From Edaphobacter paludis (GTDB lineage: Bacteria; Acidobacteriota; Terriglobia; Terriglobales; Acidobacteriaceae), in assembly GCF_039993895.1 (NCBI RefSeq), contig NZ_CP121194.1, positions 558,001-622,000 on the forward strand: a DNA stretch of 64,000 nt, read 5' to 3'. A model generated the notes under the pieces. That model was not told the DNA's origin. It saw only the letters and a list, made by a program, of their open reading frames with translations, and did no database searches. The position numbers and the translations under genes are program-made. Of the stretch, positions 1 to 64,000 are shown piece by piece; positions within the stretch are counted from its first letter, which is position 1, and each line of letters opens with the position of its first letter.

Positions 1-791
1 CGGCAGATGAAGACCACGACTTCGCCGATGAAACAGAAGACGACGATCAGCGCCACAGCTTCGAAGAGGACGACGAAGAAGAAGAAGAGGTCACGCTGAA
101 CTCTGACGACGATGAAAATGAGATCGACGAGGAAGAGGATGACGAGGCTACCCGGCCTGACACTCATGCCGAAGAGGCGAGTCTCTTCAGTCTGCCGCCG
201 TCGCCGGTGAGCGGATACACCCCCTCGACCAGAGAGGCGATTGTTCCTGCTCGCAATTCCTCCGCGGAGCGAACTGTGACGTCAGCGACGAAGAAAGCTT
301 CCGCGAAGAAAGCTGCGGGCCCGAAAAAGGCTGTTCCTGTAAAAAAGGCTGCCGTGAACAAAGCGCCTGCAAAGAAAGCTGTCGCTACAAAGGCGACCAA
401 GTCTGCGTCGAAGAAGCCTGTTGTCGCAAAGAAGGTCGCCGCCAAGAAGACTTCCGTGAAGAAGAGCCCGGCTAAGAAGAGCCCGGCTAAAAAGACATTG
501 AGTTCTGCCGCGAAGAAATCCAGTGCTCTGCGCGGCGGTAAGGGCGCCTCCAAAAAGACGTCCGGCAACAAGAGCACAGCCAGCAACAACAAACCAATGA
601 AGAGAGGTACTACCTTGGCAACCAAGAAAGCAGCAGCAAAGAAGGCCCCTGCAAAGAAGGCAGCGGCAAAGAAGGCAGTAAAGAAGGCCCCGGCAAAGAA
701 GGTCGCGGCAAAGAAGGCTCCTGCGAAGAAAGTCGCGGCAAAGAAGGCTCCTGCGAAGAAGGCAGCCGCAAAGAAGACCGCAAAGAAGTAA
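1..791 (+). CDS. Acidic-basic histone H1-like protein (5' partial)
   Basis: The frame ending at the TAA at 789-791 stays open to the left window edge, so the gene starts outside and the GTG at 207 is not needed as a start. The first 60 or so visible residues are dominated by Asp and Glu. A short neutral linker follows, then about 170 residues of Lys-Ala-Pro repeats of the KKAPAKKAAAKK type. Such tails occur in bacterial histone H1-like and AlgP-like DNA-binding proteins and are inferred to bind DNA or RNA. The acidic head joined to the basic tail makes the protein strongly charge-polarised. An internal ATG at 597 could give a tail-only product. The low-complexity repeats prevent a firm family call, and the missing N-terminus may carry a real domain. 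Confidence 0.7.
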   Translation, partial: ADEDHDFADETEDDDQRHSFEEDDEEEEEVTLNSDDDENEIDEEEDDEATRPDTHAEEASLFSLPPSPVSGYTPSTREAIVPARNSSAERTVTSATKKASAKKAAGPKKAVPVKKAAVNKAPAKKAVATKATKSASKKPVVAKKVAAKKTSVKKSPAKKSPAKKTLSSAAKKSSALRGGKGASKKTSGNKSTASNNKPMKRGTTLATKKAAAKKAPAKKAAAKKAVKKAPAKKVAAKKAPAKKVAAKKAPAKKAAAKKTAKK

Positions 792-809
792 GCATTAACT
801 AAGGCAAGC

Positions 810-849
810 AAAAAGGCCCGGACACTCGATTGAGAGCCCGGGCCTTTTT
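810..849. terminator. Bidirectional intrinsic terminator
   Basis: A perfect 12-bp inverted repeat (AAAAAGGCCCGG at 810-821 with its complement at 838-849) encloses a 16-nt loop. The plus strand ends in five T and the minus strand also ends in five T, so it can terminate both the histone-like gene (stop at 791) and the convergent peroxiredoxin gene (stop at 866). Confidence 0.85.
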
Positions 850-865
850 GCGTCTGGCGGTATCT

Positions 866-1411
866 CTACTTCTTAGCTTCGGCGATTGCAGCGAGGACCT
901 CTTCGCTATGGTGGTTCACTTGGACGTTGGGCCAGAACTTGACCACCTTACCCTGAGGCGAGATGAGGAATGTCTGCCGGCTGGCAAAGTGCATCGGTCC
1001 CACCGACTTTACGGGCACGCCGTATTCGTCGACTACTTTATGCTCGGGATCGGCCAGCATCTTGAAGCTGAAGGTGTCTTTCGCGCACCATGCTTTGTGG
1101 CTGGCGACTGTATCGAGGCTGACCCCGAGGACGACCGCATTCAGCGCATCGTACTTCGCCTGATCGCGCTGGAAGTTGTGTGCCTCGATAGTGCAGCCCT
1201 GGGTCTGGTCCTTCGGATAGAAGTAGAGGACAACCCATTTGCCTTTGAAATCACTGAGGCTGATGGGCTTGTCTTCCTGTGAGGGAAGGGTAAAGTTGGG
1301 CGCGGTCATACCGACCTTCACCGTGTCTGTATCGGCGGCATGTGCCTTCAGACCGACGCCGCATGTTGCCACCAAACCTATAATCGCTGCAATCCAAATT
1401 CCTTTGCGCAT
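866..1411 (-). CDS. Exported thioredoxin-dependent peroxiredoxin (PrxQ/Bcp family)
   Basis: About 181 residues. The ATG at 1411 has an AAGGGGAAC ribosome-binding site, and residues 1-25 form a Sec-type signal peptide ending AHA-A, so the enzyme is inferred to reduce peroxides in the periplasm. The AhpC/TSA fold shows the motif YPKDQTQGCTIEAHNF. The peroxidatic Cys is present, but the resolving Cys usually found five residues later in Bcp is His here. Another Cys lies about 40 residues downstream (HKAWCAK) and may take the resolving role, as in PrxQ subgroups with a distant resolving Cys. An upstream extension of the frame to 1588 is unlikely to be translated. Its 3' end shares the bidirectional terminator. 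Confidence 0.85.
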   Translation of the reverse strand: MRKGIWIAAIIGLVATCGVGLKAHAADTDTVKVGMTAPNFTLPSQEDKPISLSDFKGKWVVLYFYPKDQTQGCTIEAHNFQRDQAKYDALNAVVLGVSLDTVASHKAWCAKDTFSFKMLADPEHKVVDEYGVPVKSVGPMHFASRQTFLISPQGKVVKFWPNVQVNHHSEEVLAAIAEAKK

Positions 1412-1526
1412 CTTTGTTCCCCTTTGTGAAGCATGATGAATATACGGGCCCATCTGCCTATAAGACTCCTGTTTCAAGTTTTCTGGCGTGATTTTACGGC
1501 GTGGCGACAACATTGTGACAATTGAG

Positions 1527-2375
1527 CTACTTCGCGAGGATTGCAATGTCAGCCGCATCCGCTGCGGCGATGATCGCAGCGGGGTCAAACATCAGCGTTC
1601 TGCCTGCCTCGATGGCGAGACAGGTTGCACCAGCATTACGCATGGTCTCGATGGTAGCGAGGCCAATGACGGGAACGTCGAAGCGCATGTCTTGATTAGG
1701 TTTAGCAACCTTGACGACAGTCAGCGATCGGCTGAGTGTGGTTTGGCCGCCGTCGCCCAGCGTTTGAAAGAGGGCGCCGGCGCGCTCGATGGTGGCGTCG
1801 GTGCCTTCCATGGCTTCGACGGCGACGCAGGCCTGGGCAGCGATGACTACGGTCTGCCCGAGGTCGTAGGCCGCGATGGCCTGGGCCACAGTACGACCGT
1901 AGGCGATGTCCTTGAACTCCTCGTCACTGGGAGCGCGGCTGGTGAGAACACCGGGTTGAGCAAGCAGCGGTTCAAGATAGGCGGTCGAAGAGATCAGTTC
2001 AATTCCCTCGTCGCCTAGAACTTTTGCGACAGCACCGAGCAGCATGTCGGTCGAGCGGGTGCGGAGGTTGAGCAGCAGCTTTGCCAGCCGCCAATCCGGG
2101 CGAATACTAGAAAAGATCTGCTTGTGCTTTACCTGACCTGCCATGACGGCGCGGGTGACGCCTTCGGCCTGAAAGGTTTCGATGAGGCGGGAGAGCTCTC
2201 CGAGTGAAAGCCAGTGAACGTGGATGTTTGGATCGGCGGCGGCGCGGGCGTCGATCTCGGGGTCAGTCTCCTCCTTGATCGCTGCGACGACGACCTGAAG
2301 GCCGTGAGCGCGTGCAGCGTCAAGAAGGAGGAAAGGGAAGCGTCCGTTGCCGGCGATGAGGCCGAGTTTATCCAT
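1527..2375 (-). CDS. lpxI: UDP-2,3-diacylglucosamine pyrophosphatase LpxI
   Basis: 282 residues, the usual length for LpxI (DUF1009). It starts KLGLIAGNGRFPF, the typical N-terminal motif, and keeps the C-terminal domain with DVPVIGLATIETM and the glycine-rich GATCLAIEAGRTL segment. The family hydrolyses UDP-2,3-diacylglucosamine to lipid X in the cytoplasm, replacing LpxH in bacteria that lack it. It is the last gene of the minus-strand block fabZ-lpxA-oxidoreductase-lpxI, about 40 nt after the oxidoreductase, which fits a lipid A operon. Confidence 0.92.
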   Translation of the reverse strand: MDKLGLIAGNGRFPFLLLDAARAHGLQVVVAAIKEETDPEIDARAAADPNIHVHWLSLGELSRLIETFQAEGVTRAVMAGQVKHKQIFSSIRPDWRLAKLLLNLRTRSTDMLLGAVAKVLGDEGIELISSTAYLEPLLAQPGVLTSRAPSDEEFKDIAYGRTVAQAIAAYDLGQTVVIAAQACVAVEAMEGTDATIERAGALFQTLGDGGQTTLSRSLTVVKVAKPNQDMRFDVPVIGLATIETMRNAGATCLAIEAGRTLMFDPAAIIAAADAADIAILAK

Positions 2376-2413
2376 GGGGTAACGAGCTAATACCGATGAT
2401 TTTCCAGCGAAAC

Positions 2414-3571
2414 TTACTGCTTGCCTTCGACTTCGGCTTTGAGATGGATGGTGCGTCCAGTCTGCGCAGAGCGGCGAGCTGCATCCAAAATGCGCACCAC
2501 GGTAACGTTGGTGTCGAGCGATGTTAGATCGTGTTCAGGCTTGAGTGTGCCGTCGAGAACTGCGCTGAGGTAGTTGAGCGAGTTATCGTGAGGTGGGGTG
2601 AGCGCGGGTGCGTCTTCGATGTGTTCGGCGTGCTCGCCCGGTAGACGGATACGGAGCTTAACGCCTGGAGCTCCATCCTGATAGAGAGTGTCGACGTAGC
2701 CTTTGACCCCGTAGACTTCCATGTCTTTGCGGTCAAAGGGCCAGTTCCATGAGCCTTGAATAATGACCTGCGCATGCGGATAGGTAAGGATGATGGTGCT
2801 GTCGTCATCCACTTTGGGATAGATTTCTGGCTTGATCTGAAGGGTGACGGCGGTGACGGTGAGCGGCAGTTCGCCGTGCGTCATCCATGTGGAGAGATCG
2901 ACGCCGTAGCAGCCGAAGTCGAATAACGCTCCGCCGCCGTTCTGTTGCGGATCGGTGAGCCATTTGAAGAAGTCGGGGCTGACGCCGATCTCTTTGGGGC
3001 CGCGATGTCCGTCATGGAAGACGAGCTTGCGCAGATCACCGATCTGGCCGCTTGCGAGCAGATTGTTCGCTGCGGTGTTGGAGGCATACCAAGTGGTCTC
3101 GTAGTTGGTGAGGACTGGAATGTTGTACTTCTCTGCGAGCTTCTGAATGGCCAGGGCATCTTCAACGGTAGTGGCGAGGGGCTTCTCGACCATGACCGCG
3201 ATGTGGAGCGGCGCGGCCTGCTCTATGGCGGCGCGATGTCCAGCGATGGAGGTGTAGACGAGGATCGCCTGTGGGTGAGTCTTGGCGAGCATGGCCGCTT
3301 CAGACGAGAAGAAGAGGTTATCGGGGAGATGAAATCTTGAGGCGTACTTCTGCCGCAGAGCGGCATCAGGTTCGGAGATGCCGACAAGTTCAACCTCTGG
3401 GTGTGATGGCAGATTGTGCAGGAAGCCCAGGATGTGGTCGTGATTCAAGCCGACGACGGCAACGCGGATGTGAGCAGGACTCTGCGCAGAGGAGGAGGAC
3501 GAAGCAGTGAGGACGCCAAAGACGAGGAGTGCGAGAAAAGCTTTGAAGGCGCAACGGAGAGAGTAGGTCAT
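2414..3571 (-). CDS. Exported Gfo/Idh/MocA-family oxidoreductase
   Basis: The ATG at 3571 gives 385 residues; a TTG 36 nt upstream is less likely. Residues 1-30 are a Sec signal peptide (hydrophobic FLALLVFGVL, cleavage near SSAQ-S). The N-terminal Rossmann domain begins RVAVVGLNHDHI, the EKPLA motif with its conserved Lys follows near residue 140, and a GFO_IDH_MocA C-terminal domain ends the protein. The family uses NAD(P) to oxidise or reduce sugars; acidobacteria have many exported members whose substrates are unknown. It lies between lpxA and lpxI. GnnA, a Gfo/Idh/MocA enzyme of lipid A synthesis, is cytoplasmic, so the signal peptide argues against that role. Confidence 0.8.
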   Translation of the reverse strand: MTYSLRCAFKAFLALLVFGVLTASSSSSAQSPAHIRVAVVGLNHDHILGFLHNLPSHPEVELVGISEPDAALRQKYASRFHLPDNLFFSSEAAMLAKTHPQAILVYTSIAGHRAAIEQAAPLHIAVMVEKPLATTVEDALAIQKLAEKYNIPVLTNYETTWYASNTAANNLLASGQIGDLRKLVFHDGHRGPKEIGVSPDFFKWLTDPQQNGGGALFDFGCYGVDLSTWMTHGELPLTVTAVTLQIKPEIYPKVDDDSTIILTYPHAQVIIQGSWNWPFDRKDMEVYGVKGYVDTLYQDGAPGVKLRIRLPGEHAEHIEDAPALTPPHDNSLNYLSAVLDGTLKPEHDLTSLDTNVTVVRILDAARRSAQTGRTIHLKAEVEGKQ

Positions 3572-3624
3572 AGATGGAGACCAGTCTACCTTTCTTGTGA
3601 CGAGCAATGCTTCGACTGCCGAAC

Positions 3625-4407
3625 TTACTTGATGATGCCCCGGTCGCTGTTGGCGATGAAGTCGGCGAGGTAAGCTACATGTTCGCCTGCGCCTTTGCTT
3701 ATCGTCTCGCGGATGGCCTCAAGGGCTTGCGTTGTATTCAGCTTCGAGGCTTGCAGCAGACGGTAGGCCGCGCGTAGTTCTTTCAACTGTGCCGGCGTGA
3801 AGCCGCGGCGTTGCAAGCCAACTTTATTCAGCCCGTAGGCGTGGTTATTGCGCTCGATGCTGGTGAGCGAATAGGGCAGCACGTTCTGCGTGATGGTCGT
3901 GCCACCGCCGATGTAGGAGTATTTACCGATGCGGCAGAATTGATGAATCGGACAGAGTGCGCCGACGACAGCATAATCCTCTACGATGACGTGCCCGGCG
4001 AGGGTGGCGGAGTTGGCGAGAATGCAGCCATTGCCGATGATCGAGTCATGGCCGATGTGGGTGTAGGCCATGATGAGGCAGCCTGAGCCGACGCGGGTTA
4101 CTCCTCCTCCGCCAACCGTCCCGCGGGAGATGGTGACGTATTCGCGAATACTGTTGTCATCGCCTATATCGAGGCGCGTGGGTTCGCCTGCGTACTTGAG
4201 GTCCTGCGGTGCGATTCCGAGGCACGCAAAGGAGTAGATGCGGTTCCGGTTGCCGATGGTCAGATGTCCATCGAGGACGACGTGCGAGACGAGTTCGCAG
4301 TCTTCGCCGAGGACAACATTCGCGCCAATGGTGCAGAAGGGGCCGACCGTGCAGGATTTTGGGATGGTGGCTCCAGCGGCGACGATTGCGGTCCGATGGA
4401 TGCTCAC
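3625..4407 (-). CDS. lpxA: Acyl-ACP:UDP-N-acetylglucosamine O-acyltransferase LpxA
   Basis: 260 residues, normal for LpxA. Left-handed beta-helix hexapeptide repeats run from about residue 5 to 190, followed by the C-terminal helical domain (LKELRAAYRLLQ). The catalytic-His motif MAYTHIGHD is present, as are IAPQDLKY and the Gly-rich TISRGTVGGGG loop. It transfers the first acyl chain to UDP-GlcNAc in lipid A synthesis. The start codon overlaps the fabZ stop by 4 nt (ATGA), so the two are probably translationally coupled. Confidence 0.95.
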   Translation of the reverse strand: MSIHRTAIVAAGATIPKSCTVGPFCTIGANVVLGEDCELVSHVVLDGHLTIGNRNRIYSFACLGIAPQDLKYAGEPTRLDIGDDNSIREYVTISRGTVGGGGVTRVGSGCLIMAYTHIGHDSIIGNGCILANSATLAGHVIVEDYAVVGALCPIHQFCRIGKYSYIGGGTTITQNVLPYSLTSIERNNHAYGLNKVGLQRRGFTPAQLKELRAAYRLLQASKLNTTQALEAIRETISKGAGEHVAYLADFIANSDRGIIK

Positions 4408-4922
4408 TCAGCCGGTACCTCTGGCGTGGGTTTCTTGGCGGCGCGAGGGACGAGCTGGCACATCACTGTCGCTTCACACGCTACCTTGCCATCAACCGTG
4501 GCGATGCCCAGCATCTTGACCGCGCGGCTGCGCCACTGGAGCACGGTGACTTCGATGCGCAGTTGGTCGCCGGGAACTACTGGGCGGCGAAACTTGGCAT
4601 TCTCGATTCCAGTGAAGACCATCAGCTTGTCGGCGCGGTCGGGAATCTCGGTGAGCAGGAGCGCGCCGCCAGCCTGGGCGATGGCTTCAACCATGAGGAC
4701 GCCGGGCATGATCGGATAGTCGGGAAAGTGTCCCTGAAAGTGCGGCTCGTTCAGGGTGACGTTTTTAATGGCAACGATGCGCTGCTTGCGCTCCATCTCG
4801 ACGACGCGGTCGATGAGCAGAAATGGATACCGGTGCGGCAGGATGGACATGATCTCGACGATGTCCATCGTCTGTTTGGCGACCTCGGTGCCTTGCGGGG
4901 AATCAGTCATAGGTTCACTCAT
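4404..4922 (-). CDS. fabZ: 3-hydroxyacyl-ACP dehydratase FabZ
   Basis: A hot-dog-fold dehydratase with the signature LPHRYPFLLIDR and the catalytic segment GHFPDYPIMPGVLMVEA (His and Glu present). It dehydrates 3-hydroxyacyl-ACP in fatty acid elongation and competes with LpxA for 3-hydroxyacyl-ACP. I chose the ATG at 4922 (172 aa), preceded by AGGG at suitable spacing. An ATG at 4952 overlaps the upstream stop as ATGA but lacks a visible Shine-Dalgarno, and an ATG at 4910 is also possible. The C-terminal tail after VMCQLVPR is somewhat longer than usual. Confidence 0.93.
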   Translation of the reverse strand: MSEPMTDSPQGTEVAKQTMDIVEIMSILPHRYPFLLIDRVVEMERKQRIVAIKNVTLNEPHFQGHFPDYPIMPGVLMVEAIAQAGGALLLTEIPDRADKLMVFTGIENAKFRRPVVPGDQLRIEVTVLQWRSRAVKMLGIATVDGKVACEATVMCQLVPRAAKKPTPEVPAE

Positions 4923-4948
4923 GGCAGCCCTGAGTATAAACCGCCGAG

Positions 4949-5806
4949 TCATTTCTTTTTCAGCAGGTTGTCGGGATTGAACAGCTCCGGCGGCAGGCCG
5001 GTGTTGTACTGCACCTTGTTATAGAAGCGTTGGTTGGCCATGTCGCCGTTGTGGTAGCGGGTGATAGTGAAGGCCGTGGGCAGGCCCTGAACGGTGTGGT
5101 AATCGTCGTATTCCTCTACGTCCTCGTCATAGTCTTTGAAAGTGGTGTTGCGCCACTGGAAGGTGCGACGCACTGGGAGGTGCGTGGTTGAGTCCAGATC
5201 GATAGTGACCGCGTCGTTGTTCGCGCTGAGGATCGTCACTTTATCGGCCATACGGCGCTCGACCATGCTGGTTCCGTCGTAAAGGATCATGACGCCGGGG
5301 GCCTTGATCCAGTCGCGGACCACGTCTTCGATGGAGTGGGCCTGCCTGCGGTAATAGTCATCGACCTGGTCTTTCGGCAGAGTGGTTTTGCCCTTGTAAG
5401 TGACCTCGTAGCCGGTGCCCCCGGTCCAGATTTGGACGACGTCAATCTTCTTGCCGGGGAAGATCATGCTCTTGTCGGTCAGGAAGCCGATACGCTGAGC
5501 TTCCTGATGGGTGCTGTCGGGAAACTGGTGCCAGGCGTCGAATTCGACGATCATGCCATTTGGCCGCCCCTGGAAGAAGCTGGCCATGCGGCCGTGGAAC
5601 TGCATGTCCTTGCGATTCAGCCACTCTGGGCCACCGAGTGCGGCGATCATCTGATCCATCAATTGGCGGCCGCGTTGTTCCTGCGTCAGCGCGCCAGGTG
5701 GAGCAACTGTCGCGCCGGGAGTGTCACTGGTCTGCGCCCTCAGCAAAGGGGAAGCGAATGCGGCGAACAATATGCCTGACAACAGGGTGCAAAGAACTCT
5801 CTTCAT
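4949..5806 (-). CDS. Exported LolA-like protein of unknown function
   Basis: 285 residues from the ATG at 5806. A Sec signal peptide covers residues 1-24 (MKRVLCTLLSGILFAAF, cleavage after RAQ). The remainder alternates beta-strand-like segments rich in Asp, Tyr and Trp with no catalytic motif. It resembles the outer-membrane lipoprotein-sorting/LolA-like fold common in acidobacteria, an impression from pattern only. It abuts fabZ and is the first gene of the block, so a cell-envelope role is plausible. Confidence 0.6.
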   Translation of the reverse strand: MKRVLCTLLSGILFAAFASPLLRAQTSDTPGATVAPPGALTQEQRGRQLMDQMIAALGGPEWLNRKDMQFHGRMASFFQGRPNGMIVEFDAWHQFPDSTHQEAQRIGFLTDKSMIFPGKKIDVVQIWTGGTGYEVTYKGKTTLPKDQVDDYYRRQAHSIEDVVRDWIKAPGVMILYDGTSMVERRMADKVTILSANNDAVTIDLDSTTHLPVRRTFQWRNTTFKDYDEDVEEYDDYHTVQGLPTAFTITRYHNGDMANQRFYNKVQYNTGLPPELFNPDNLLKKK

Positions 5807-5966
5807 CAAAACTCCGTTAGCCTGTGACACCATCAACGTCTTGGATGGTAGACGAAATGTTCAACAAAAAATATTCTGCACACCTTCCGCTGATTCGATA
5901 ATCTCATCCTGAGAATCGAACTGCTTTCGTGACGGTTGCCAATTCCTTCCGCTGGAGCCTGTGAAT

Positions 5967-6350
5967 ATGAAGATCGCCGTAGTGATAGCGCGCGTTTTGC
6001 TTGGCCTGATGTTTCTCGTCTTCGGCCTCAACTACTTCTTCCATTTTCTTCCAATGCCTCCGCCGCCGGGCGACGCCGGTGTATTGATGGGTATCTTTTA
6101 TACTCACGGCTGGCTGACCTTCCACGGGGTGTTGTACGTGATCGCCGGCTTGCTGCTGCTGTCTGGATGGTACGTTCCGGTCGCTCTGACAATCCTCGGG
6201 CCTATCATCGTGAACATCCTGCTGTTTCATCTCACGATCGCTCCGGGTATCGCGCCGGGTCTATTGGCAGCTGTACTGGAACTCTTCCTGATCTGGGCAT
6301 ATTGGCCAGCCTTCCGCGGTATCTTTACGGCGAAGATGGAGACCCTCTAG
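5967..6350 (+). CDS. DoxX-like integral membrane protein
   Basis: 127 residues from the ATG at 5967, preceded by GGAG nine nt upstream (a GTG at 5961 is an alternative). Four hydrophobic segments are visible: IAVVIARVLLGLMFLVFGLN, a middle VLYVIAGLLLL, LTILGPIIVNILL, and LLAAVLELFLIWAYW. The RVLLGLMFLVFGLN opening and overall length match the DoxX family, whose members are redox- or quinone-linked membrane proteins of mostly unknown role. It is a single gene divergent from the lipid A block and convergent with hypB. Confidence 0.75.
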   Translation: MKIAVVIARVLLGLMFLVFGLNYFFHFLPMPPPPGDAGVLMGIFYTHGWLTFHGVLYVIAGLLLLSGWYVPVALTILGPIIVNILLFHLTIAPGIAPGLLAAVLELFLIWAYWPAFRGIFTAKMETL

Positions 6351-6416
6351 TCTCATCTCACATCCGTGGGTTGGTGTGATACTGGACGCGGGGCGGCGTC
6401 GCGCTGCCTGGAGCAT

Positions 6417-7115
6417 TTATTGGGTGGTCTCGTATTGCAGTGCGAGGCGGGTTTTATGAGAGTGAGCGAGCTTATCGCGCAGAAATTGGAAGACGTCCTG
6501 CATGCCGGATCCGGTCTTGGCGGAGACCTCGAAGATCTGCATCCCAGGGCGCACACTCTCGATGTTTCGCCGAGCGGCGGCGAGATCGAACTCGGCAGGG
6601 CCGGCCATATCCATCTTGGTGATAATCGCGACGTCGGAGCTATTAAAAATAGTTGGATACTTTAGAGGCTTGTCTTCACCTTCCGTGGCGGAGAGCAGGA
6701 CGAAGCGGAGCTCTTCGCCAAGGTCATAGCTGGAGGGGCAGACCAGATTACCGACGTTCTCAATAAAGAGAAAATCGAGCGCGTCGAGCTGCCATCCTTC
6801 AAGCGCTCTTTCGATCATCTGTGCATCGAGATGGCAGATGGTTCCGGTCGTGATCTGGCGCACGTTAGGCGTCGCGCGCTTGAGGCGGGCGGCGTCGTTC
6901 TCCGTGGCAAGATCTCCGACCAGCGCAGCGACGCGGAAGTTGGCGGCGAGGGTGCCGAGAAGCTTTTCGAGGAACGCGGTTTTTCCCGAGCCGGGGCTTG
7001 AAACCAGGCTGATGACGCTGACGCCCGAAGCCTCGAAACGTTCTCGGAGTGCGTGGGCGAGAAGATCGTTCTGCTTCAGAACCTTCGCGCGTACTTCTAC
7101 GATGCGTGTGCTCAC
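6417..7115 (-). CDS. hypB: Hydrogenase nickel-incorporation GTPase HypB
   Basis: 232 residues. The P-loop is SSPGSGKTAFLEK near residue 40, and the G-domain metal site is kept in GTICHLDAQMI and ENVGNLVCPSSYDLGE (Cys, His, Cys). A His-rich nickel-storage N-terminus is absent. With HypA it delivers Ni to the hydrogenase large subunit at the expense of GTP. Its start overlaps the hypA stop by 4 nt, and it is the last gene of the hydrogenase transcription unit. Confidence 0.95.
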   Translation of the reverse strand: MSTRIVEVRAKVLKQNDLLAHALRERFEASGVSVISLVSSPGSGKTAFLEKLLGTLAANFRVAALVGDLATENDAARLKRATPNVRQITTGTICHLDAQMIERALEGWQLDALDFLFIENVGNLVCPSSYDLGEELRFVLLSATEGEDKPLKYPTIFNSSDVAIITKMDMAGPAEFDLAAARRNIESVRPGMQIFEVSAKTGSGMQDVFQFLRDKLAHSHKTRLALQYETTQ

Positions 7116-7459
7116 GCGGCCACCTCCAGAGAAACGACTTCGAGTTCACGTCCTGTGACGATGGTCTCGCTCGGTGTGTTGCATTCCGGACAGCAGAGTT
7201 GATAGAGCGAGGGGGGGGGCCGGTCTTCATGGCAAATGGCACAGTGGATGACAAGCGGAACGGTCTCAATATCGAGTCGCGAATCTTCGAGTCGCGTGCC
7301 CTCACAGGCGAGCTCCCAGGCGAAGAGGAGTGCGTCTCGGTCTACACCCGAGAAGACACCGATTTTGAGGTGCACGACCTCTATGTCATGGAGATCGCGC
7401 GCTTCAGATTGCTCGTCGATCTCGTCGATGATGCTGAGAACAATCGATAGCTCGTGCAT
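7112..7459 (-). CDS. hypA: Hydrogenase maturation nickel chaperone HypA
   Basis: 115 residues starting MHELSIV, so the N-terminal Met-His-Glu nickel site is kept. The zinc motif follows the CxxC...CPxC pattern (CAIC and CCPEC, about 14 residues apart). A run of about nine G on the plus strand at 7211-7219 lies between the two cysteine pairs and encodes prolines; such runs are prone to slippage, but the frame is intact here. It probably acts with HypB to load Ni. Confidence 0.92.
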   Translation of the reverse strand: MHELSIVLSIIDEIDEQSEARDLHDIEVVHLKIGVFSGVDRDALLFAWELACEGTRLEDSRLDIETVPLVIHCAICHEDRPPPSLYQLCCPECNTPSETIVTGRELEVVSLEVAA

Positions 7460-7497
7460 GAACTGCCTTTCATGCTTGCTGCGTGAAATCCGGGCGG

Positions 7498-7602
7498 TTA
7501 CATTGTGCTGATTTTGATGTAGCGCTTGATGTCGGGCGCAACCATGATTGCCACTAGGATGAATGCCAGACTCAGTGTGCCAACGATGATTTTTCCTGTC
7601 AT
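7498..7602 (-). CDS. 34-residue hydrogenase-associated membrane peptide
   Basis: The ATG at 7602 has the strong ribosome-binding site AGAGGTG and overlaps the protease stop by 4 nt (ATGA), so translation is very likely despite the size. One hydrophobic helix (IIVGTLSLAFILVAIMVA) is followed by the basic motif APDIKRYIKI and ends STM. Short proteins with a PDIKRYxxI ending sit near actinobacterial group 1h hydrogenases; I recall them as DUF6893, but the number should be checked. I infer a membrane anchor or electron-transfer partner tag. Confidence 0.75.
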   Translation of the reverse strand: MTGKIIVGTLSLAFILVAIMVAPDIKRYIKISTM

Positions 7603-8150
7603 GATGTCACCTCTCTGTTACCCGTAACATGTGTATGCACCTGCATCGGAGGGTCTTTGCTTTCAAGGATTTTTCCGATCAACTCTTCGATCATGTTGGA
7701 TGCTTCTTCGACCGTGGCTTGCACTTGCGGTGATAGCCCCATGCGGCCTTCGAGTTCGTCGCCGAAGTCCCTGGGCTCGCAGCCGACGACAAGGATACTA
7801 GCGGCTATGGGGCCGAGCGAGGCGGCAAGATTTAAGACCCGCATGGGATCCATGCCATGAGGGTTCAAGTCCATGCCCGCTGCATCGGGGGCGCCGAGCC
7901 CCGTCAGATCCGGTTCAAGGACGAACAGAGTGCCGGGCACCTCCTTGCGGGGCAGCGCGTCGACGAGGATGACGGTGTGCCACGGGTCGAGCAATGTGTA
8001 AGCGAGGTCGAAGCCCCGGATGCCGAAGTCTTTCACCTGCACTTCGCTGGGAAGGGTCCGCTGCGAAAGCGAACGGGCAACCTCGACTCCGAATGCGTCG
8101 TCTCCGAGGAAGATATTGCCGATGCCGGCGATGAGAATCGTCCCGGTCAT
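7599..8150 (-). CDS. Hydrogenase maturation protease (HyaD/HycI family)
   Basis: 183 residues from the ATG at 8150, preceded by GAGGAAG. The family motif GIGNIFLGDDAFGVEVA supplies the Glu/Asp that bind nickel, and DFGIRGFDLAYTLL and VDALPRKEVPGTL complete the fold. The enzyme cuts the C-terminal extension from the large subunit after Ni insertion, at the DPCxxCxxH motif. The substrate extension is visible in the adjacent hhyL. Its start overlaps the preceding 116-aa gene by 4 nt. The longer open frame to 8540 is not supported. Confidence 0.92.
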   Translation of the reverse strand: MTGTILIAGIGNIFLGDDAFGVEVARSLSQRTLPSEVQVKDFGIRGFDLAYTLLDPWHTVILVDALPRKEVPGTLFVLEPDLTGLGAPDAAGMDLNPHGMDPMRVLNLAASLGPIAASILVVGCEPRDFGDELEGRMGLSPQVQATVEEASNMIEELIGKILESKDPPMQVHTHVTGNREVTS

Positions 8151-8497
8151 GTTGAGGCTTCCTCTCGATAGGGCTCGATCTCTTCGGTGCCAAAAAAGAA
8201 GCGGTGGCCAGGTTGGCGCATCATGCCGAACTCGCGTCCGGGGTCGTCGTCGAGCACGACGGCAAACTGGATTCGGTCTTCGAAGTCCTGCTCGATGGCC
8301 TCGATGATGGCAACCTTGCCGGTGAGAGCGAGGTCCATGATGTCCGCGGACTTTTGCGGCCAGATGCGGATGCGATCGCCGACGCGGAGATCGACGCTGC
8401 CTTCGGCGGTCCACACCCGCACGGACTCTGGCGCTGCTTTCTCCTCCGCGAAGGGATTCCACTCTGCTATGAAGCCATCTGGTGAGTCGGGATTCAT
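8147..8497 (-). CDS. Conserved-looking 116-aa hydrogenase-locus protein
   Basis: A soluble 116-residue protein with no signal peptide or cysteines. It contains a small beta-rich core (SVRVWTAEGSVDLRVGDRIRIWP) and ends with an acidic tail. I do not recognise the family with certainty. Its position, overlapping by 4 nt both the 313-aa protein upstream and the protease downstream, means it is cotranscribed and coupled with hydrogenase maturation genes. A role as a dedicated chaperone for this hydrogenase type is inference. Confidence 0.75.
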   Translation of the reverse strand: MNPDSPDGFIAEWNPFAEEKAAPESVRVWTAEGSVDLRVGDRIRIWPQKSADIMDLALTGKVAIIEAIEQDFEDRIQFAVVLDDDPGREFGMMRQPGHRFFFGTEEIEPYREEAST

Positions 8498-9435
8498 GAG
8501 GTGCCTCCGCGGACCTCGCGCATTGGACGGATGATGCCATGGGTTTTCAGCATCTCTTCGCCGGTCAGGGCTTCGGTGCGCTCGAGGATGCGGCGGGCGC
8601 GAGGATCGCCATTGCGCACCTCCTCCTTTTCGGCGTCGGTCAGGGTAAGGACGCGGAGGGTAAGCATCTCGTCCATCTCGGTGCCGTCAAAGAAGTCGCC
8701 GGCGCTGTCGGGCGATGTTTTGGGATAGTCGTACATGATGATGGGGGAGAGAAGCAGGATGGAACGGTCAGGCTCTTCGCCGGCAAGAACGGGAAAGACG
8801 CCGATGTTGGTGCAGGCCTTGGCATCGGCACTATAGAGATCGGGTGGTTCGAGGAGCGAGATAAACTCTCCGTCTGTCAGGCCGATCAGGAGGTGTGCGG
8901 AGACGAGCGACTGGGACAACGCCTCGTCCCGGTGTGCATCGGTGCCGCTCGAAAGCGGGCTCGCGTTTTCGAGTTCGAGATGCAGCTTGCAGATGCCACC
9001 AGGCATGCTTTGGGCGCTGATCGTAAGGCTTGCCGCGAGGTCTGAGGTAGGGGTGATGTGTAGATTCAGGGGTGCGTCGAGGATATCGCCAAGACTCAAT
9101 CCGCAGTGGTCGGACGTGCGTTCGATGGCTTCATCCCAATCGAGCGATGGGTCAGCGAGGGTCTTCAGATCGTCCGAAGTTATTCGTGGCTGAGGCAGAA
9201 GCTGGAGGAAGCTGACTTTGATGTCAATCGACGCGTTGTGGCCGGGAACCAGGAGACACTCCGAGACTAGGCGGAAGGGTTCCTCGGGGTGTTGGGCTTC
9301 GGCGTAGATGCGGGGATAGAGAGTGCCGAAGTTCCAGCGCTGTCGATTTTTGATAGCAGTGGGGCGGTAGGGATAAAGAATGTATCCCTCGTAGAGCACG
9401 GCGGCAGCGATCTTTTCTACCGAGGCGAAGTTCAT
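8494..9435 (-). CDS. Unknown 313-aa hydrogenase-locus protein
   Basis: The ATG at 9435 is preceded by GAGGAGGT, and the start overlaps the DUF6084 stop by 4 nt. The N-terminus reads VEKIAAAVLYEGYILYPYRPTAIKNR followed by RWNFGTLYPRIY. The protein is soluble and has few cysteines; the C-terminal third (RARRILERTEALTGEEMLKTHG) is helical. I recall similar proteins beside actinobacterial and acidobacterial group 1h hydrogenases but cannot name a characterised one. The open frame upstream to 9651 runs into DUF6084 and is not coding. Confidence 0.8.
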   Translation of the reverse strand: MNFASVEKIAAAVLYEGYILYPYRPTAIKNRQRWNFGTLYPRIYAEAQHPEEPFRLVSECLLVPGHNASIDIKVSFLQLLPQPRITSDDLKTLADPSLDWDEAIERTSDHCGLSLGDILDAPLNLHITPTSDLAASLTISAQSMPGGICKLHLELENASPLSSGTDAHRDEALSQSLVSAHLLIGLTDGEFISLLEPPDLYSADAKACTNIGVFPVLAGEEPDRSILLLSPIIMYDYPKTSPDSAGDFFDGTEMDEMLTLRVLTLTDAEKEEVRNGDPRARRILERTEALTGEEMLKTHGIIRPMREVRGGTS

Positions 9436-10097
9436 CTCTGGACCTCCTCGGGGATCTCCGCTGAAGCATCTGCGGCGAGGGCTCTGGCTATGGCTTGTTC
9501 CCAGGTGGGGAGCCCATGGCGAACCTTGTAGTTGTACAACTGCTCGAAGGTGTCGCGGCGAAGACAGAGCCACGCGGAGTTGGGGTAGTGCATCTCCATC
9601 ATCTCTTTCCAGACGGATACAGGAAGACGATAGCTGGCCTCGCGGTCCCATGGAACCTGTGAGATCTGCAGCGCTCCGTCCAGACCCTCGTAGAAGAGTG
9701 TGCCGCTGAACATGACGGCGACTGGTATATCACCTGAATCGAGTGCGTGGAAGTACTTGGTCGCCGCGACATTGAAATCGAAGGTACAGGGAAGCTCGAG
9801 ATTGACGAGCACTTCGCCGGTGAAGCGCGGGATCGCGACGCTGGTGTTCATCCAGAGTAGCGGCTTGACGGTGCGGGCCCAGCGCTCTGGCGTTCCGAAC
9901 AGATCGAGCAGCTTCTCTTGTTCGTTGGGGACGTAGCGGCGCTTGGCGGGCTCGATCTGGACCTGGCAGCGTAGGGTAATCGCGTGGATCGCTTCGGCGG
10001 CAGGGAAGTTGGTGATACGCAGCTTGAGTGCGATCAACGGCATAGCCGCGTGGGGCACCGCTTCAGCACCTTCGATCTCGAAATGGAGCTCAGGCAT
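9432..10097 (-). CDS. DUF6084 family hydrogenase-associated protein
   Basis: 221 residues, soluble. The opening LHFEIEGAEAVPHAAMPLIALKLRITN and the RRYVPNEQEKLLDLFGTPERW segment match what I remember of DUF6084, a family found almost only in group 1h hydrogenase loci. The predicted beta-rich N-terminal half suggests a binding rather than catalytic protein. It overlaps its neighbours on both sides (8 nt with DUF5947, 4 nt with the 313-aa gene). Function is unknown. Confidence 0.8.
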   Translation of the reverse strand: MPELHFEIEGAEAVPHAAMPLIALKLRITNFPAAEAIHAITLRCQVQIEPAKRRYVPNEQEKLLDLFGTPERWARTVKPLLWMNTSVAIPRFTGEVLVNLELPCTFDFNVAATKYFHALDSGDIPVAVMFSGTLFYEGLDGALQISQVPWDREASYRLPVSVWKEMMEMHYPNSAWLCLRRDTFEQLYNYKVRHGLPTWEQAIARALAADASAEIPEEVQR

Positions 10098-10773
10098 GGA
10101 TTGGCTCCATCTGCTGGTTCGCGGGAGTTTCTCTTATTTCAGTGCTGCGGGCTTTCAGGCTCGCGAAGAACTCGTGGATGTGCTTCCAGACATCCACGCC
10201 ACCGGAGAGACCACGCCAATGCATACGGATGAGGCCGACGAGGTGGAAACACTCGTCGATTGGCACAATGTAGTACTCATGGGCTGTGCCCACACGATTG
10301 ACGAGCAAGGTCTCGACATCGGGCTCCATCTTCTGGAGAGAGAGATGCTGGGCCGCGATTTCGGTCCAGGATTCCAGGCTCAGCAACGATTCAATGGCTC
10401 CTGCTGGACTGGGATACATGGCCATCATCCTGCCGCTTGAGGTGGCGTAGTAGAAAAAAGCCAGATTGATAGGAATCATGAGAGATTCCCATTGCAGATT
10501 TGGCATTTCGAAGTCGGTGAGAGCGCGGATGCGGCGGGGGATTCGCAGATAGTGGGCTCCAGGCTGGCCGCAGAAGAGTACGGCACAACCATCGCAGGAG
10601 CAGGCGATCTCGCGTTTACGGGGATCGAGTAGATGCTGATGCACGGGTGCGAGCTCGGCGCTGCAAAGCTCGCAGCGTTCCGCCCCATCAGAGATAGGGC
10701 GTCGGCGAGCGACTTGCCTCAGAAACGACGGGACCGGAGTCCGTTCCTGTTCGGCTTCGGGGAGTTCGTTCAT
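10090..10773 (-). CDS. DUF5947 family hydrogenase-associated zinc-finger-like protein
   Basis: 227 residues. Near residue 35 it has CELC, and 25 residues later CSCDGCAVLFCG, a likely zinc or Fe-S binding site. The conserved YLRIPRRIRAL and WESLMIPINLAFF motifs follow. I assign it to DUF5947 from memory of these motifs in group 1h hydrogenase operons. It could be a redox or assembly factor for the small subunit; that is inference. The GGGAG ribosome-binding site supports the start at 10773. Confidence 0.8.
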   Translation of the reverse strand: MNELPEAEQERTPVPSFLRQVARRRPISDGAERCELCSAELAPVHQHLLDPRKREIACSCDGCAVLFCGQPGAHYLRIPRRIRALTDFEMPNLQWESLMIPINLAFFYYATSSGRMMAMYPSPAGAIESLLSLESWTEIAAQHLSLQKMEPDVETLLVNRVGTAHEYYIVPIDECFHLVGLIRMHWRGLSGGVDVWKHIHEFFASLKARSTEIRETPANQQMEPIHA

Positions 10774-10788
10774 GCTGGGCTCCCGAGG

Positions 10789-10968
10789 CTAGGCAGGTGG
10801 CAGGTGGGGCATCTTGGGATTGATGGGGCCACGCTGGCATAAGTTGATGCCGGTGGCGTCCTTCGCGAGGCGGGTGGGCCGTTGGGCGAGCGGTCTGCCG
10901 CGGCTCTCACCCTTGCGAATTCCGACGGCGTGGAATGAGGTATCGGGCTGTGCGTCCTGTTTGGCCAT
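10789..10968 (-). CDS. Small 59-aa hydrogenase-locus protein
   Basis: The ATG at 10968 has a strong AAGGAGAA ribosome-binding site. The gene lies 11 nt after the NifU-like gene and 15 nt before the DUF5947 gene, so it is a coupled operon member. The product is basic and Pro-rich, with the segment DATGINLCQRGPINPKMPHL before a PPA end and a single Cys. I recall similar C-terminal GPIxPxMP motifs in small proteins of this operon type, but know no function. Confidence 0.75.
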   Translation of the reverse strand: MAKQDAQPDTSFHAVGIRKGESRGRPLAQRPTRLAKDATGINLCQRGPINPKMPHLPPA

Positions 10969-10979
10969 AACGGTTCTCC

Positions 10980-11561
10980 TTACTTGATGGTTACGAGTTG
11001 GGGTCCACTCTGCGCTTCGGCTGCGGCGTTCTCGGAGACGATTTCTACGATGTCGGGCGCGACCTCGAAGAGTGCATCTTCGACTGCGTTCTTCAGCGTA
11101 ATGGAGGAGCTTGGACAGCTGCCGCAGGTTCCGTGAAGGCGCAGGTGGACGATGCCATCTCGAACGCCGGTGAGTTCGACATCGCCGCCATGAGATTTGA
11201 GATAAGGACGAGCTTTTTCAATGCCACGTAGCACACGCGTTTCGATGTCATCCGGGTGGAGGTTGTGCAGCAGGAGCATGCTGGATACCAGATCATTCTG
11301 CAATGCCTGTCCGAGGGCATGTTCGCCCGCCGGGGTTTGCATGAGCGAGTCGATGAGACGCTGCAATCCCGCACCATGCAATTCAACGACCGACTGCACA
11401 AGGTCGAGCGCAGTGGCCCGGATCTCCGGATCACCTGCGCTTTGGAGGCGGGCTGCCAGCTTTTCCACTCGTTCCGTCTGCAGGCGAAACTCGCCACGCT
11501 GCGGAGGCGCGATGCTGCCGACGACTTCAGGTTGGACATCGGTTTGGGGTGCAGCGGCCAT
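10980..11561 (-). CDS. NifU C-terminal-domain Fe-S protein (HhyE-like position)
   Basis: 193 residues. The N-terminal half is helical. The C-terminal half (from about residue 110) is a NifU-like domain with the [19 protein letters not shown] motif, whose two Cys bind an Fe-S cluster. The start shares one nt with the hhyL stop (TAATG). In mycobacteria an Fe-S protein encoded next to the group 1h structural genes (HhyE) is, as I recall, required for hydrogenase function; this gene occupies the same place. It may carry electrons to the quinone pool or deliver a cluster. Confidence 0.88.
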
Positions 11562-13365
11562 TATTCATGCCCCGCTACGCCAAACATGGGAGAGTGGCGC
11601 GTTTCAAGGATTTTGCCGTCACCGAGATACATGTGGACGCCGCAGGGCAGGCACGGATCGAAGCTGCGAACCGTGCGCATGATGTCGATTCCCTTGAACT
11701 TGTCTGGGCCGTTTTCCTCGAAGAGCGGCGTGTTCTGGACCGCGTCTTCGTAAGGTCCGGGAGTTCCATACATATCGCGGGGGTTGGCATTCCAGGGAGT
11801 AGGTGGGTACGGATGATAGTTGGCGATCTTGCCCTCGCGAATGACAACGTGGTGCGAGAGAACGCCGCGAACTGCCTCGTGAAAGCCGCAGCCGATGGCC
11901 TCTTCCGGCACTTTGAACTCGCTCCAGGTGGCGGTGCGGCCGGCATTCAACTCGGCGAGAGCTTTTTCGACGAAATGCAACGCGGTGGCGGCGGCGTAAG
12001 CCTGGAAGTAGGTGCGGGCGCGGTCGCGTTCGAGGGTGTTTGACCACTTAGGGATGTGCCACTCGAACTCGGTCTCGGGCAGCAGAGCGGTCTTGGGGAG
12101 GTTGATTTTTACGCTGTGACCGGTGGCCTGGACGTAGCCGATGTCTACGAGGCCAGATAGCGCGGTCGACCAGAGACGTGCGATGGGTCCACCGCCGGTA
12201 TCGAGAGCAAGGTGGTCACCGGTGCGCTGATCGAGCCAGCGCGGCGACATGACCCAGGTGTAGTTGCCTTTGAAGTCGCGCTTCTGCGGACGAGGAATAG
12301 TGGTCTGGTTCCAGGGGTGGCGCTTATCGATCGGGTTGCCGAGCGGGTCTTGTGCAACGAAGGTCTCCTGGCCCTGCCAGTCATCGTAATAGGAACTGCC
12401 GAGGAGTATCCGGATGTTGAGATTGATGTCAACGAGAGAGTTCGTGACCAGCTCACCGTCGACGACCACGCCGGGAGTGACGAACATCTTGCGGCCCCAT
12501 TCGGCCATGTTCTTGTACTCGTAGTCGCAATAGTCGGGATCGTTGTACGAACCCCAGCAGCCGAGCAGGATGCGGCGACGGCCGACTTCTTCGTATCCCG
12601 GGAGCGCGTCATAGAGAAAAAGTCGAAGAGATCGTCGTGCAGCGGTACGACCTTCTTCACGAACTCGACGTACTTCATCAGCCGCACGAGATAGTCCGTG
12701 AAAAGTTGAATCGTGGCTACCGTGCCCACTCCACCGGGATAGAGCGTCGACGGGTGGACGTGCCGTCCTTCCATCAGGCAGAACATCTCGCGGGTGAGGC
12801 GGCTCATGGCGAGCGTCTCGCGGTAGAAGGTGCCGGTGAATGGATTGAGCGCGGTCATGATGTCGGAGATCATGCGATAACCGTGCTTGTCGGCGTTCCG
12901 ACAAGGCGTGTGCTGAGCCTTCTCCCAGACGTTGGGATTGGTCTCCTTGACCATCTGTTCGCAGAAGTCGACCCCGACCAGATTGTCCTGAAAGATGTTG
13001 TGATCGAACATGTACTCAGCCGCTTCGCCAAGGTTTACGATCCATTCGGCGAGCGCGGGAGGGCGGACGCCAAACGCCATGTTCTGCGCGTAGCAGGCGC
13101 ATGTGGCGTGATTGTCTCCGCAGATGCCGCAGATACGGCTGGTGATGAAGTGGGCATCGCGCGGGTCTTTGCCCTTCATGAAGATGCTGTAGCCGCGAAA
13201 GATGGACGAGGTGCTGTGACACTCGGCCACGGTTTTGTTGGCGAAGTCGATCTTGGTGAAGATGCCAAGACTGCCGACGATGCGGGTGATGGGATCCCAG
13301 TTCATCTCGACGAGATTGCGCTGCTTCTCCTCAAGTTCAGGGACGGTATCGGGATACGTTGCCAT
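11561..13365 (-). pseudogene. hhyL: Group 1h [NiFe]-hydrogenase large subunit, frameshifted
   Basis: If restored the product is about 600 aa. The ATG at 13365 (AGAGGAT ribosome-binding site) opens an N-terminal half containing the L1 motif RICGICGDNHATC. At plus-strand 12614-12617 (gaga) the coding strand has TC duplicated, and the frame moves to another that carries YDALPGYEEVG, the rest of the protein and the L2 motif [10 protein letters not shown] 23-residue extension after L2 is the expected protease substrate. Removing two bases restores an uninterrupted hydrogenase. As written, the first frame yields 406 aa with a nonsense tail and no second pair of nickel ligands. It could be a real 2-nt insertion, a population variant or an assembly error. 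Confidence 0.93.
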
Positions 13366-13389
13366 GGCTTGATCCTCTTTTTCAAGTGG

Positions 13390-14451
13390 TTAGAAGGCGT
13401 TGGGCTGCTGCGGGCGATAGCCGGTGGTGAGCTCCGGGCGATTGTGGCGCCACTTCGGCTCTTTGTTGACCGTAGAATTAGTGATCCCGCGGAGCGCACG
13501 AATCATCCTTCCGTATCCGCTGACCAGCGTGGCTGAGAGCATCCCTCCGGGAGGTTCGTCCATAAAAGGCATGAACTTGTCGGGGAAGCCGGGCATCGTG
13601 CAGCCGATGCAGATGCCGCCGACATTGGGGCAGCCGCCGATACCGCGCATCCAGCCGCGTTTCGTGACATTGCAGTCGACGACTGGCCCCCAGCAGCCTA
13701 ATTTGACGAGGCATTTTGAGGAGCCGTATTCGGTGGCGAAGTCACCCTGCTCGTAGTAGGAGCCGCGATCGCAACCTTCGTGGACAGTCTTGCCGAAGAG
13801 CCAGGTCGGGCGAAGCTGCTTGTCGAGGGGAATCATCGGGGCGAGTCCGGCAACCTGGTAGAGCAGGTAGAGAACGGTCTCCATGAAATTGTCGGGTTGT
13901 ACCGGACAGCCAGGGACGTTGACGATCGGTAGACCTGCTTTGGAACGCCAGCCCCAGCCCAGGTAGTCCGCGAGTCCCATGGCTCCGGTTGGATTGCCGG
14001 CCATGGCATGAATACCGCCGTAGGTGGCGCAGGTGCCGGCGCCGATAACGGCCAGCGCCTTCGGGGCGAGGCGATCAATCCACTCGCAGGTCGTGATGGG
14101 CTGACCTGTGTCATGGTTTGTTCCCATGGCAGCCCAGTAGCCCTCTTTCTTAATCTTTTCGTTAGGGATGGAACCTTCGACGACAAGGACGAAGGGGTCG
14201 AGCAGACCCTTCTCGGCATCGTAGAAAAACTGCATGAATTCGTCGCCATTCTCGTACGCGAGTACCGGATTGTGGAGATGCACCGTCGGGAGCCCAGGAA
14301 TCGCGCCGAGGAGAACATCCTCGATGCTCGGCTGCTCGGCTGCTGTGACGGAGACGCTGTCACCGTCGCAACTGAGACCCGCGGTAATCCAAAGAATGTG
14401 AACATCGGATACGGGTGAAGGCCTGGTGATCTTGCTTACGGAGTCAGCCAT
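13390..14451 (-). CDS. hhyS: Group 1h [NiFe]-hydrogenase small subunit
   Basis: 353 residues, starting MADSVSKI with no Tat signal, as usual for the group 1h (actinobacterial-type) enzymes. LWITAGLSCDGDSVSV carries the first proximal-cluster Cys; the nearby Asp matches the type in which Asp replaces one Cys ligand, as known for the Ralstonia enzyme. GAGTCATYGGI, VPGCPVQP and the C-terminal CLVKLGCWGP and GGCPNVGGICIGCTMPGFPDKF supply the remaining ligands. With HhyL the family oxidises atmospheric H2 and feeds respiration. It lies 24 nt upstream of hhyL and is the first gene of its transcription unit. Confidence 0.95.
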   Translation of the reverse strand: MADSVSKITRPSPVSDVHILWITAGLSCDGDSVSVTAAEQPSIEDVLLGAIPGLPTVHLHNPVLAYENGDEFMQFFYDAEKGLLDPFVLVVEGSIPNEKIKKEGYWAAMGTNHDTGQPITTCEWIDRLAPKALAVIGAGTCATYGGIHAMAGNPTGAMGLADYLGWGWRSKAGLPIVNVPGCPVQPDNFMETVLYLLYQVAGLAPMIPLDKQLRPTWLFGKTVHEGCDRGSYYEQGDFATEYGSSKCLVKLGCWGPVVDCNVTKRGWMRGIGGCPNVGGICIGCTMPGFPDKFMPFMDEPPGGMLSATLVSGYGRMIRALRGITNSTVNKEPKWRHNRPELTTGYRPQQPNAF

Positions 14452-14804
14452 GGAGTTCTCCTTGAGACCAGCATCGTGACCTATTCCGCGAGCCCGCTCG
14501 CAGCCAAGGTCTGGGATATCTCGCGACCCGTAAGCCGGGGGCGGAAGAGTCGCAACATAAGAACTGTGATTTGAGATTCGTCGAAGCGGGATGGTAGAAA
14601 GCAGGACATGCCTGTCACCCTCGCGAAGCTGAGTGTGAGCCCTAACTTATAACCCTGCGACCTACGGCAGGAATCGAACGACAATGACAGTACGCCGGTC
14701 CAAGGGTGCTGTCAAACGCAACAAAGAAAATACTTTCGACGTTTTTTCGATGCAATCTCTAGGCCTTTTCAACGTCTATTCGCGATCTACCAATGTTTAT
14801 GAGC
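14452..14804 (-). promoter_or_regulatory. hhyS-hhyL promoter and leader
   Basis: On the minus strand TTGACA (14710-14715) and TACTGT (14687-14692) are separated by exactly 17 nt, a good sigma70-type promoter pointing at hhyS. Transcription would start near 14680, giving a leader of about 230 nt before the hhyS ATG. No ORF in the leader is convincing. The gap also separates hypE (stop 14805) from hhyS, so the structural genes can be expressed independently of the hypFCD-SIS-hypE genes. Confidence 0.65.
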
Positions 14805-15932
14805 TCAGCAGATGCGCGGAAGCTGCTCGCCGAACATTACGTCGAGGACACGCGTGCCGCCGATCTCAGTCTTCATCAATACCATGCCGGGATGGGCTTC
14901 GACGACCTCGCCGATGATGACGGCGTCCTGACCCAGGCGATGTTGCCGCATCTGTTCGAGGACGGCATCTGCCATCTCAGGGACGACAAGGGCAAGCAAC
15001 TTACCTTCGTTCGCGACATACAAAGGGTCGAGCCCTAGCACCTCGCACGCTCCCTTGACGGACTCGCGCACAGGAATGGTGCGTTCGTCCAGCAACATGC
15101 CGACGTTGGCGTGTTTGGCAATCTCATTGAGAGTGGTCGCGACGCCGCCGCGGGTAGGATCGCGCAATGTGTGAATGAAATCCTTTGCGGAAGAGGTGGT
15201 CGCAAGCATGGTGGCGACCAGGTCGTTGAGCGATGCGCAATCGCTCTCGATGGCGCTCTCAAATTCGAGCCCCTCGCGCTGACTCATGATCGTCATGCCA
15301 TGATCGCCGATATAGCCGCTGAGTATGATCTTGTCGCGGGGGTGAGCGCGATCGGCCGAGATGTTGCTATCGTGCTCGATTATGCCGATGCCGGTTGTCG
15401 TGATGAAGATCTGGTCTCCTTTGCCACGGTTGACCACCTTGGTGTCTCCGGTGACAAGTTCTACGCCAGCCTCGGCGGCGGCGGTCCGCATCGACTCGAC
15501 CACCCGGCGCAGATCGTCGACCGCAAGGCCTTCTTCGAGGATGAACGCGGCGGAGAGATACAACGGGCGCGCTCCGCTCATCGCGAGATCGTTCACCGTA
15601 CCGTGAATCGCCAGCCGGCCAATATCTCCGCCCGGAAAAAAGATTGGCGTGACCACGAAGGAGTCGGTAGCAAAAGCTAGTCGTGTGTTACCGATGGTGA
15701 CTACTGCTTGATCGTCAAGCTTATCGAGCGTGGGATTGCGAAAGGCCGGGAGGAAGATTTTATCGATCAGATCCGCAGTAAGCTTGCCGCCGCTGCCATG
15801 GCCCAGCACAATGTTGTTGTGGTCGAACACCGGAAGCGGACAAGACGCCGACAGAAGCGAGGCCGCACTATTTTCCTCACCATTCAGGTCCAAATCAACA
15901 CCGGTCTTCGAGACATTCCCGTCAGGCTTCAT
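14805..15932 (-). CDS. hypE: Hydrogenase maturation protein HypE
   Basis: 375 residues from the ATG at 15932 (AGGAGG ten nt upstream; a TTG at 15935 is possible). It has the PurM/AIR-synthase fold with the GHGSGGKLTADLIDKIFLP nucleotide-binding motif and the DDQAVV and ATDSFVV segments. It ends PRIC, the C-terminal Cys that HypF carbamoylates and HypE dehydrates to a thiocyanate, the source of the CN ligands. Its start shares one nt with the SIS gene stop (TGATG). Confidence 0.95.
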   Translation of the reverse strand: MKPDGNVSKTGVDLDLNGEENSAASLLSASCPLPVFDHNNIVLGHGSGGKLTADLIDKIFLPAFRNPTLDKLDDQAVVTIGNTRLAFATDSFVVTPIFFPGGDIGRLAIHGTVNDLAMSGARPLYLSAAFILEEGLAVDDLRRVVESMRTAAAEAGVELVTGDTKVVNRGKGDQIFITTTGIGIIEHDSNISADRAHPRDKIILSGYIGDHGMTIMSQREGLEFESAIESDCASLNDLVATMLATTSSAKDFIHTLRDPTRGGVATTLNEIAKHANVGMLLDERTIPVRESVKGACEVLGLDPLYVANEGKLLALVVPEMADAVLEQMRQHRLGQDAVIIGEVVEAHPGMVLMKTEIGGTRVLDVMFGEQLPRIC

Positions 15933-16579
15933 CAAATCACATCCTCCTCACCCATCGAGACGTGGATCAGGTCCCACAGTATGTGAAGCAGCGTAACGTG
16001 TGACTCCTGAATGCGATGCGTGCTGTAGCTCGGTACTGTAAAGCAATACTCAGCTGCTCCTGCAAGCCGTCCGCCATCCTTACCAGAAAAGGCGATCGTC
16101 AGCATGTCCTTGCGTTTCGCTGCCTCCAGCGCATAGATCAGATTCGGTGAGTTGCCGCTGGTCGAGATCGCCAGCGCCATGTCTCCTGGTTTGCCATGCA
16201 GTTCAATCTGGTCCACAAAGATTCGCGCATAATCTTTGTCGTTCGCAATCGCAGTCAGCACAGCCATCTGACTGACCAGATCGAACGCCGGCAGAGCTCG
16301 TCGTTTTTCGATAATCGGATGAATGAACTCCACGGCAATGTGCTGCGCATCGCACGCACTCCCGCCATTTCCCATTACCCAAAGCTGATGTCCTTGCTCG
16401 AATCGCGCGGCCATCTTGGCGCTCAATTCACCAATCAACTCCGCGTACGTCTCAAAAAACTTCTCCTTCACCTCGATGGACTCTTTGCATTTATGCATCA
16501 CCATGCCGCGCCAGTCATGCTTCTGCGCCACTGCTGCTGGCGTACCGTCATTGCTCCTCGAAGCTATCCCCTCGCTCAT
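15932..16579 (-). CDS. SIS-domain (GmhA/phosphoheptose isomerase-like) protein
   Basis: 215 residues from the ATG at 16579, which overlaps the hypD stop (ATGA). The SIS domain spans about residues 50-205, with [16 protein letters not shown] and the phosphosugar-binding loop [18 protein letters not shown], and ends with [15 protein letters not shown]. By similarity it is a sedoheptulose-7-phosphate isomerase relative. It is locked between hypD and hypE by overlaps at both ends. I recall the same placement in actinobacterial hydrogenase loci, but no established role in cofactor assembly, so its job is open. Confidence 0.88.
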
Positions 16580-17721
16580 GCAGCACCTCGAACCGACTCC
16601 ACACTTACATACTGGGTTGCCTCCCTGTGCTGTTCGAGGTGCCGCCCATAGGCGTAATACGCCGCGCATGCTCCCTCCGCCGATACCATCGTGGCTCCCA
16701 GCGGCTTCTGCGGCGTGCACCCCGTCCCGAACGCGGGGCAGTCATGCGGCTTCTTCAGACCGCGCAGAATCTGTCCGCTGATGCAGGCCTCGGGCTCCTT
16801 CGTATCAATGTGCTTTACATCGAACAGCCGCTCCGCGTCATGGTCGCGGAACTCCCATCGCAACTTGTAGCCGCTCTTCGGAATCGTGCCTACGCCGCGC
16901 CACTTGCGGTCGCTGATCTCGAAGACGTTAGCCACCAGCTTCTGCGCTCCTATGTTCCCGTCTCGGTTCAGTATTCGGGAGTATTCGTTCTCCACCACGG
17001 CCCGCCCCTCTTCCAGTTGACGAATCGTCATCAGGGTTCCCTGAAGGATGTCCAGCGGCTCGAAGCCCGTAATTACGATCGGCACCTTGAAGCGCGCGCT
17101 TAGCGGCTCATATTCGCGGTACCCCATTACCGCGCACACATGTCCGGGCCCCAGAAAACCCTGCACCCGGTTGAGTGGCGATTGCAGAATCGAAGCGATC
17201 GCGGGTGGCACCAACACATGCGAAACCAGGATGGAAACGTTCTTCACGCCTTCTTCCCGCGCTCTCCACACCAGCATTGCATTCGCTGGCGCGGTCGTCT
17301 CAAACCCGATCGCGAAAAACACCACCTGCTTGGCCGGATTGGTGCGAGCGATCTTCAGACAATCCAGCGGCGAATATACGATCCGAACATCGCCGCCCTG
17401 AGACTTGATCGTGAACAGGTCTCCATTCGAACCAGGGACCCGCAGCATGTCGCCAAACGAGCAGAAGATCACATCCTTCCGTTGAGCGATCGCATGCGCC
17501 TTATCGATCATCTCCAGCGGAGTCACGCAAACCGGACACCCCGGCCCATGCACCAGTTCGATTCCTTCGGGCAGCAGATGATCGATCCCATGCTTCACGA
17601 TCGAATGCGTCTGTCCCCCACACACCTCCATCAGCACCCATGGCCGCGTCTGCACGCGCCGAATCTCCGCCACGATCTTCGCTGCCACATCACCATCGCG
17701 ATACTCATCGAGATATTTCAT
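16576..17721 (-). CDS. hypD: Hydrogenase maturation protein HypD
   Basis: 381 residues from the ATG at 17721, overlapping hypC by 4 nt. Signatures include [40 protein letters not shown] and [15 protein letters not shown], plus the C-terminal Cys ligands of the [4Fe-4S] cluster ([11 protein letters not shown]). HypD assembles the Fe(CN)2CO unit together with HypC. The length is normal. Confidence 0.96.
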
Positions 17722-18047
17722 TGTCGATCCCCCCCGCCGTTCGTGCCGCCTTTCATCCACGCGGGGGAGGACGGCTTGTCCGTCTCCGGGATCTCCTCGA
17801 CCACGGGCGATTCCAACTCGGTTAGCTGATCCAGATCTTTCAGCGCCTGGTAGGTGCGCTCGGCCTCCGCTTCATCGACGCGGCTGATGGCGAAACCAAC
17901 ATGGACCAGGACGTATTCGCCCAGTTGCGTGTCGGGTACGTACTCCAGGCATGCTTCGCGAACAATGCCCCCGAACTGGACCTTGGCCATCCGCAAACCG
18001 CGTTGGTCGTAGGTCTCGACTACTTTGCCGGGAATCGCCAGGCACAT
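17718..18047 (-). CDS. hypC: Hydrogenase assembly chaperone HypC
   Basis: The start is fixed by the family motif MCLAIPGKV, because Cys2 must be the N-terminal functional residue; this gives 109 aa from 18047. The core (about residues 1-75) is followed by an acidic, Pro-rich tail of roughly 30 residues that ordinary HypC lacks. It lies one nt after the hypF stop and overlaps hypD by 4 nt. HypC carries the Fe(CN)2CO moiety to the large-subunit precursor. Confidence 0.94.
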
Positions 18048-18048
18048 G

Positions 18049-20397
18049 TTAGTCTCCTCGACGTAACAGTTCATTCGCGATAACGGCTTGTCCTAATGAA
18101 ATACCGCCGTCGTTCGCGGGCACCAACGCGTGTAAGAATACTCCAAACCCCAAACGCCGCAACTCTCGCGCCGTAAGCCCCAGCAGAATTTGGTTCTGGA
18201 ACACCCCGCCGCTCAGGCAGACGCGGTCCAATCCATCGCTCTTGCGAATGCAGCAGCAGACCTCGACGATGGCGGCGCTGAGCGTGTTGTGAAAGCAGGC
18301 GGCGATTTCGTTTGGCCGTCGCCCTCTGGCAAGATCTCTGACGACCGCCACGACGGTTTGACGAAGATCGACGACGATGGGTTCCGCTTGCTGCAGGCCG
18401 TATTCGTAGCGGTCCGTGACGCTTGGCTCCACGGCCATCTCCAGCGCGATGGCCGCCTGCCCTTCGAATGTGACCTCGGAACCTAATCCCAAGAGCGCTG
18501 CGACAGCATCGAACAGCCGCCCGCACGAGGAAGTCTGGACGGTTTGTATATGGCGCGAGATCATGGTGTCCACGAGATTGAGCTGTGCGCCAGGAACTGC
18601 TTTCAAAAAGGCAATCTCCTCAGGGATCTGGGATCCGAACGAATCCCGGAGATAGCTCAGGGCCATCCGCCAGGGCTGACGTATAGCCGCATCGCCGCCG
18701 GGCAACGGCACCGTGCGGAGGTGGCCGCGGCGCTCGAATCCGGCTAGATTGGCCACCAGAAATTCGCCGCCCCAGATCGTGCCATCGGTTCCAAGCCCGG
18801 TGCCGTCCATGGCGACGCCGATGACCTTTCCCCGAAGGTGATTTTCGGCCATGCAGCTGGCTATGTGTGCGTGATGATGCTGTACGGCAAATCTGCGATC
18901 GATGCCGGAGTCAAGCGCCATGCGTGTACTTCGATAGTCGGGATGCAGGTCATATGCAATGGCCGTAGGCGAAATCTGGAAGAGATGTTTCATCTTCTCC
19001 AGCGTCTCGCCGAAGAAGCACATGCTTTCGTAGTTTTCAAGGTCCCCGATGTGCTGGCTCAGGATGGCGTGTCTGCCTCGGGTAAGGCAGAACGTATTCT
19101 TCAGCTCAGCCCCTACGGCGAGGACTTGATTCAACTCAATATTCAGGTCGATGGCTAAGGGAACGAAGCCACGGGATCGACGCAGCACGCGTTCGCGCCG
19201 CTCGAAGATACGAACCACCGAATCGTCCACTCGCGTGGCTATGTCGCGGTTATGCAGCAGAAACCAATCGGCGATGCTCGACAGCCGCTGGAGCGCATCG
19301 GCATTCGATACCACAATCGGCTCTTCGCTGAGATTGCCGCTCGTCATGACGAGCGCGGTAAACTCCGACGCCGATCCCGGTGAATCGCTGAAGAGCAGGT
19401 AATGCAGTGGCGTATACGGGAGCATAATACCGAGCGTGTTGTTTCCCGGAGCGAGAACGTCCGGTAGATTGTTGCCACCTGCATCTTCAGGCGAGAGGCG
19501 GGACAGAACTACGATAGGCCTGCGCAGATGCTGAAGCGCGGCCTCGTCAGCAGGGGATACGGCGCAGATGCTCTTGATCGCTTGCAGATCGCGCGCCATC
19601 AGGGCAAAAGGTTTATCGGGGCGGCGCTTTCGTCGACGCAATTCAGCGGCCGCGGCGGCGTTGCTGGCATCGCATGCAAGCAGGAAGCCGCCCAATCCTT
19701 TGACGGCCACGATCTTGCCCTCCCGCAGCAGTTGCCTCGCCATGCGAATCGGTGGAAGCGAATCCTTGCCGGTAAAGGAACAGTCGTCCGGTGAAGCGCC
19801 GCTCGGGACAAGACATAGCGAAGGCCCGCAGACCGCGCAGGCGTTCGGTTGAGCGTGGAATCGCCGATCGGCTGGATCGCCGTATTCAGCGCTACACTCT
19901 TTGCACATCACGAACTCCGACATCGTTGTCTTCGGGCGATCGTAGGGAATGTCACGGATGATGGTGTAGCGCGGGCCACAGTGGGTGCAATTGGTGAAGG
20001 GATAGCCGAAGCGCCGGTTGGAAGGATCTCCGAAGTCGCGCCAGCAGGCATCGCAGGTGCCGGCGTCTGGAGAGACCAAGGCGAATTCACCGGGCTCCTC
20101 TCGGCTTTCAAGAATGTCGAATCCTTTGCGCCCTTCGGGCACAATTTCGGAAACGGTTAGATCTAGAATCTCTGCGAGTTGTGGCGGATGGAGTTTCAGG
20201 CTATCGATAAATGTTCGAATTGCGGAGGCGTCGCCCTCGACTTCTATCGTCACGCCCGATGAAGAATTGAAGACGAACCCGGCCAGTTCAAGTGACGTAG
20301 CAAGTTTGTAGACGAAAGGTCGAAAGCCGACTCCCTGCACGATGCCTCGAACCAGAATGTGGTGCCGTGTCTTCGAGCATGGGAGATAAGACTGCAT
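18049..20397 (-). CDS. hypF: Carbamoyltransferase HypF
   Basis: 782 residues with all expected domains: acylphosphatase (RGIVQGVGFRPFVYKLA, about 15-100), paired zinc fingers (CDACWRDF...CTHCGPRYTII and CKECSAEYG...CAVCGP, about 115-205), YrdC-like (about 220-400) and Kae1/OSGEP-like C-terminal domain (about 430-780, with HHHAHIASCMAENHL). It makes thiocarbamate on HypE from carbamoyl phosphate. It is the first gene of the hyp block; no convincing promoter was found in the 160 nt upstream. Confidence 0.96.
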   Translation of the reverse strand: MQSYLPCSKTRHHILVRGIVQGVGFRPFVYKLATSLELAGFVFNSSSGVTIEVEGDASAIRTFIDSLKLHPPQLAEILDLTVSEIVPEGRKGFDILESREEPGEFALVSPDAGTCDACWRDFGDPSNRRFGYPFTNCTHCGPRYTIIRDIPYDRPKTTMSEFVMCKECSAEYGDPADRRFHAQPNACAVCGPSLCLVPSGASPDDCSFTGKDSLPPIRMARQLLREGKIVAVKGLGGFLLACDASNAAAAAELRRRKRRPDKPFALMARDLQAIKSICAVSPADEAALQHLRRPIVVLSRLSPEDAGGNNLPDVLAPGNNTLGIMLPYTPLHYLLFSDSPGSASEFTALVMTSGNLSEEPIVVSNADALQRLSSIADWFLLHNRDIATRVDDSVVRIFERRERVLRRSRGFVPLAIDLNIELNQVLAVGAELKNTFCLTRGRHAILSQHIGDLENYESMCFFGETLEKMKHLFQISPTAIAYDLHPDYRSTRMALDSGIDRRFAVQHHHAHIASCMAENHLRGKVIGVAMDGTGLGTDGTIWGGEFLVANLAGFERRGHLRTVPLPGGDAAIRQPWRMALSYLRDSFGSQIPEEIAFLKAVPGAQLNLVDTMISRHIQTVQTSSCGRLFDAVAALLGLGSEVTFEGQAAIALEMAVEPSVTDRYEYGLQQAEPIVVDLRQTVVAVVRDLARGRRPNEIAACFHNTLSAAIVEVCCCIRKSDGLDRVCLSGGVFQNQILLGLTARELRRLGFGVFLHALVPANDGGISLGQAVIANELLRRGD

Positions 20398-20563
20398 ATA
20401 GGCAATTCAGAATAGCCGACTTCCGGTTCGGATTTCACAAGCAAGAGAGTTGCTTTCGTTCTGTTCGGCTGGCAGCCATTTCTCAATGGGGATACGATCT
20501 CATTGAGGTTTTCTGCATCTCCTTCGAAATCTGCCGAAGGGAGCGTTGCGTGAGACCGCTTAT

Positions 20564-22528
20564 TCAGCGCACGAACCGAAATTTGAGGCTTTCGTTCGTG
20601 TCCGAGGGATGCCATCGGGAGAGATACACAGCTGTATCTGCTCGGGAAAGGATGACAGCGTCGGCTCCCCGTAACCGGGTGGCATAGTTCGCGTGAATAC
20701 CACTGTGCGCCGCCGGTCCAACGAATCGATACTTTAACACCACGCGCCAATCCGGCCACGAGTTTATAGCGAAGCCTCTCGTCACAAGCTCCATGGAGGA
20801 GTTCGAAAATACTGATGGGAGATTGCGGTGATGCGCAGCCAAAAGCTCTCTTCCAAAGGGAGGAAGCGGCTCAATCTCCTGTGTCACGTCAGGTGATACC
20901 GATTTCAGCATCGTTTCGCGATAATCCCGCGTGCGCAGCAATGTCGACCATGTCTCTGCAGCTTCCGGCGACAGCCGCAAGCCATCCAATAGGGCGGCAG
21001 TCCGAACGTTTTCCGGTGTGAGTAAACCACTATTGACGGAAGCGCCGCGGTCGATATAAATGATGTTGCCCCTATATGAATCCAGATACGACCTTCGGAT
21101 TGGTGTGATGTCCTGGACAGGAAGCCCTGAATAGAATGTCAGAACTAAATGATCATTTGGAGCCGCGTAGAGTTTTGTTGTGCAATCCATAGGCATGCTC
21201 TTTAACTGGTCGAGCACGACAGCATCCGCTTTCCAGTCACCGGACGAAAACCCCTCGTGGAAATTCAGCCTGTGGCCCGTCACGAAGAAAATCACGAACA
21301 AGACCAAGGGAGCCAGCAGTACAGAACACCGCGGTGTCAGGGCACGGGCGATGGCCCCAGAGCACACGGACGCGAGGAGGAACAGCGGTCCCCAGTAACT
21401 CAGGTTTAACCTACTTGTGTCGAAACTTACGGCGGGCACGAATGCGACAAACGTCACGTATCCACAGATGCCCCATCCCCCAAGAAACAGCAGGACCGGC
21501 CCGAGTTGTCTTGCGGGGGCGGACACACGTTCAGAAGCCCGCGGCTTCATCAAAGCGATCCAGGCGGTCAGCAACGCGATTAAGATGCCGACTACCGCCG
21601 AGAACACGTGAACAGGAGGATATCGCCAAAAGTCGCCGGGAAGATTCAATAGCGGCCACGCACGAGGGATGTGCCCCTGTTGTCGGTAGAACCCCGTTGC
21701 GATGAACCACGGCAGCGTTCCTGCGGCCACAAGTCCGGTGAAAATGAGCAGTTTGCGTACGCCTGCTTCATGACGGCGGGCGATCAGGGGGGTTAGCAAC
21801 AGACAAAAGAGCCCCGCCGCAAAGAAACTTAGCAGATGTGTGTAAAAGAGCAGCACAAATGCGAAGGCCGTAAGATAAACGTGTTTCCACTTGCCGTTCT
21901 TCACGAATAGCCACAGCGAAACAACGCATGCCGTCGTGAGGGCAACCTCGGCAGAGTAATAGCGGGCTTGGCGGGAGATGGCAAGATGATACGGGTAAAT
22001 AGATCCCACAATCAGTCCTGCCCAGGCTGCGTCGGCACCATAGAGCAGCCTCCCTCCGACAAAAGCCACCCCGAGAAACAACACTCCAAAAAGAACCGCG
22101 GGTAATCGCGCCGCCTCGGTACGGCGCATGCGTTCACTTAAATCATGCTTTACCAAACATGTCCCATTTGCTTCATCCGGAGTAATTCCGTGAAGTAAAA
22201 ACGATCCCGCTATGGCGTACAACGGAAGCCAGCCGTGATAAATGGCGACATGCTTGTCTGAGTAACTCAGATCGCGAAATTCGTACTCCGCGTTCCCGGG
22301 CCACGGTTGGATCAGAGTGTTCTCATAGATTGGAATGCCAAGATATGTATCTGTCGGATAGCCGTTTTTGACAATCGTCAGCGCATTGATCGAAGACTCG
22401 GCTTCATCCACCCAAAACGGTCGATCATTCAGATAAAGCATGCGAATGGCGAAAGATGCGACCAGCACGAGAGTGACCAGCGAAGCTTCGATAGTCCGTC
22501 TCTTTCGAGTTGAAGGGTCTTTTGCCAT
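20564..22528 (-). CDS. GT-C-type membrane glycosyltransferase (GT39/ArnT-like)
   Basis: About 654 residues from the ATG at 22528; AAAGGAG lies further upstream than usual, so a nearby TTG is possible. A first TM helix (LVTLVLVASFAIRML) precedes the extracytoplasmic loop containing the GT-C acidic motif FWVDEAESS, and ten or so further TM helices reach residue 430. A soluble C-terminal domain of about 200 residues follows. The family uses polyprenyl-phosphate sugars on the outer face of the membrane. It pairs with the GT2 gene directly upstream, which may make the polyprenyl-phosphate donor. Confidence 0.75.
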   Translation of the reverse strand: MAKDPSTRKRRTIEASLVTLVLVASFAIRMLYLNDRPFWVDEAESSINALTIVKNGYPTDTYLGIPIYENTLIQPWPGNAEYEFRDLSYSDKHVAIYHGWLPLYAIAGSFLLHGITPDEANGTCLVKHDLSERMRRTEAARLPAVLFGVLFLGVAFVGGRLLYGADAAWAGLIVGSIYPYHLAISRQARYYSAEVALTTACVVSLWLFVKNGKWKHVYLTAFAFVLLFYTHLLSFFAAGLFCLLLTPLIARRHEAGVRKLLIFTGLVAAGTLPWFIATGFYRQQGHIPRAWPLLNLPGDFWRYPPVHVFSAVVGILIALLTAWIALMKPRASERVSAPARQLGPVLLFLGGWGICGYVTFVAFVPAVSFDTSRLNLSYWGPLFLLASVCSGAIARALTPRCSVLLAPLVLFVIFFVTGHRLNFHEGFSSGDWKADAVVLDQLKSMPMDCTTKLYAAPNDHLVLTFYSGLPVQDITPIRRSYLDSYRGNIIYIDRGASVNSGLLTPENVRTAALLDGLRLSPEAAETWSTLLRTRDYRETMLKSVSPDVTQEIEPLPPFGRELLAAHHRNLPSVFSNSSMELVTRGFAINSWPDWRVVLKYRFVGPAAHSGIHANYATRLRGADAVILSRADTAVYLSRWHPSDTNESLKFRFVR

Positions 22529-22629
22529 ACTCAAATACTCATTACTCTCCTTTGCGGGTTGGGCCCCCGACGGATGCGAACGATTCTCCACTTCGGTTTG
22601 TCGCCTGCGGAAGTGGACCTCGACGAAGC

Positions 22630-23415
22630 TCACTTTCGGAAGCTGCAAAGATACAGAGAGACGGCGAATGTGAGCGTTCCCGCCGCGAGAAGGGCTATCA
22701 GGCGGATGGGGCGATAGATAACAGCGGTTTTGGTAATAATCCCCAAGAAACGGAGGCCGTCTCGGCCAGCCTTCAACTTGGAATCGCCCACACGCTCGTA
22801 ATAGGGCATATCAATTTCCACAAGATTAATGCGAGCTCCGCGATCGAGCAGCGCACGTGCACTCATCGCCGGTGTGAAGTGCAGACCGCTGGGTAGGGGA
22901 CGCAATCGGTTATAGGCCTCTCTCCGCACAATGCGCATGCCGCTGGCAGTGTCGCGAATGCGACGTCCGGAGAGCAGACTAAGCAGACCGGCGAAAATCA
23001 GATTGCCGGTCTGTCTGAGCAGTGGCATTTGGGTGCCGGCGGTCAGCCGGCATCCGAGTACGACGTCAGCGTGTTCGTTCCACAAAGATCGCGCGAGGCT
23101 GGCGAAAAACCTGGGATCGCAGGTGCCGTCAGCATCCAGAAAGGCGAGAAGGTCAGCATCCGATTGTTGCCATGCTTCTTGAATGGCCGCCCCATATCCC
23201 CGATTTTTTTTGAATACGATGAGTTGAACATCCGGAGCGTGTCGGCGAGCCAACTCGACTGTCCGATCTGTAGAGCCGTCGCTAATGACTGTGATGGCGA
23301 CCTCTGTAATCGGCGTGTTGCCGATAATCTCGTCCCGCGCGTCGAGACAGCGCTTGATTATGTCTTCGATGCTCGCTTCTTCGTTCAGAGCTGGAATAGC
23401 GATGAGTAGCTTCAT
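22630..23415 (-). CDS. GT2 family glycosyltransferase (polyprenyl-phosphate glycosyltransferase-like)
   Basis: 261 residues from the ATG at 23415. The GT-A fold is clear from LLIAIPALNEEASIEDII, VISDGSTDRT, NRGYGAAIQEAW and the metal-binding DADGT (D-x-D). DTASGMRIVRREAY and two C-terminal hydrophobic segments (RLIALLAAGTLTFAVSLYL) suit the DPM1/undecaprenyl-phosphate transferase group. It is probably cotranscribed with the GT-C gene about 100 nt downstream. Confidence 0.85.
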   Translation of the reverse strand: MKLLIAIPALNEEASIEDIIKRCLDARDEIIGNTPITEVAITVISDGSTDRTVELARRHAPDVQLIVFKKNRGYGAAIQEAWQQSDADLLAFLDADGTCDPRFFASLARSLWNEHADVVLGCRLTAGTQMPLLRQTGNLIFAGLLSLLSGRRIRDTASGMRIVRREAYNRLRPLPSGLHFTPAMSARALLDRGARINLVEIDMPYYERVGDSKLKAGRDGLRFLGIITKTAVIYRPIRLIALLAAGTLTFAVSLYLCSFRK

Positions 23416-23883
23416 TGGATTACATCCATGCGCAAACTCTTGCACGCAGATAACCAAAAGCAAATAAAAATTCCGTTGATCCGGCAGGCTCCTTCATCAG
23501 TAGGACCGAGAACCAGACGGTTGGGCGGAAAGTTATGTACTGAGAAGCAGAGTAATTGCCTCCCATCGCAAAAAACTATGCAAACTATGCAAAAAAATGG
23601 GACTCCCATACCATGGACCGTCAAAGTTAGCCTCGATTTGAAAATAGATCTCTGAAAAAGCGGTCCTTAGTTTGGTCTTCCATTTGCTTTCAAAGGAGCA
23701 CAAGAGTCAAGCAACGTACAGGGTGACGCCTCGCATGGTCACCTTCGGGTAGTTGCGATTCTGACGGTGGCTCGGTATTTGGTCGATCAGCATCAAGACC
23801 GCGCCGTCCACTCAGTGGAGCACCATGCTACCCCCAGCAACACTCTGACCCGGCGAGGCGGTCATCATTCCGCAGGAGAGAAC
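23416..23883. other. Intergenic region without a supported gene
   Basis: This 470-nt divergent region between the GT2 gene and the galE leader is AT-richer than its surroundings. Only short, low-quality ORFs are present and no clear operator or terminator was found. Confidence 0.4.
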
Positions 23884-23952
23884 ATGAACAACTTGGGCTG
23901 TACTCGTATATTGCGGCTGGACTTAAACCAGAATTCCGTGAGTTTGTTGTGA
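23884..23952 (+). CDS. Possible 22-aa leader peptide coupled to galE
   Basis: The ATG at 23884 is preceded by AGGAG at ideal spacing. The 22 codons end at a TGA (23950-23952) that overlaps the galE GTG start (23949) as GTGA. galE itself has no visible Shine-Dalgarno. This suggests translation of galE by coupling to a short upstream ORF. The peptide has no recognisable family, and the evidence is purely positional. Confidence 0.4.
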   Translation: MNNLGCTRILRLDLNQNSVSLL

Positions 23953-25040
23953 GAGTCCTGTTGGTAGGGGGAGCCGGATACATAGGATCCCATGTTGCCC
24001 TGCGCCTTAGCGAGCGTGGCTTTGTCCCAGTCATTTACGACAACTTCAGCACTGGCCACCGGCGGTTCGTAGATCAATTTGAAGTCATTCAGGGCGAAAT
24101 GGCCGATTGCGAATGTCTGCGTCACGCCCTTAAGAATATCGACGCCGTGATTCATTTTGCGGCCAAAGCCTATGTCGGCGAATCCATTCTCAAACCCAGG
24201 GAATACTACACAACCAACATGACCGACGCCTTAACTCTGCTCAATGCAACAGTAGACGCAGGAATAAGGAAATTTATCTTTTCTTCCAGCTGCGCCGTGT
24301 ACGGAGTACCGGAGCAGCTGCCTATCCGAGAAACAACCCCAAGAATTCCAATCAATCCATATGGACAGACCAAGGCGGCTTTTGAAGATGCCTTGAGAAG
24401 CTATTCGGCAGCGTACGGCCTTAGATTTGTTGCTCTTCGATACTTCAATGCGGCTGGTGCAGACGAGTCGGGAACGCTGGGGGAAATGCGATCGACGGAA
24501 ACCCACCTCATCCCACTCGTTTTGAAAGCAGCGTTACGGCGCTCCCAACAAGTGAACATTTTTGGGAATGACTATACGACCCCCGATGGCACTTGTATTC
24601 GTGACTATATCCACGTCAACGATCTCGCGTCTGCGCACGTCAGCGCTCTAGAGTTGTTGTTTAACGAAGGGGAGTCTGATGTTTTCAATCTAGGAACTGG
24701 GGTTGGATTTTCTGTTTTGGAAGTTATTGCGGCAGCGGAAAAAGTATCCTCCTTGCGTGTTCCACGGGCGATTCTCCCCAGGCGCACTGGCGATCCACCA
24801 ATACTCGTTTGCGATGGAGAGCATGCGCGAAGGAAGCTTCATTGGTCCCCTCAACGTGGTTTGATTGAGATACTTAGAACCGCATGGAAGTGGCAGATTG
24901 CCAATCAGGCCGACGATCTGCTCTCAACCCCACTTCGGCAGTCCAGTGCCCAACATCGCCCCTTAAGCATCTACCACGCTCAGGATGCCTATCAATCGGC
25001 CGGACGGCAGTCCGTTAGTGATAAAGGTGCGAGTCGCTAG
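23949..25040 (+). CDS. galE: UDP-glucose 4-epimerase
   Basis: 363 residues with a GTG start. The NAD-binding motif VGGAGYIGSH begins at residue 6. The SSSCAVYG serine, the PYGQTK tyrosine/lysine pair (the usual Ser before Lys is Thr) and the ALRYFNAAGAD segment are typical of GalE. The last 35 residues after WKWQIANQ are unlike the family and may be read-through beyond an eroded stop. It supplies UDP-galactose for envelope glycans, consistent with the two divergent glycosyltransferases nearby. Confidence 0.9.
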   Translation: MRVLLVGGAGYIGSHVALRLSERGFVPVIYDNFSTGHRRFVDQFEVIQGEMADCECLRHALKNIDAVIHFAAKAYVGESILKPREYYTTNMTDALTLLNATVDAGIRKFIFSSSCAVYGVPEQLPIRETTPRIPINPYGQTKAAFEDALRSYSAAYGLRFVALRYFNAAGADESGTLGEMRSTETHLIPLVLKAALRRSQQVNIFGNDYTTPDGTCIRDYIHVNDLASAHVSALELLFNEGESDVFNLGTGVGFSVLEVIAAAEKVSSLRVPRAILPRRTGDPPILVCDGEHARRKLHWSPQRGLIEILRTAWKWQIANQADDLLSTPLRQSSAQHRPLSIYHAQDAYQSAGRQSVSDKGASR

Positions 25041-25178
25041 ACCGAATTTCGTCTATCAATCTGCCCTTTACCTTCGGGACACCATCGATATCTATGTTTA
25101 CTTGCTGTGTCGCGCTCCAGGGAGATGTTTCTCTCTCTTATCTCTGGATTATTCTCCAGATGTTTTATGAAACGCACT

Positions 25179-25597
25179 TTAGCGATTGAATGCCCGCAAC
25201 TTGCCTTTTCGTGCAATGCCCCTGGACTTACGCACGACTAATTCGGTCTCCAAGGTATATCCCGCACCCTTATGGCGCTTGAGTTTGAGCATCTTTTCCA
25301 GGGCGACGAAAGCTTTTATCCCGAGTTGTTCGCGAGGTGCGTTTATCGTCGTGAGTGGCGGCCGCGCCAGAAAGGCGAAGGAGATATTGTCAATGCCCAG
25401 GATGGATATATCCTCAGGTACTCTGACGCCAGCTTCCTCAAGAGCGTTCATCGCCCCCATCGCAATGAGATCGCTGCCACAGAAAATAACAGCGGGCATT
25501 TCTTTTGCAGCGAGTACTCGCGTACAGCCGAAGCGCCAGCATCCACACGATAGTCACTGTTTGTGATTGGAAACGGCGTCATGCCTCTTTCAGTTAG
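25179..25597 (-). pseudogene. LacI-family regulator remnant (sensor domain only)
   Basis: Only the C-terminal effector-binding part remains (CGSDLIAMGAMNALEEAGVRVPEDISILGID). About 25539-25597 carries ERGMTPFPITNSDYRVDAG in a different frame; inserting one base near 25518 joins the two parts into normal LacI sequence. The helix-turn-helix and most of the N-terminal lobe are missing. The homology stops at about 25597, exactly where an EamA fragment begins on the other strand. The frameshift lies in a 12-bp palindrome (GCGAGTACTCGC). Confidence 0.75.
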
Positions 25598-25731
25598 TCA
25601 CGGTCGCGACCGCTCTCTATCCCATGATTGCCGTGGTTCTCGCAGTCGTACTTCTTCGTGAGCGGTTTCGATTGGTTCAGGTAATTGGGCTGGGATTTGC
25701 CGTAGCTGCGATTGTGGTTTTCTCGCTATAG
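25597..25731 (+). pseudogene. EamA/DMT transporter C-terminal fragment
   Basis: The frame reads VTVATALYPMIAVVLAVVLL, then RERFRLVQVIGLGFAVAAI, ending at TAG 25729-25731. This is the last two TM helices of an EamA-family (10-TMS drug/metabolite transporter) protein, with the typical TALYP and RERF motifs. There is no start and nothing of the preceding eight helices. It directly abuts the LacI remnant. Confidence 0.7.
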
Positions 25732-25741
25732 GAGTGTAGAG

Positions 25742-26127
25742 ATGCATGTTCCACCTTGGTTTTGGTTTGGTCTAGTTACGCTCTTATGTTGGGGTATCGC
25801 CGGGTTACTACAAAAGCTCTCGACGAACCACATCTCCGCAGAGTCTTCTCTAATTTGGCTTGTGGTCGGCTTCCTGTTATTCGAGCCTTTTTTTATCCCG
25901 GTAAATCCGTATTCGCCTACTCTGCTGAGAATCTTACCTGGGCGCTCTTGAGCGGTGTATTAAATGCACTGGGTGCCTGGGCGCTCTTTGCCGCTTTGAA
26001 GAGTGGCGGTAAAGCATCTATTGTTGTCCCGGTTACTGCGTTGTACCCTCTGGTGGTCATCGCACTCGTTCCTTTCATCTTGAAGGAATCGATTACGACT
26101 TTCCAGCGCCGCCTTATCTCCAAGTAG
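25742..26127 (+). pseudogene. Frameshifted EamA/DMT transporter half
   Basis: The ATG at 25742 has a good GGAG site. The first frame encodes PPWFWFGLVTLLCWGIAGLL with a second TM segment, then stops at about 25951. A shifted frame (from about 25900) continues with LTWALLSGVLNALGAWALF and VVPVTALYPLVVIALVPFIL to 26127. Together they are one EamA domain of five helices with a single frameshift near 25900. It lies 10 nt after the other EamA fragment. Confidence 0.7.
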
Positions 26128-26282
26128 TCGGATGTTGGCGAATCAATGAATGGACTGGTATTTCTATGCAAGGTCTTTATTTAGCCTAAGCAATCCAGGT
26201 TTTACTCATATCGTACGAGGCTAGGTACGATCCGTAGGAAGTCAACGATATTTCAACGAAAGAATGTCGAGGTATGTTCGTG

Positions 26283-28928
26283 ATGAAAAAGCAATGGTTC
26301 GCAGGGTGTTTGTTCCTGGCAATTTCGAGTGTTGCTTCAATGGCGCAAGCTGTTCCTGCGGACTATGGGAACGATGCCCGGATCGACGCCCTGCTGCACA
26401 AGTTGACTCTCGAAGAGAAGATGAATCTCATTCGCGGCGAACGCGAAAATCCTGCGACCTATCAGGGCCAAGCAGGATTTCTTCCAGGAGTGCCGAGGCT
26501 TCATATACCGTCGCTACGATTCTCCGATGGCCCCCCGGGAGTGTTGACGCGCGTTCCTGCACAGGCTGAGACCGCGACAATGGGCGTCGCTGCCACCTTC
26601 AGCATAAAAGATGTGGAAGCAAATGGTGTTGTTATTGGACGTCAGGCGCGGTCGCTTGGGATAGATGTTGTGCTGCAGCCCTTCATCAACATGGACCGCG
26701 ACATTACCTTTGAACGTGGCTACAACACTTTCGGGGAAGATCCTCTGTTGACGGGAGCGATGGGCGCTGCAGAGATTCGTGGAATTCAGTCTCAAGACGT
26801 CATGGCACAAGCAAAGCACTATCTTGCTTACGACTCTAATTCATACAACATGTTCGTCGATCAGCAGACCCTGCACGAGGTCTATGCCGCACCATTTGCA
26901 GACGCGGTGAAAGCAGGAGTGTCTTCCATAATGTGTTCGTATAACCGCATCAATGGATCATTCGCGTGCGGCAATGCAGACATCCTAAAGACTTTGTTAA
27001 AGGGACAACTCGGCTTTAAAGGCTTTGTTACATCAGATTGGGGAGCAGTCCACAGCGCCTCCTTTATCAACAATGGATTGGACATTGAGATGCCCGGCTT
27101 TAATGGCTTCTTCGAAACGGGTCCGGAGAGAAAAACCCTACATCGGAAGCCGAACGATGGGGCCATGGGCGGCATGGAGGTAGGGACGATCCCGGAGGAA
27201 CCACCCGCAGTAGACCATTCAGGAGCGTTTCCAAAAGATTCAGACCACATGAAAATGCGTGATGCTTTGAAGGACGGCTCCGTCACAGAGGCTACGATCA
27301 CAACTGCAGCGCGCCGTGTCCTCTATGAAATGGATAGGTTTGGATATCTGGATGGCCATCAGAAGCATACGATCACACCACAGGACATCGAGAAGAATGC
27401 ATCGGTCATTCGTCAGACGGCGGAGGATGCGGCGGTTCTATTAAAGAACGATCATGCACTTCCATTGAAAGCCACTGAGTTGCAATCAGTGGCACTCATC
27501 GGTCCCGGAGCCGGCCAGGTCGCTGCAATCGGTGTTTTCGGCGAGCGGTCAGGAGGTTTAACCGAAAGGCAGATCGGGCCGTTGGACGCGTTGAGGAAGC
27601 TTGCGCCTGGTGCACATATAAGCTACTCCGTGGATGACGATATGACCGGTGTTCCCATCGAAGCATCAATGCTCTCGCATGATGGAAAGCCAGGCTTGTT
27701 GCGTACGGACGGTACGGGAACCACGACAGTCGATCCGCAACTCGACTTCACCAATAGCAACCATAAAGCGCTCGCTGCGAATGGAACCTTCACTTGGAAA
27801 GGCACTTTAACGGTACCCAGCGAAGGTGTGTATTGGATTTATCTTCAGGCACTCGGAGCAAGGGCGGCTTTGCAGATTGATGGAAAGGGAGTCGGTCGAA
27901 CTGGGGCAAATCAGGGTGATGTCCACGGAGACATTCAACAAGCTACACAAGACAACATCTTTCCTACAACGGATGGACTTGACAACGTACGCCGAACAGT
28001 TCGATTGACTGCTGGATCGCATGACATTAAGGTCGAGGCTAGTGGCGACACGTCAGACAATCCAGAGCAGGTGCGGCTCAATTGGCTCACACCCGAACGG
28101 CGACTCCACGACCATCAAGCTGCTATTGAGATTGCAAAGAAGGTTCATACACCAATAGTGTTTCTATGGACGCGCGGCGAACCGAACTTCGGGTTACCAG
28201 GCGACCAGGACAAACTCGTCGAGGAGATCGCAGCGGTGAATCCCAATACGATCGTGGTTCTAAATGTAAGCCAGCCAATCGCCATGCCATGGCTCAGCAA
28301 AGTGAAGGCCGTGCTACAGATGTGGTGGCCAGGAGACGAGGGTGGTTGGGCGACTGCGGACATTCTGCTCGGGAAAGTGAATCCTGCTGGTCGGCTGCCT
28401 TTTACGTGGGCTAAAAAGATCGAAGATTACCCAGCGACAGATCCTGCTTATCCTGAGCGTTCGGCCAAAGGCGTCGCCGGCAAGACCACCTTCTCCGAAG
28501 GAGTGGATGTTGGCTATCGTTGGTTCGATAAGCAGAAGATCGAGCCTCTTTTTCCGTTTGGCTATGGTCTGTCCTACAGCACCTTTAACTATTCGGATCT
28601 AAAGGTAGCCAAAGCCGCGGATGGTGGGCTCGATGTCTCGGTGCGGGTCAAAAACGTCGGTCCTCTGAAGGGCGATGAAGTCCCTCAAGTGTATTTGGAC
28701 GCCCCTTTGCAGCGTCCGGAAGGAGTTCAATTTGCCCCTAAGACGCTTGCTGCTTTTGAGCGTGTCACGCTTGGCGTTGGCGAAACCGAAGAAGTCAGAA
28801 TGCATGTTGCGCCTCGTAGCCTCGAGTACTGGTCCGTCGCCGAGAATCGCTGGGTCCGATCAGGGGAGAGGCGGGTACGTGTCGGTGGATCGTCAAGGGA
28901 CCTGAAGCTCGAATCGGTCGCGAAGTAA
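26283..28928 (+). CDS. Exported GH3 beta-glucosidase with PA14 insert
   Basis: 881 residues. The ATG at 26283 is chosen because GAGG lies 10 nt upstream (an ATG at 26274 is too close). Signal peptide 1-23 ends AQA. The GH3 N-terminal barrel has the nucleophile motif GFVTSDWGAVHS near residue 250. A PA14 domain (about 470-610, GVYWIYLQALGARAALQIDG) is inserted in the GH3 C-terminal domain, and a fibronectin-III-like domain with FPFGYGLSYSTFNYS ends the protein. GH3-PA14 enzymes hydrolyse beta-glucosides or xylosides from the non-reducing end in the periplasm; the substrate is not determinable here. Confidence 0.92.
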   Translation: MKKQWFAGCLFLAISSVASMAQAVPADYGNDARIDALLHKLTLEEKMNLIRGERENPATYQGQAGFLPGVPRLHIPSLRFSDGPPGVLTRVPAQAETATMGVAATFSIKDVEANGVVIGRQARSLGIDVVLQPFINMDRDITFERGYNTFGEDPLLTGAMGAAEIRGIQSQDVMAQAKHYLAYDSNSYNMFVDQQTLHEVYAAPFADAVKAGVSSIMCSYNRINGSFACGNADILKTLLKGQLGFKGFVTSDWGAVHSASFINNGLDIEMPGFNGFFETGPERKTLHRKPNDGAMGGMEVGTIPEEPPAVDHSGAFPKDSDHMKMRDALKDGSVTEATITTAARRVLYEMDRFGYLDGHQKHTITPQDIEKNASVIRQTAEDAAVLLKNDHALPLKATELQSVALIGPGAGQVAAIGVFGERSGGLTERQIGPLDALRKLAPGAHISYSVDDDMTGVPIEASMLSHDGKPGLLRTDGTGTTTVDPQLDFTNSNHKALAANGTFTWKGTLTVPSEGVYWIYLQALGARAALQIDGKGVGRTGANQGDVHGDIQQATQDNIFPTTDGLDNVRRTVRLTAGSHDIKVEASGDTSDNPEQVRLNWLTPERRLHDHQAAIEIAKKVHTPIVFLWTRGEPNFGLPGDQDKLVEEIAAVNPNTIVVLNVSQPIAMPWLSKVKAVLQMWWPGDEGGWATADILLGKVNPAGRLPFTWAKKIEDYPATDPAYPERSAKGVAGKTTFSEGVDVGYRWFDKQKIEPLFPFGYGLSYSTFNYSDLKVAKAADGGLDVSVRVKNVGPLKGDEVPQVYLDAPLQRPEGVQFAPKTLAAFERVTLGVGETEEVRMHVAPRSLEYWSVAENRWVRSGERRVRVGGSSRDLKLESVAK

Positions 28929-29039
28929 GGTGACGTTTGGTCGCCGAGCGCGGGGGAAATTGAGCCTCTTTTGGATTTCAGGTTTTTAGAGAACGTGAAG
29001 GATAGATAATGTTGCCATGGTCGAAAGGATTTGGTTCCA

Positions 29040-30902
29040 ATGATTACTGATAGGCAAAGAACGGTAGGGATCTCGCGCAGACGCTTTTTTCAGACAGGTT
29101 CGCTGGCGGTTGCGGCTATTGCGGCACGAAGCCGTTCAGGCTGGGCTGCAGAGCTTCCACTGGGAACGCCACTTGCAGAGTTTGGCTATGGCGATGTCTC
29201 GATGGCTAGCGAGGCGCACGAATCGCAGCTAATGAACACGCATTCGGTGCTGATGGCACTGAGTGAGGATAGTCTGCTGAAACCGTTTCGGCAGATGTCC
29301 GGCATGCCTGCGCCCGGTGAAGACCTGGGTGGTTGGTACACTTACGACCCGAACTACGACTATCGTACGGGCTTCGATAAAGGGTTTGCTCCTGGTTGCA
29401 CGTTTGGGCAATGGATATCGGCTCTCACACGTGTCTATGCCATTACGGGAGAGGAGGCGACACGCCAGAAGGTGCTGCGGCTTAATCGTCTTTACGCCGA
29501 AACCATTACCCCGAACCTCTTCGACAAGAATCGTTTCCCGGCGTATACCTACGACAAACTCTTGCTCGGGCTGCTCGATTCGCACGTTTACGTGAAGGAC
29601 CCGCAGGCGCTCACAATTCTGGAGAAGACAACCGACACAGCGCTTCCGCGGATGCCGGGGCATGCGGTTGAACACGACCAACCGTGGCGCACGGATAAAG
29701 ACCCTCATGACGCCTCATGGACCTGGGACGAATCGTATACCAATTCCGAGAACATGTTTCTCGCTTACCAGCGCGGTGCTGGGCGGCGGTATTATGATTT
29801 GGGTCTGCAGTATCTGGACGACAAGACGTGGTTCGATCCCTTGTCGCGCAATGAAAATGTCCTTGGTGGAAGACATGCGTACAGCTATGTTAATTCGCTG
29901 AGTTCAGCGATGATGGCGTATCTGGTAGCCGGTAGTCAGAAGCATCTGCACGCGGCGCGCAATGCATTCGCCATGCTGCAAGAGCAAAGTTTTGCAACTG
30001 GAGGATGGGGTCCGGACGAGCAGTTGCGCGTGCCGGGCAGCAACGACGTTTACAACAGTCTGACCAATACGCACCATAGTTTTGAAACTCCATGCGGTTC
30101 CTATGCGCATTTCAAATTGACACGCTATCTGATGCGTGTAACACGAGATGTTCGATACGGTGACAGTATGGAGCGCATGATGTACAACACCGTTCTTGGC
30201 GCACTGCCATTGCAGGAAAATGGCAAGAACTTTTACTACGCGGATTACAACTTTGATGCCAATCGGGAGTACAAGGAAGCGCATTGGGCGTGCTGCTCCG
30301 GTACGCTGCCGCAGGTGGCCGCAGATTACCGGATCAACATGTATTTTCGCGCGCCGGAGGCTGTGTATGTAAACCTCTATGTGCCTTCGACGCTGCGATG
30401 GAGCGAAAACGGGGCTGCACTGTCGCTGACCCAGGAAGGTGAATACCCGTATGAGGATAGAATTGCCTTCACGTTGACCAGCTCTCAACCCACAGAACTC
30501 ACGCTTCACTTTCGCATTCCTGAATGGGCGGAGGGAGCGCAGATTTTCTTGAACGGAACACGGCAGAAGGAGCTCGCGATCCCGCGACAGTTTGCTGCGA
30601 TTCGGCGCGAATGGAAGACGGGGGACCGCGTGGAACTGGAACTGCCGCTTAGGATGCGGCTCGAAACCATAGACGCGAAGTACCCCGATACGGTGGCACT
30701 GCTCCGCGGCCCCCTCGTCCTGATGGCAGTGAAAAGGGAACACGCGGCTCCGTTGCCGAAGATTACGAGGGAGCAGCTATTGGCGGCGAAGCGCGTAAGC
30801 GAACGGCAGTGGGAGGTGGCTTCATCCAACGGGCCAGTGAGTCTGATGCCGTTTACGTGGTTGGGTTCGCGGCCGTACACGACGTACTTGAAGGTGAGTT
30901 GA
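29040..30902 (+). CDS. Exported GH127-type (DUF1680) beta-L-arabinofuranosidase-like enzyme
   Basis: 620 residues from the ATG at 29040 (AAAGGA upstream; a TTG at 29031 is possible). A Tat signal (SRRRFFQTGSLAVAAIAA) starts the protein. The (alpha/alpha)6 barrel contains HHSFETPCGSYAHFKLTR and HWACCSGTLPQ; the paired Cys matches the nucleophile/zinc Cys pair of Bifidobacterium HypBA1. In HypBA1 the zinc Glu and Cys are separated by one residue, here by two (E-T-P-C). It follows GH3 by about 110 nt and probably acts on the same plant or exopolysaccharide side chains. Confidence 0.85.
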   Translation: MITDRQRTVGISRRRFFQTGSLAVAAIAARSRSGWAAELPLGTPLAEFGYGDVSMASEAHESQLMNTHSVLMALSEDSLLKPFRQMSGMPAPGEDLGGWYTYDPNYDYRTGFDKGFAPGCTFGQWISALTRVYAITGEEATRQKVLRLNRLYAETITPNLFDKNRFPAYTYDKLLLGLLDSHVYVKDPQALTILEKTTDTALPRMPGHAVEHDQPWRTDKDPHDASWTWDESYTNSENMFLAYQRGAGRRYYDLGLQYLDDKTWFDPLSRNENVLGGRHAYSYVNSLSSAMMAYLVAGSQKHLHAARNAFAMLQEQSFATGGWGPDEQLRVPGSNDVYNSLTNTHHSFETPCGSYAHFKLTRYLMRVTRDVRYGDSMERMMYNTVLGALPLQENGKNFYYADYNFDANREYKEAHWACCSGTLPQVAADYRINMYFRAPEAVYVNLYVPSTLRWSENGAALSLTQEGEYPYEDRIAFTLTSSQPTELTLHFRIPEWAEGAQIFLNGTRQKELAIPRQFAAIRREWKTGDRVELELPLRMRLETIDAKYPDTVALLRGPLVLMAVKREHAAPLPKITREQLLAAKRVSERQWEVASSNGPVSLMPFTWLGSRPYTTYLKVS

Positions 30903-31438
30903 CGGACCATTGGCACGAGCAGCGGACACAAACAGCAAACAACGAGACCGAAGAGGTCAACCGTCACCAACCCGACAAAATCGGATTGGAATGGGAGGAC
31001 ATCGACTTGAAGGAGGCAGAGATCACAATTGTCAGATCAATGGTTGATCAAGTCGAAGGTCCGCCAAAAGACTCTAGCCTCACGGCGTCCAATTCCGATG
31101 TCTCTCGAACTTGCATCCTCCCTCAATAACTGGAGAAACTAGACCAGTTATGCCAATACGAACGATTGGGTATTCGCCAGTCCTTCACCTCTCGGCGGAA
31201 ACCATACTGACCGGATGCCGTCTTAAAAGGCATGTCTTGCCAGCAGCAAAAAAGGGCATGAATCGCGAAGCGGATGGGCTGGCACAGCTAGGCTGCAAAA
31301 TTAGAAACGCGACTCTCGACACCAAGCGTTGATCGTGCAAATTGCGGTCAGACAAGACTACGATTGAAAAATCCCTCCTCCCCTTCGCTAAAAACGAAGG
31401 ATGATGAGGCAAACTCGTGGCTTGATCATATGACTTGT
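30903..31438 (+). pseudogene. Tyrosine recombinase (integrase) scrap in intergenic region
   Basis: Within 30977-31084 the plus strand reads KIGLEWEDIDLKEAEITIVR followed by SMVDQVEGPPKDSS. That is the segment preceding the catalytic Arg region of phage-type tyrosine recombinases (LxWxDIDxxxxxIxIxRS...GPPKT). Nothing else of the gene is present: no catalytic Arg, His or Tyr, and no ribosome-binding site. The remaining sequence up to 31438 shows no gene. Confidence 0.6.
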
Positions 31439-32623
31439 TCAAGTGGGATCGGAATCGCTAGATAGCCGAGAACCATAGTGATCTTCACACTCAGAGAAGG
31501 CGCATACGAGATGGTAGAAACTACTAGAAGGTATGTAATCTACCAACAATTGGTCGTCAATGGTGAGTAGATCATTCCATCCACCAGGGTAAGCCGATCT
31601 AAGAAAAGTCTGGTAAAGAATGGTCAGCCACCTGTCGACGGAGGCATATCCATCGGTGGCTTTCCCGGAAAGCCCGGCTTTAATGGCCTCAGTATGAGGC
31701 CAAAGCCGAATGAACGGATCAATTACCACGCCGTCATCTCGAACCGCGCTCCACAACCCTCCTTTTTGAGAGCGTCCGTATATCGTAGCGGTGCTCCTCA
31801 ATGCCTCAATACACGGAGATAAGGCGCAATCGAAGATTTGGCTGTATCTACTAAGGAGCCAAATCCACTCATAATGGTGTCCGGGTTCGAAAAGGCGTCC
31901 CCTATCCCCCTCGACAGGCAGCCAGTTAGACCTAAAGTATTCTGTGAGGATCCCTGTTGATGGTTGAAAGAGACGCGTCTCGAGAAGAGAAACCACCTTT
32001 TTACTTCGCAACCTGTAGTCATTCTTCGGTGCTACTACGTATAGCGCCAGAAGAGCTTCTAGGAGGTGCATGTGCGGATTTTGCCGAAGTTCAGACTGTG
32101 AAGAGTTGGGCAGACTGGATACATAACCTCCGCAACTACTCGCCATCGACGAATCCATAAAGCGCAGCGTATCGTCAGCCAGAACTAGGTAAAAGTCATC
32201 ACCAGTGGATTCAAATGCAGCCGCTAGTCCGAGAAGCACAAAAGAGTGAGCATATAGGTCTCGAGTAGGATCAACGACAAGACCAGAATTATCGACCGAC
32301 ATGACCCAACCCGGACGACCATCGGCCTCGTAATAGTCCCGCACCATCGAGCGCGAAGCTCTAGCCACGAGATCACCTGCGCCAATCATCCAATTGTTTC
32401 GCTCGGCAGTCGCGTAAGAGTAAATTTGTCGCGCTTGCACCATTAGACGACGGGGCATATCACGAATCGGAGCCCCCTGGAGGCTCAGTCTCTCGTGGAA
32501 TACGCTGCGGTCCTGATCAAAGCCGACTTGAGACCACAGTGGAAGCGCCGTATCGGTCAGCCATAGACGAGCGGTCGACCACGGGGTCATGTCCCTAGCT
32601 CTTATCGTAATCTTGTCTTTCAC
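31439..32623 (-). CDS. N-acylglucosamine 2-epimerase (AGE) family protein
   Basis: 394 residues from the GTG at 32623 (an ATG at 32590 is possible). The (alpha/alpha)6 barrel signatures are clear: ARLWLTDTALPLW, RRLMVQARQIYSY, NPHMHLLEALLALY, FEPGHHYEWIWLL and RLWPHTEAIKAGL, with the conserved catalytic His residues. AGE enzymes epimerise or isomerise GlcNAc, mannose, cellobiose or sulfoquinovose; the adjacent mannosidase locus suggests mannose. Signal peptide absent, so cytoplasmic. Base composition is visibly more AT-rich than its neighbours and it sits alone beside an integrase scrap, hinting at acquisition. Confidence 0.85.
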   Translation of the reverse strand: MKDKITIRARDMTPWSTARLWLTDTALPLWSQVGFDQDRSVFHERLSLQGAPIRDMPRRLMVQARQIYSYATAERNNWMIGAGDLVARASRSMVRDYYEADGRPGWVMSVDNSGLVVDPTRDLYAHSFVLLGLAAAFESTGDDFYLVLADDTLRFMDSSMASSCGGYVSSLPNSSQSELRQNPHMHLLEALLALYVVAPKNDYRLRSKKVVSLLETRLFQPSTGILTEYFRSNWLPVEGDRGRLFEPGHHYEWIWLLSRYSQIFDCALSPCIEALRSTATIYGRSQKGGLWSAVRDDGVVIDPFIRLWPHTEAIKAGLSGKATDGYASVDRWLTILYQTFLRSAYPGGWNDLLTIDDQLLVDYIPSSSFYHLVCAFSECEDHYGSRLSSDSDPT

Positions 32624-32710
32624 CTTGCGCCCCCCATGGACAGAATGTAATTGTGGTCTGGGCGAAAGAATAACTGCAACGCCAACAGTTTAGTCTCCTC
32701 GCGTCAGCTC

Positions 32711-32908
32711 TTTTTTGAAATTGATACCAATATCAAATGTGTTCCACGATGCACCGCTTGCGGCAGCCATGTCAAGAAGAATGGCAAAGAGTTTTATGCT
32801 GTCATCAATGATGAATACATAAAGGGAAGGTCTCCGCTTCAGTATTCTCTTGACATTGGCCAAAGCGAGAAGTTAAAGTCCGATTGACATGTTTGGAACC
32901 GATACCAA
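32711..32908 (+). promoter_or_regulatory. GH38 promoter with two LacI-type operators
   Basis: Two copies of a 16-bp palindrome lie here: TTGAAATTGATACCAA (32715-32730) and TTGGAACCGATACCAA (32893-32908). TTGACA boxes occur at 32850-32855 and 32884-32889. The second operator overlaps the annotated first codons of the GH38 gene. A collinear copy of the whole segment lies at 45595-45795. The LacI protein at 46127-47182 is the natural candidate to bind. Confidence 0.6.
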
Positions 32909-35528
32909 TTCAAGCCGCCTATCTATCTTGACTGTACGCCGCACCTCTCCAGTGCGTGCTTTTACTTTGCAGCACTGGAAGGAACGCGCCCTCCGCTTTC
33001 TCCGCCCCGTATCCGCTGTGGGCCTGTTCAGTGTGCTCATATGCACCCCTTCCCTTGCACAGAATGCAACGACGCCAACACCAACGGAATGGGCACCGGA
33101 AGCGTCGCACCTTCGGTTGCACATGATTGGCAATTCGCATGTGGACGCGCCGTGGCTATGGCCTTTGTCCGAGGCGACGGCGGTTGTGCATAGCACCTTC
33201 CGTTCCGCCCTGGAGCGCATGAAGGAAGATCCAGAACTGACCATGACCACCAGTTCTTCGCAGTTTTATGAGTGGGTGGAGACGACGGATCCTGCCATGC
33301 TGGCGGAGATCAAGGCGCATGTGAAGTCCGGACGCTGGGATGTTGTCGGCGGATGGTGGGTCGAGCCGGATGTGAATGTACCGAACGGAGAATCGCTGAT
33401 CCGTCAGGGCCTCTATGGTCAGCGTACCTTGGAGCGTATTTTCGGACGCCACGCGAATGTCGGTTATAACCCGGACTCCTTTGGCCACAATGGCAACATG
33501 CCGCAGATCCTGAAGCTGGAGGAGATGCCGTATTACGCATTCATGCGGCCCAACGCGCTTGAAAAGCCGGGCATTACGCAGAATTTGTTTCAGTGGCAGG
33601 GAATTGACGGAACACGCGCGCTCACGTATCGGATTCCCCTGTGGTATCACGACAATGCCGATGTACACGACCACATGGTGCCAACGGTAAAGGCACTTGC
33701 CGGCCAGCCGCAAAATACCTTCATGGAGTTTTTTGGCATCGGTGATCACGGGGGTGGCCCTACGAAGGCAAATTTGCAATCCATTCGTCAGATCCAGAAG
33801 GAGCCGGGCGCTCCGCACATCTTCTATTCAACCCCGGACAAGTACTTTGCGGAGGTCAGGTCAAAGCTTCCTGCGGGTATCCAAGTGTACAGCGGCGATC
33901 TGCAACATCATTCTGTGGGTACCTACACCGCTGGTTCCCAGATCAAGAAACTAAACCGTTCGACGGAAGCTGCCCTGCAAACGGCAGAGAAGTTTGCTGC
34001 GCTGGGCGCGGTCTCCTGGGGCGCACCGTATCCGAAGAATGATTTTGCGACGGCCTGGAAGCGCGTTCTGCTGCTCCAGTTCCATGACAGCATGGCGGCA
34101 ACCACAATTCCGGAGCACGAAGACACTGCGCGCGATGGTTACGGACGGGCACGCGACATCGCTACGGACGCGCTCTATGCGTCGGTGCAACGTCTGGCAT
34201 GGCAGGTGCCGACCGTGGATCCGGACTCGCAGTACATCGTCGTCTTCAACCCCCATGCATGGAATGCAAAGCTAAACGTGGAATACGATCTCGCCTGGAA
34301 GGATCAAACTCCCACCCGCGTGGAAGATGAGACCGGCAAGGCGGTCCCATTCCAGTGGATTCCAGCAACATCCGTGATCAACGGTCGTCAGCGGCTGGTC
34401 GCCACTGTGGATATGCCACCCATGGGCTACCGTCAGCTGCGGGTTCGCAAGCCTGCTGCGGAAGACATTCCTCTTGCTGTGAATGCGCCCAAAGTTACGG
34501 AAAACACACTGGAGAACGAGCACCTCCGTCTCAGCGTGGCACCTTCCGGCACTATCAGCCTGTTCGATAAAGATGCGAACCGTGAAGTCTTTGCAGACGC
34601 GAATAACGGACTACGCGCCGTAGTGCTGGATGACAACAACGACACCTGGGCGCATCAGGTACATGTCTATGACAAGGAAGTGGGCTCCTTCCAGCGGAAG
34701 GACCTCCGCATTCTCGAAAGCGGTCCGCTTCGTTCGCGGCTGCGGCAGACGCTGACCTATAACAACTCCACGCTTCGGTTGGATTTTATTCTGTATGCGG
34801 GCTCGCGGAATGTTGAGGTTCGCGCAACGCTGGATTGGCATGAGCATCTGAAGCTGCTCAGGTTTTCTTTCCCGGTGAATGTATCGAACCCGGATGCAAC
34901 CTATGAAACGGCATACGGCGCCATTCATCGCGACAATCGCGGAGAAGAAGATCCCGGACAGCGCTGGATCGATGTTTCCGGACAGGGCGATGGCAAGCTC
35001 TATGGCTTTAGTGTGATCAATGACGCGAAGTATGGCTACAGCGTCCGCGGAAACGATCTAAATGTTTCCATTGCTCGCTCCGCAGTCTATGCAAACCATG
35101 AACCGCGTCAGCTGATTCCGGGAACGGACTACACCTGGATGGATCAGGGCGAGCAGTCCTTCCGCATGCTGCTGGTGCCGCACAGTGGATCATGGCAGCA
35201 GGCTGGTGTGGTTCGATCCGCAGAAGAACTGGTGGCAGAGGCTCCGATCATGTACCAGGGTATACACCCCGGTACGCGCCCCGGCGCCGCAAGCTTCCTT
35301 TCCGTCGATGCTTCTGACATTGTCGTGGAAGCCGTGAAGCAATCTGAAGATGGCGATGACCTGATCGTGCGCTCGTATGAGACGGATGGTCATGCCTCTC
35401 GCGCGACGCTGCAATTTCCCGCGCTAAAGAAGAGCTGGACCGGGGAATATCATCCGTACGAGATCAAGACTCTTCGTCTTAATCCACATACCGGAGCGAT
35501 GAAAGAGGTTGACGCGCTTGAGCGGTGA
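32889..35528 (+). CDS. Exported GH38 alpha-mannosidase
   Basis: Up to 879 residues. The start is uncertain: the ATG at 32889 overlaps an operator and a -35-like box, and the hydrophobic signal segment (VSAVGLFSVLICTPSLAQ) begins only near residue 41, so translation may begin further in. Zinc-site motif GNSHVDAPWLWPL and nucleophile motif GYNPDSFGHNGNMPQIL are present, followed by the GH38 middle domain (LLQFHDSMAATTIPEHED) and the C-terminal beta domains. It should release mannose from alpha-mannosides or N-glycan/mannan fragments in the periplasm. Its end overlaps the ROK kinase start. Confidence 0.92.
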   Translation: MFGTDTNSSRLSILTVRRTSPVRAFTLQHWKERALRFLRPVSAVGLFSVLICTPSLAQNATTPTPTEWAPEASHLRLHMIGNSHVDAPWLWPLSEATAVVHSTFRSALERMKEDPELTMTTSSSQFYEWVETTDPAMLAEIKAHVKSGRWDVVGGWWVEPDVNVPNGESLIRQGLYGQRTLERIFGRHANVGYNPDSFGHNGNMPQILKLEEMPYYAFMRPNALEKPGITQNLFQWQGIDGTRALTYRIPLWYHDNADVHDHMVPTVKALAGQPQNTFMEFFGIGDHGGGPTKANLQSIRQIQKEPGAPHIFYSTPDKYFAEVRSKLPAGIQVYSGDLQHHSVGTYTAGSQIKKLNRSTEAALQTAEKFAALGAVSWGAPYPKNDFATAWKRVLLLQFHDSMAATTIPEHEDTARDGYGRARDIATDALYASVQRLAWQVPTVDPDSQYIVVFNPHAWNAKLNVEYDLAWKDQTPTRVEDETGKAVPFQWIPATSVINGRQRLVATVDMPPMGYRQLRVRKPAAEDIPLAVNAPKVTENTLENEHLRLSVAPSGTISLFDKDANREVFADANNGLRAVVLDDNNDTWAHQVHVYDKEVGSFQRKDLRILESGPLRSRLRQTLTYNNSTLRLDFILYAGSRNVEVRATLDWHEHLKLLRFSFPVNVSNPDATYETAYGAIHRDNRGEEDPGQRWIDVSGQGDGKLYGFSVINDAKYGYSVRGNDLNVSIARSAVYANHEPRQLIPGTDYTWMDQGEQSFRMLLVPHSGSWQQAGVVRSAEELVAEAPIMYQGIHPGTRPGAASFLSVDASDIVVEAVKQSEDGDDLIVRSYETDGHASRATLQFPALKKSWTGEYHPYEIKTLRLNPHTGAMKEVDALER

Positions 35529-36537
35529 AGCTGGGCACTTGTGCGCAAACATCGATACCCAGCAAACCCGTAAGACGGGGTTGCTGGGTATCGACATCGG
35601 AGGGACTAAGACCGCCATCGTTCTTTCGGCATCTCCTCCTAATGTGCTCTGGCGCGAGGAGTTTGAAACTCTGCCCGCTTTGGGTGCGGAACATGCAGTG
35701 CGAAGGATCTTGACTCTGGCGCGTCGCGGGGTAGAGGAGACCGGCTGCATCTCAGCGGCAATTGGAGTGAGTTGCGGAGGTCCTCTTGACCGCGTACGCG
35801 GCATCATTCAGAGGCCGCCAAACCTGCCCACATGGGATGACATCCCCATCAAAGATATTCTGGAACAGGAATTCGGTGTGCCCTGTTTCGTGGAAAATGA
35901 TGCGAATGCGGGAGCGGTTGCAGAGAACCGGTTCGGCGCAGGGAAAGGCTGTCGGCACATGGTGTTTCTTACCATGGGAACAGGGCTTGGCGCCGGCCTC
36001 ATCCTGAACGGTCAGATCTTTCATGGCGCAAATGCCATGGCGGGAGAGATCGGACATGTCCGGCTTACCGACTCCGGGCCGATGGGGTATGGCAAAACCG
36101 GGTCAGTCGAGGGCTGGGCCTCCGGTGGAGGCATGGCACAACACGCAGCCTCGTCTGTTCAGGAGGCGTTGCAGGCCGGAAAGTTCACCATGTTGGCAGA
36201 AGCGCTTCCGGATATTACAGCTCGCGATGTGGGACAGGCCCTGCTAGCAGGCGATTCTGTCGCAGCGCAGATCGTGCGTCGCACGGGATGGCGGCTGGGG
36301 GAAGCCCTTGCCATTCTTGTGGATGTTCTGAATCCCCAGCGAATTGTGATTGGAGGCCTGGCGCTCCGGTTTGGCGAGGCGCTGCTGGAACCTGCGCGGC
36401 AGCGGATGAGGGAAGAAGCGCTTGCCGACACGGCTGCCGTATGTGAGATTGTTTCGGCGGCGCTTGGGGAACGCATTGGCGATGTGGCCGCGTTGTGTGT
36501 AGCGATGGGCCTGCACACCAATCCGGATGCAGCATAA
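35518..36537 (+). CDS. ROK-family sugar kinase lacking the zinc-site cysteines
   Basis: 339 residues from the TTG at 35518, chosen because AGAGG lies nine nt upstream; a TTG at 35509 is also open. The ATP phosphate motif GIDIGGTKTAIV, catalytic ENDANAGAVAE, GTGLGAGLI and AGEIGHVRL (zinc His) are all present. The CxCGxxGCxE zinc site is replaced by GPMGYGKTGSVEG with no Cys. ROK kinases phosphorylate glucose, fructose, mannose or GlcNAc; downstream of an alpha-mannosidase a mannokinase role is a reasonable inference. The gene overlaps the GH38 end, so it is coupled. Confidence 0.85.
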   Translation: MSGEAGHLCANIDTQQTRKTGLLGIDIGGTKTAIVLSASPPNVLWREEFETLPALGAEHAVRRILTLARRGVEETGCISAAIGVSCGGPLDRVRGIIQRPPNLPTWDDIPIKDILEQEFGVPCFVENDANAGAVAENRFGAGKGCRHMVFLTMGTGLGAGLILNGQIFHGANAMAGEIGHVRLTDSGPMGYGKTGSVEGWASGGGMAQHAASSVQEALQAGKFTMLAEALPDITARDVGQALLAGDSVAAQIVRRTGWRLGEALAILVDVLNPQRIVIGGLALRFGEALLEPARQRMREEALADTAAVCEIVSAALGERIGDVAALCVAMGLHTNPDAA

Positions 36538-36559
36538 AGCAAAAGCCGGATTGGTGTGC
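36513..36559. terminator. Long inverted repeat at the ROK kinase 3' end
   Basis: A perfect 14-bp inverted repeat (GCACACCAATCCGG at 36513-36526 and its complement at 36546-36559) encloses a 19-nt loop. It begins inside the last codons of the kinase gene. No T-run follows, so it may be a Rho-dependent 3'-end stabiliser or a weak terminator between this gene and the convergent sugar porter. Confidence 0.5.
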
Positions 36560-36630
36560 GGGAAATGACGCGCTTCGTGCGTTTGAGCTTCGCTTAGACA
36601 CGATCGACGGTGGATGAGAGAGTGCTTCGC

Positions 36631-38004
36631 TCAACAGGATGCCGAGCGAACTTCTGTGACAGGCTCGCGGCTATCTGGACTCTCCAGACGTTGTTGCAAC
36701 TGTTCCAAGGTAGCCCCCTTGGTTTCAGGATAGACAAACAGCACCACGAAGAATTGCAATGCGCACATGGTCGCGAAAAAGTAGAAAGGAGTAGCCCGTG
36801 AGTAGTGCGCCACCACCCATGGAAACAGTCCGCTCACAATGGCATTCATCACCCAATGCGAGCCGCTACCAAGACTCTGTCCCTTGGAACGAACCAACGT
36901 GGGGAAGACTTCGGCGATGTAAACCCAGATGACCGCTCCCTGGGAAAGCGCGAAAAATCCGATGAATGCTACAAGGAGCCACACAATCCATGTGGGATGC
37001 ATGCCAGAGTGGAAGAGAAGTGCGACTCCTAGAAGGCAGGAGAATGTTCCCACGGAGCCGATCAGAAGAAGCGTTTTGCGTCCCAGTTTATCGATGAGTG
37101 CCATGGCGATGAAGGTAGCAACCAGGTTCGAAAGCCCGATGAAGATTGATTGCGAGAAGGACGAGACCCGGCTCAGTCCTGCGGCAGAGAAGATGTCATT
37201 TGCGTAGTACAGGATCGCGTTGATGCCAGAGAGTTGATTGAACAATCCGATGCTGACGGCCAGAAAGATGGGCAGTCGCAGCGAGCGGGTGAATAATGGA
37301 GCCGCTGCCTCCTGTCGCTCGTGCCGGATGGACGAGCGGATATCTTCCAATTCCCGTTGAGGGTCTGCAGATCCCATCTGACGGATGACGCTTAACGCGT
37401 CCTCCAGGCTGTTTTGAGTGATGAGGAAGCGTGAACTCTGCGGAATGGTGAACAGCATGAAAAAGAAAAGCACCGCCGGTACAAGGGCAACGCCCAGTTC
37501 CCATCGCCATTCCGTTGCACCTAGATTGAGCGTAGCGATGTACCAGTTCGAGATGTACGCAACGAGGATGCCAATGACAATGTTGATCTGGAAGGCTCCC
37601 ACGAGGCGGCCCCGCCACTCCGCAGGCGCAAGTTCCGCGATATAAACAGGGCCCAGAACGCTGGAGCCGCCGATGGCCACTCCTCCAACGAAGCGGGCAA
37701 TCATCAATGCAGGCCAGCTCCATGCGAAGGCACAACCAAGTGCGGAGACAACGTAGAGTACAGCCAGCACGCGCAGCACGTTGCGTCCGCCAAAACGCTG
37801 TCCTACCGGACCGGCAGCAATGCATCCCAACACTGTACCCCACAGAGCGATGGAGACCGTGAGTCCCAGAGTCTCCGGTGTGAGATGAAAAACTCGCTGT
37901 AATTGCCCGGTGGTTCCCGAGATCACTACCGTATCAAAGCCGAAGAGCAAACCGCCCAGCGCACCCACTACGGTGCTTCGTAAAAGTTTTCCGGTAATCT
38001 GCAC
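36631..38004 (-). CDS. Sugar porter (MFS, XylE/GlcP-like)
   Basis: 457 residues from a GTG at 38004 with GGAG eight nt upstream. Twelve TM helices are visible. Sugar-porter motifs: GGLLFGFDTVVISG in TM1, RFGGRNVL, ELAPAEWRGRLVG, PQSSRFL (for PESPRF), the central loop, QLSGINAILYYANDIF, DKLGRKTLLL and the C-terminal PETKGATLEQLQ. Such proteins import hexoses or pentoses by proton symport or facilitation. Placed with two alpha-mannosidases and a ROK kinase, mannose is the likely substrate. An operator lies directly upstream at 38029-38044. Confidence 0.9.
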   Translation of the reverse strand: MQITGKLLRSTVVGALGGLLFGFDTVVISGTTGQLQRVFHLTPETLGLTVSIALWGTVLGCIAAGPVGQRFGGRNVLRVLAVLYVVSALGCAFAWSWPALMIARFVGGVAIGGSSVLGPVYIAELAPAEWRGRLVGAFQINIVIGILVAYISNWYIATLNLGATEWRWELGVALVPAVLFFFMLFTIPQSSRFLITQNSLEDALSVIRQMGSADPQRELEDIRSSIRHERQEAAAPLFTRSLRLPIFLAVSIGLFNQLSGINAILYYANDIFSAAGLSRVSSFSQSIFIGLSNLVATFIAMALIDKLGRKTLLLIGSVGTFSCLLGVALLFHSGMHPTWIVWLLVAFIGFFALSQGAVIWVYIAEVFPTLVRSKGQSLGSGSHWVMNAIVSGLFPWVVAHYSRATPFYFFATMCALQFFVVLFVYPETKGATLEQLQQRLESPDSREPVTEVRSASC

Positions 38005-38026
38005 GAAAGTGTCTCCATTTCAGTTA

Positions 38027-38150
38027 TTTTGGAATTGATTCCAGATTGGGGCAAACAGTGTAGCGCGTTAATCATGCGTCTGGCTAAATTTATCTCTGCA
38101 CATGGCCGGTATGCGTTTCGGCCCCATGCAGACTTTTATCTACCATGCTG
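38027..38150 (-). promoter_or_regulatory. Sugar-porter promoter cassette with operator
   Basis: The palindrome TTGGAATTGATTCCAG lies at 38029-38044. The part near the gene (38027-38095) matches 46043-46113 downstream of the LacI gene. The distal part (38085-38149) matches 47185-47249, the LacI gene's own leader, at a constant offset of 9,100 nt. This cassette thus looks like the flanks of the lacI gene joined without the gene between them. Confidence 0.6.
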
Positions 38151-38218
38151 TGTACTGGGGCCACCGATGTTCCTGTCAAGGTGATCAGCGCATGGCCAGT
38201 TTGCCATCGGTATAAACG

Positions 38219-38249
38219 AGAAGGCGGATGCCATTTGCATCCACCTTCT
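38219..38249 (-). terminator. Hairpin terminator after the second GH38 gene
   Basis: A 13-bp stem with one G-U pair on the minus strand (AGAAGGTGGATGC paired with GCATCCGCCTTCT) and a short AT-rich loop lies 12 nt after the GH38 stop. The tail CGTTTATAC is only a weak T-run. It isolates the GH38 gene from the sugar-porter promoter. Confidence 0.6.
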
Positions 38250-38260
38250 TTCTTGCTGTT

Positions 38261-41200
38261 TTACTTGCCTTCTTGTTGTGGGTTTATCTCATGCCATGCG
38301 TGGCTGCCGCGTGATGGATAAACAAGACGCAGAGTATTGATGGAGTAAGGACTCGCGTCGAAGTCGACCTCGTTGCCATGCAGGACCACCCGCGCGCTGG
38401 AGTCGGTAACGGATTGTTCCATCAGGTTGGTTTCCACTGCTTGTGTGGCACCGGCAGGCACGGTGATCTTTGCGCGTGTCTTTTCCCCGGCCCATTCGTA
38501 GAAGCGAAGGATCAGGCTATCGTCGTCTTCGCTCTTCTTGATTGCTGTCATAACAAGATTATGAGACGCGATGCGGACGAGGGAATGATTCGCAGGAAGA
38601 TCGCCAGTATGCGAATCGGTCTGAGAAGCCTTCATTGGATAGTTGAACTCGTAAGCACGCAAAACGGTGTCTGCCTGCTTCCATGAAGCGGCGTGTGGAT
38701 AAAGAGAGTAACTGAAGTGGTGATGACCACGATCAGCCGTGGGATCGGGATAAAGCGGCGCACGTAGCATCGATAAGCGAAGCGTGTTACCAAGCGCGTC
38801 GTAGCCATACTTGGAATCGTTGATAAGGCTGAAGCCGTGCTCGTTGTCGCCTAGGTCGGCCCAGCGCTGTGCAGGCACTTCAAAGCGGGCGGCATCGATC
38901 GGATTATCGCGAGTCGTGGGGCGTTCAATGCTGCCATACGGAATCTCGTAGGTTGCTGTTGAGCTGGTTGCGGTAAGTGGGAAGCTGGCTTTGAGCAGGA
39001 TGTGGGTTTCGTGCCAATCGATGTCGTTCACCACATCCACACGCGGCGTATTGGCGTAAAGAGTAATGTCCTGTACGAAGGTGGATTGGCTCCAGTGACG
39101 TGTGATGCGGATAACCTCGCGTAGCGGACCATGTTCGACGGTTTCGAGGCCGGTGAATTGGGTGATGTCAGTTTCCTGCTTGCTGTATTCCTTATCGATG
39201 TTCCATGCATCTTCCACGCGGATGCTATCGAGATTGGCTTCAGTGAGGCTGCGACCCGTGTCAACGAAAGTTTCCAGCTGGTTACCGCATTGGCCAGGCG
39301 CGATGCTCTCGAACTTCGCGTCCTTGCGATAGAGACTGGTGATACATCCCGTTTTGGGATCAAGCGTAACGCGCAGGAAGCTGTTCTCAAGCGTTGTGCC
39401 ATGCATGGTGAGATCGCTTACAACATCGCGCCGGCCCGGAACAGCGTGCAATACGGTATATCCAATCGCAGGCACACTCTTCGGCTTCAGCAGCAAATGA
39501 TAGGTATTGGTTGGCATATCGTGCGACAGCATCTGCATGGGTACAGGCTGGCCGCTGGCATCAAGCACTGTGATGCCGTTGGGCGTTGCTTGCGGCATCT
39601 GCACCGCTGCGGTGACTGTGTCGGAGCGATCCCAGCTCAAGCTGTTCCACACGATGATAGGAACACCAGGCTGTGCCGCGGTGTTGATATGACTTTGCAA
39701 TTCGCGCAATGCGTTGCCCGTAGCCTCGTTGGCAATGCGATGCACTTCATCGTAATCGTGCTGCGCATCTTTGTAGGCCGCAGCGATTGCCGTTCCTGAA
39801 GCAACATCATGGAATTCGTTGAATGCCTTTTTCTTCCATGCCTGGGTAAAAGAGTCCCCCGGATAGCTGAGGCCGCCGAGCCATGCAAGAGAGGAATACT
39901 TTTCTGCATCAAGCAGCCACTGGTCGCTGTGCCGCATGTTCGCTTTCTGTGTGCTCTGGGTGGTGTAGGTGCCCCGATGGTGTTCGAGATAAATTTCATC
40001 GTTCCACACGGGCAAGCCAATTTTGCCTGCGGCTGGTGCCGGAAGCTGAGTGCTGCCTTTGGCAAGCGTTTTGTAATTCCACACGGGCAGGGCGGTAGTG
40101 GAGATGTGCGAGATCATGTCGTCGAAGAAAGCCTGTGAGGTGCGGAACTCGACTCGCGGATAGATACGGTTCGTGTTGGACCAGAGAATGCCATTTTGAA
40201 CGGCTGTGCGGGCATCGTAGAGATTAAGGCGGCCAAGGCTGGGACCATAAACATGCATGAGTTCCTGCTGGCCAGGATTGAGCTGATTGGCGACGGCAAC
40301 ATCGTTTGCCATTTCGATGACTTCGGTATCCTGCACGATATCGTGTGGGAAGTAAGAGAGCACCCGGCTGCCATCCGGTGAATGCCACCAGAAGAGTTTG
40401 AGAGGAAGCTGATTGGTATCGTTGTAGCGAAGCTTCTGCGTCACAAAGTAGTCGATGCCGGATTTCTTATAGATCTGAGGAAGCTGCCAGTTGTAGCCGA
40501 AGGAGTCGACATTCCAGCCGATCTTGACGTTGAAGTTAAATTTCTTCTTGAAGTACTGCTTGCCTAGCAAAAGCTGACGGACCTGCGACTCTCCGTCGGT
40601 CATGTTCAGATCGGGTTCCACCCACATGCCTCCAACTGGCTCCCATCGCCCTTCTTTGACACGCTGTTGAATCTCGGCGAAGAGAGCAGGGAACTTCTGT
40701 TCCATCCACTCGTAGTACTGCGCACTGGATTGGGAGAAGATGTACTGCGGATATTCATGCATCATCTCAATCGCGTTGGCGAAGGTGAAGTGGACCTGGT
40801 CGACACCTTCCGAGGCGGTCCAAAGCCACGCGGCATCAATATGCGCATCGCCAGTGAGTTGGATAAGGAACTTCTTGAGTAGTGGCCGAAGTGGCTCCAA
40901 CTCGTTTTGTGCCTCGTTCAGTGAGGCATCGAAGGCGGCTTGATCGTTGCGGTCAAGCGCCCTGAGGTTGACAGCAGTCGCAGCGGAATCAAGAAGCTTC
41001 TCCTGCGCTGCGCGTTGATTAGGATCTGTGATGAGGACCGGAAGAATCTGCGCAGCGGAAGCAAGCTCAGCGGCAAGCGCAGTGGGGTCAGGGCGATTGG
41101 CCCGGAAGTTGACATGGATGAAAGCGCCTTCAAAGTGCTTGATCTCAGTACTGGGCGGCATCTTCACGGCTATCAGAATTTTGTCGCCGGGTTTTGCATC

Positions 41201-41653
41201 CTCGATCAGCGTGCGCGGTCCAATGTATGTTCCCTCCGTGTCGAGATAGCCGTTGTAGTAGATCATCTCGTAGAGATAGCCGCGGCCCGGACCGTAGCCT
41301 CCGACGTCAACTTTAAGGGTAATGCGTGTGCCGGTGAGGTCATACCCATCGAGTGTCTTGGGGACTTCGATCCAGCGGCGCAGCCAGATCTCTTCCTTGG
41401 GTGCGGTGAAGGGGAGATGGACTGTCTTCCAATTGGAGGTGTCGAGGTTAGGACGTTCCCCGTGTTCGATAGGACCCTCATGGTATTGCCAGTCACGCGC
41501 GTCCAGGGAGGCAAACGAGGACAGGCGCTGAACCACCGCTTGTCCCTGAGGAGAGAGCTGGTAGGCTGACGCGACGTTCGACTGCGCGAGCTGCGGCCTG
41601 GTGAGAGTTGCAAGAAGGGCTAAGAGGGCAAGAAGGCGCGGCGTGAAATACAT
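38261..41653 (-). CDS. Exported large GH38 alpha-mannosidase
   Basis: 1,130 residues from the ATG at 41653 (AGGTGG upstream), which fits a signal peptide (FTPRLLALLALLATL, cleavage after QLAQ); ATGs up to 41806 only add non-signal sequence. An N-terminal jelly-roll-like domain (about 60-250) precedes the GH38 catalytic domain with GDAHIDAAWLWTA (zinc site), IGWNVDSFGYNWQLPQI (nucleophile Asp) and FNEFHDVASGTAI, then the C-terminal beta domains. It is 250 residues longer than the GH38 at 32889. It lies 195 nt after the TonB receptor with a small hairpin between (CACCTG/CAGGTG, 41812-41832), so cotranscription is possible. Confidence 0.92.
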   Translation of the reverse strand: MYFTPRLLALLALLATLTRPQLAQSNVASAYQLSPQGQAVVQRLSSFASLDARDWQYHEGPIEHGERPNLDTSNWKTVHLPFTAPKEEIWLRRWIEVPKTLDGYDLTGTRITLKVDVGGYGPGRGYLYEMIYYNGYLDTEGTYIGPRTLIEDAKPGDKILIAVKMPPSTEIKHFEGAFIHVNFRANRPDPTALAAELASAAQILPVLITDPNQRAAQEKLLDSAATAVNLRALDRNDQAAFDASLNEAQNELEPLRPLLKKFLIQLTGDAHIDAAWLWTASEGVDQVHFTFANAIEMMHEYPQYIFSQSSAQYYEWMEQKFPALFAEIQQRVKEGRWEPVGGMWVEPDLNMTDGESQVRQLLLGKQYFKKKFNFNVKIGWNVDSFGYNWQLPQIYKKSGIDYFVTQKLRYNDTNQLPLKLFWWHSPDGSRVLSYFPHDIVQDTEVIEMANDVAVANQLNPGQQELMHVYGPSLGRLNLYDARTAVQNGILWSNTNRIYPRVEFRTSQAFFDDMISHISTTALPVWNYKTLAKGSTQLPAPAAGKIGLPVWNDEIYLEHHRGTYTTQSTQKANMRHSDQWLLDAEKYSSLAWLGGLSYPGDSFTQAWKKKAFNEFHDVASGTAIAAAYKDAQHDYDEVHRIANEATGNALRELQSHINTAAQPGVPIIVWNSLSWDRSDTVTAAVQMPQATPNGITVLDASGQPVPMQMLSHDMPTNTYHLLLKPKSVPAIGYTVLHAVPGRRDVVSDLTMHGTTLENSFLRVTLDPKTGCITSLYRKDAKFESIAPGQCGNQLETFVDTGRSLTEANLDSIRVEDAWNIDKEYSKQETDITQFTGLETVEHGPLREVIRITRHWSQSTFVQDITLYANTPRVDVVNDIDWHETHILLKASFPLTATSSTATYEIPYGSIERPTTRDNPIDAARFEVPAQRWADLGDNEHGFSLINDSKYGYDALGNTLRLSMLRAPLYPDPTADRGHHHFSYSLYPHAASWKQADTVLRAYEFNYPMKASQTDSHTGDLPANHSLVRIASHNLVMTAIKKSEDDDSLILRFYEWAGEKTRAKITVPAGATQAVETNLMEQSVTDSSARVVLHGNEVDFDASPYSINTLRLVYPSRGSHAWHEINPQQEGK

Positions 41654-41848
41654 GTTGAGCGATCCACCTATTGCTTTGGGGGTAAGTTGAAGCATCGGGC
41701 TGCTCGTCATCAGCAGTGACTGCATGATGCACTCAGTGCCCATGGAATGGCAAAAGGGGCGGAGAAGCCATCGGCCCTTACCGCCCCTCTGGTTACGGAG
41801 GCCCACAACACCTGTGGTTGCAGGTGCCGCGGGGTTTTGGTTTGTGGT

Positions 41849-44800
41849 TTAAAACTCAGCCTTGAGAGAGAACTGAACAAATCGCGGCAGGTTGCTTTGG
41901 TCGCTTACACCCAGGATTCTTCCAAAGTTGGCGCTGTTCACGTCAGAGGTTGGGCCGTTGAAGAACTGTGGTGAGTTGAATGCGTTGATGAAATCCGTCC
42001 GGAAGACCGCATTCACCCGCTCGGCAACACGAATATTCCTGGCCAACGAGATATCCGAGTTGTGCACACCTGGCAGACGAACACTGGCCAGGCGCGTCTT
42101 CCATGTCTGCAGTTGATATGCCTGGCGGACTGTCCAGACAGGCGTATCACCGGATTGGCAATACTGTGTTGCACCGCTGGCTAGCTGAGTGCAATTGTTG
42201 AACCACCGGGCCAGAGTTGGATGGGCCAACCTGGGATTGCCCGTTGGAACGGAGTTTGTACTGTTGGTCAGGTCGAGCGGCATACCTGCCTGCAGACGCG
42301 TCAGAGAGCTGACATCCCATCCACTGATCGCCCAGCGAACAGGCGCTGCAAGATGCGATCCAAACGCGCGTCCCGTACCGAAGGGCAACTGCCAAAGAAG
42401 GCTGATCTGCATATTGCGCGGAACGTCCCAGGCTGCGATGACCTTCTGCAATCCTGTGTCTTGCGGGTTGGAGTAGAGCTTCTGATCCAGCTGCTTGGAC
42501 AACGTGTATTGCACGGTGAAGTCCAGTCCGTAGGATAAGCGCTTTTGCAGAACGAACTGGCCGGCATCGTAGCTGGATGTTCCGATCGGAATGAACATTT
42601 CGGTGATGCCGCTGGTCCCGGTGATAGTGCCAACCAGGAACTGCGGATAGGGAGCAAGAAGCTGTTGCCTCTGAACTGTTTTGTTGTTCAGGGCCGTTCC
42701 GGGTAGCAGACCAGCGAACGGATTCGCCACGCTCTGCGTCAAGTAGGTCGCGCCAAATCCAACTGCGCTCAAAGGAACCGCGTTGATCTGGTGCGAGACA
42801 GGAAGACGCCCGAAGCGGGCTCCTACATACGACATGGTCAGCAGGAAATCCTTCGGGAACTGATGCTGAACTCCAAAGGAGAACTGTTGCACCGTGGGAG
42901 CTTTGCCGTTAGGACTTGCAAACGAAAAGCTCTGTCCCAGGTATGTCTTCAGTCCATTGGACGCATACGATGGCGACTGGACACTGCTGTTGGGGAACGG
43001 ATCGGTCAGAGTGTTATAGGGAATCCCGGATTGAACCGAGGTCACCATGTTGGTCGTGTAGCTGAAGCCAGGTGCTTCTCCCGGATCGTTCATAGCCTGT
43101 CCATAGAGGAGTCCATATCCACCATGAAACACAGTGCTGTGACCTAGTTGATAGGAAGCGCCAAAACGCGGTCCCAGGTTACCCCATCTCTGGTTCGTGA
43201 TGCCGCGCTGCTGACCATTCACGCCGGCAAACAGCAGGCCGCCATAGAGCGTCTGTCCTGTGACGGCAAGAGGATTGACGACGGTGGGATCAAAGGTCGC
43301 CAATCCGTTAAATCTATCGGTAATGGTTCCCAGATAATCCCAGCGGATTCCCAAATTCAACGTCAGGTTCTTCCTTACACGAATGTCGTTCTGGAGATAC
43401 AAAGATGTCATCTTCATCTGACGTGTCGGGTAGCTGTTCTTATCGATCGTGCCCGTCTGTGGCGTGCCAAGCAGGAAGGATGCAAGGGCATTGCCGGATG
43501 TGGAACTGACGGACAGAGGAGTGGCACCGGTAAACGTCTGATCAAAAACAAATTTGCCAGAGCTGGCGCCAGGACTTTGTACGTTGTTTCGCAGCAAGCG
43601 AAGGTCAACTCCTGCACTCAAGTTGTTCGTCCCCGCGGATTTCGCAAGGGACGCACCAACGGTGTAGTTATAGCTCGTTGTCGTGTTTGCCGGAACTGCG
43701 CCTGCTCCGTTGTAGTTGGCCCAAGTGAACTGCGGAAACACGTTCGCCGACTGCCCTACATAGTCCGATGCGAAACCGAGGGCGCTGGGACCGGTCGTGG
43801 TGTCCTGTGTGGGGATGCTCGCTGTCTTGTAGCGTTCAAGGCCAACACGTGCATTCAGCACGGTGGTCGGGTTCAGAACTCGGGTAAGCTGTACCGTCCC
43901 GTTATGATTTTCGCGCGTGAAGGGATTGTTTGAAGTTGTATCTGCGGCGTTCAGCGTAGAAGTCGTCGAATAGCGGAAACCGCGTGCTTCCTGTAGCGCG
44001 TTGCGTGAGTATCGTCCGAAGATACGCGTAGCCGGGTTGATTGCATAATCAACCCGAATCATATGCTCCGGGAAAAAGTCTGTAAATTTGCGATTGTTAG
44101 GACCGTTGGTCAGATTGTTCAGCCCGGTAATGGGAATATTCTTCACATTGCCTGCCGGAAGCATCGCCAGTACTTTCAAGGCAATTGGATTCATCGGGTA
44201 GCTAAGATTCTTGAGGTTGTTGCCTGGAACCGCTTTGCGCCGCAACACACCGTTTGTATCGGTGTATGTGGAGTATGGATCATAAATGACTTGCAGGCTG
44301 CCATTCGCGTTATAGGTCTGAGAAAAGTCTCCGACCTTCTGAAGGTCTGTCGGAACAGAAACGATGAAGGGATCCGGGATCACCTGCCGAAGATCCTCGT
44401 ACGTGTACATGGCGAAGAGCTTGTTCTTAATGATCGGCCCGCTGAGGCTGAAACCGAACGTGTTTACATGGGATGAGGAGCGCGGGGTGTGGGTGTAATT
44501 GTTATTGAATGAATTGGCATTTAGAACGGTGTTCTGAAAGTACTCCCAGGCAGAACCATGAATCTCGTTGGTACCGCTTTTAGACAGCATGTTGATGACA
44601 CCGCCAAGCGTCCAGCCATATGCTGCATCGTAGTTGGTGGTTTGTACACGTACCTCGCTCGTGGCTTCCTGCGTCGGGATGTAAGAGGCCGTGGACGCGT
44701 TCTGGAGTGAGCTCATACCATCCACCAGAATTTCATTCGTGCCATTGGGCGATCCGTTGATCGACGTTCCAGAGGTGCCCGCGGTGTCGAAGGCACGCAG

Positions 44801-45316
44801 TCGCGTGTCGGCAGTGGTGACAACGACGCCGGGAACGGAAAAGACGGCCGAGATCGGGTTGTGGCCCTGCGTCGGAAGAGACAGCAGCTTCTGTTGGCCC
44901 AGTTCCGTTGACTGCGTGGCTGTCTCGGTTTCAAGCTGTGCCGTTGCTGCCGTTACAGTCACGTTTTCGTTCACACTGCCAGGAGTGAGAGAGAAGTCAA
45001 GCGTCGCGTGTTGTGCAACCTCAACATGAACTCCGTTCCGGATGCTCGTGTCAAACGAGGGCTGCTGCACGATGATGGAGTATTGGCCAGGATCAAGAGA
45101 ACTGACGTGATAGTAACCATCCGGACCAGAGACGCTGGTCGTGGATACTCCTGTCTGCACATTGCGAATGGTGATTTTGGCGGCGGCCAAGGCAGCCCCT
45201 GTGCCGTCCGTTACCTGTCCATCGAGTGTTGCCTGGGTTCCCTGGGCAAAGAGCGGAACCGCACAAAGGAATATAAGTGACGCTAGACCTGGGAGAGTCC
45301 ACCTACGAAAATTCAT
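41849..45316 (-). CDS. Oar-like TonB-dependent receptor
   Basis: 1,155 residues; the ATG at 45316 has TGGAGG upstream. Signal peptide 1-24 (ends FAQ), a carboxypeptidase-regulatory-like beta-sandwich (about 27-110, GTQATLDGQVTDGTGAALAAA), plug domain (about 125-230, with EILVDGMSS and the GGVINMLSKSGTNEIHG motif) and a 22-strand barrel ending ...VQFSLKAEF. Acidobacteria use this receptor class for import of oligosaccharides. The mannosidases, kinase, porter and LacI regulator around it suggest mannan or N-glycan fragments as cargo. No SusD partner is present, as is usual outside Bacteroidota. Confidence 0.92.
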   Translation of the reverse strand: MNFRRWTLPGLASLIFLCAVPLFAQGTQATLDGQVTDGTGAALAAAKITIRNVQTGVSTTSVSGPDGYYHVSSLDPGQYSIIVQQPSFDTSIRNGVHVEVAQHATLDFSLTPGSVNENVTVTAATAQLETETATQSTELGQQKLLSLPTQGHNPISAVFSVPGVVVTTADTRLRAFDTAGTSGTSINGSPNGTNEILVDGMSSLQNASTASYIPTQEATSEVRVQTTNYDAAYGWTLGGVINMLSKSGTNEIHGSAWEYFQNTVLNANSFNNNYTHTPRSSSHVNTFGFSLSGPIIKNKLFAMYTYEDLRQVIPDPFIVSVPTDLQKVGDFSQTYNANGSLQVIYDPYSTYTDTNGVLRRKAVPGNNLKNLSYPMNPIALKVLAMLPAGNVKNIPITGLNNLTNGPNNRKFTDFFPEHMIRVDYAINPATRIFGRYSRNALQEARGFRYSTTSTLNAADTTSNNPFTRENHNGTVQLTRVLNPTTVLNARVGLERYKTASIPTQDTTTGPSALGFASDYVGQSANVFPQFTWANYNGAGAVPANTTTSYNYTVGASLAKSAGTNNLSAGVDLRLLRNNVQSPGASSGKFVFDQTFTGATPLSVSSTSGNALASFLLGTPQTGTIDKNSYPTRQMKMTSLYLQNDIRVRKNLTLNLGIRWDYLGTITDRFNGLATFDPTVVNPLAVTGQTLYGGLLFAGVNGQQRGITNQRWGNLGPRFGASYQLGHSTVFHGGYGLLYGQAMNDPGEAPGFSYTTNMVTSVQSGIPYNTLTDPFPNSSVQSPSYASNGLKTYLGQSFSFASPNGKAPTVQQFSFGVQHQFPKDFLLTMSYVGARFGRLPVSHQINAVPLSAVGFGATYLTQSVANPFAGLLPGTALNNKTVQRQQLLAPYPQFLVGTITGTSGITEMFIPIGTSSYDAGQFVLQKRLSYGLDFTVQYTLSKQLDQKLYSNPQDTGLQKVIAAWDVPRNMQISLLWQLPFGTGRAFGSHLAAPVRWAISGWDVSSLTRLQAGMPLDLTNSTNSVPTGNPRLAHPTLARWFNNCTQLASGATQYCQSGDTPVWTVRQAYQLQTWKTRLASVRLPGVHNSDISLARNIRVAERVNAVFRTDFINAFNSPQFFNGPTSDVNSANFGRILGVSDQSNLPRFVQFSLKAEF

Positions 45317-46126
45317 TTAAACCTCCAGTAAAGTTGTGCGCGTAAGAAGTTTTTGCTTATAAAGCTGTGGGAATTGCTGTCGATAACTTCATCTGCGAGT
45401 TTGAGCTGTTGACTGCCTTGCTAAAGCTGACAAAAACTGGTGCCCCCCATCGCAGGCGGACGCCGTTCCGTGTGACGCGTGTTCTGTGAGGGACGGCGTT
45501 TGGCAGCGACACAACTGTGGCAATGGACTGGATGTATTCATCACGGAAGTGCATAAGGGCAGACCTCAGGAGCTGCATTCTCAGAGCCTTGGTTCTTTTT
45601 TTGGAATCGGTACCAATATTGGATATGATCCACGATGCTCCCCTTTGCACAAGCATGTCAAGAAAAAATGGCAGAGAATTTCGCCACTACACTTGATGGC
45701 CAATGAACGCAGGTCTCAGCTTTAGTATTTGATTGACCTAGCGGGAGAGACCGGCGGGCTCCCGCTAGGTCCCTAATGGATGGAACCCATACCAGTTTGC
45801 GGGGCGTCAGCCGGACGCTGTCCGCTCGGGCCGGGATGTATCCCCGCACTGCCCCACCACAGTGCAATGAGACGGTGAGCCCCAAAGGCTCTGCTGTGCG
45901 AATCAAAACTTACTGTAACGGACTGGTCATTTCCGAGATCACCGTCGTATCGCAGCTGAAGAACGAGCCTCCAGCGGATCACTACGGCGCCGCGTGAGTG
46001 CTATCCGGTCATCCGCACGGAAGGGGGTCTATCTTGCAGCCATTTTGGAATTGGTCCCAAACAGGGGCAACAGTTTAGCACCTCAGTGATGCACCGGGCG
46101 AAATGTTCTCCTTACGGGACATCGCG
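45317..46126. promoter_or_regulatory. Duplicate promoter region with three operators, no intact gene
   Basis: This 810-nt gap holds palindromes at 45601-45616 (TTGGAATCGGTACCAA), 45780-45795 (ATGGAACCCATACCAG, degenerate) and 46045-46060 (TTGGAATTGGTCCCAA). Segment 45595-45795 is collinear with the GH38 promoter at 32711-32908: inter-operator spacing is 179 versus 178 nt. A perfect 13-bp inverted repeat lies at 45735-45771. A plus-strand ORF of 73 codons begins at 45776, where the copied promoter would place a start; its first residues (MDGTHTS) resemble those of the GH38 ORF (MFGTDTN), but the rest is unrecognised and may be a stub of a lost gene. The TonB receptor promoter must also lie here. 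Confidence 0.55.
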
Positions 46127-47182
46127 TCAGCGCTTGCGAAGTGGCTCAACCTTTTTCCCGGAAGATTTTCGGGATTGCAAGAAAGGTTCGCGGCACGATC
46201 CGCGGACCACAAGCTCCACATTCATGGTGACAGTGCGGCGCTTTTCCCGGTAGGTTGCCATCGCTTCAAACAACATCTCCGCCGCTTTGGTTGCAATGCC
46301 CACCACGGGCTGTCGCACCACCGTGATGGGCGGTTCTAGTGTGTCCGCAAGGTCGAAATCATCGAACCCAAGGAGAGAGACCTTTTCAGGAATTGATACG
46401 CCCATCTCACGTAGAACTTTGTACGCGTGAATGGTGAGAGCATTCTTGATGCAGAAGATGCCATCGACGTTTTCACGTCCGGAAAGGTGCCGCCGGAGTA
46501 CATTGCGAACGCCTTCTAGATCGTTCACTTCCAGTTCCGCGATGTAGGGAAGACCGGCTGCTTTCATCACATCGCGATATCCGCGCACCCGTCTTTGGCT
46601 GGTGAAGAGTTTGCTGTCGCCCGCGAGGCAGAGGATTCGCCTGCATCCGCTGTGCAGCAAATGTTCCGTGGCCATCTTCGCTCCTCCATGGTTATCGATG
46701 AGCACGGTCGACGCGGCATTGCCGGGAAAGGGCCGGTCAAAGCACACAACCGGGAACCCTGCATGCTTGAGAAGATCGGCATCCGCAGCGTCACTCGGTG
46801 CGAGGAGGAGGCCGTCTACACGGCGCTGGATGAGGGTCACCATGTGTTCGCTCTCGCGTTCCGGCAGATTATCGCTGGAGGCCAGCAGCACGAGTGTACC
46901 GTGGGCGCGCGCCACCTCCTGAACCGCTGCCGCGGTCACCGCAAAAAAAGGGTCGGCTACGCTTGGGACAATCAGCCCGATGGTTTTGGTGCGTGCGCCT
47001 TTCAGGCTGCGGGCAGCTTCGCTTGGATGATAGCCGAGCTCGTCAATGGACTTCTGGACCCGGTCTAGCATCTTTCGGCTGACGTTCTGGCCGCCGTTGA
47101 TTACACGGGAGACGGTGGCCGCTCCGACGCCGGCGTGGCGCGCCACATCCAGTAGGGCCGGAACACTGCGTCTCTTGATCAC
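46127..47182 (-). CDS. LacI/GalR-family transcriptional regulator
   Basis: 351 residues from a GTG at 47182 (AGAGGAAA upstream). The N-terminal helix-turn-helix LLDVARHAGVGAATVSRVING and hinge (LGYHPSEAARSLKGARTKTIGLIVPS) are complete, followed by the periplasmic-binding-like sensor domain with CFDRPFPG and SLLGFDDFDLAD. The C-terminal 20 residues are basic. It is the only intact LacI protein in the window and sits among six copies of a LacI-type palindrome, so it likely represses the mannosidase genes until a sugar or phosphosugar inducer binds. Confidence 0.93.
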   Translation of the reverse strand: MIKRRSVPALLDVARHAGVGAATVSRVINGGQNVSRKMLDRVQKSIDELGYHPSEAARSLKGARTKTIGLIVPSVADPFFAVTAAAVQEVARAHGTLVLLASSDNLPERESEHMVTLIQRRVDGLLLAPSDAADADLLKHAGFPVVCFDRPFPGNAASTVLIDNHGGAKMATEHLLHSGCRRILCLAGDSKLFTSQRRVRGYRDVMKAAGLPYIAELEVNDLEGVRNVLRRHLSGRENVDGIFCIKNALTIHAYKVLREMGVSIPEKVSLLGFDDFDLADTLEPPITVVRQPVVGIATKAAEMLFEAMATYREKRRTVTMNVELVVRGSCREPFLQSRKSSGKKVEPLRKR

Positions 47183-47677
47183 CAGAAATTTCCTCTCTGC
47201 AGATGGCTGGTTTGCGTTTCTGCCATATGCAGATCTCTATCTACCATGCGTCTGTTGCTCTCATTCCGAATCGGTTTCTGCAAAGGCCGACCGACCGTCA
47301 ACCCTAGACAAGTCATCACTCTTCCCAGGCCAATTAGTATAACCAAAGCCAATTGGACACCAACAGGGCAGGGTGTTGCAATGCTAAGTTGGCCAGAACG
47401 AGATCATCATCCAGCTTCGCCGTATCTTTAGACCCTGTCTTCGGTACTTTGTATAAACCATGTCCGCGGTACGTACTGTGGGCGCTGCCCTGGCGCGTCG
47501 CAAGGGTCTCCCCATGATTTCTGCGAAAATTCACGGCGCTGCGCTCGCCCCTTCGGGGGAGCGCGATCCTCCCTGCACCTTGCCGCCCTGCCTTCGCCAT
47601 GAGGTGTTTGGCTAGTATATGCCGCGTTCCATGCGGACGTGCAAAAGCTAAGGGGCGGTCCTACATAGCTAATTTCT
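47183..47677. other. lacI leader and intergenic region
   Basis: 47185-47249 is the leader of the LacI gene and is duplicated at 38085-38149. The rest to 47677 contains only weak ORFs on both strands and no recognisable gene. GC content around 47500-47600 is high and resembles non-coding filler next to the decayed genes that follow. Confidence 0.45.
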
Positions 47678-47960
47678 ATGAGAGTAAGAACTAGGATGGC
47701 TCGCTTTGGGAAACGGTCGAGGCCGATCGTCCTTCGCCTTCGCGACTATGCATGTACTTTGTTGGTCGTCGTCGTGGGGACGAAAAAAGCTGCACTTTGG
47801 CAAATCGGAGATGGACCGATTTGTTTCCGTACTCAAACGGAAGATGGTGTGCACTATGCATTCTGGCAGCCAGACGAGAGGAGGCGAACGTAACAGAATT
47901 TGTTACAGATCCAAATGCTGCTGAAGAATTGAACTTTGGTACTGGCTCGCCCATCCATCC
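47678..47960 (+). pseudogene. PP2C-type protein phosphatase remnant
   Basis: One frame carries LLVVVVGTKKAALWQIGDGP followed by ICFRTQTEDGVHYAFW. The sequence then continues in another frame from about 47880 with EEANVTEFVTDPNAAEELNF. Joined, they match the central part of PP2C_2-type serine/threonine phosphatases (the GDGAI...EYANxTxFVT pattern). The N-terminal DD metal motif and the C-terminus are missing. The assignment is from motif memory. Confidence 0.5.
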
Positions 47961-48530
47961 ATCTTGGACGTTGTTGTATCTAGCGGCAGCCCCGAACATC
48001 TTGCCTTGGATTTCAAAGCTGGCGAGGTTCATGCTGTCATCTTTACCGTTCTGCTTCCTCATCTCTATCGCAGAACAGAAGGGTATTTCGTCGATCCGAG
48101 GAGGAGATGAAAACCAAGGGAGAGTTTGTGTGGGTTTTGGAGATCTCCGGGACGGCTCCGGCTGCACACTTTACAGGCGGCTACAAAGACGCGAGCAGCG
48201 AGCGCAGCTACCCATGTATCTCCGGTTGGCGGGGGCACACTGAAAGGCAATAGACAGAAGTGGTGCGGAGCCGCGTGTATGTGGAGGACGACACACTTAA
48301 AGCCGATGTGGGCCGCGCCACAGTTGTCGACCTGCCGCCGGAAGAGACGACTCGGCGATGGGCGATTACGACGTCGCAATGGCTGATGATGAGCGCGGTG
48401 CTGCACGGGGTTTCGCGCGATGCGATGATGGCACAGCACAAGGCTAATCACAGTCAGCGCGGATGAAGCAATGATGGCGAAGTCGCGTCCTTTGAGGCAA
48501 TGGGGATGGCCGTGTCGTTATGCGGTGTGA
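47960..48530 (+). pseudogene. Sugar isomerase (L-fucose/L-arabinose isomerase-like) remnant, several frameshifts
   Basis: Successive frames read DVVVSSGSPEHLALDFKAGE with HAVIFTVLLPHLYRRTEGYF, then GEFVWVLEISGTAPAAHFTG with a GYKDASSER end, then PMYLRLAG, then VRSRVYVEDDTLKADVGRAT with VSRDAMMAQHKANH, and finally SFEAMGMAVSLCGV before TGA. They are in the right order for the C-terminal half of a COG2407-type sugar isomerase but need at least four frame changes. It is a decayed sugar-catabolism gene between the mannosidase locus and the sugar-acid cluster. Confidence 0.55.
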
Positions 48531-48540
48531 CCGGCCAATA

Positions 48541-48585
48541 AAAAAGAGTGGCTTGGCACAAAAGGCGCACCCTTGTGCCAAGCCG
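48541..48585 (-). terminator. Intrinsic terminator of the DHDPS-family gene
   Basis: A perfect 12-bp inverted repeat (GGCTTGGCACAA, 48550-48561 and 48573-48584) is followed on the minus strand by a CTCTTTTT tail. It lies 67 nt after the DHDPS-family stop at 48652. Confidence 0.85.
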
Positions 48586-48651
48586 CTTTACCACATCGCT
48601 CGACGAAAAGTGTCCTCGAAAGCGTGGGCTGCCTGAACTGCTGCCGTGACT

Positions 48652-49530
48652 TCAGGTAAGTGTTTGTTGATACCAGCCGCCAAACCAGGTGCGGAGCCTG
48701 GAGACTTGGGCTTCGCGTTCAGTGGAGAGCGGGAAGGGATAGCTTTCCTGCGTGAATTCGCGGAAGGCACTGGTGACTTTGAGCCCCCATGGCGTGGGGA
48801 GGGCACCCAACTGCTCGAGGAACTGCTCGAGGAGAGCGCATTTGCCGGAGAAATCGCCTGTGCCCGCTACGGCGAAGAGCGTAGACATAAGCTCGGGAAG
48901 TGTGCAGGCTACGCCGGAGACGACGCCGTCGCAGACGTTTTCGGCGAGGGCCTCACAGAGGGCACCGTCGTTACCGATAAGACGGGCGTGAGGGAGGCGT
49001 GCCGATGTCATGGCACGGACGATATCGAGCGAGCCACTGGAGTCCTTGATGCCGGCGATATTGCGATGCCTCGCGAAGAGCGCAAGGACCGTGTCGGCAT
49101 AGAGGCCCGAGGTAAATTGCGGCAAATTGTAGAGCAGGATGGGGAGCTCGACGGCGTCGGCTACCGCGGAGATGTAAGCCGCCAGATCGTCCTGGCGGTA
49201 GGGGAAGAAATAGGGCATCGGGAGGAGTGCGGCGTCGGCTCCGGCGGCCTGTGCAATTCGTCCCTTGCGTATGGTGAGAAAAACGTCTGCGGCTCCAATG
49301 CCGCAGAGAATCTGGGCGCCGGGGGCATCGCTGCGAGTCGTTCTGGTGAGAAGTTCGAGGTCGGCGTCAGAGGAGATCGTAAATTCACCTGTTGCACCGT
49401 TGATGGCATAGCCGGCAAGGTCGGTTTTGCCGAGTTCTGCGAGCTGCTTGCGATAAGAAGTGATGGCCAGCTCGCCGGTAGCGCTGCGAGGAGTGAGAAG
49501 AGCGGCGTATACACCATGAAAATTGATCAA
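48652..49530 (-). CDS. Dihydrodipicolinate synthase (DapA/NAL/KDG aldolase) family protein
   Basis: About 292 residues from the TTG at 49530, chosen because AAGGTGA lies at ideal distance and the family fold starts here (INFHGVYAALLTPR); GTGs at 49539 and 49614 are alternatives. The TIM barrel has GYAINGATGEF, the Tyr of LLYNLPQFTSG and the Schiff-base Lys of GIKDSSGSLD. The family includes N-acetylneuraminate lyase, 2-keto-3-deoxygluconate aldolase and ketodeoxyglucarate dehydratase. Beside a sugar-acid transporter and HpcH/HpaI aldolase a keto-deoxy sugar acid is the likely substrate, not lysine synthesis. Confidence 0.85.
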   Translation of the reverse strand: MINFHGVYAALLTPRSATGELAITSYRKQLAELGKTDLAGYAINGATGEFTISSDADLELLTRTTRSDAPGAQILCGIGAADVFLTIRKGRIAQAAGADAALLPMPYFFPYRQDDLAAYISAVADAVELPILLYNLPQFTSGLYADTVLALFARHRNIAGIKDSSGSLDIVRAMTSARLPHARLIGNDGALCEALAENVCDGVVSGVACTLPELMSTLFAVAGTGDFSGKCALLEQFLEQLGALPTPWGLKVTSAFREFTQESYPFPLSTEREAQVSRLRTWFGGWYQQTLT

Positions 49531-49679
49531 AACATTCACCTTGCCAAACGCGTGAAGAAAGGCCGCAGCTGACGGCTTGAGGGTTAGGGAATCAGAAGAG
49601 CGAGGTCCACTCACGTGGAACCGGGGCTATCGTTCCGCTGGTTCAAGCCACTATACACATCATCCGACATTATATGTCG

Positions 49680-49690
49680 ACATGTTGTAT
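49680..49690. promoter_or_regulatory. Candidate GntR operator in the divergent promoter
   Basis: ACATGTTGTAT here is the exact complement of ATACAACATGT at 52221-52231. The site lies between the divergent DHDPS-family and MFS genes; the second lies upstream of the exported hydrolase. A related GCATAC...GTATGC repeat precedes the GntR gene itself at about 52007-52025. An 11-bp exact match at two operon promoters suggests a shared GntR binding site. Confidence 0.45.
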
Positions 49691-49918
49691 GCACTTATTA
49701 AAAAATAATTGTGCATCACTGAAAAGGGCTTATCTCTTCTCAACTTGCTGGCTTGTGATGGCCGGGCTGAAAGGGTCGCGCCTGCTGGACGATTCTCGTG
49801 AGCCTTCTTCGAAGAGTAGTGGACTGTGGAATGTCGACAGCATATGTAATGTTGCACTATAACCAATGTGCCCGCGGCTTCTGCTCTGCGGATTCCGCGA
49901 AACGAAAAAGGATGACGA

Positions 49919-51208
49919 ATGGCGAATATGGCAACCAGAGCTGGACGAGGGTCAGGTAATCCGCGGACAAAATGGTTCACCATCGGCCTGCTGTGGTTCG
50001 TCTTTCTGTTCAACTACGCGGATCGCCAGGCGATTTTCTCGCTCTTTCCGTTGATTAAGACCGAGATGATGCTGACGGATGTGCAACTAGGCGTTCTCGG
50101 CTCGTGCTTTATGTGGATGTATGCGCTTTGTGGACCGTTCACGGGATGGATGACGGATCGAGTTTCACGCAAGACGCTGATCCTCGGAGCTCTGGTGTTC
50201 TGGTCGGTAGTGACAGGCGCGACGGCGTTTGCGCATACATATCACCAGATGATCTGGTGCCGGGCGCTGGGCGGCCTGGGTGAGGCGTTCTATTTCCCTG
50301 CTGCAATGGCCATGATCAGCGACTATCACGGACCCAAGACACGGTCGCGGGCGATGTCACTGCACCAGACGGCGGTGTATGCGGGGAGTATTGCCGGCGG
50401 ATCGATCTCTGCCGTAGTGGGACAGCACGGTGGGTGGCGGGCCAGCTTCCTGCTCTTTGGCGGATGCGGCGTGGTGTTGGGCCTGGTGTTGAGCTTTCTG
50501 CTTCGCGAACCTTTGCGTGGGCAGTCGGAGCTAAGGGCGGATCAGCACGCGAAGAAGAAGAAGACGTCGACGGCGCTCAAGGAGATTCTTGGAAATCGCA
50601 TCGTGCTTGTGCTGATCGGGATCTTTATGGGAGCAAACTTTGTAGCCGTGGTGTTCCTGACCTGGCTGCCCACTTTCCTGTACCAGAAGTTCCACATGAG
50701 TCTTTCGATGGCGGGGTTGAATGCCAGCTTGTATCTGCAGGCGGCTTCTCTGCTGGGTGTGATTTGTGGGGGCATGCTGGCGGATCGCTTTTCGAAGAAA
50801 CGCGGCGGCGGCCGGCAGCTTGCCCAGGCGATCGGGCTCCTGCTCGGTGCGCCATTCTTGTTTCTGACAGGGTGGACGTTGTCCGTGCCCGTGCTGGTGA
50901 TGGCGATGATCGGGTTCGGTTACTTCAAGGGTTTGTATGACGCGAACATCATTGCCGGACTCTACGACGTGGTTGCGATTGAGAATCGCGGAACGGCTGC
51001 AGGGATCGCGAACTCGCTTGGATGGCTGGGCGGAGGGATGGCGCCCGTGATCATTGCGTTGGGGTCCGCGCGCTTTGGCATGGGAGCCTGCATCAGTGCG
51101 ACGGCGGGAATTTACCTGGTGATCGGCGTGGTGATGCTGCTGACGGCACGGCATCTGCAAGGGATGCGGCGCAGGCAGAACATCGAGGGAGTGGTGGTTC
51201 CGGCCTAG
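49919..51208 (+). CDS. MFS transporter, anion:cation symporter (hexuronate/galactonate) type
   Basis: 429 residues; the ATG at 49919 has AAAGGATGA upstream. Twelve TM helices. Motifs GLLWFVFLFNYADRQAIFSLFP in TM1, GWMTDRVSRKTLILGAL in loop 2-3 and RALGGLGEAFYFPAAMAMISDY are typical of the ACS family that imports glucuronate, galacturonate, galactonate or glucarate with protons. Its stop overlaps the convergent gntR stop in the palindrome CTAG. The neighbouring aldolases and GntR regulator support sugar-acid import. Confidence 0.88.
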   Translation: MANMATRAGRGSGNPRTKWFTIGLLWFVFLFNYADRQAIFSLFPLIKTEMMLTDVQLGVLGSCFMWMYALCGPFTGWMTDRVSRKTLILGALVFWSVVTGATAFAHTYHQMIWCRALGGLGEAFYFPAAMAMISDYHGPKTRSRAMSLHQTAVYAGSIAGGSISAVVGQHGGWRASFLLFGGCGVVLGLVLSFLLREPLRGQSELRADQHAKKKKTSTALKEILGNRIVLVLIGIFMGANFVAVVFLTWLPTFLYQKFHMSLSMAGLNASLYLQAASLLGVICGGMLADRFSKKRGGGRQLAQAIGLLLGAPFLFLTGWTLSVPVLVMAMIGFGYFKGLYDANIIAGLYDVVAIENRGTAAGIANSLGWLGGGMAPVIIALGSARFGMGACISATAGIYLVIGVVMLLTARHLQGMRRRQNIEGVVVPA

Positions 51209-51963
51209 AAGTTCAGGTCGGAGCAGCTCTGTTCGATGCTGCTGGCGCGGCGGTTACGGTCGAACTCGTCGAGGCGCTCCTGCTTGCTGATCTGGATGTG
51301 TTCGGCTAGGCGCAGCGTGGCGAGTTCGGGATCACGTTCGACAATGGCCTGGATGATGGCCGCGTGCTGCGCGTGGATGTGCTTGAGCTTGGCGACACCG
51401 TAGCCGAGGCGGCGCATGGCGAAGATGCGGATCAGCAGGCGGGTTTCATCGACAATTTTGCGGATACGCGGATTGAACGAAAAGGCCATGAGAAGCGTGT
51501 GAAAGCCGCGATCTGCGGCGACGAAACGCGACATCTGCTCGGCGTTGAGATGCTCTTCGCCGGATGCCTGCAGCTCTTCGACCAGGGTCAGGATGCCATC
51601 GGATAAATGCTCAAGCCGTTTAATGTCTTCCGGGGGAAGCTGCTCCCGCGTCACTTTGGCGACGACGTAGACTTCGAGGGCTTCGCGGAGTTCGTAGAGG
51701 TCGACGATATCTTCGCGGGTAAGGCGCACGACAACGGTGCCGCGATTGGGCGTCTGCTCCAACAGGCCTTCGGAGACCAGTTGGCTGATGGCTTCGCGCA
51801 CCGGTGTACGGCTGCTCCCGAGTTCCTTAGCGAGGAGGAGTTCGGAGATTGCACCGCCCGATGGGAGAGTTCCCTCGGCGATGCGGCTCTGAATGTACTG
51901 GTACGCCTTTTCGCGAATCGTGGATTTCGGCTTACCCGATTTCCCTTTGATCTTAGTTCTCAT
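51205..51963 (-). CDS. GntR-family (FCD/FadR-type) regulator
   Basis: 252 residues from the ATG at 51963. The N-terminal winged helix (REKAYQYIQSRIAEGTLPSG, ISELLLAKELGSSRTPVREAISQL) is followed by an FCD effector domain (about 95-230) with the metal-site pattern DRGFHTLLMAF, RLLIRIF and HAAIIQAI...AEHI. This class includes UxuR/ExuR/DgoR-type repressors of sugar-acid genes. It is convergent with and overlaps the transporter gene by 4 nt. Confidence 0.9.
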   Translation of the reverse strand: MRTKIKGKSGKPKSTIREKAYQYIQSRIAEGTLPSGGAISELLLAKELGSSRTPVREAISQLVSEGLLEQTPNRGTVVVRLTREDIVDLYELREALEVYVVAKVTREQLPPEDIKRLEHLSDGILTLVEELQASGEEHLNAEQMSRFVAADRGFHTLLMAFSFNPRIRKIVDETRLLIRIFAMRRLGYGVAKLKHIHAQHAAIIQAIVERDPELATLRLAEHIQISKQERLDEFDRNRRASSIEQSCSDLNF

Positions 51964-52505
51964 TAGTTTCCGGCGAGAGATAAAGATTGCGCACAAGAAG
52001 CAGCATACACAACAAGTATGCGCTTCCTGGATAATTTTGAATGGAACACAAAGTATGCGATCTGTCGACGAAGGATCGACCTAGGTGTTTTTAATCTATC
52101 GGGCCCAAATGCCTGATCCAGGGAGTATATAAATCTCTATATTTCCTTCACTGAAATTTGCATTCACCCTCGCAGCGAGAGTCTCCCTCCACCAGCGCTC
52201 TGGGTCTCAACGGGAGATAGATACAACATGTATTTCATATGTAGACAACAGATATGCAAGTGCGTATAGTTTTGTCGAGTCAAAATCCGCCCTCTAGCCG
52301 GAATGAAGTTTGTAGAAGCCGGGCGACGCGAAGGCGAATCATGAAAAATCTACGCAACAGGCGCAACCCATCCGGAGGGGTCTGTCACGAGCCATTCAAG
52401 GAGATTTCAGCTCCTTTGCCCGCACCCCCATAGGACCAAAACCTTAAGGGCGCATTTGGGGCACGGTCCACACCGTGCTCCACTTTTTACAAGGAGATCA
52501 GAACG
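51964..52505 (+). promoter_or_regulatory. Leader with GntR site and terminator hairpin ahead of the hydrolase
   Basis: The candidate operator ATACAACATGT is at 52221-52231. A hairpin AAGGAG/CTCCTT lies at about 52398-52418. A strong stem of 10 bp with a 4-nt loop (52458-52481) and five T at 52484-52488 forms a textbook intrinsic terminator three nt before the AAGGAG ribosome-binding site (52491-52496) of the hydrolase. This arrangement suggests transcription attenuation of the hydrolase operon. No gene lies in the region. Confidence 0.55.
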
Positions 52506-54995
52506 ATGAAGCGTAGATCATTTCTACAAGGGATGGCAGCAACCGTTGCCATCTCCGGGATAGGCCGGGCCGGTTTATTGCATGCGCTTGAATCCGGATG
52601 GACGGAGATGAATAACGTCTCCCTGGTGCTGCCTGCGCAGCCGACGAAGCGGGAACGGGTGGCCGCAGAGATGATGGCCGACGAGGTCATGAAGCGTTGC
52701 GGTGTGGAGTGGACGATTGGATCTGCGGGCGCTGTGAAGATTTACCTGGGGACACGGGCTTCATGGCATGGGCTGGGAGATGCCGTGGCATCGGTGGCGG
52801 CAACAGCCGCGAAGCTGCCTGCGGAGTCCTATGCCATTGCCAGCGCGCATGATTGGATCGCCGTCTGTGGAAGCGATGAGCGTGGGCTAATCTTCGGCGC
52901 TGGCAAGCTGCTGCGCATGTGCTCGCTGGACCGGCGCAGCGTTGCCGTGAGTATGAGGGCGCTGAACCTGACAAGCTCACCGCATTACGCGATTCGCGGA
53001 CACCAGTTGGGATATCGTCCGAAGACGAATGCGTACGATGCGTGGACCGTCGAGATGTGGGACCAATACATTCGCGAACTGGCGATCTTCGGCACAAACA
53101 CAGTGGAGCTGCTGCCTCCAATCTCGGATGATCTTTCGGATAGCCCGCATTTCCCAATCCCTCCCAAGAGGATGCTGATCGAAATGTCGAGGATTTGTGA
53201 CAAGTACGGGCTGGATGTGTCGATCTGGTATCCCGCGATGGCAAAGGACTATAGCGACAAGGAAACGCTTGAAGCAGAAATTCGCGATTGGGCGGACGTC
53301 ATGCACGATATGCCGCGGCTGGACATCGTGTTTGTGCCGGGCGGCGACCCAGGGCATACGGAGCCGAAGTACATGCTGCCGCTACTCGAAAAGGAAAAGA
53401 TAAATCTGCGCAAGACACATCCACAGGTTCAGATGTGGATGTCGCCGCAGTCGTTCAACGCAGAATGGCTGACAGAATTCCACACGATAGTGAATGAGCC
53501 GGACACGCAGACGTGGCTGGATGGAATTGTGTTTGGGCCCCAGAACCGCAGCTCGATTGCAGAGCTGCGGAAGGCACTTCCGGCGAAGTATCCGATCCGG
53601 TTTTATCCAGACATCACGCACAGCATCCAATCGCAGTATTCGGTGAACAACTGGGATATTGCGTATGCGTTGACGGAAGGACGCGAGATCATCAATCCAA
53701 GGCCTGAAGCGGAGGCGGCGATTCTGCGCTCGGAGCTGAAGTACACGTCCGGTTTTGTGAGCTATTCGGAAGGCTGTAACGACGATGCGAACAAGTTCCT
53801 CTGGAGCATGCTGGCGTGGGACCCAGATATGACCGCGGCAGCCGCGATGAGGGATTTTGGACGCTACTTCATTGGCGCTAGAGATGGTTCGGGGTTTGCC
53901 CAGGGGCTGCTGGACCTGGAGAATAACTGGATCGGGCCGCTGGCAGCGAATGAGCTTGTAGACGTCACGCTGCAGAAGTTCATGTCCATTGAGCGGAGTG
54001 CTTCTCCGTTTGTGCTGGAGAACTGGCGGTGGCAGCAGGCGATGTTCCGCGCGTGCTGTGACGCGTATGTGCGGGAGCGGCTGCTGTTTGAGAGCGGGGA
54101 ACTGGCGAAGGCAAAGAGCGTGCTCGGCAGGATTGAGGACATCGGATTCGCATCGTTGCCCTGGGGTATCGGAGCAGTGCCGGCGAGGGAACCTGCAAAT
54201 GGCATTGATCCGCAGAATCTGATTGAAAACGCGATGCAGACGCTGCGTCAGAGCACGCTGCAACCGGTGGCTCCGGCGCTGCGGACACGGATCGCGGAAC
54301 TTGGCTATGCGCTGCTGCAGAGCATCCATCAACAGCTTGCTGTGGAGCGCTTCCAGGGTGAAGCGGTCGATCGCGGAGCGCCACTGGACACAATCGATCA
54401 TCCCGTGACAGATGGGCCCTACTTCCTGAAGCAGCTTGGCGTGATCAGCAAGATCGAAGATCAGGAGGATAAGATTGCCGCGATTCGCGCGCTTCTGGAT
54501 CGTACGAATCCCGGGCCAGGTGGCTTCTATGATGAGTTGGGCAACGTGGGCAATCGGCCACACCTGGTGATTGAAGATGTGGAAGGTGATTTCGATTTCC
54601 GGCGGTCGCCCCATGTGGGCACAAGCTATCCCGATCCTTATGGGGCGAATGCGCCGATGGCGTGGAAGCACTGGGCAGAAAGCTTGTACGAGGCTCCGTT
54701 GAAGATGCACTACAAGGGACTCGATCCGAATGTGGAGTATGCCTTGCAGGTGGTGATTTCGGGCGATTCCCGTGGAGTGAAGACGAAGTTGATGGCGAAT
54801 GATGCGGTTGAGATTCATCCGCTGCAATTGCGTCCATGGCCACCGGCTCCGCAGACGTTTGCTGTACCCCGTGGAGCGACAGCGAGTGGCGAACTCCGAT
54901 TGACGTGGACGCGCGAAACGGGACTCGGTGGCAATGGGCGCGGATGCCAGTTAGCGGAAGTGATGTTGAAGCCTGTCACGAAGAAGGGAGCGTAA
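52506..54995 (+). CDS. Exported glycoside hydrolase-like protein (GH67/GH20 N-terminal-type domain)
   Basis: 829 residues. The MKRRSFLQGMAATVA start is a Tat-like signal. Residues 30-130 look like the alpha/beta N-terminal domain found in GH67/GH20/GH84 enzymes (RERVAAEMMADEVMKRCG and KIYLGTRASWHGL). A TIM-barrel-like domain follows (GHQLGYRPKTNAYDAWTVEMWDQYIRELAIFGTNTVELLPP, VFVPGGDPGHTEPKY), then helical and C-terminal beta regions. I cannot identify the catalytic pair. Cotranscription with an HpcH/HpaI aldolase (3-nt gap) and the GntR/MFS context suggest release of a uronic acid, as by an alpha-glucuronidase. Confidence 0.6.
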   Translation: MKRRSFLQGMAATVAISGIGRAGLLHALESGWTEMNNVSLVLPAQPTKRERVAAEMMADEVMKRCGVEWTIGSAGAVKIYLGTRASWHGLGDAVASVAATAAKLPAESYAIASAHDWIAVCGSDERGLIFGAGKLLRMCSLDRRSVAVSMRALNLTSSPHYAIRGHQLGYRPKTNAYDAWTVEMWDQYIRELAIFGTNTVELLPPISDDLSDSPHFPIPPKRMLIEMSRICDKYGLDVSIWYPAMAKDYSDKETLEAEIRDWADVMHDMPRLDIVFVPGGDPGHTEPKYMLPLLEKEKINLRKTHPQVQMWMSPQSFNAEWLTEFHTIVNEPDTQTWLDGIVFGPQNRSSIAELRKALPAKYPIRFYPDITHSIQSQYSVNNWDIAYALTEGREIINPRPEAEAAILRSELKYTSGFVSYSEGCNDDANKFLWSMLAWDPDMTAAAAMRDFGRYFIGARDGSGFAQGLLDLENNWIGPLAANELVDVTLQKFMSIERSASPFVLENWRWQQAMFRACCDAYVRERLLFESGELAKAKSVLGRIEDIGFASLPWGIGAVPAREPANGIDPQNLIENAMQTLRQSTLQPVAPALRTRIAELGYALLQSIHQQLAVERFQGEAVDRGAPLDTIDHPVTDGPYFLKQLGVISKIEDQEDKIAAIRALLDRTNPGPGGFYDELGNVGNRPHLVIEDVEGDFDFRRSPHVGTSYPDPYGANAPMAWKHWAESLYEAPLKMHYKGLDPNVEYALQVVISGDSRGVKTKLMANDAVEIHPLQLRPWPPAPQTFAVPRGATASGELRLTWTRETGLGGNGRGCQLAEVMLKPVTKKGA

Positions 54996-54998
54996 CAG

Positions 54999-55832
54999 AT
55001 GGCGGAGGAGTATACGGCTGGAGTACACCCGGCGTCGCCCGATACATGGAGCGTGGTGCGCGAACGTTTGAATGCGGGCGAGTATGTCATAGGGATGACA
55101 GTGGCCTCTAACAACCTTGAAACTGCGGCGTATGCTGCTACGCTGGGCTTTCATTTTCTTTGGGCCGAGATGGAGCACTCATCGCTTTCGTTGGAATCGC
55201 TACGGAACATGGTGATGGCGACACGTGGTCTTCCGGCACCCATTTTTGCTCGGGTACCGTGGGCCGAGTTGTGGATGGCGAAGCGGGTGCTGGACCAGGG
55301 GGTGCAAGGCGTCATCTTTCCGTTTGTGTCGACGCCGGAACGCGCCATGGTTGCGGCGCAAGGATGCCACTATCCGCCGTTTGGGCGGAGAGGATCGGGT
55401 GCGGGCTTGGCGGTCTCGACGTGGCCCGCTCTGGGGAGTTATTACGACTCCGCCGATGCGAACGTGCTTGTAGTGTGCGTCATTGAAGAGGCTGCCGCAG
55501 TGGAGACAATTGAAGAGATTGTTGCGACCCCGGGTGTGGACGTGATCTTTATCGGTGTCAGCGATCTATCCTTTTCGCTTGGCCTGCGCGGGCGCCAAGA
55601 TGAACCATTGCTGGATGAGGCGATTGCGAAAATTGTCGCGGCCGCCAAACGGCATGGTAAGTGGCTGGGGCGTCCAGCTGGCAGCGCAGCGGATGTGAAG
55701 CGCTTTCACGCGGAGGGGTTCCAGTTCTTTCAGTCCGTGACAGAGCTTGGACTGATGAAGCTGGGAGCACAGCATCTGCTTGAGCCACTGGGGATCAAGG
55801 ACAAGCCGCCAGAACAAAGCACGTTCTACTAG
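54999..55832 (+). CDS. HpcH/HpaI-family aldolase (2-keto-3-deoxy sugar acid aldolase-like)
   Basis: 277 residues, 3 nt after the hydrolase stop. The (beta/alpha)8 class II aldolase core is recognisable: TAAYAATLGFHFLWAEMEHSSL, RVPWAELWMAKRVLDQGVQGVIFPFV, CVIEEAAAVETIEEIVATPGVDVIFIGVSDLSFSLG (metal Glu and Asp). Relatives include 2-keto-3-deoxy-L-rhamnonate and 5-keto-4-deoxy-D-glucarate aldolases, which give pyruvate or tartronate semialdehyde. It is expected to cleave the keto-deoxy acid derived from the sugar acid handled by this cluster. Confidence 0.88.
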   Translation: MAEEYTAGVHPASPDTWSVVRERLNAGEYVIGMTVASNNLETAAYAATLGFHFLWAEMEHSSLSLESLRNMVMATRGLPAPIFARVPWAELWMAKRVLDQGVQGVIFPFVSTPERAMVAAQGCHYPPFGRRGSGAGLAVSTWPALGSYYDSADANVLVVCVIEEAAAVETIEEIVATPGVDVIFIGVSDLSFSLGLRGRQDEPLLDEAIAKIVAAAKRHGKWLGRPAGSAADVKRFHAEGFQFFQSVTELGLMKLGAQHLLEPLGIKDKPPEQSTFY

Positions 55833-55909
55833 AGATGAATGAGAATAAGAAAGACAAAGAGAATCGGTTGGCACAGCTTTGTGTGCAGAATCGGCAATCC
55901 AGAGACGGC

Positions 55910-56080
55910 CTAAGCATGAGCCCGATAGAGTGCAGCGATGGTGTCTTGAGCGTGTCGTTTGTCAGCTGTCACCGCTTTTGCATCCGTTTCTAGCGTCATG
56001 ACCGTGACGAGTGCCGCATATAGTTCCTGCGAAGTCTTGACTGACGCTCCGGAGGACTGCAACCTTGTTGCCAAGGTTCT
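55910..56080 (-). pseudogene. Tyrosine recombinase C-terminus remnant
   Basis: The minus strand encodes RTLATRLQSSGASVKTSQEL, then YAALVTVMTLETDAKAV and TADKRHAQDTIAALY before the TAG at 55910-55912. This matches the last 55 residues of phage-type integrases (ASVKVVQELxRHAxxxxTLExYAKAV). The catalytic nucleophile Tyr is Asp (LETDAKAV), and the His of the LGH/RHA motif is lost. Nothing upstream continues the gene, which runs into the tRNA fragment region. Confidence 0.65.
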
Positions 56081-56118
56081 TCGGAAGCCTATTTCACTGC
56101 GCTAAACGATTAAAGTAA

Positions 56119-56146
56119 TGGTCGGGACGACTAGATTCGAACTAGC
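56119..56146 (-). tRNA. tRNA 3'-end fragment (probable attachment-site scar)
   Basis: On the minus strand a T-arm (GCTAG TTCGAAT CTAGT) is followed by a seven-base acceptor strand CGTCCCG, discriminator A and CCA. The matching 5' acceptor CGGGACG, D-arm and anticodon arm are not present upstream, so this is only the 3' part of a tRNA gene. Integrases commonly use tRNA 3' ends as attachment sites, and an integrase remnant lies about 40 nt away. Confidence 0.6.
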
Positions 56147-56264
56147 GACCTCACCCACCAACTTGCATTTCCAACCCGTCTGATTCTGGATACGTGGTAA
56201 AGCCTGTTTACGTCAATCGACATTGCGTGGCAGCTGGACTAGCAAGCACGAGCCGTGCTGACAA

Positions 56265-57140
56265 TCACTTGATCGCATCGTCGCTTTTGCGCCACGTCTC
56301 AGGAGTTGTTCTTAAACGCTGGCGGAATGCCCGCACGAAGTTGACCGGAGAGCTGAACCCAACTAGTCCACCGACCACCTGCACCGGCAGTTTCGTGGTG
56401 AGGAGCAGATGCTTTGCCTTCGCCATTCTTTGTTCCAACAAATACTGGTAGGGTGTTTGGCCTGTGCTGTTGCGGAACTCGTGAGCAAAGTGCGAGGAGC
56501 TCACACCCAGTTCTTTCGCGATCGTGTCGAGACGCACATCCTCGCCAAGGTTCGCGTTTATGAACTCCATGGTGCGTTTCAGCCTGGGCATGCCCAGGCC
56601 GCCCTTCAAAGTCGGTCTCGTGGCTGGGTTCACAGCGTGATTCTGTATCAGCCGAGTCTTCAAACCCACGGTGAGCAGGTCGGCGTATAAGCCGCCAAGG
56701 GGCCAGTGATCCCGGGCTTGTTTTCCCATCTCTGACAGAATCTGCCGCAAGCCTTGATCTCTGAACGACCAACCTGCTCTGAACTCCGGAATATACTCGG
56801 AGTCCATATCTTGGGCAAAGCTAGCGAGGGAATGTTGATCGACCGAAAGGATAAGTCGCTCAGAACTTCCTTTCCAACGCAAACGATCTCTGGTGCCGGC
56901 GGGAATCAGGATCATTGAGCCGGGCTCGGTTCGGGATACGGCGTTCCTCTTTGCCGACCACCACTCGAAATCCGCATTGCCTGATAATTGAAGATGAAGA
57001 CAAAGGTCAGGATGCTCGTGTTCAGGAATTTCGCTGGGTTGGACCAGGTGCCTTTCGAGCAAGAGATCCTTCCATGGCTGCTCACCCAAGCTTTGCTTCT
57101 CCTTATCGCCGAGAAGCGGCACCAAAAGCTTATCCCGCAT
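56265..57140 (-). CDS. AraC-family transcriptional regulator
   Basis: About 291 residues from the ATG at 57140; a TTG at 57194 is also open. An N-terminal cupin-like sensor half (EHEHPDLCLHLQLSGNADFEWW, GSMILIPAGTRDRLRW) precedes two helix-turn-helix motifs of the AraC domain (TIAKELGVSSSHFAHEFRNSTGQTPYQYL, VGGLVGFSSPVNFVRAFRQRLRTTPETWR). Its target is unknown. It is divergent from the small membrane protein at 57266. Confidence 0.9.
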   Translation of the reverse strand: MRDKLLVPLLGDKEKQSLGEQPWKDLLLERHLVQPSEIPEHEHPDLCLHLQLSGNADFEWWSAKRNAVSRTEPGSMILIPAGTRDRLRWKGSSERLILSVDQHSLASFAQDMDSEYIPEFRAGWSFRDQGLRQILSEMGKQARDHWPLGGLYADLLTVGLKTRLIQNHAVNPATRPTLKGGLGMPRLKRTMEFINANLGEDVRLDTIAKELGVSSSHFAHEFRNSTGQTPYQYLLEQRMAKAKHLLLTTKLPVQVVGGLVGFSSPVNFVRAFRQRLRTTPETWRKSDDAIK

Positions 57141-57265
57141 GACTGAAATGCGTCGCGGCGCTCCGTGCTCCTCCGGAATGTGCGGAGTCCTCAAGCCTTC
57201 ATTTTCGCAGGAATTGCATATCGCCGTGCCCGTTGGGGTCCGAAACTGAAGCTCAGGAGGAAAGT

Positions 57266-57433
57266 ATGAGAAGCCTGATTGATTTTGTTAGCGAGAGCTT
57301 CATCTGGGGAGTCGGTATTACGCGTCCACAACCTTCACAGAGGCGGCGAGCGGCCCTTTACATCACTGCAATCCTCATGGGAACAGTTGTAGCTGCGGTA
57401 GCATTTTTCTTCCTCTTCGTCGGACGCATCTAG
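57266..57433 (+). CDS. Small single-pass membrane protein
   Basis: 55 residues. The ATG at 57266 has an excellent AGGAGGAAAG ribosome-binding site. A polar N-terminus (RSLIDFVSESFIWGVGI) and RRR precede one C-terminal TM helix (ITAILMGTVVAAVAFFFLFV). No family was recognised. It lies between the AraC and EAL genes, and could be regulated by the divergent AraC protein. Confidence 0.65.
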   Translation: MRSLIDFVSESFIWGVGITRPQPSQRRRAALYITAILMGTVVAAVAFFFLFVGRI

Positions 57434-57668
57434 AGCTACATTTCCTCGCGAAAATCTCTGGACTCGGTGCAGCTTCCGTCTTTCCGTTGTCGGACATCCA
57501 CCATGCATTCAACGATCCTGCATCCTGCTCGCGATCATCGGAAGAGGCGTATCCACTTAGTTCAAAATCGCGCACTGCAATACCGCCTGCGCCTGACGAA
57601 ACCAGGTTCGACAAAGGGACTAGAACAGGCAGATACTTTGTCCCGGCGAAGTCCGGCGAGGTTCTCCT

Positions 57669-59279
57669 ATGCACATGAGCGCTGAACAGGTTCGAGCAGG
57701 CTTGCGGCGCAGCGAGTTTGTTCCGTTTTTCCAGCCAGTCGTGACCCTTCATACAGGCGAAGTTGCTGGCATGGAGGTGCTCGCCCGGTGGCAGCATGCA
57801 AGTCGTGGCGTTCTGCCTCCCGAGGCATTTATCCGCATCGCAGAGCAGGCAGGCCTCATCGGCGAGCTGACCGCCATGTTGATGGAGAAATCCTTCAACG
57901 CCGCTAGTATGCTGCCCAACACGCAGTGGCTCGCCTTCAACGTCTCCCCTTACCTCCTGCACGATCTCGCGCTTCCAAAACAGATTCGAGAGGCAGCCAA
58001 CGCCGCTGCATTTCCTCTCAATCGCGTCGTCATCGAAATCACCGAGAGCGCTCTCCTCGAGGACCTGCAGCATGCGCAAACCATCTCAGCGGAGCTCAAG
58101 GCGCTCGGGTGCCGCCTGGCCCTCGACGATTTCGGCACAGGCTACTCCAGCCTGCTCCATCTCCAGTCGTTGCCCTTCGATGAATTGAAGGTAGACCGCA
58201 GCTTCGTTAGCTCGATGGCGGAACGGCGGCAGAGCCGCAAAATCGTTTCCGCAGTCGTAGGCCTCGGCCAGAGCCTCGGCCTGACCACGGTCGCCGAGGG
58301 CGTGGAAACCGAGGAACAAGCCGAGATGCTGCTGTTGCTCGGCTGCGAAATGGGCCAGGGCTGGCTCTTCGGCAAACCTGTTCCCGCCGAACGCCTCAGC
58401 GAGGCAATAACCATGCACCCACCGGTCAGGCTGCGCCCCACCTCCAGCGTCTGGCGGGATATCTCATACAGTTCACCTCCGGGCCAGCGTCTCTCTCACC
58501 TGCAGGCGCTCTACGACGGCGCCCCTGTCGGCCTTGCCTTCCTCAGCCCCGACCTGCGCTACATCAGCATCAATCAGCAGCTCGCCGAGATGAACGGTGC
58601 TCCGATCCACGACCATCTCGGACGGCTTGTCAGCGAGATGATCCCGGCTGTGTATCCACAGCTTGAACCCTACCTGCGTCGCGCCTTGGCAGGAGTGCCG
58701 GTCAATGCCGTGGAGATCACGCAGAGAGCGGCTGACGGTGGGCACGAGGAGGCATTCCTTTTCTCCTACTTGCCAGCCTTCGACGAAGCCGCCGAGGTGG
58801 TAGGAATCTCCGTTGCAGTCGTCGATATCACCGGCCGAAGGCGAACCGAGACGGCGCTGCGGGAGAGCGAAGACCACTACCGTCACATGGTCGAGTTGAA
58901 CCCGCAGATCCCATGGGTGCTCGACGAAGAGGGCATGGCGACGATGATCAGTCCGCGATGGCAGCAGATTACCGGGATGAGCGAAGAGGACTCACGTGGA
59001 CGAGGATTCATCAGCGCGCTCCACCCGGACGATCAAGAGCGGGTGGCGGAGAGCATCGCACGCTCACTCCAGACCGGAGAGCCCATTGACGTGGAGTGTC
59101 GGGTCCGCACTTCCACCGGAGAGTGGCGCTGGATACATTCACGCGGAGCGCCGCGACGTGATAAAGCCGGAAAGATTATCCGATGGTACGGCAGCGCTGC
59201 CGATATCCATGCACAGAAACAGCTGGAGGAAGAGCTGCGAAGGCGAACAGGTGAAGACAACTCGCCTAGTACCTATTAG
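57669..59279 (+). CDS. EAL-PAS-PAS protein (probable c-di-GMP phosphodiesterase)
   Basis: 536 residues, with GAGG eight nt before the ATG at 57669. Order is EAL (about 5-250), PAS (about 280-395), then PAS-PAC (about 400-525); sensory domains are usually N-terminal, so the arrangement is inverted. EAL catalytic residues are kept: GMEVLARW (EVL), FNVSPYLL, VIEITES, DDFGTGYSS, LKVDRSFV, VAEGVET and GQGWLFGKP. No GGDEF domain or TM helix, so it is a cytoplasmic enzyme expected to hydrolyse c-di-GMP under control of the PAS signal. Confidence 0.9.
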   Translation: MHMSAEQVRAGLRRSEFVPFFQPVVTLHTGEVAGMEVLARWQHASRGVLPPEAFIRIAEQAGLIGELTAMLMEKSFNAASMLPNTQWLAFNVSPYLLHDLALPKQIREAANAAAFPLNRVVIEITESALLEDLQHAQTISAELKALGCRLALDDFGTGYSSLLHLQSLPFDELKVDRSFVSSMAERRQSRKIVSAVVGLGQSLGLTTVAEGVETEEQAEMLLLLGCEMGQGWLFGKPVPAERLSEAITMHPPVRLRPTSSVWRDISYSSPPGQRLSHLQALYDGAPVGLAFLSPDLRYISINQQLAEMNGAPIHDHLGRLVSEMIPAVYPQLEPYLRRALAGVPVNAVEITQRAADGGHEEAFLFSYLPAFDEAAEVVGISVAVVDITGRRRTETALRESEDHYRHMVELNPQIPWVLDEEGMATMISPRWQQITGMSEEDSRGRGFISALHPDDQERVAESIARSLQTGEPIDVECRVRTSTGEWRWIHSRGAPRRDKAGKIIRWYGSAADIHAQKQLEEELRRRTGEDNSPSTY

Positions 59280-59731
59280 GGTGAGCTTGAATTGTCTGCA
59301 CGTCCGGGCTCCTCCCAAGGAACATAGGCAAGGAGCACGCTTTCCTTCACTTCACAACCGATGAGGGTCTCCTTCAGCCCTTGGGTAAGTGATAAATCGC
59401 CAAGTCACTTTTCGAGGATGAGCCAGCCTGGAAACGCGAATTGGCCTTCCATGAGAAGGCCGAAACACAAATGGCAGCATCGACTCTCCTCTCGAACCCC
59501 AACCGGCACCGAGCTTGCATCAAGACAGCTCATCCAGAGTGCATATAGAAACCCGGTGGAGAGCAACATGCGGCACAACGAAACCAAGAACAAAAACAAA
59601 ACCCCTATGAAGGAAAAAACGACGGGCAAACCTTGACACCAGTGACCTGCTCATAGAAAGTCGTCTTTTCGGCATTGCTAAGCCCAAAGAATGAACATTT
59701 TGCTCCGACCTTTCTGTTTCTTCTGGACCCA
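59280..59731. other. Intergenic region without a supported gene
   Basis: Overlapping short ORFs exist on both strands (for example a minus-strand frame with one hydrophobic stretch around 59530-59629), but none has a convincing ribosome-binding site or family motif. No terminator with a T-run was found. Confidence 0.4.
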
Positions 59732-60220
59732 TCAGAGACCGCACCTGCAGGTCACGCCGTGAGCAGGTGGCATGGTTCCATCCAGAGCCGGGATGCAATG
59801 GCCATGGGGGTCGGCTGTTGGGTTGCCGAGTTTCGTCGCAATCCGCTCCTCAAACGATTCCGAGATGAAATGCTCCAGCCGCTCGGCTTCGTCATGAAGC
59901 TCATCCATGGGATAGTCGAGCACCTGAAAGAGAAACGTCTCGACCAATCGATGATGCCTCACGATCTCCAGGGCTCGTCTTCGTCCGGCACCCGACAACT
60001 TCACGCCCTCGCCGCGCTTATAGTCCACCAGCGACTTCGGATCGCTTGCGAGCTTCTGGAGCATGTTCGTGACCGAGGCGGGGGCAACCTCAAGGCGCAC
60101 TGCCAGCTCTGAGCCGCCGACTCGTCTGCGTTCGTCGCCGCCAATCGAGTAGATGGCCTTCAGGTAGTCGTCTACGGATTCCGTGTTCCGTTCCCAGTTT
60201 GCTCGTTTCGTCTTCTTCAA
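59732..60220 (-). CDS. DtxR/MntR-family metal-dependent repressor
   Basis: 162 residues with a TTG start at 60220. The winged helix (ESVDDYLKAIYSIGG, VGGSELAVRLEVAPASVTNMLQKL) is followed by the dimerisation/metal domain (ALEIVRHHRLVETFLFQVLDYPMDELHDEAERLEHFISESFEERI, DPHGHCIP) carrying the Glu, His and Cys/Asp ligands. Such proteins repress uptake genes when Fe(II) or Mn(II) is plentiful. It ends with a short CRCGL tail and lacks the SH3-like domain. It is divergent from the TonB receptor at 60285. Confidence 0.92.
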   Translation of the reverse strand: MKKTKRANWERNTESVDDYLKAIYSIGGDERRRVGGSELAVRLEVAPASVTNMLQKLASDPKSLVDYKRGEGVKLSGAGRRRALEIVRHHRLVETFLFQVLDYPMDELHDEAERLEHFISESFEERIATKLGNPTADPHGHCIPALDGTMPPAHGVTCRCGL

Positions 60221-60246
60221 CTCTTAACCTGTCGCTTGCCTCGTGT

Positions 60247-60281
60247 TTTAGGTTACCCTAAATAAGCGTTAGGTACACCTA
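60247..60281. promoter_or_regulatory. Two DtxR-type operators
   Basis: TTAGGTTACCCTAA (60247-60260) and TTAGGTACACCTAA (60268-60281) are 14-bp palindromes whose centres are 21 bp apart, two helical turns. They lie between the DtxR/MntR gene and the receptor gene. The second ends three nt before the receptor ATG and covers its Shine-Dalgarno (AGGT). The pattern resembles IdeR/DtxR boxes (TTAGGnnnnCCTAA). Confidence 0.75.
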
Positions 60282-60284
60282 AAT

Positions 60285-63200
60285 ATGCGCTCCATACTTA
60301 AAACTCTCTTTCTGCTGCTACTCTTTTGGTTCCTGCCGCTCATTGGCGCCCGTGCGCAGAGTGGCATTTCGAGCGCCCTAGCCGGGACCGTGACCGACAG
60401 CAGCGGTGCTCTAATTCCCCACGCCACGGTTACAGCAACGGACGTAAGTACAAAGGCCGTGCGCACTGGACAAACGGACGCAAGTGGGCACTACCTGCTT
60501 TCCCAAATCAATCCAGGCACCTATCAGGTGGCGGTCACCTCCTCCGGATTTGGAGTGGCGTCTTCGGAAGCGACACCGGTCGGGGTAGGGCGTACCATCA
60601 CGCTGAACTTCACTCTGTCCGTAAGCTCCGCCTCGGAAAGTGTCGAGGTGACCGCACAACAGGGCCTGCTCAGTCTGGACAATCCGAACACGACGACAAC
60701 GCTCGAAGCGAAGACGATCAACAGCCTTCCAAATCCAGGACAGGACCTGACCTTCGTCGCTCAGTTTGCGCAGGGTGCGTTGATGAATACAGCAGGATCA
60801 TCCAACGATGCCAAGGCCGCAGGTGGCTATGGCAACGTCGAATTCAATGGGCTCCCCGCAACCTCGAATGGGTACATTCTCGACGGTTACGACACCAACG
60901 ATCCGTGGCTGGGGCTGAACATCGGCTTGTCGACCAATCTTGTCATTGGCCTCGATGCCGTGCAGGAAGCCACCGTGAACACGAACTCTTATGCAGTCGA
61001 CCAGGGCCGCTACGGCGCAGCGCAGGTCAACTACTTCACCAAATCGGGAGGAAGCCGCTTCCACGGCGATGTGTACGAGGTGTGGAATGGGTCGCTTCTG
61101 AATGCCCAGAATTACTTCCTGCACGCGAACGACTCTCCCGGCAACATCGCGAAGAAGCCGCGGTCCACGGTGAACGAGTTTGGCGTTAGCGTCAGCGGTC
61201 CAATCCTGCCGCAGAAGCTCTTCTTCTTCGCTCACTATGAAGGCATTCGCATTGCGCTGCCGGTAGTGTCGCAGGTCACAGCTCCGTCGCCTGTCTACCA
61301 GCAATATGTGTTGCAGCGGCTTGCGGTGGGTGGCGTAGACCCAATCACAGGGGTCACGCTGTCAGCGCAGCCAGCGGAAATCCCGCTTTATCGTTCTATG
61401 TTTGCGCTCTATTCCAATACGGGCGGAACGCCAGTGCCGGTGAGCACTTGTCCCTTTGACGAGAATGGGACATTGCTTCCTGCGCCTGCTGCTGGAACTC
61501 TTCTGAACGGCAGCGGCTGCGCGAATCAGCGACAGGCGTCCTTAAACAACAAGGATAGCGAAGATCTGATCGTGCTGAAGATGGATCAGACAATCAACGA
61601 AAAGAACAGCGTCTGGTACCGGTTTCAGCAGGATACCGGACTGCAAGCTGCCTATACCGATCCGATCAACCCGATCTTCAATGCCTTCTCTCCCCAACCA
61701 CAGCGCACCCTTGTCCTGGGGTACACACACCTCTTCACGCCTAACCTGGTGAACCAGATCAATCCCGGCGCAAGCTGGTATGCGAGCGTCTTCGAGCCGA
61801 ACAACTTCGCTTCCGTCCAGCAGCAGTTCCCGATTGTTCTCGCGGCAGGAACTTCCAACCTCCCTTTCACCACGATCGGCGGCAATGACCAGACCTATCC
61901 GCAGGGGCGCAAAGTCACGCAATGGCAGGTGAACGATAACCTGATCTGGACGCTGCATCGCCATACGCTGAAGTTTGGAATCAATACACGCCGCGTGGAC
62001 GTGAGCAACTATGACCTCGGGCAAGGGACTGTACCGCTCGTGACGGTGAACGATCTCGCTCAGTTCACCTACGGAGCGGCTTATACAGCGACACAAAGCT
62101 TTCCAGTGCGAACACGGGAGCGCGTCGCGAATGGCAACTTTGAGTTCTATGCGATGGACAGCTACAAGCCGTCAGCCAGACTGACATTGACTGCCGGGAT
62201 GCGGGTGACCTGGAATACGAACGTCGTCAACGATCAAGGCCTTTTCGCGCGTTCGGCGGGCTCGTTTCTCGACATGCAGCACAGCAACGCGCAGCCGCTG
62301 AATCAGGCGATTCTTACGGGTATTCATAATCTCTTCCCAGCCACACCGCTGTTCATCTATCAGCCTCGCGTGTCCATCGCGTATCAGGTCGAGCCGCACA
62401 CTGCCGTTCACGCGGGCTTCGGAGTTTTCAGTGACATCATCCCCGCGCAGATTGCCGATCTGGCTTCGACCAACGCGCCTTATGCTCCCAGCTTTGTGGG
62501 TGGCCTGGCCGGACAGGTCGGTGGCGTGGCCATCTTTCCGGGGGTTCCGGGCAGCGCAGTTGACGCTCTTGCCTCCGCGAACAAGGCCCTGCAAACGAGC
62601 TTCAGCACCGGCGCTCCGCCGTGTACTGGCATCGCTTCTGGAGATGCGGTTTGTCCGCTGGCGGTCGGGCTTAACACCTTTCCAACCGGCACTCTGAAGA
62701 CTCCCTTGTACTACCAGTACAGCGCCGGGGTGGAGCAACAGGTCGGCGGCAAAGGCGCAGTGCGTGTGGACTTCGTCGGCACTCGCGGCCTTCACGAGCC
62801 GTATCAAGTAGAGCTAAATGGCTACCAGAACGTCTGCGCAGGCTGCTTTTCACCGTATGCCTATAGCCATCCACTCGATCAACGCTTCGGCAGTGTGAAC
62901 GAGTTTCGGACAGATGCGAACAGCAGCTACGCCGGGCTGCAAACGAGCTATACCCAGCAGATCGCCGGACTCACTCTGCGCGGTAACTACACCCTCAGTC
63001 ATTGTCTCGATGAGGTTTCGAACGGCGGGCTCCTGTCGTTTTCCAGCCAGGGAATCCTCTCGCCTCTGGCCGGCGAGCTGAGCCGCAGCTATGGAAGCTG
63101 CGATTATGACGTTCGCCACAACATCTCTGCATTCGGCCTCTACCAGATTCCCTTTCACTCGCATCAGGCGCTCCTGCGCCAGATGCTTAGCGGATGGGCT

Positions 63201-63773
63201 TTCTCGGAAACGGCCTTCTTCCATACGGGATTGCCCTTCACGATCCTCAGCCAGCCATATACCGCGAATGGAAACGGTGTCTTCCAGTCCAGCGGTCCGC
63301 AGTTTGCCCGGCGTGTTCCTGGGGTACCGCTCTACCAGAGATCCGCCGTCAGGGGCGTCACTGTAGCTGGTACGCGGCAGTGGATCAATCCGGATGCATT
63401 CGCCTCGGTCGTCGACCCTTCAACGGGAGCCTGCACGGGTGGGGACTCGGTGGCCAACTGCCAGTTTGGAGATTCGGGAAGGAACACCGTTCGAGGGCCA
63501 CATTTCACGGATTCCGACATTTACATCACCAAGACTCTCAAACTCCACGAGGGCGTAACTTTCCGCTTCGACGCCCAGATGTTCAACGCCTTCAATCACG
63601 CGAATTTTGCGCTGCCCAGCAACGTGGAGGCCGGTGTGCCGGGCTCTCTGATCCCAGCTCGCTTTGGAACCCTGCAAAGCACGATCTCACCGCCGACAGG
63701 GCTGCTCGGCGTCGGACTCGGCGGCGATAGTTCGCCTCGCATGATTGCTTTCCAAGGGAGGATCGAGTTTTAG
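60285..63773 (+). CDS. Oar-like TonB-dependent receptor under DtxR-type control
   Basis: 1,162 residues; signal peptide 1-24 (LKTLFLLLLFWFLPLIGARA). A carboxypeptidase-regulatory-like domain (about 27-115, GISSALAGTVTDSSGALIPHA), plug domain (about 120-265, GYILDGYDTNDPW, YGAAQVNYFTKSGGSRFHGDV) and C-terminal barrel (MFNAFNHANF; ends IAFQGRIEF) are visible. The adjacent metal-dependent repressor and paired boxes make metal or metal-chelate uptake more likely than polysaccharide uptake for this copy, which is unusual for an Oar-type receptor. Confidence 0.9.
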   Translation: MRSILKTLFLLLLFWFLPLIGARAQSGISSALAGTVTDSSGALIPHATVTATDVSTKAVRTGQTDASGHYLLSQINPGTYQVAVTSSGFGVASSEATPVGVGRTITLNFTLSVSSASESVEVTAQQGLLSLDNPNTTTTLEAKTINSLPNPGQDLTFVAQFAQGALMNTAGSSNDAKAAGGYGNVEFNGLPATSNGYILDGYDTNDPWLGLNIGLSTNLVIGLDAVQEATVNTNSYAVDQGRYGAAQVNYFTKSGGSRFHGDVYEVWNGSLLNAQNYFLHANDSPGNIAKKPRSTVNEFGVSVSGPILPQKLFFFAHYEGIRIALPVVSQVTAPSPVYQQYVLQRLAVGGVDPITGVTLSAQPAEIPLYRSMFALYSNTGGTPVPVSTCPFDENGTLLPAPAAGTLLNGSGCANQRQASLNNKDSEDLIVLKMDQTINEKNSVWYRFQQDTGLQAAYTDPINPIFNAFSPQPQRTLVLGYTHLFTPNLVNQINPGASWYASVFEPNNFASVQQQFPIVLAAGTSNLPFTTIGGNDQTYPQGRKVTQWQVNDNLIWTLHRHTLKFGINTRRVDVSNYDLGQGTVPLVTVNDLAQFTYGAAYTATQSFPVRTRERVANGNFEFYAMDSYKPSARLTLTAGMRVTWNTNVVNDQGLFARSAGSFLDMQHSNAQPLNQAILTGIHNLFPATPLFIYQPRVSIAYQVEPHTAVHAGFGVFSDIIPAQIADLASTNAPYAPSFVGGLAGQVGGVAIFPGVPGSAVDALASANKALQTSFSTGAPPCTGIASGDAVCPLAVGLNTFPTGTLKTPLYYQYSAGVEQQVGGKGAVRVDFVGTRGLHEPYQVELNGYQNVCAGCFSPYAYSHPLDQRFGSVNEFRTDANSSYAGLQTSYTQQIAGLTLRGNYTLSHCLDEVSNGGLLSFSSQGILSPLAGELSRSYGSCDYDVRHNISAFGLYQIPFHSHQALLRQMLSGWAFSETAFFHTGLPFTILSQPYTANGNGVFQSSGPQFARRVPGVPLYQRSAVRGVTVAGTRQWINPDAFASVVDPSTGACTGGDSVANCQFGDSGRNTVRGPHFTDSDIYITKTLKLHEGVTFRFDAQMFNAFNHANFALPSNVEAGVPGSLIPARFGTLQSTISPPTGLLGVGLGGDSSPRMIAFQGRIEF

Positions 63774-64000
63774 ACGGCGACCTGCAGGAAAGCGCTGCCA
63801 AGGATCGATAAACGCGCTCATCTTCAAGAAGTCATTCTGGATTGATGCGAAATCGCGAAGGCCGTCATTGAGGGCATTGCCCTGTTCCCGCAAGTTGACG
63901 ATAGCGGACTGTACTGACAATGCGGCGGAGTTGAATGCGGGACCGGCACCACGCCTGAAAGCGCTGCGTCGGTCCTGCCTTTCTGGTTGGTGGGCTAGAA
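63774..64000. other. Right-end region without a supported gene
   Basis: A minus-strand frame is open from 63687 through 63920 and beyond, overlapping the receptor 3' end. It encodes VNLREQGNALNDGLRDFASI, but no family, start or ribosome-binding site can be assigned. It may be the end of a gene continuing past the window. Confidence 0.3.

Follow-up and report, generated by a model that had tools for sequence, protein, structure and literature searches.

The window analysed here is a 64,000-nt stretch of the Edaphobacter paludis genome (contig NZ_CP121194.1, positions 558,001 to 622,000). It contains seven consecutive minus-strand ORFs between a NifU-domain gene and hypA, following the genes for a group 1h [NiFe]-hydrogenase (Table 1). 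The spacings from the NifU-domain gene to the last of the seven, the DUF6893 ORF, are +11, +15, −8, −4, −4, −4 and −4 nt, and hypA follows after +38 nt, in agreement with the coupled block that a preliminary description of this DNA had placed here. That description counted six genes, which is correct for genes of unknown function, while inclusion of the maturation protease brings the number to seven. Its DUF5947-like and DUF6084-like proteins proved to be true members of these Pfam families, above the curated cut-offs, and the 34-aa peptide that it had placed after the protease belongs to DUF6893 (PF21833) and has a predicted membrane helix.

Table 1. Coordinates of the block and of the adjoining hydrogenase and hyp genes in the window.
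Feature	Coordinates	Strand	Evidence
hhyS, group 1h small subunit	13390..14451	-	77% identity to pHG1 small subunit
hhyL, group 1h large subunit, two overlapping frames	11561..13365	-	81% and 79% identity to HofG
NifU-domain protein, HhyE type, short form	10980..11561	-	PF01106 E 6.2e-22
P59, 59-aa hydrophilic ORF	10789..10968	-	homologues in 32/80 loci; dN/dS 0.37
DUF5947 protein	10090..10773	-	PF19372 E 8.2e-68, 228 bits (curated cut-off 25); PHG067 type by gene order
DUF6084 protein	9432..10097	-	PF19562 E 1.8e-89, 299.3 bits (curated cut-off 25)
X, 313-aa protein	8494..9435	-	blastp to PHG069 and homologues; corresponds to N-terminal part of PHG069
Y, 116-aa protein	8147..8497	-	SH3-like barrel in model of fused homologue; shared frames in relatives
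M, hydrogenase maturation protease (HycI/HybD superfamily)	7599..8150	-	PF01750 E 6.9e-12, 45.8 bits (curated cut-off 23); TIGR00072 E 2.9e-31
DUF6893, 34-aa predicted single-pass membrane peptide, tail PDIKRYIKISTM at stop	7498..7602	-	PF21833 E 3.8e-7, 30.5 bits (curated cut-off 24.6)
hypA, boundary gene	7112..7459	-	PF01155 E 6.1e-29
hypB, boundary gene	6417..7115	-	listed ORF; homologues adjoin hypA in related loci

The 59-, 313- and 116-aa proteins (P59, X and Y) reach no Pfam family at its cut-off. In comparison with one Edaphobacter locus (L063), dN/dS is 0.37 for the P59 and DUF6893 ORFs and 0.05–0.13 for the larger ORFs of the block. Because homologues of the 59-aa and 34-aa ORFs occur in 32 and 56 of 80 related loci, respectively, these small ORFs are not chance frames.

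The large subunit of the window is close to HofG/HhyL, with 79–81% identity across two pieces, the match being split because hhyL is frameshifted. An intact group 1h large-subunit gene was not found in this genome. Specifically, hhyL carries two extra nt near 12613–12625 relative to six of seven relatives, the seventh not aligning there, and these may represent an assembly error or a broken gene; the preliminary description does not mention the frameshift. The HhyS of the window has no twin-arginine motif and no membrane helix. Across 69 loci, a twin-arginine-like string is present near the N-terminus of HhyS in three, and a strong hydrophobic segment in none. To our knowledge, the group 1h small subunit is made without a Tat signal or membrane helix.

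The distribution of the block follows that of the hydrogenase. Among 159 Acidobacteriota genomes, DUF5947 is present in 8, exactly the 8 that carry a group 1h large subunit of at least 79% identity, and DUF6084 in 9, the ninth being a remnant that adjoins a TnpB-like ORF. Among 217 Actinobacteriota genomes, 22 of the 24 with DUF5947 have a group 1h large subunit and the remaining two are contig-cut. The genomes that contain DUF5947, DUF6084 or the X family although a full group 1h large subunit is lacking are G164, G360 and G387, all of them contig-cut. DUF5947, DUF6084, X, DUF6893 and P59 have no match in seven genomes with solely distant large subunits, defined by having only matches of 38–44% identity at E 1e-100; G387, where a contig end carries DUF6084, X, P59 and DUF6893, was excluded from the seven. 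Furthermore, 73 of 80 loci found through DUF5947 contain hhyL or hhyS and the other 7 stop at a contig edge, and in 7 verrucomicrobial-type loci the set from DUF5947 to the protease is intact and placed before hhyS. The set accompanies group 1h in Acidobacteriota, Chloroflexota, Verrucomicrobiota, Planctomycetes, Proteobacteria and Actinobacteria, and is nearly always missing where the hydrogenase is missing.

Some loci have an incomplete set. One genome (G213) contains hhySL, NifU and DUF6084, with merely ~330 nt at the expected position of DUF5947, and a streptomycete clade is missing both DUF6084 and DUF6893. In addition, aurHIII of a polyketide cluster (aurodox) is labelled DUF6084 in a passage of PMC9361827, a possible occurrence of this family outside hydrogenase clusters. 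Frequent occurrence of the families without hhySL had been set beforehand as the observation that would count against specificity; it was not found in the 159 and 217 genomes. Co-occurrence in these genomes, together with synteny in the 80 loci, upholds the earlier claim of specificity, and the block is almost certainly dedicated to group 1h hydrogenases.

X, Y and M are connected by their reading frames. X and Y lie in a single open frame in 20 of 80 loci, and Y and M in 24 of 80, including two actinobacterial loci (L131 and L139); such fusions are shared open frames seen in the DNA, which do not by themselves prove a single polypeptide. The shared X-Y and Y-M frames point to a single processing complex, and X, Y and M probably form one complex. 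PDB entry 5AA5 contains HofG residues 1–579 of 603, ending CGVH, and the C-terminal tail is therefore indeed processed in group 1h.

The X family appears to resemble part of DISARM DrmA, on the basis of a profile match and a local structure match. The PADLOC DrmA profile matches 41 of 48 X-family members at E 1e-3 (best 2.8e-11), at about positions 69–329 of 1018 in ten among the matches listed, and gives a weak E of 0.015 with the X of the window alone. In a Foldseek search with a fused X-Y relative, DrmA had the best E-value, yet the TM-score by query was 0.26–0.28, with 23 Å over the full alignment; by VIA, the aligned range of DrmA for the fused relative is 148–1150, extending past the N-terminal half. 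In the reverse direction, a 48-member X profile found no chain among PDB sequences at E 10, the solved DrmA included, a 40-member X-Y profile did not find DrmA at E 5, and tblastn of one X protein against plasmids returned no DrmA among its rows. X, at 313 aa, matches no helicase family in Pfam, and its identification as DrmA proper was set aside, the RecA helicase domains being missing. In the model of the fused relative, X is rich in beta strands, and Y adopts an SH3-like barrel with Z-scores of 8.4 and 8.1 to PetP; Y has no significant sequence match to PetP or nitrile hydratase beta.

An alignment of 42 DUF5947 members contains the conserved motif C-x2-C-x7-H-x-H-x10-C-x-C-x2-C, and DUF5947 very probably binds metal. 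At E 0.1, these 42 members match neither Rieske nor rubredoxin families and give a few single, weak matches of the zinc-finger type; DUF5947 has no significant relative in the PDB by sequence. By gene order on pHG1, DUF5947 corresponds to PHG067, and PHG067/MSMEG_2717 was proposed as an electron acceptor in a passage of PMC6883350 that cites Schafer 2013; HhyE is described in passages of the same paper. The HhyE of the window is a short form, missing the C-terminal CxxC pairs. P59 was considered as a substitute for this extension and dropped, since both are present in six loci (L054, L068, L134, L137, L139 and L140).

P59 relatives share a C-terminal motif like ARDSTGINPxxRxPIDPxMPxLPPA, and the protein is probably disordered; none of 33 members matches a Pfam family at E 0.1. 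The model of DUF6084 (mean pLDDT 92) is rich in beta strands and resembles a beta-sandwich with C-terminal helices. DUF6084 has no significant sequence relative in the PDB, and profile comparison found no homology with X-Y or DUF5947. In fold comparison, many beta-sandwich and other proteins lie close together at Z 6–8.2, the range of a common arrangement, and therefore no function is read from the fold.

With a hydropathy of 2.56, the highest among 13 proteins examined, the DUF6893 peptide is predicted to be a membrane helix. In 72 of 72 profile hits its tail has the form RY.....M, R-Y standing at −8/−7 and the final M immediately before the stop; the profile that picked these hits favours RY and M, and two contigs are counted twice, while the position of the tail at the stop was not selected for. 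When 13 hydrogenase genomes were searched whole, 12 of them gave exactly one match each, and 11 of these matches lie, by coordinates, within or at most 5 nt from the fetched hydrogenase locus. The profile missed DUF6893 in 24 of 80 loci, of which 7 are contig-cut and two (L099 and L138) come from genomes with a Pfam match, leaving 15; the peptide is missing from a deep actinobacterial clade as well as from the streptomycetes mentioned above. Two genomes (G360 and G376) have further copies on other contigs, where block genes are not in the fetched stretch. DUF6893 without a group 1h large subunit occurs in decayed clusters (G321 and G366), where the protease and a hypF-like ORF are accompanied by a truncated hhyS or a piece of P59, in three contig-cut genomes (G164, G360 and G387), and in G385, where our own profile did not confirm it.

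These properties make DUF6893 a candidate membrane tether of the hydrogenase, a role that we consider possible, at slightly less than an even chance. Passages of PMC6883350 describe the M. smegmatis Hhy as membrane-bound and state that the hhy structural operon was not found to include a cytochrome b. The Cupriavidus hydrogenase of group 1h type is described as cytoplasmic in a passage of PMC4377017, although pHG1 carries a DUF6893 ORF, and we have lowered our estimate because of this description.

Taken together, the explanation that we favour, and to which we give an even chance, combines processing by X, Y and M, action of DUF5947 beside HhyE, and anchoring by DUF6893. X, Y and M would form one complex in which Y bridges the X scaffold and M; this complex would recognise pre-HhyL that carries nickel and cut off its C-terminal tail. 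DUF5947, a probable Cys/His metal protein, would act on the small subunit alongside HhyE, either helping to deliver iron-sulfur clusters or serving as a relay. The enzyme would be soluble by itself, and DUF6893 would attach it to the inner membrane by the fixed tail at the C-terminus of the peptide. P59 and DUF6084 may be helpers or structural partners. We infer every biochemical step of this mechanism from the gene coupling, the near-exclusive co-occurrence with group 1h, the X-Y and Y-M open frames, the Cys/His motif, and the predicted membrane helix with its fixed tail; in the literature passages, interaction, mutant or biochemical results concern hhyE alone among these genes.

The block could alternatively be an electron-transfer module, in which HhyS hands its electrons directly to DUF5947 (with HhyE), which passes them to the quinone pool; DUF6084, X and Y would then belong to this respiratory complex as subunits, and DUF6893 would be its membrane part. 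The conserved Cys/His set of DUF5947 and its strict linkage with hhySL are consistent with such a module, as are the acceptor proposal and the missing cytochrome b in the passages of PMC6883350. However, the shared frames join X and Y to one another or to the maturation protease and not to electron carriers, the weak matches of DUF5947 are of the zinc-finger type, and the nine scanned proteins include no haem or quinone protein family, which makes this reading doubtful.

HucM builds an oligomer or shell around the group 2a enzyme, and X, Y and DUF6084 might form a similar structural scaffold around HhySL, the frame shared with the protease then being mere gene packing. The single Y-M frame in 24 of 80 loci would then join a processing enzyme to a stoichiometric shell subunit, an odd arrangement, and we regard a scaffold as improbable, even though both X and DUF6084 are rich in beta strands in their models and X is similar to a region of DrmA, a protein whose N-terminal half is termed a structural chassis in a passage by its authors. 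That unrelated housekeeping or regulatory genes are simply kept together by selection on operon structure, short overlaps being generally common in bacterial operons, is already contradicted by the co-occurrence data: the same set tracks group 1h across the bacterial groups listed above and is nearly always absent without the hydrogenase, and we give this explanation hardly any weight.

A more far-reaching form of the favoured explanation, which we put forward tentatively and consider unlikely as a whole, is that group 1h enzymes are finished and placed by machinery unseen in other [NiFe]-hydrogenases. HhyL would be processed by a complex of the protease with a DrmA-like scaffold and an SH3-like adaptor. 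The DUF6893 peptide, largely overlooked so far and ending in the signal -PDxxRYxKxRSM, would bind the finished enzyme and hold it at the membrane in place of the missing membrane subunit. If so, one ancestral scaffold domain would be common to a hydrogenase factor and to part of an anti-phage helicase.

Group 1h is among the high-affinity hydrogenases credited with consuming atmospheric H2 in soil (PMC8027828), and in 2019 passages of PMC6883350 named its electron route to the respiratory chain as an outstanding question. The block yields candidates for single genes, namely a membrane-attachment peptide, a three-protein set for processing of the large subunit, and a metal protein beside HhyE, and suggests which genes may need joint transfer to produce a group 1h enzyme in another host. 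The earlier statement that none of these genes has a known function agrees with the literature passages; yet Cupriavidus PHG066-069 had been noted as ORFs of unknown function (PMC4377017, in the passage concerned), and the acceptor proposal for PHG067/MSMEG_2717 precedes our work. New here, relative to these literature passages, are the shared X-Y and Y-M frames, the fixed tail of DUF6893 at the stop and the likeness of the X family to part of DrmA.

The order in the window of small subunit, large subunit, NifU, DUF5947, DUF6084, X-Y and protease is shared with Cupriavidus necator H16 pHG1 (PHG064-070), where a DUF6893 ORF also follows the protease. On pHG1, X and Y form one 476-aa ORF, in contrast to two ORFs in the window, and the 59-aa ORF of the window was not found by profile. 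The Mycobacterium hhy operon, on an M. intracellulare plasmid, likewise contains NifU/HhyE, DUF5947, DUF6084, X-Y and protease, but the mycobacterial HhyE is extended at its C-terminus by a segment that holds two CxxC pairs, unlike the short form of the window. The X family matches the N-terminal region of DISARM DrmA remotely, by profile and by fold, whereas X has no RecA helicase domains and is located in a hydrogenase operon. The SH3-like barrels of PetP (cytochrome b6f) and nitrile hydratase beta have the same fold as modelled Y, a common fold and thus weak evidence. M belongs to the same superfamily as the maturation proteases HycI, HybD and HyaD, from which it differs in that 24 of 80 relatives have the Y domain ahead of the protease within one frame.

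The window's genome (4.04 Mb, one contig) carries, on the minus strand, the genes of a group 1h [NiFe]-hydrogenase and a coupled block between the NifU-like gene and hypA, and the preliminary description of that block is accurate as to order, spacings and Pfam families. The 59-aa, 313-aa (X) and 116-aa (Y) proteins match no Pfam family at the cut-off and no NCBIfam family; homologues of the 59-aa and 34-aa ORFs are present across many loci. Elsewhere in the window lies a Lys/Ala-rich repetitive ORF, histone H1-like in appearance by eye.

Features of the window, in minus-strand order from hhyS, and of two other loci; dN/dS is against one related Edaphobacter locus, L063
Feature	Locus	Position	Strand	Pfam match	Distance to next gene (nt)	dN/dS
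hhyS	window	from 14451	-			
hhyL	window	11561-13365	-			
hhyL frameshift	window	near 12613-12625	-			
NifU-like	window		-	NifU	+11	0.05
59-aa ORF	window		-		+15	0.37
DUF5947	window		-	DUF5947	-8	0.06
DUF6084	window		-	DUF6084	-4	0.05
X (313 aa)	window		-		-4	0.11
Y (116 aa)	window		-		-4	0.11
M (maturation protease)	window		-	HycI	-4	0.13
34-aa peptide	window		-	DUF6893	+38	0.37
hypA	window		-	HypA		
hypB	window		-			
Lys/Ala-rich ORF	window	207-791	+			
Second hhyS with two-component genes	L057	16925-19901				
Small subunit labelled HypE	L012	4507-5562				

The proposed specificity of the block for group 1h hydrogenases holds, as judged by co-occurrence in 159 Acidobacteriota and 217 Actinobacteriota genomes. 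In Acidobacteriota, DUF5947 and a large subunit at least 79% identical to HofG, the Cupriavidus large subunit, occur in the same 8 of 159 genomes, and all other HofG matches listed are partial, with at most 52% identity. DUF6893 is found in six of these eight and in none of the remaining genomes, and DUF6084 in the eight and in G051. In the latter genome a TnpB-like ORF adjoins a DUF6084 fragment and X, Y and M are kept (loci L060 and L061), while neither a group 1h large subunit nor DUF5947 was found; these loci are the remnant of a group 1h cluster. In Actinobacteriota, where large-subunit matches were listed at E 1e-100 and those of at least 67% identity counted as group 1h, the set comprises 24 of 217 genomes. 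Specifically, 22 of the 24 genomes with DUF5947 fall within it, as do 21 of 24 with DUF6084, 22 of 25 with X, 16 of 22 with DUF6893 and 10 of 14 with the 59-aa family (one-sided Fisher tests, 1e-25 for DUF5947 to 3e-8 for the 59-aa family, uncorrected for shared ancestry). The two DUF5947 genomes outside the set have a large subunit cut by a contig end (G164) or a DUF5947 gene itself touching one (G360). Two group 1h genomes have no DUF5947: G213 keeps hhySL, NifU and DUF6084, with about 330 nt between the latter two, and G355 has a partial large-subunit match with no block gene in the next 3.2 kb. All of these five families are absent from the seven genomes in which every large subunit listed is only 38-44% identical, an eighth (G387), with the block at a contig end, being excluded.

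A DUF5947 profile search of genome contigs gave at least 543 relatives, and on the best-scoring 80, an uneven and largely acidobacterial sample, twelve families were mapped by iterated profiles. Among these best 80 of at least 543, HhyL is present at 72 loci and HhyL or HhyS at 73, the eight without HhyL running into a contig end on the flank where relatives carry it; DUF6084 is present at 79, X at 78, Y at 75, M at 75, NifU at 74, DUF6893 at 56 and the 59-aa family at 32. At seven verrucomicrobial-type loci (L096, L109, L111, L113, L118, L124, L125) DUF5947, DUF6084, X-Y and M are kept together upstream of hhyS, five times with DUF6893, and the block thus behaves as a cassette. Plasmid records gave 12 DUF5947 matches and 12 X matches at significant E, in the same seven genera and numbers, and 10 DUF6084 matches, the family missing from the two Streptantibioticus records; all five neighbourhoods examined of the 12 are hydrogenase clusters. 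At four plasmid loci (L012, L014, L015, L016) the annotation 'hydrogenase expression protein HypE' is given to the group 1h small subunit, apparently in error. A streptomycete-type clade (L013, so named, and L159 and L160, assigned from gene order) has X-Y ahead of hhyS and lacks DUF6084 and a clear DUF6893, which are therefore dispensable or replaced there.

Alternative fusions of one protein are usually a sign of physical partners. X and Y share one open frame at 20, and Y and M at 24, of the best 80 of at least 543 loci, and X-Y does so at all five plasmid loci examined; no listed locus has all three in one frame. Y therefore pairs with X or with M, and because of these alternative frames we assign X and Y to the step performed by M. 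The HofG chain in PDB 5AA5 comprises residues 1-579 of a 603-residue gene product and ends at the CGVH preceding the tail, so C-terminal processing does take place in these enzymes; a tail of the same kind is present on the large subunit encoded in the window. A frameshift splits the window's hhyL into two overlapping frames, which correspond to HofG residues 6-253 and 249-599; the DNA has two extra bases relative to six relatives, a seventh having no alignment at that site. This reflects a broken hydrogenase in the strain or else an assembly error.

Among 13 proteins examined, hydrophobicity peaks in a segment of the 34-aa peptide (2.56), followed by one within the protease (1.92). In 72 of 72 profile matches to DUF6893, which include two contigs counted twice, the last eight residues start with R-Y and the final M stands directly before the stop; a longer form in Acidobacteriaceae ends in the same tail, a hydrophobic segment lying farther upstream. 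Because of its basic charge, the tail would lie on the cytoplasmic side. The simplest reading, held tentatively and at a little under even chances, is that DUF6893 acts as a membrane tether, the soluble enzyme docking on its tail. The window's HhyS has no Tat motif and no membrane helix, and the portion of PMC6883350 available to us calls Hhy of M. smegmatis membrane-bound, with no cytochrome b found with it; against a tether, the Cupriavidus enzyme is called cytoplasmic in the accessible part of PMC4377017. Whole-genome searches of 13 hydrogenase genomes gave exactly one DUF6893 match in 12, with 11 above the Pfam cut-off; by coordinates, 11 of the 12 fall within the hydrogenase locus retrieved or 5 nt beyond it, and the contig of G167 was not identified. 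Two Actinobacteriota (G360, G376) have extra copies on other contigs, with no other block gene in the stretch fetched. The peptide is not listed in the gene tables that PLSDB gives for four plasmids, but these tables are incomplete. At two decayed hydrogenase clusters DUF6893 and the protease survive, beside truncated hhyS pieces (L151, genome G321) or a 59-aa-family fragment (L152, genome G366).

DUF5947 very likely has a metal site, zinc or iron-sulfur, to judge from the motif C-x2-C-x7-H-x-H-x10-C-x-C-x2-C, invariant in 42 aligned members except for the first Cys (at least 90%). By gene order DUF5947 is PHG067, proposed as an electron acceptor according to the part of PMC6883350 available. 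At 20 loci (L057, L052, L053, L056, L070, L071, L073, L078, L079, L082, L083, L086-L088, L090, L095, L098-L100, L105; L056 and L078 apparently the same contig, and a 21st, L064, excluded as fragmentary) hhyS is preceded by a second hhyS, the two being separated by genes for a histidine kinase and a response regulator. Loose motifs for the kinase and the regulator were found at 20 and 18 of the 20, and by eye, in L057 only, the kinase is of PAS type and the regulator of LuxR type. The four double-hhyS genomes in the HofG search of Acidobacteriota (G009, G084, G086, G155) each gave only one close large subunit. The arrangement might be an H2 or redox sensor.

The mechanism of the block proteins is what we infer; their ORFs are already recorded as unknowns in Cupriavidus in the accessible text of PMC4377017, and in those parts of the literature searched no description of the fusions, the constant tail of the peptide, the cassette behaviour or the DrmA link was found. 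An AlphaFold2 model of a fused X-Y relative (L065; 40-sequence alignment, mean pLDDT 78) places an SH3-like barrel at residues 346-433, in Y. Its VIA neighbours are PetP of cytochrome b6f (Z 8.4 and 8.1; the former is the best non-DrmA entry), then BAH, KOW and Tudor domains, and its Foldseek neighbours nitrile hydratase beta chains; so common a predicted fold says little about function. For the whole model, Foldseek puts DrmA, helicase of the DISARM anti-phage system, at the top (E 2.5e-7 and 4.2e-7), ahead of unrelated entries near 1e-3, though the DrmA match has a low overall TM-score of 0.26-0.28 and 23 Å over the alignment; the VIA alignment to DrmA covers 193 residues at 3.9 Å, with Z 11.7. 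The PADLOC DrmA profile matches 41 of 48 X proteins at E 1e-3 or below (best 2.8e-11), within positions 69-329 in the ten shown; the window's X alone matches weakly (E 0.015), and the reverse search from X did not recover DrmA. A jelly-roll and a helical domain precede the helicase core of DrmA, according to the available part of a preprint (PMC12458937). We take X to be a putative stand-alone scaffold domain, neither helicase nor defence protein, whose likeness to DISARM DrmA lies in the local fold and in the family's match to the PADLOC profile.
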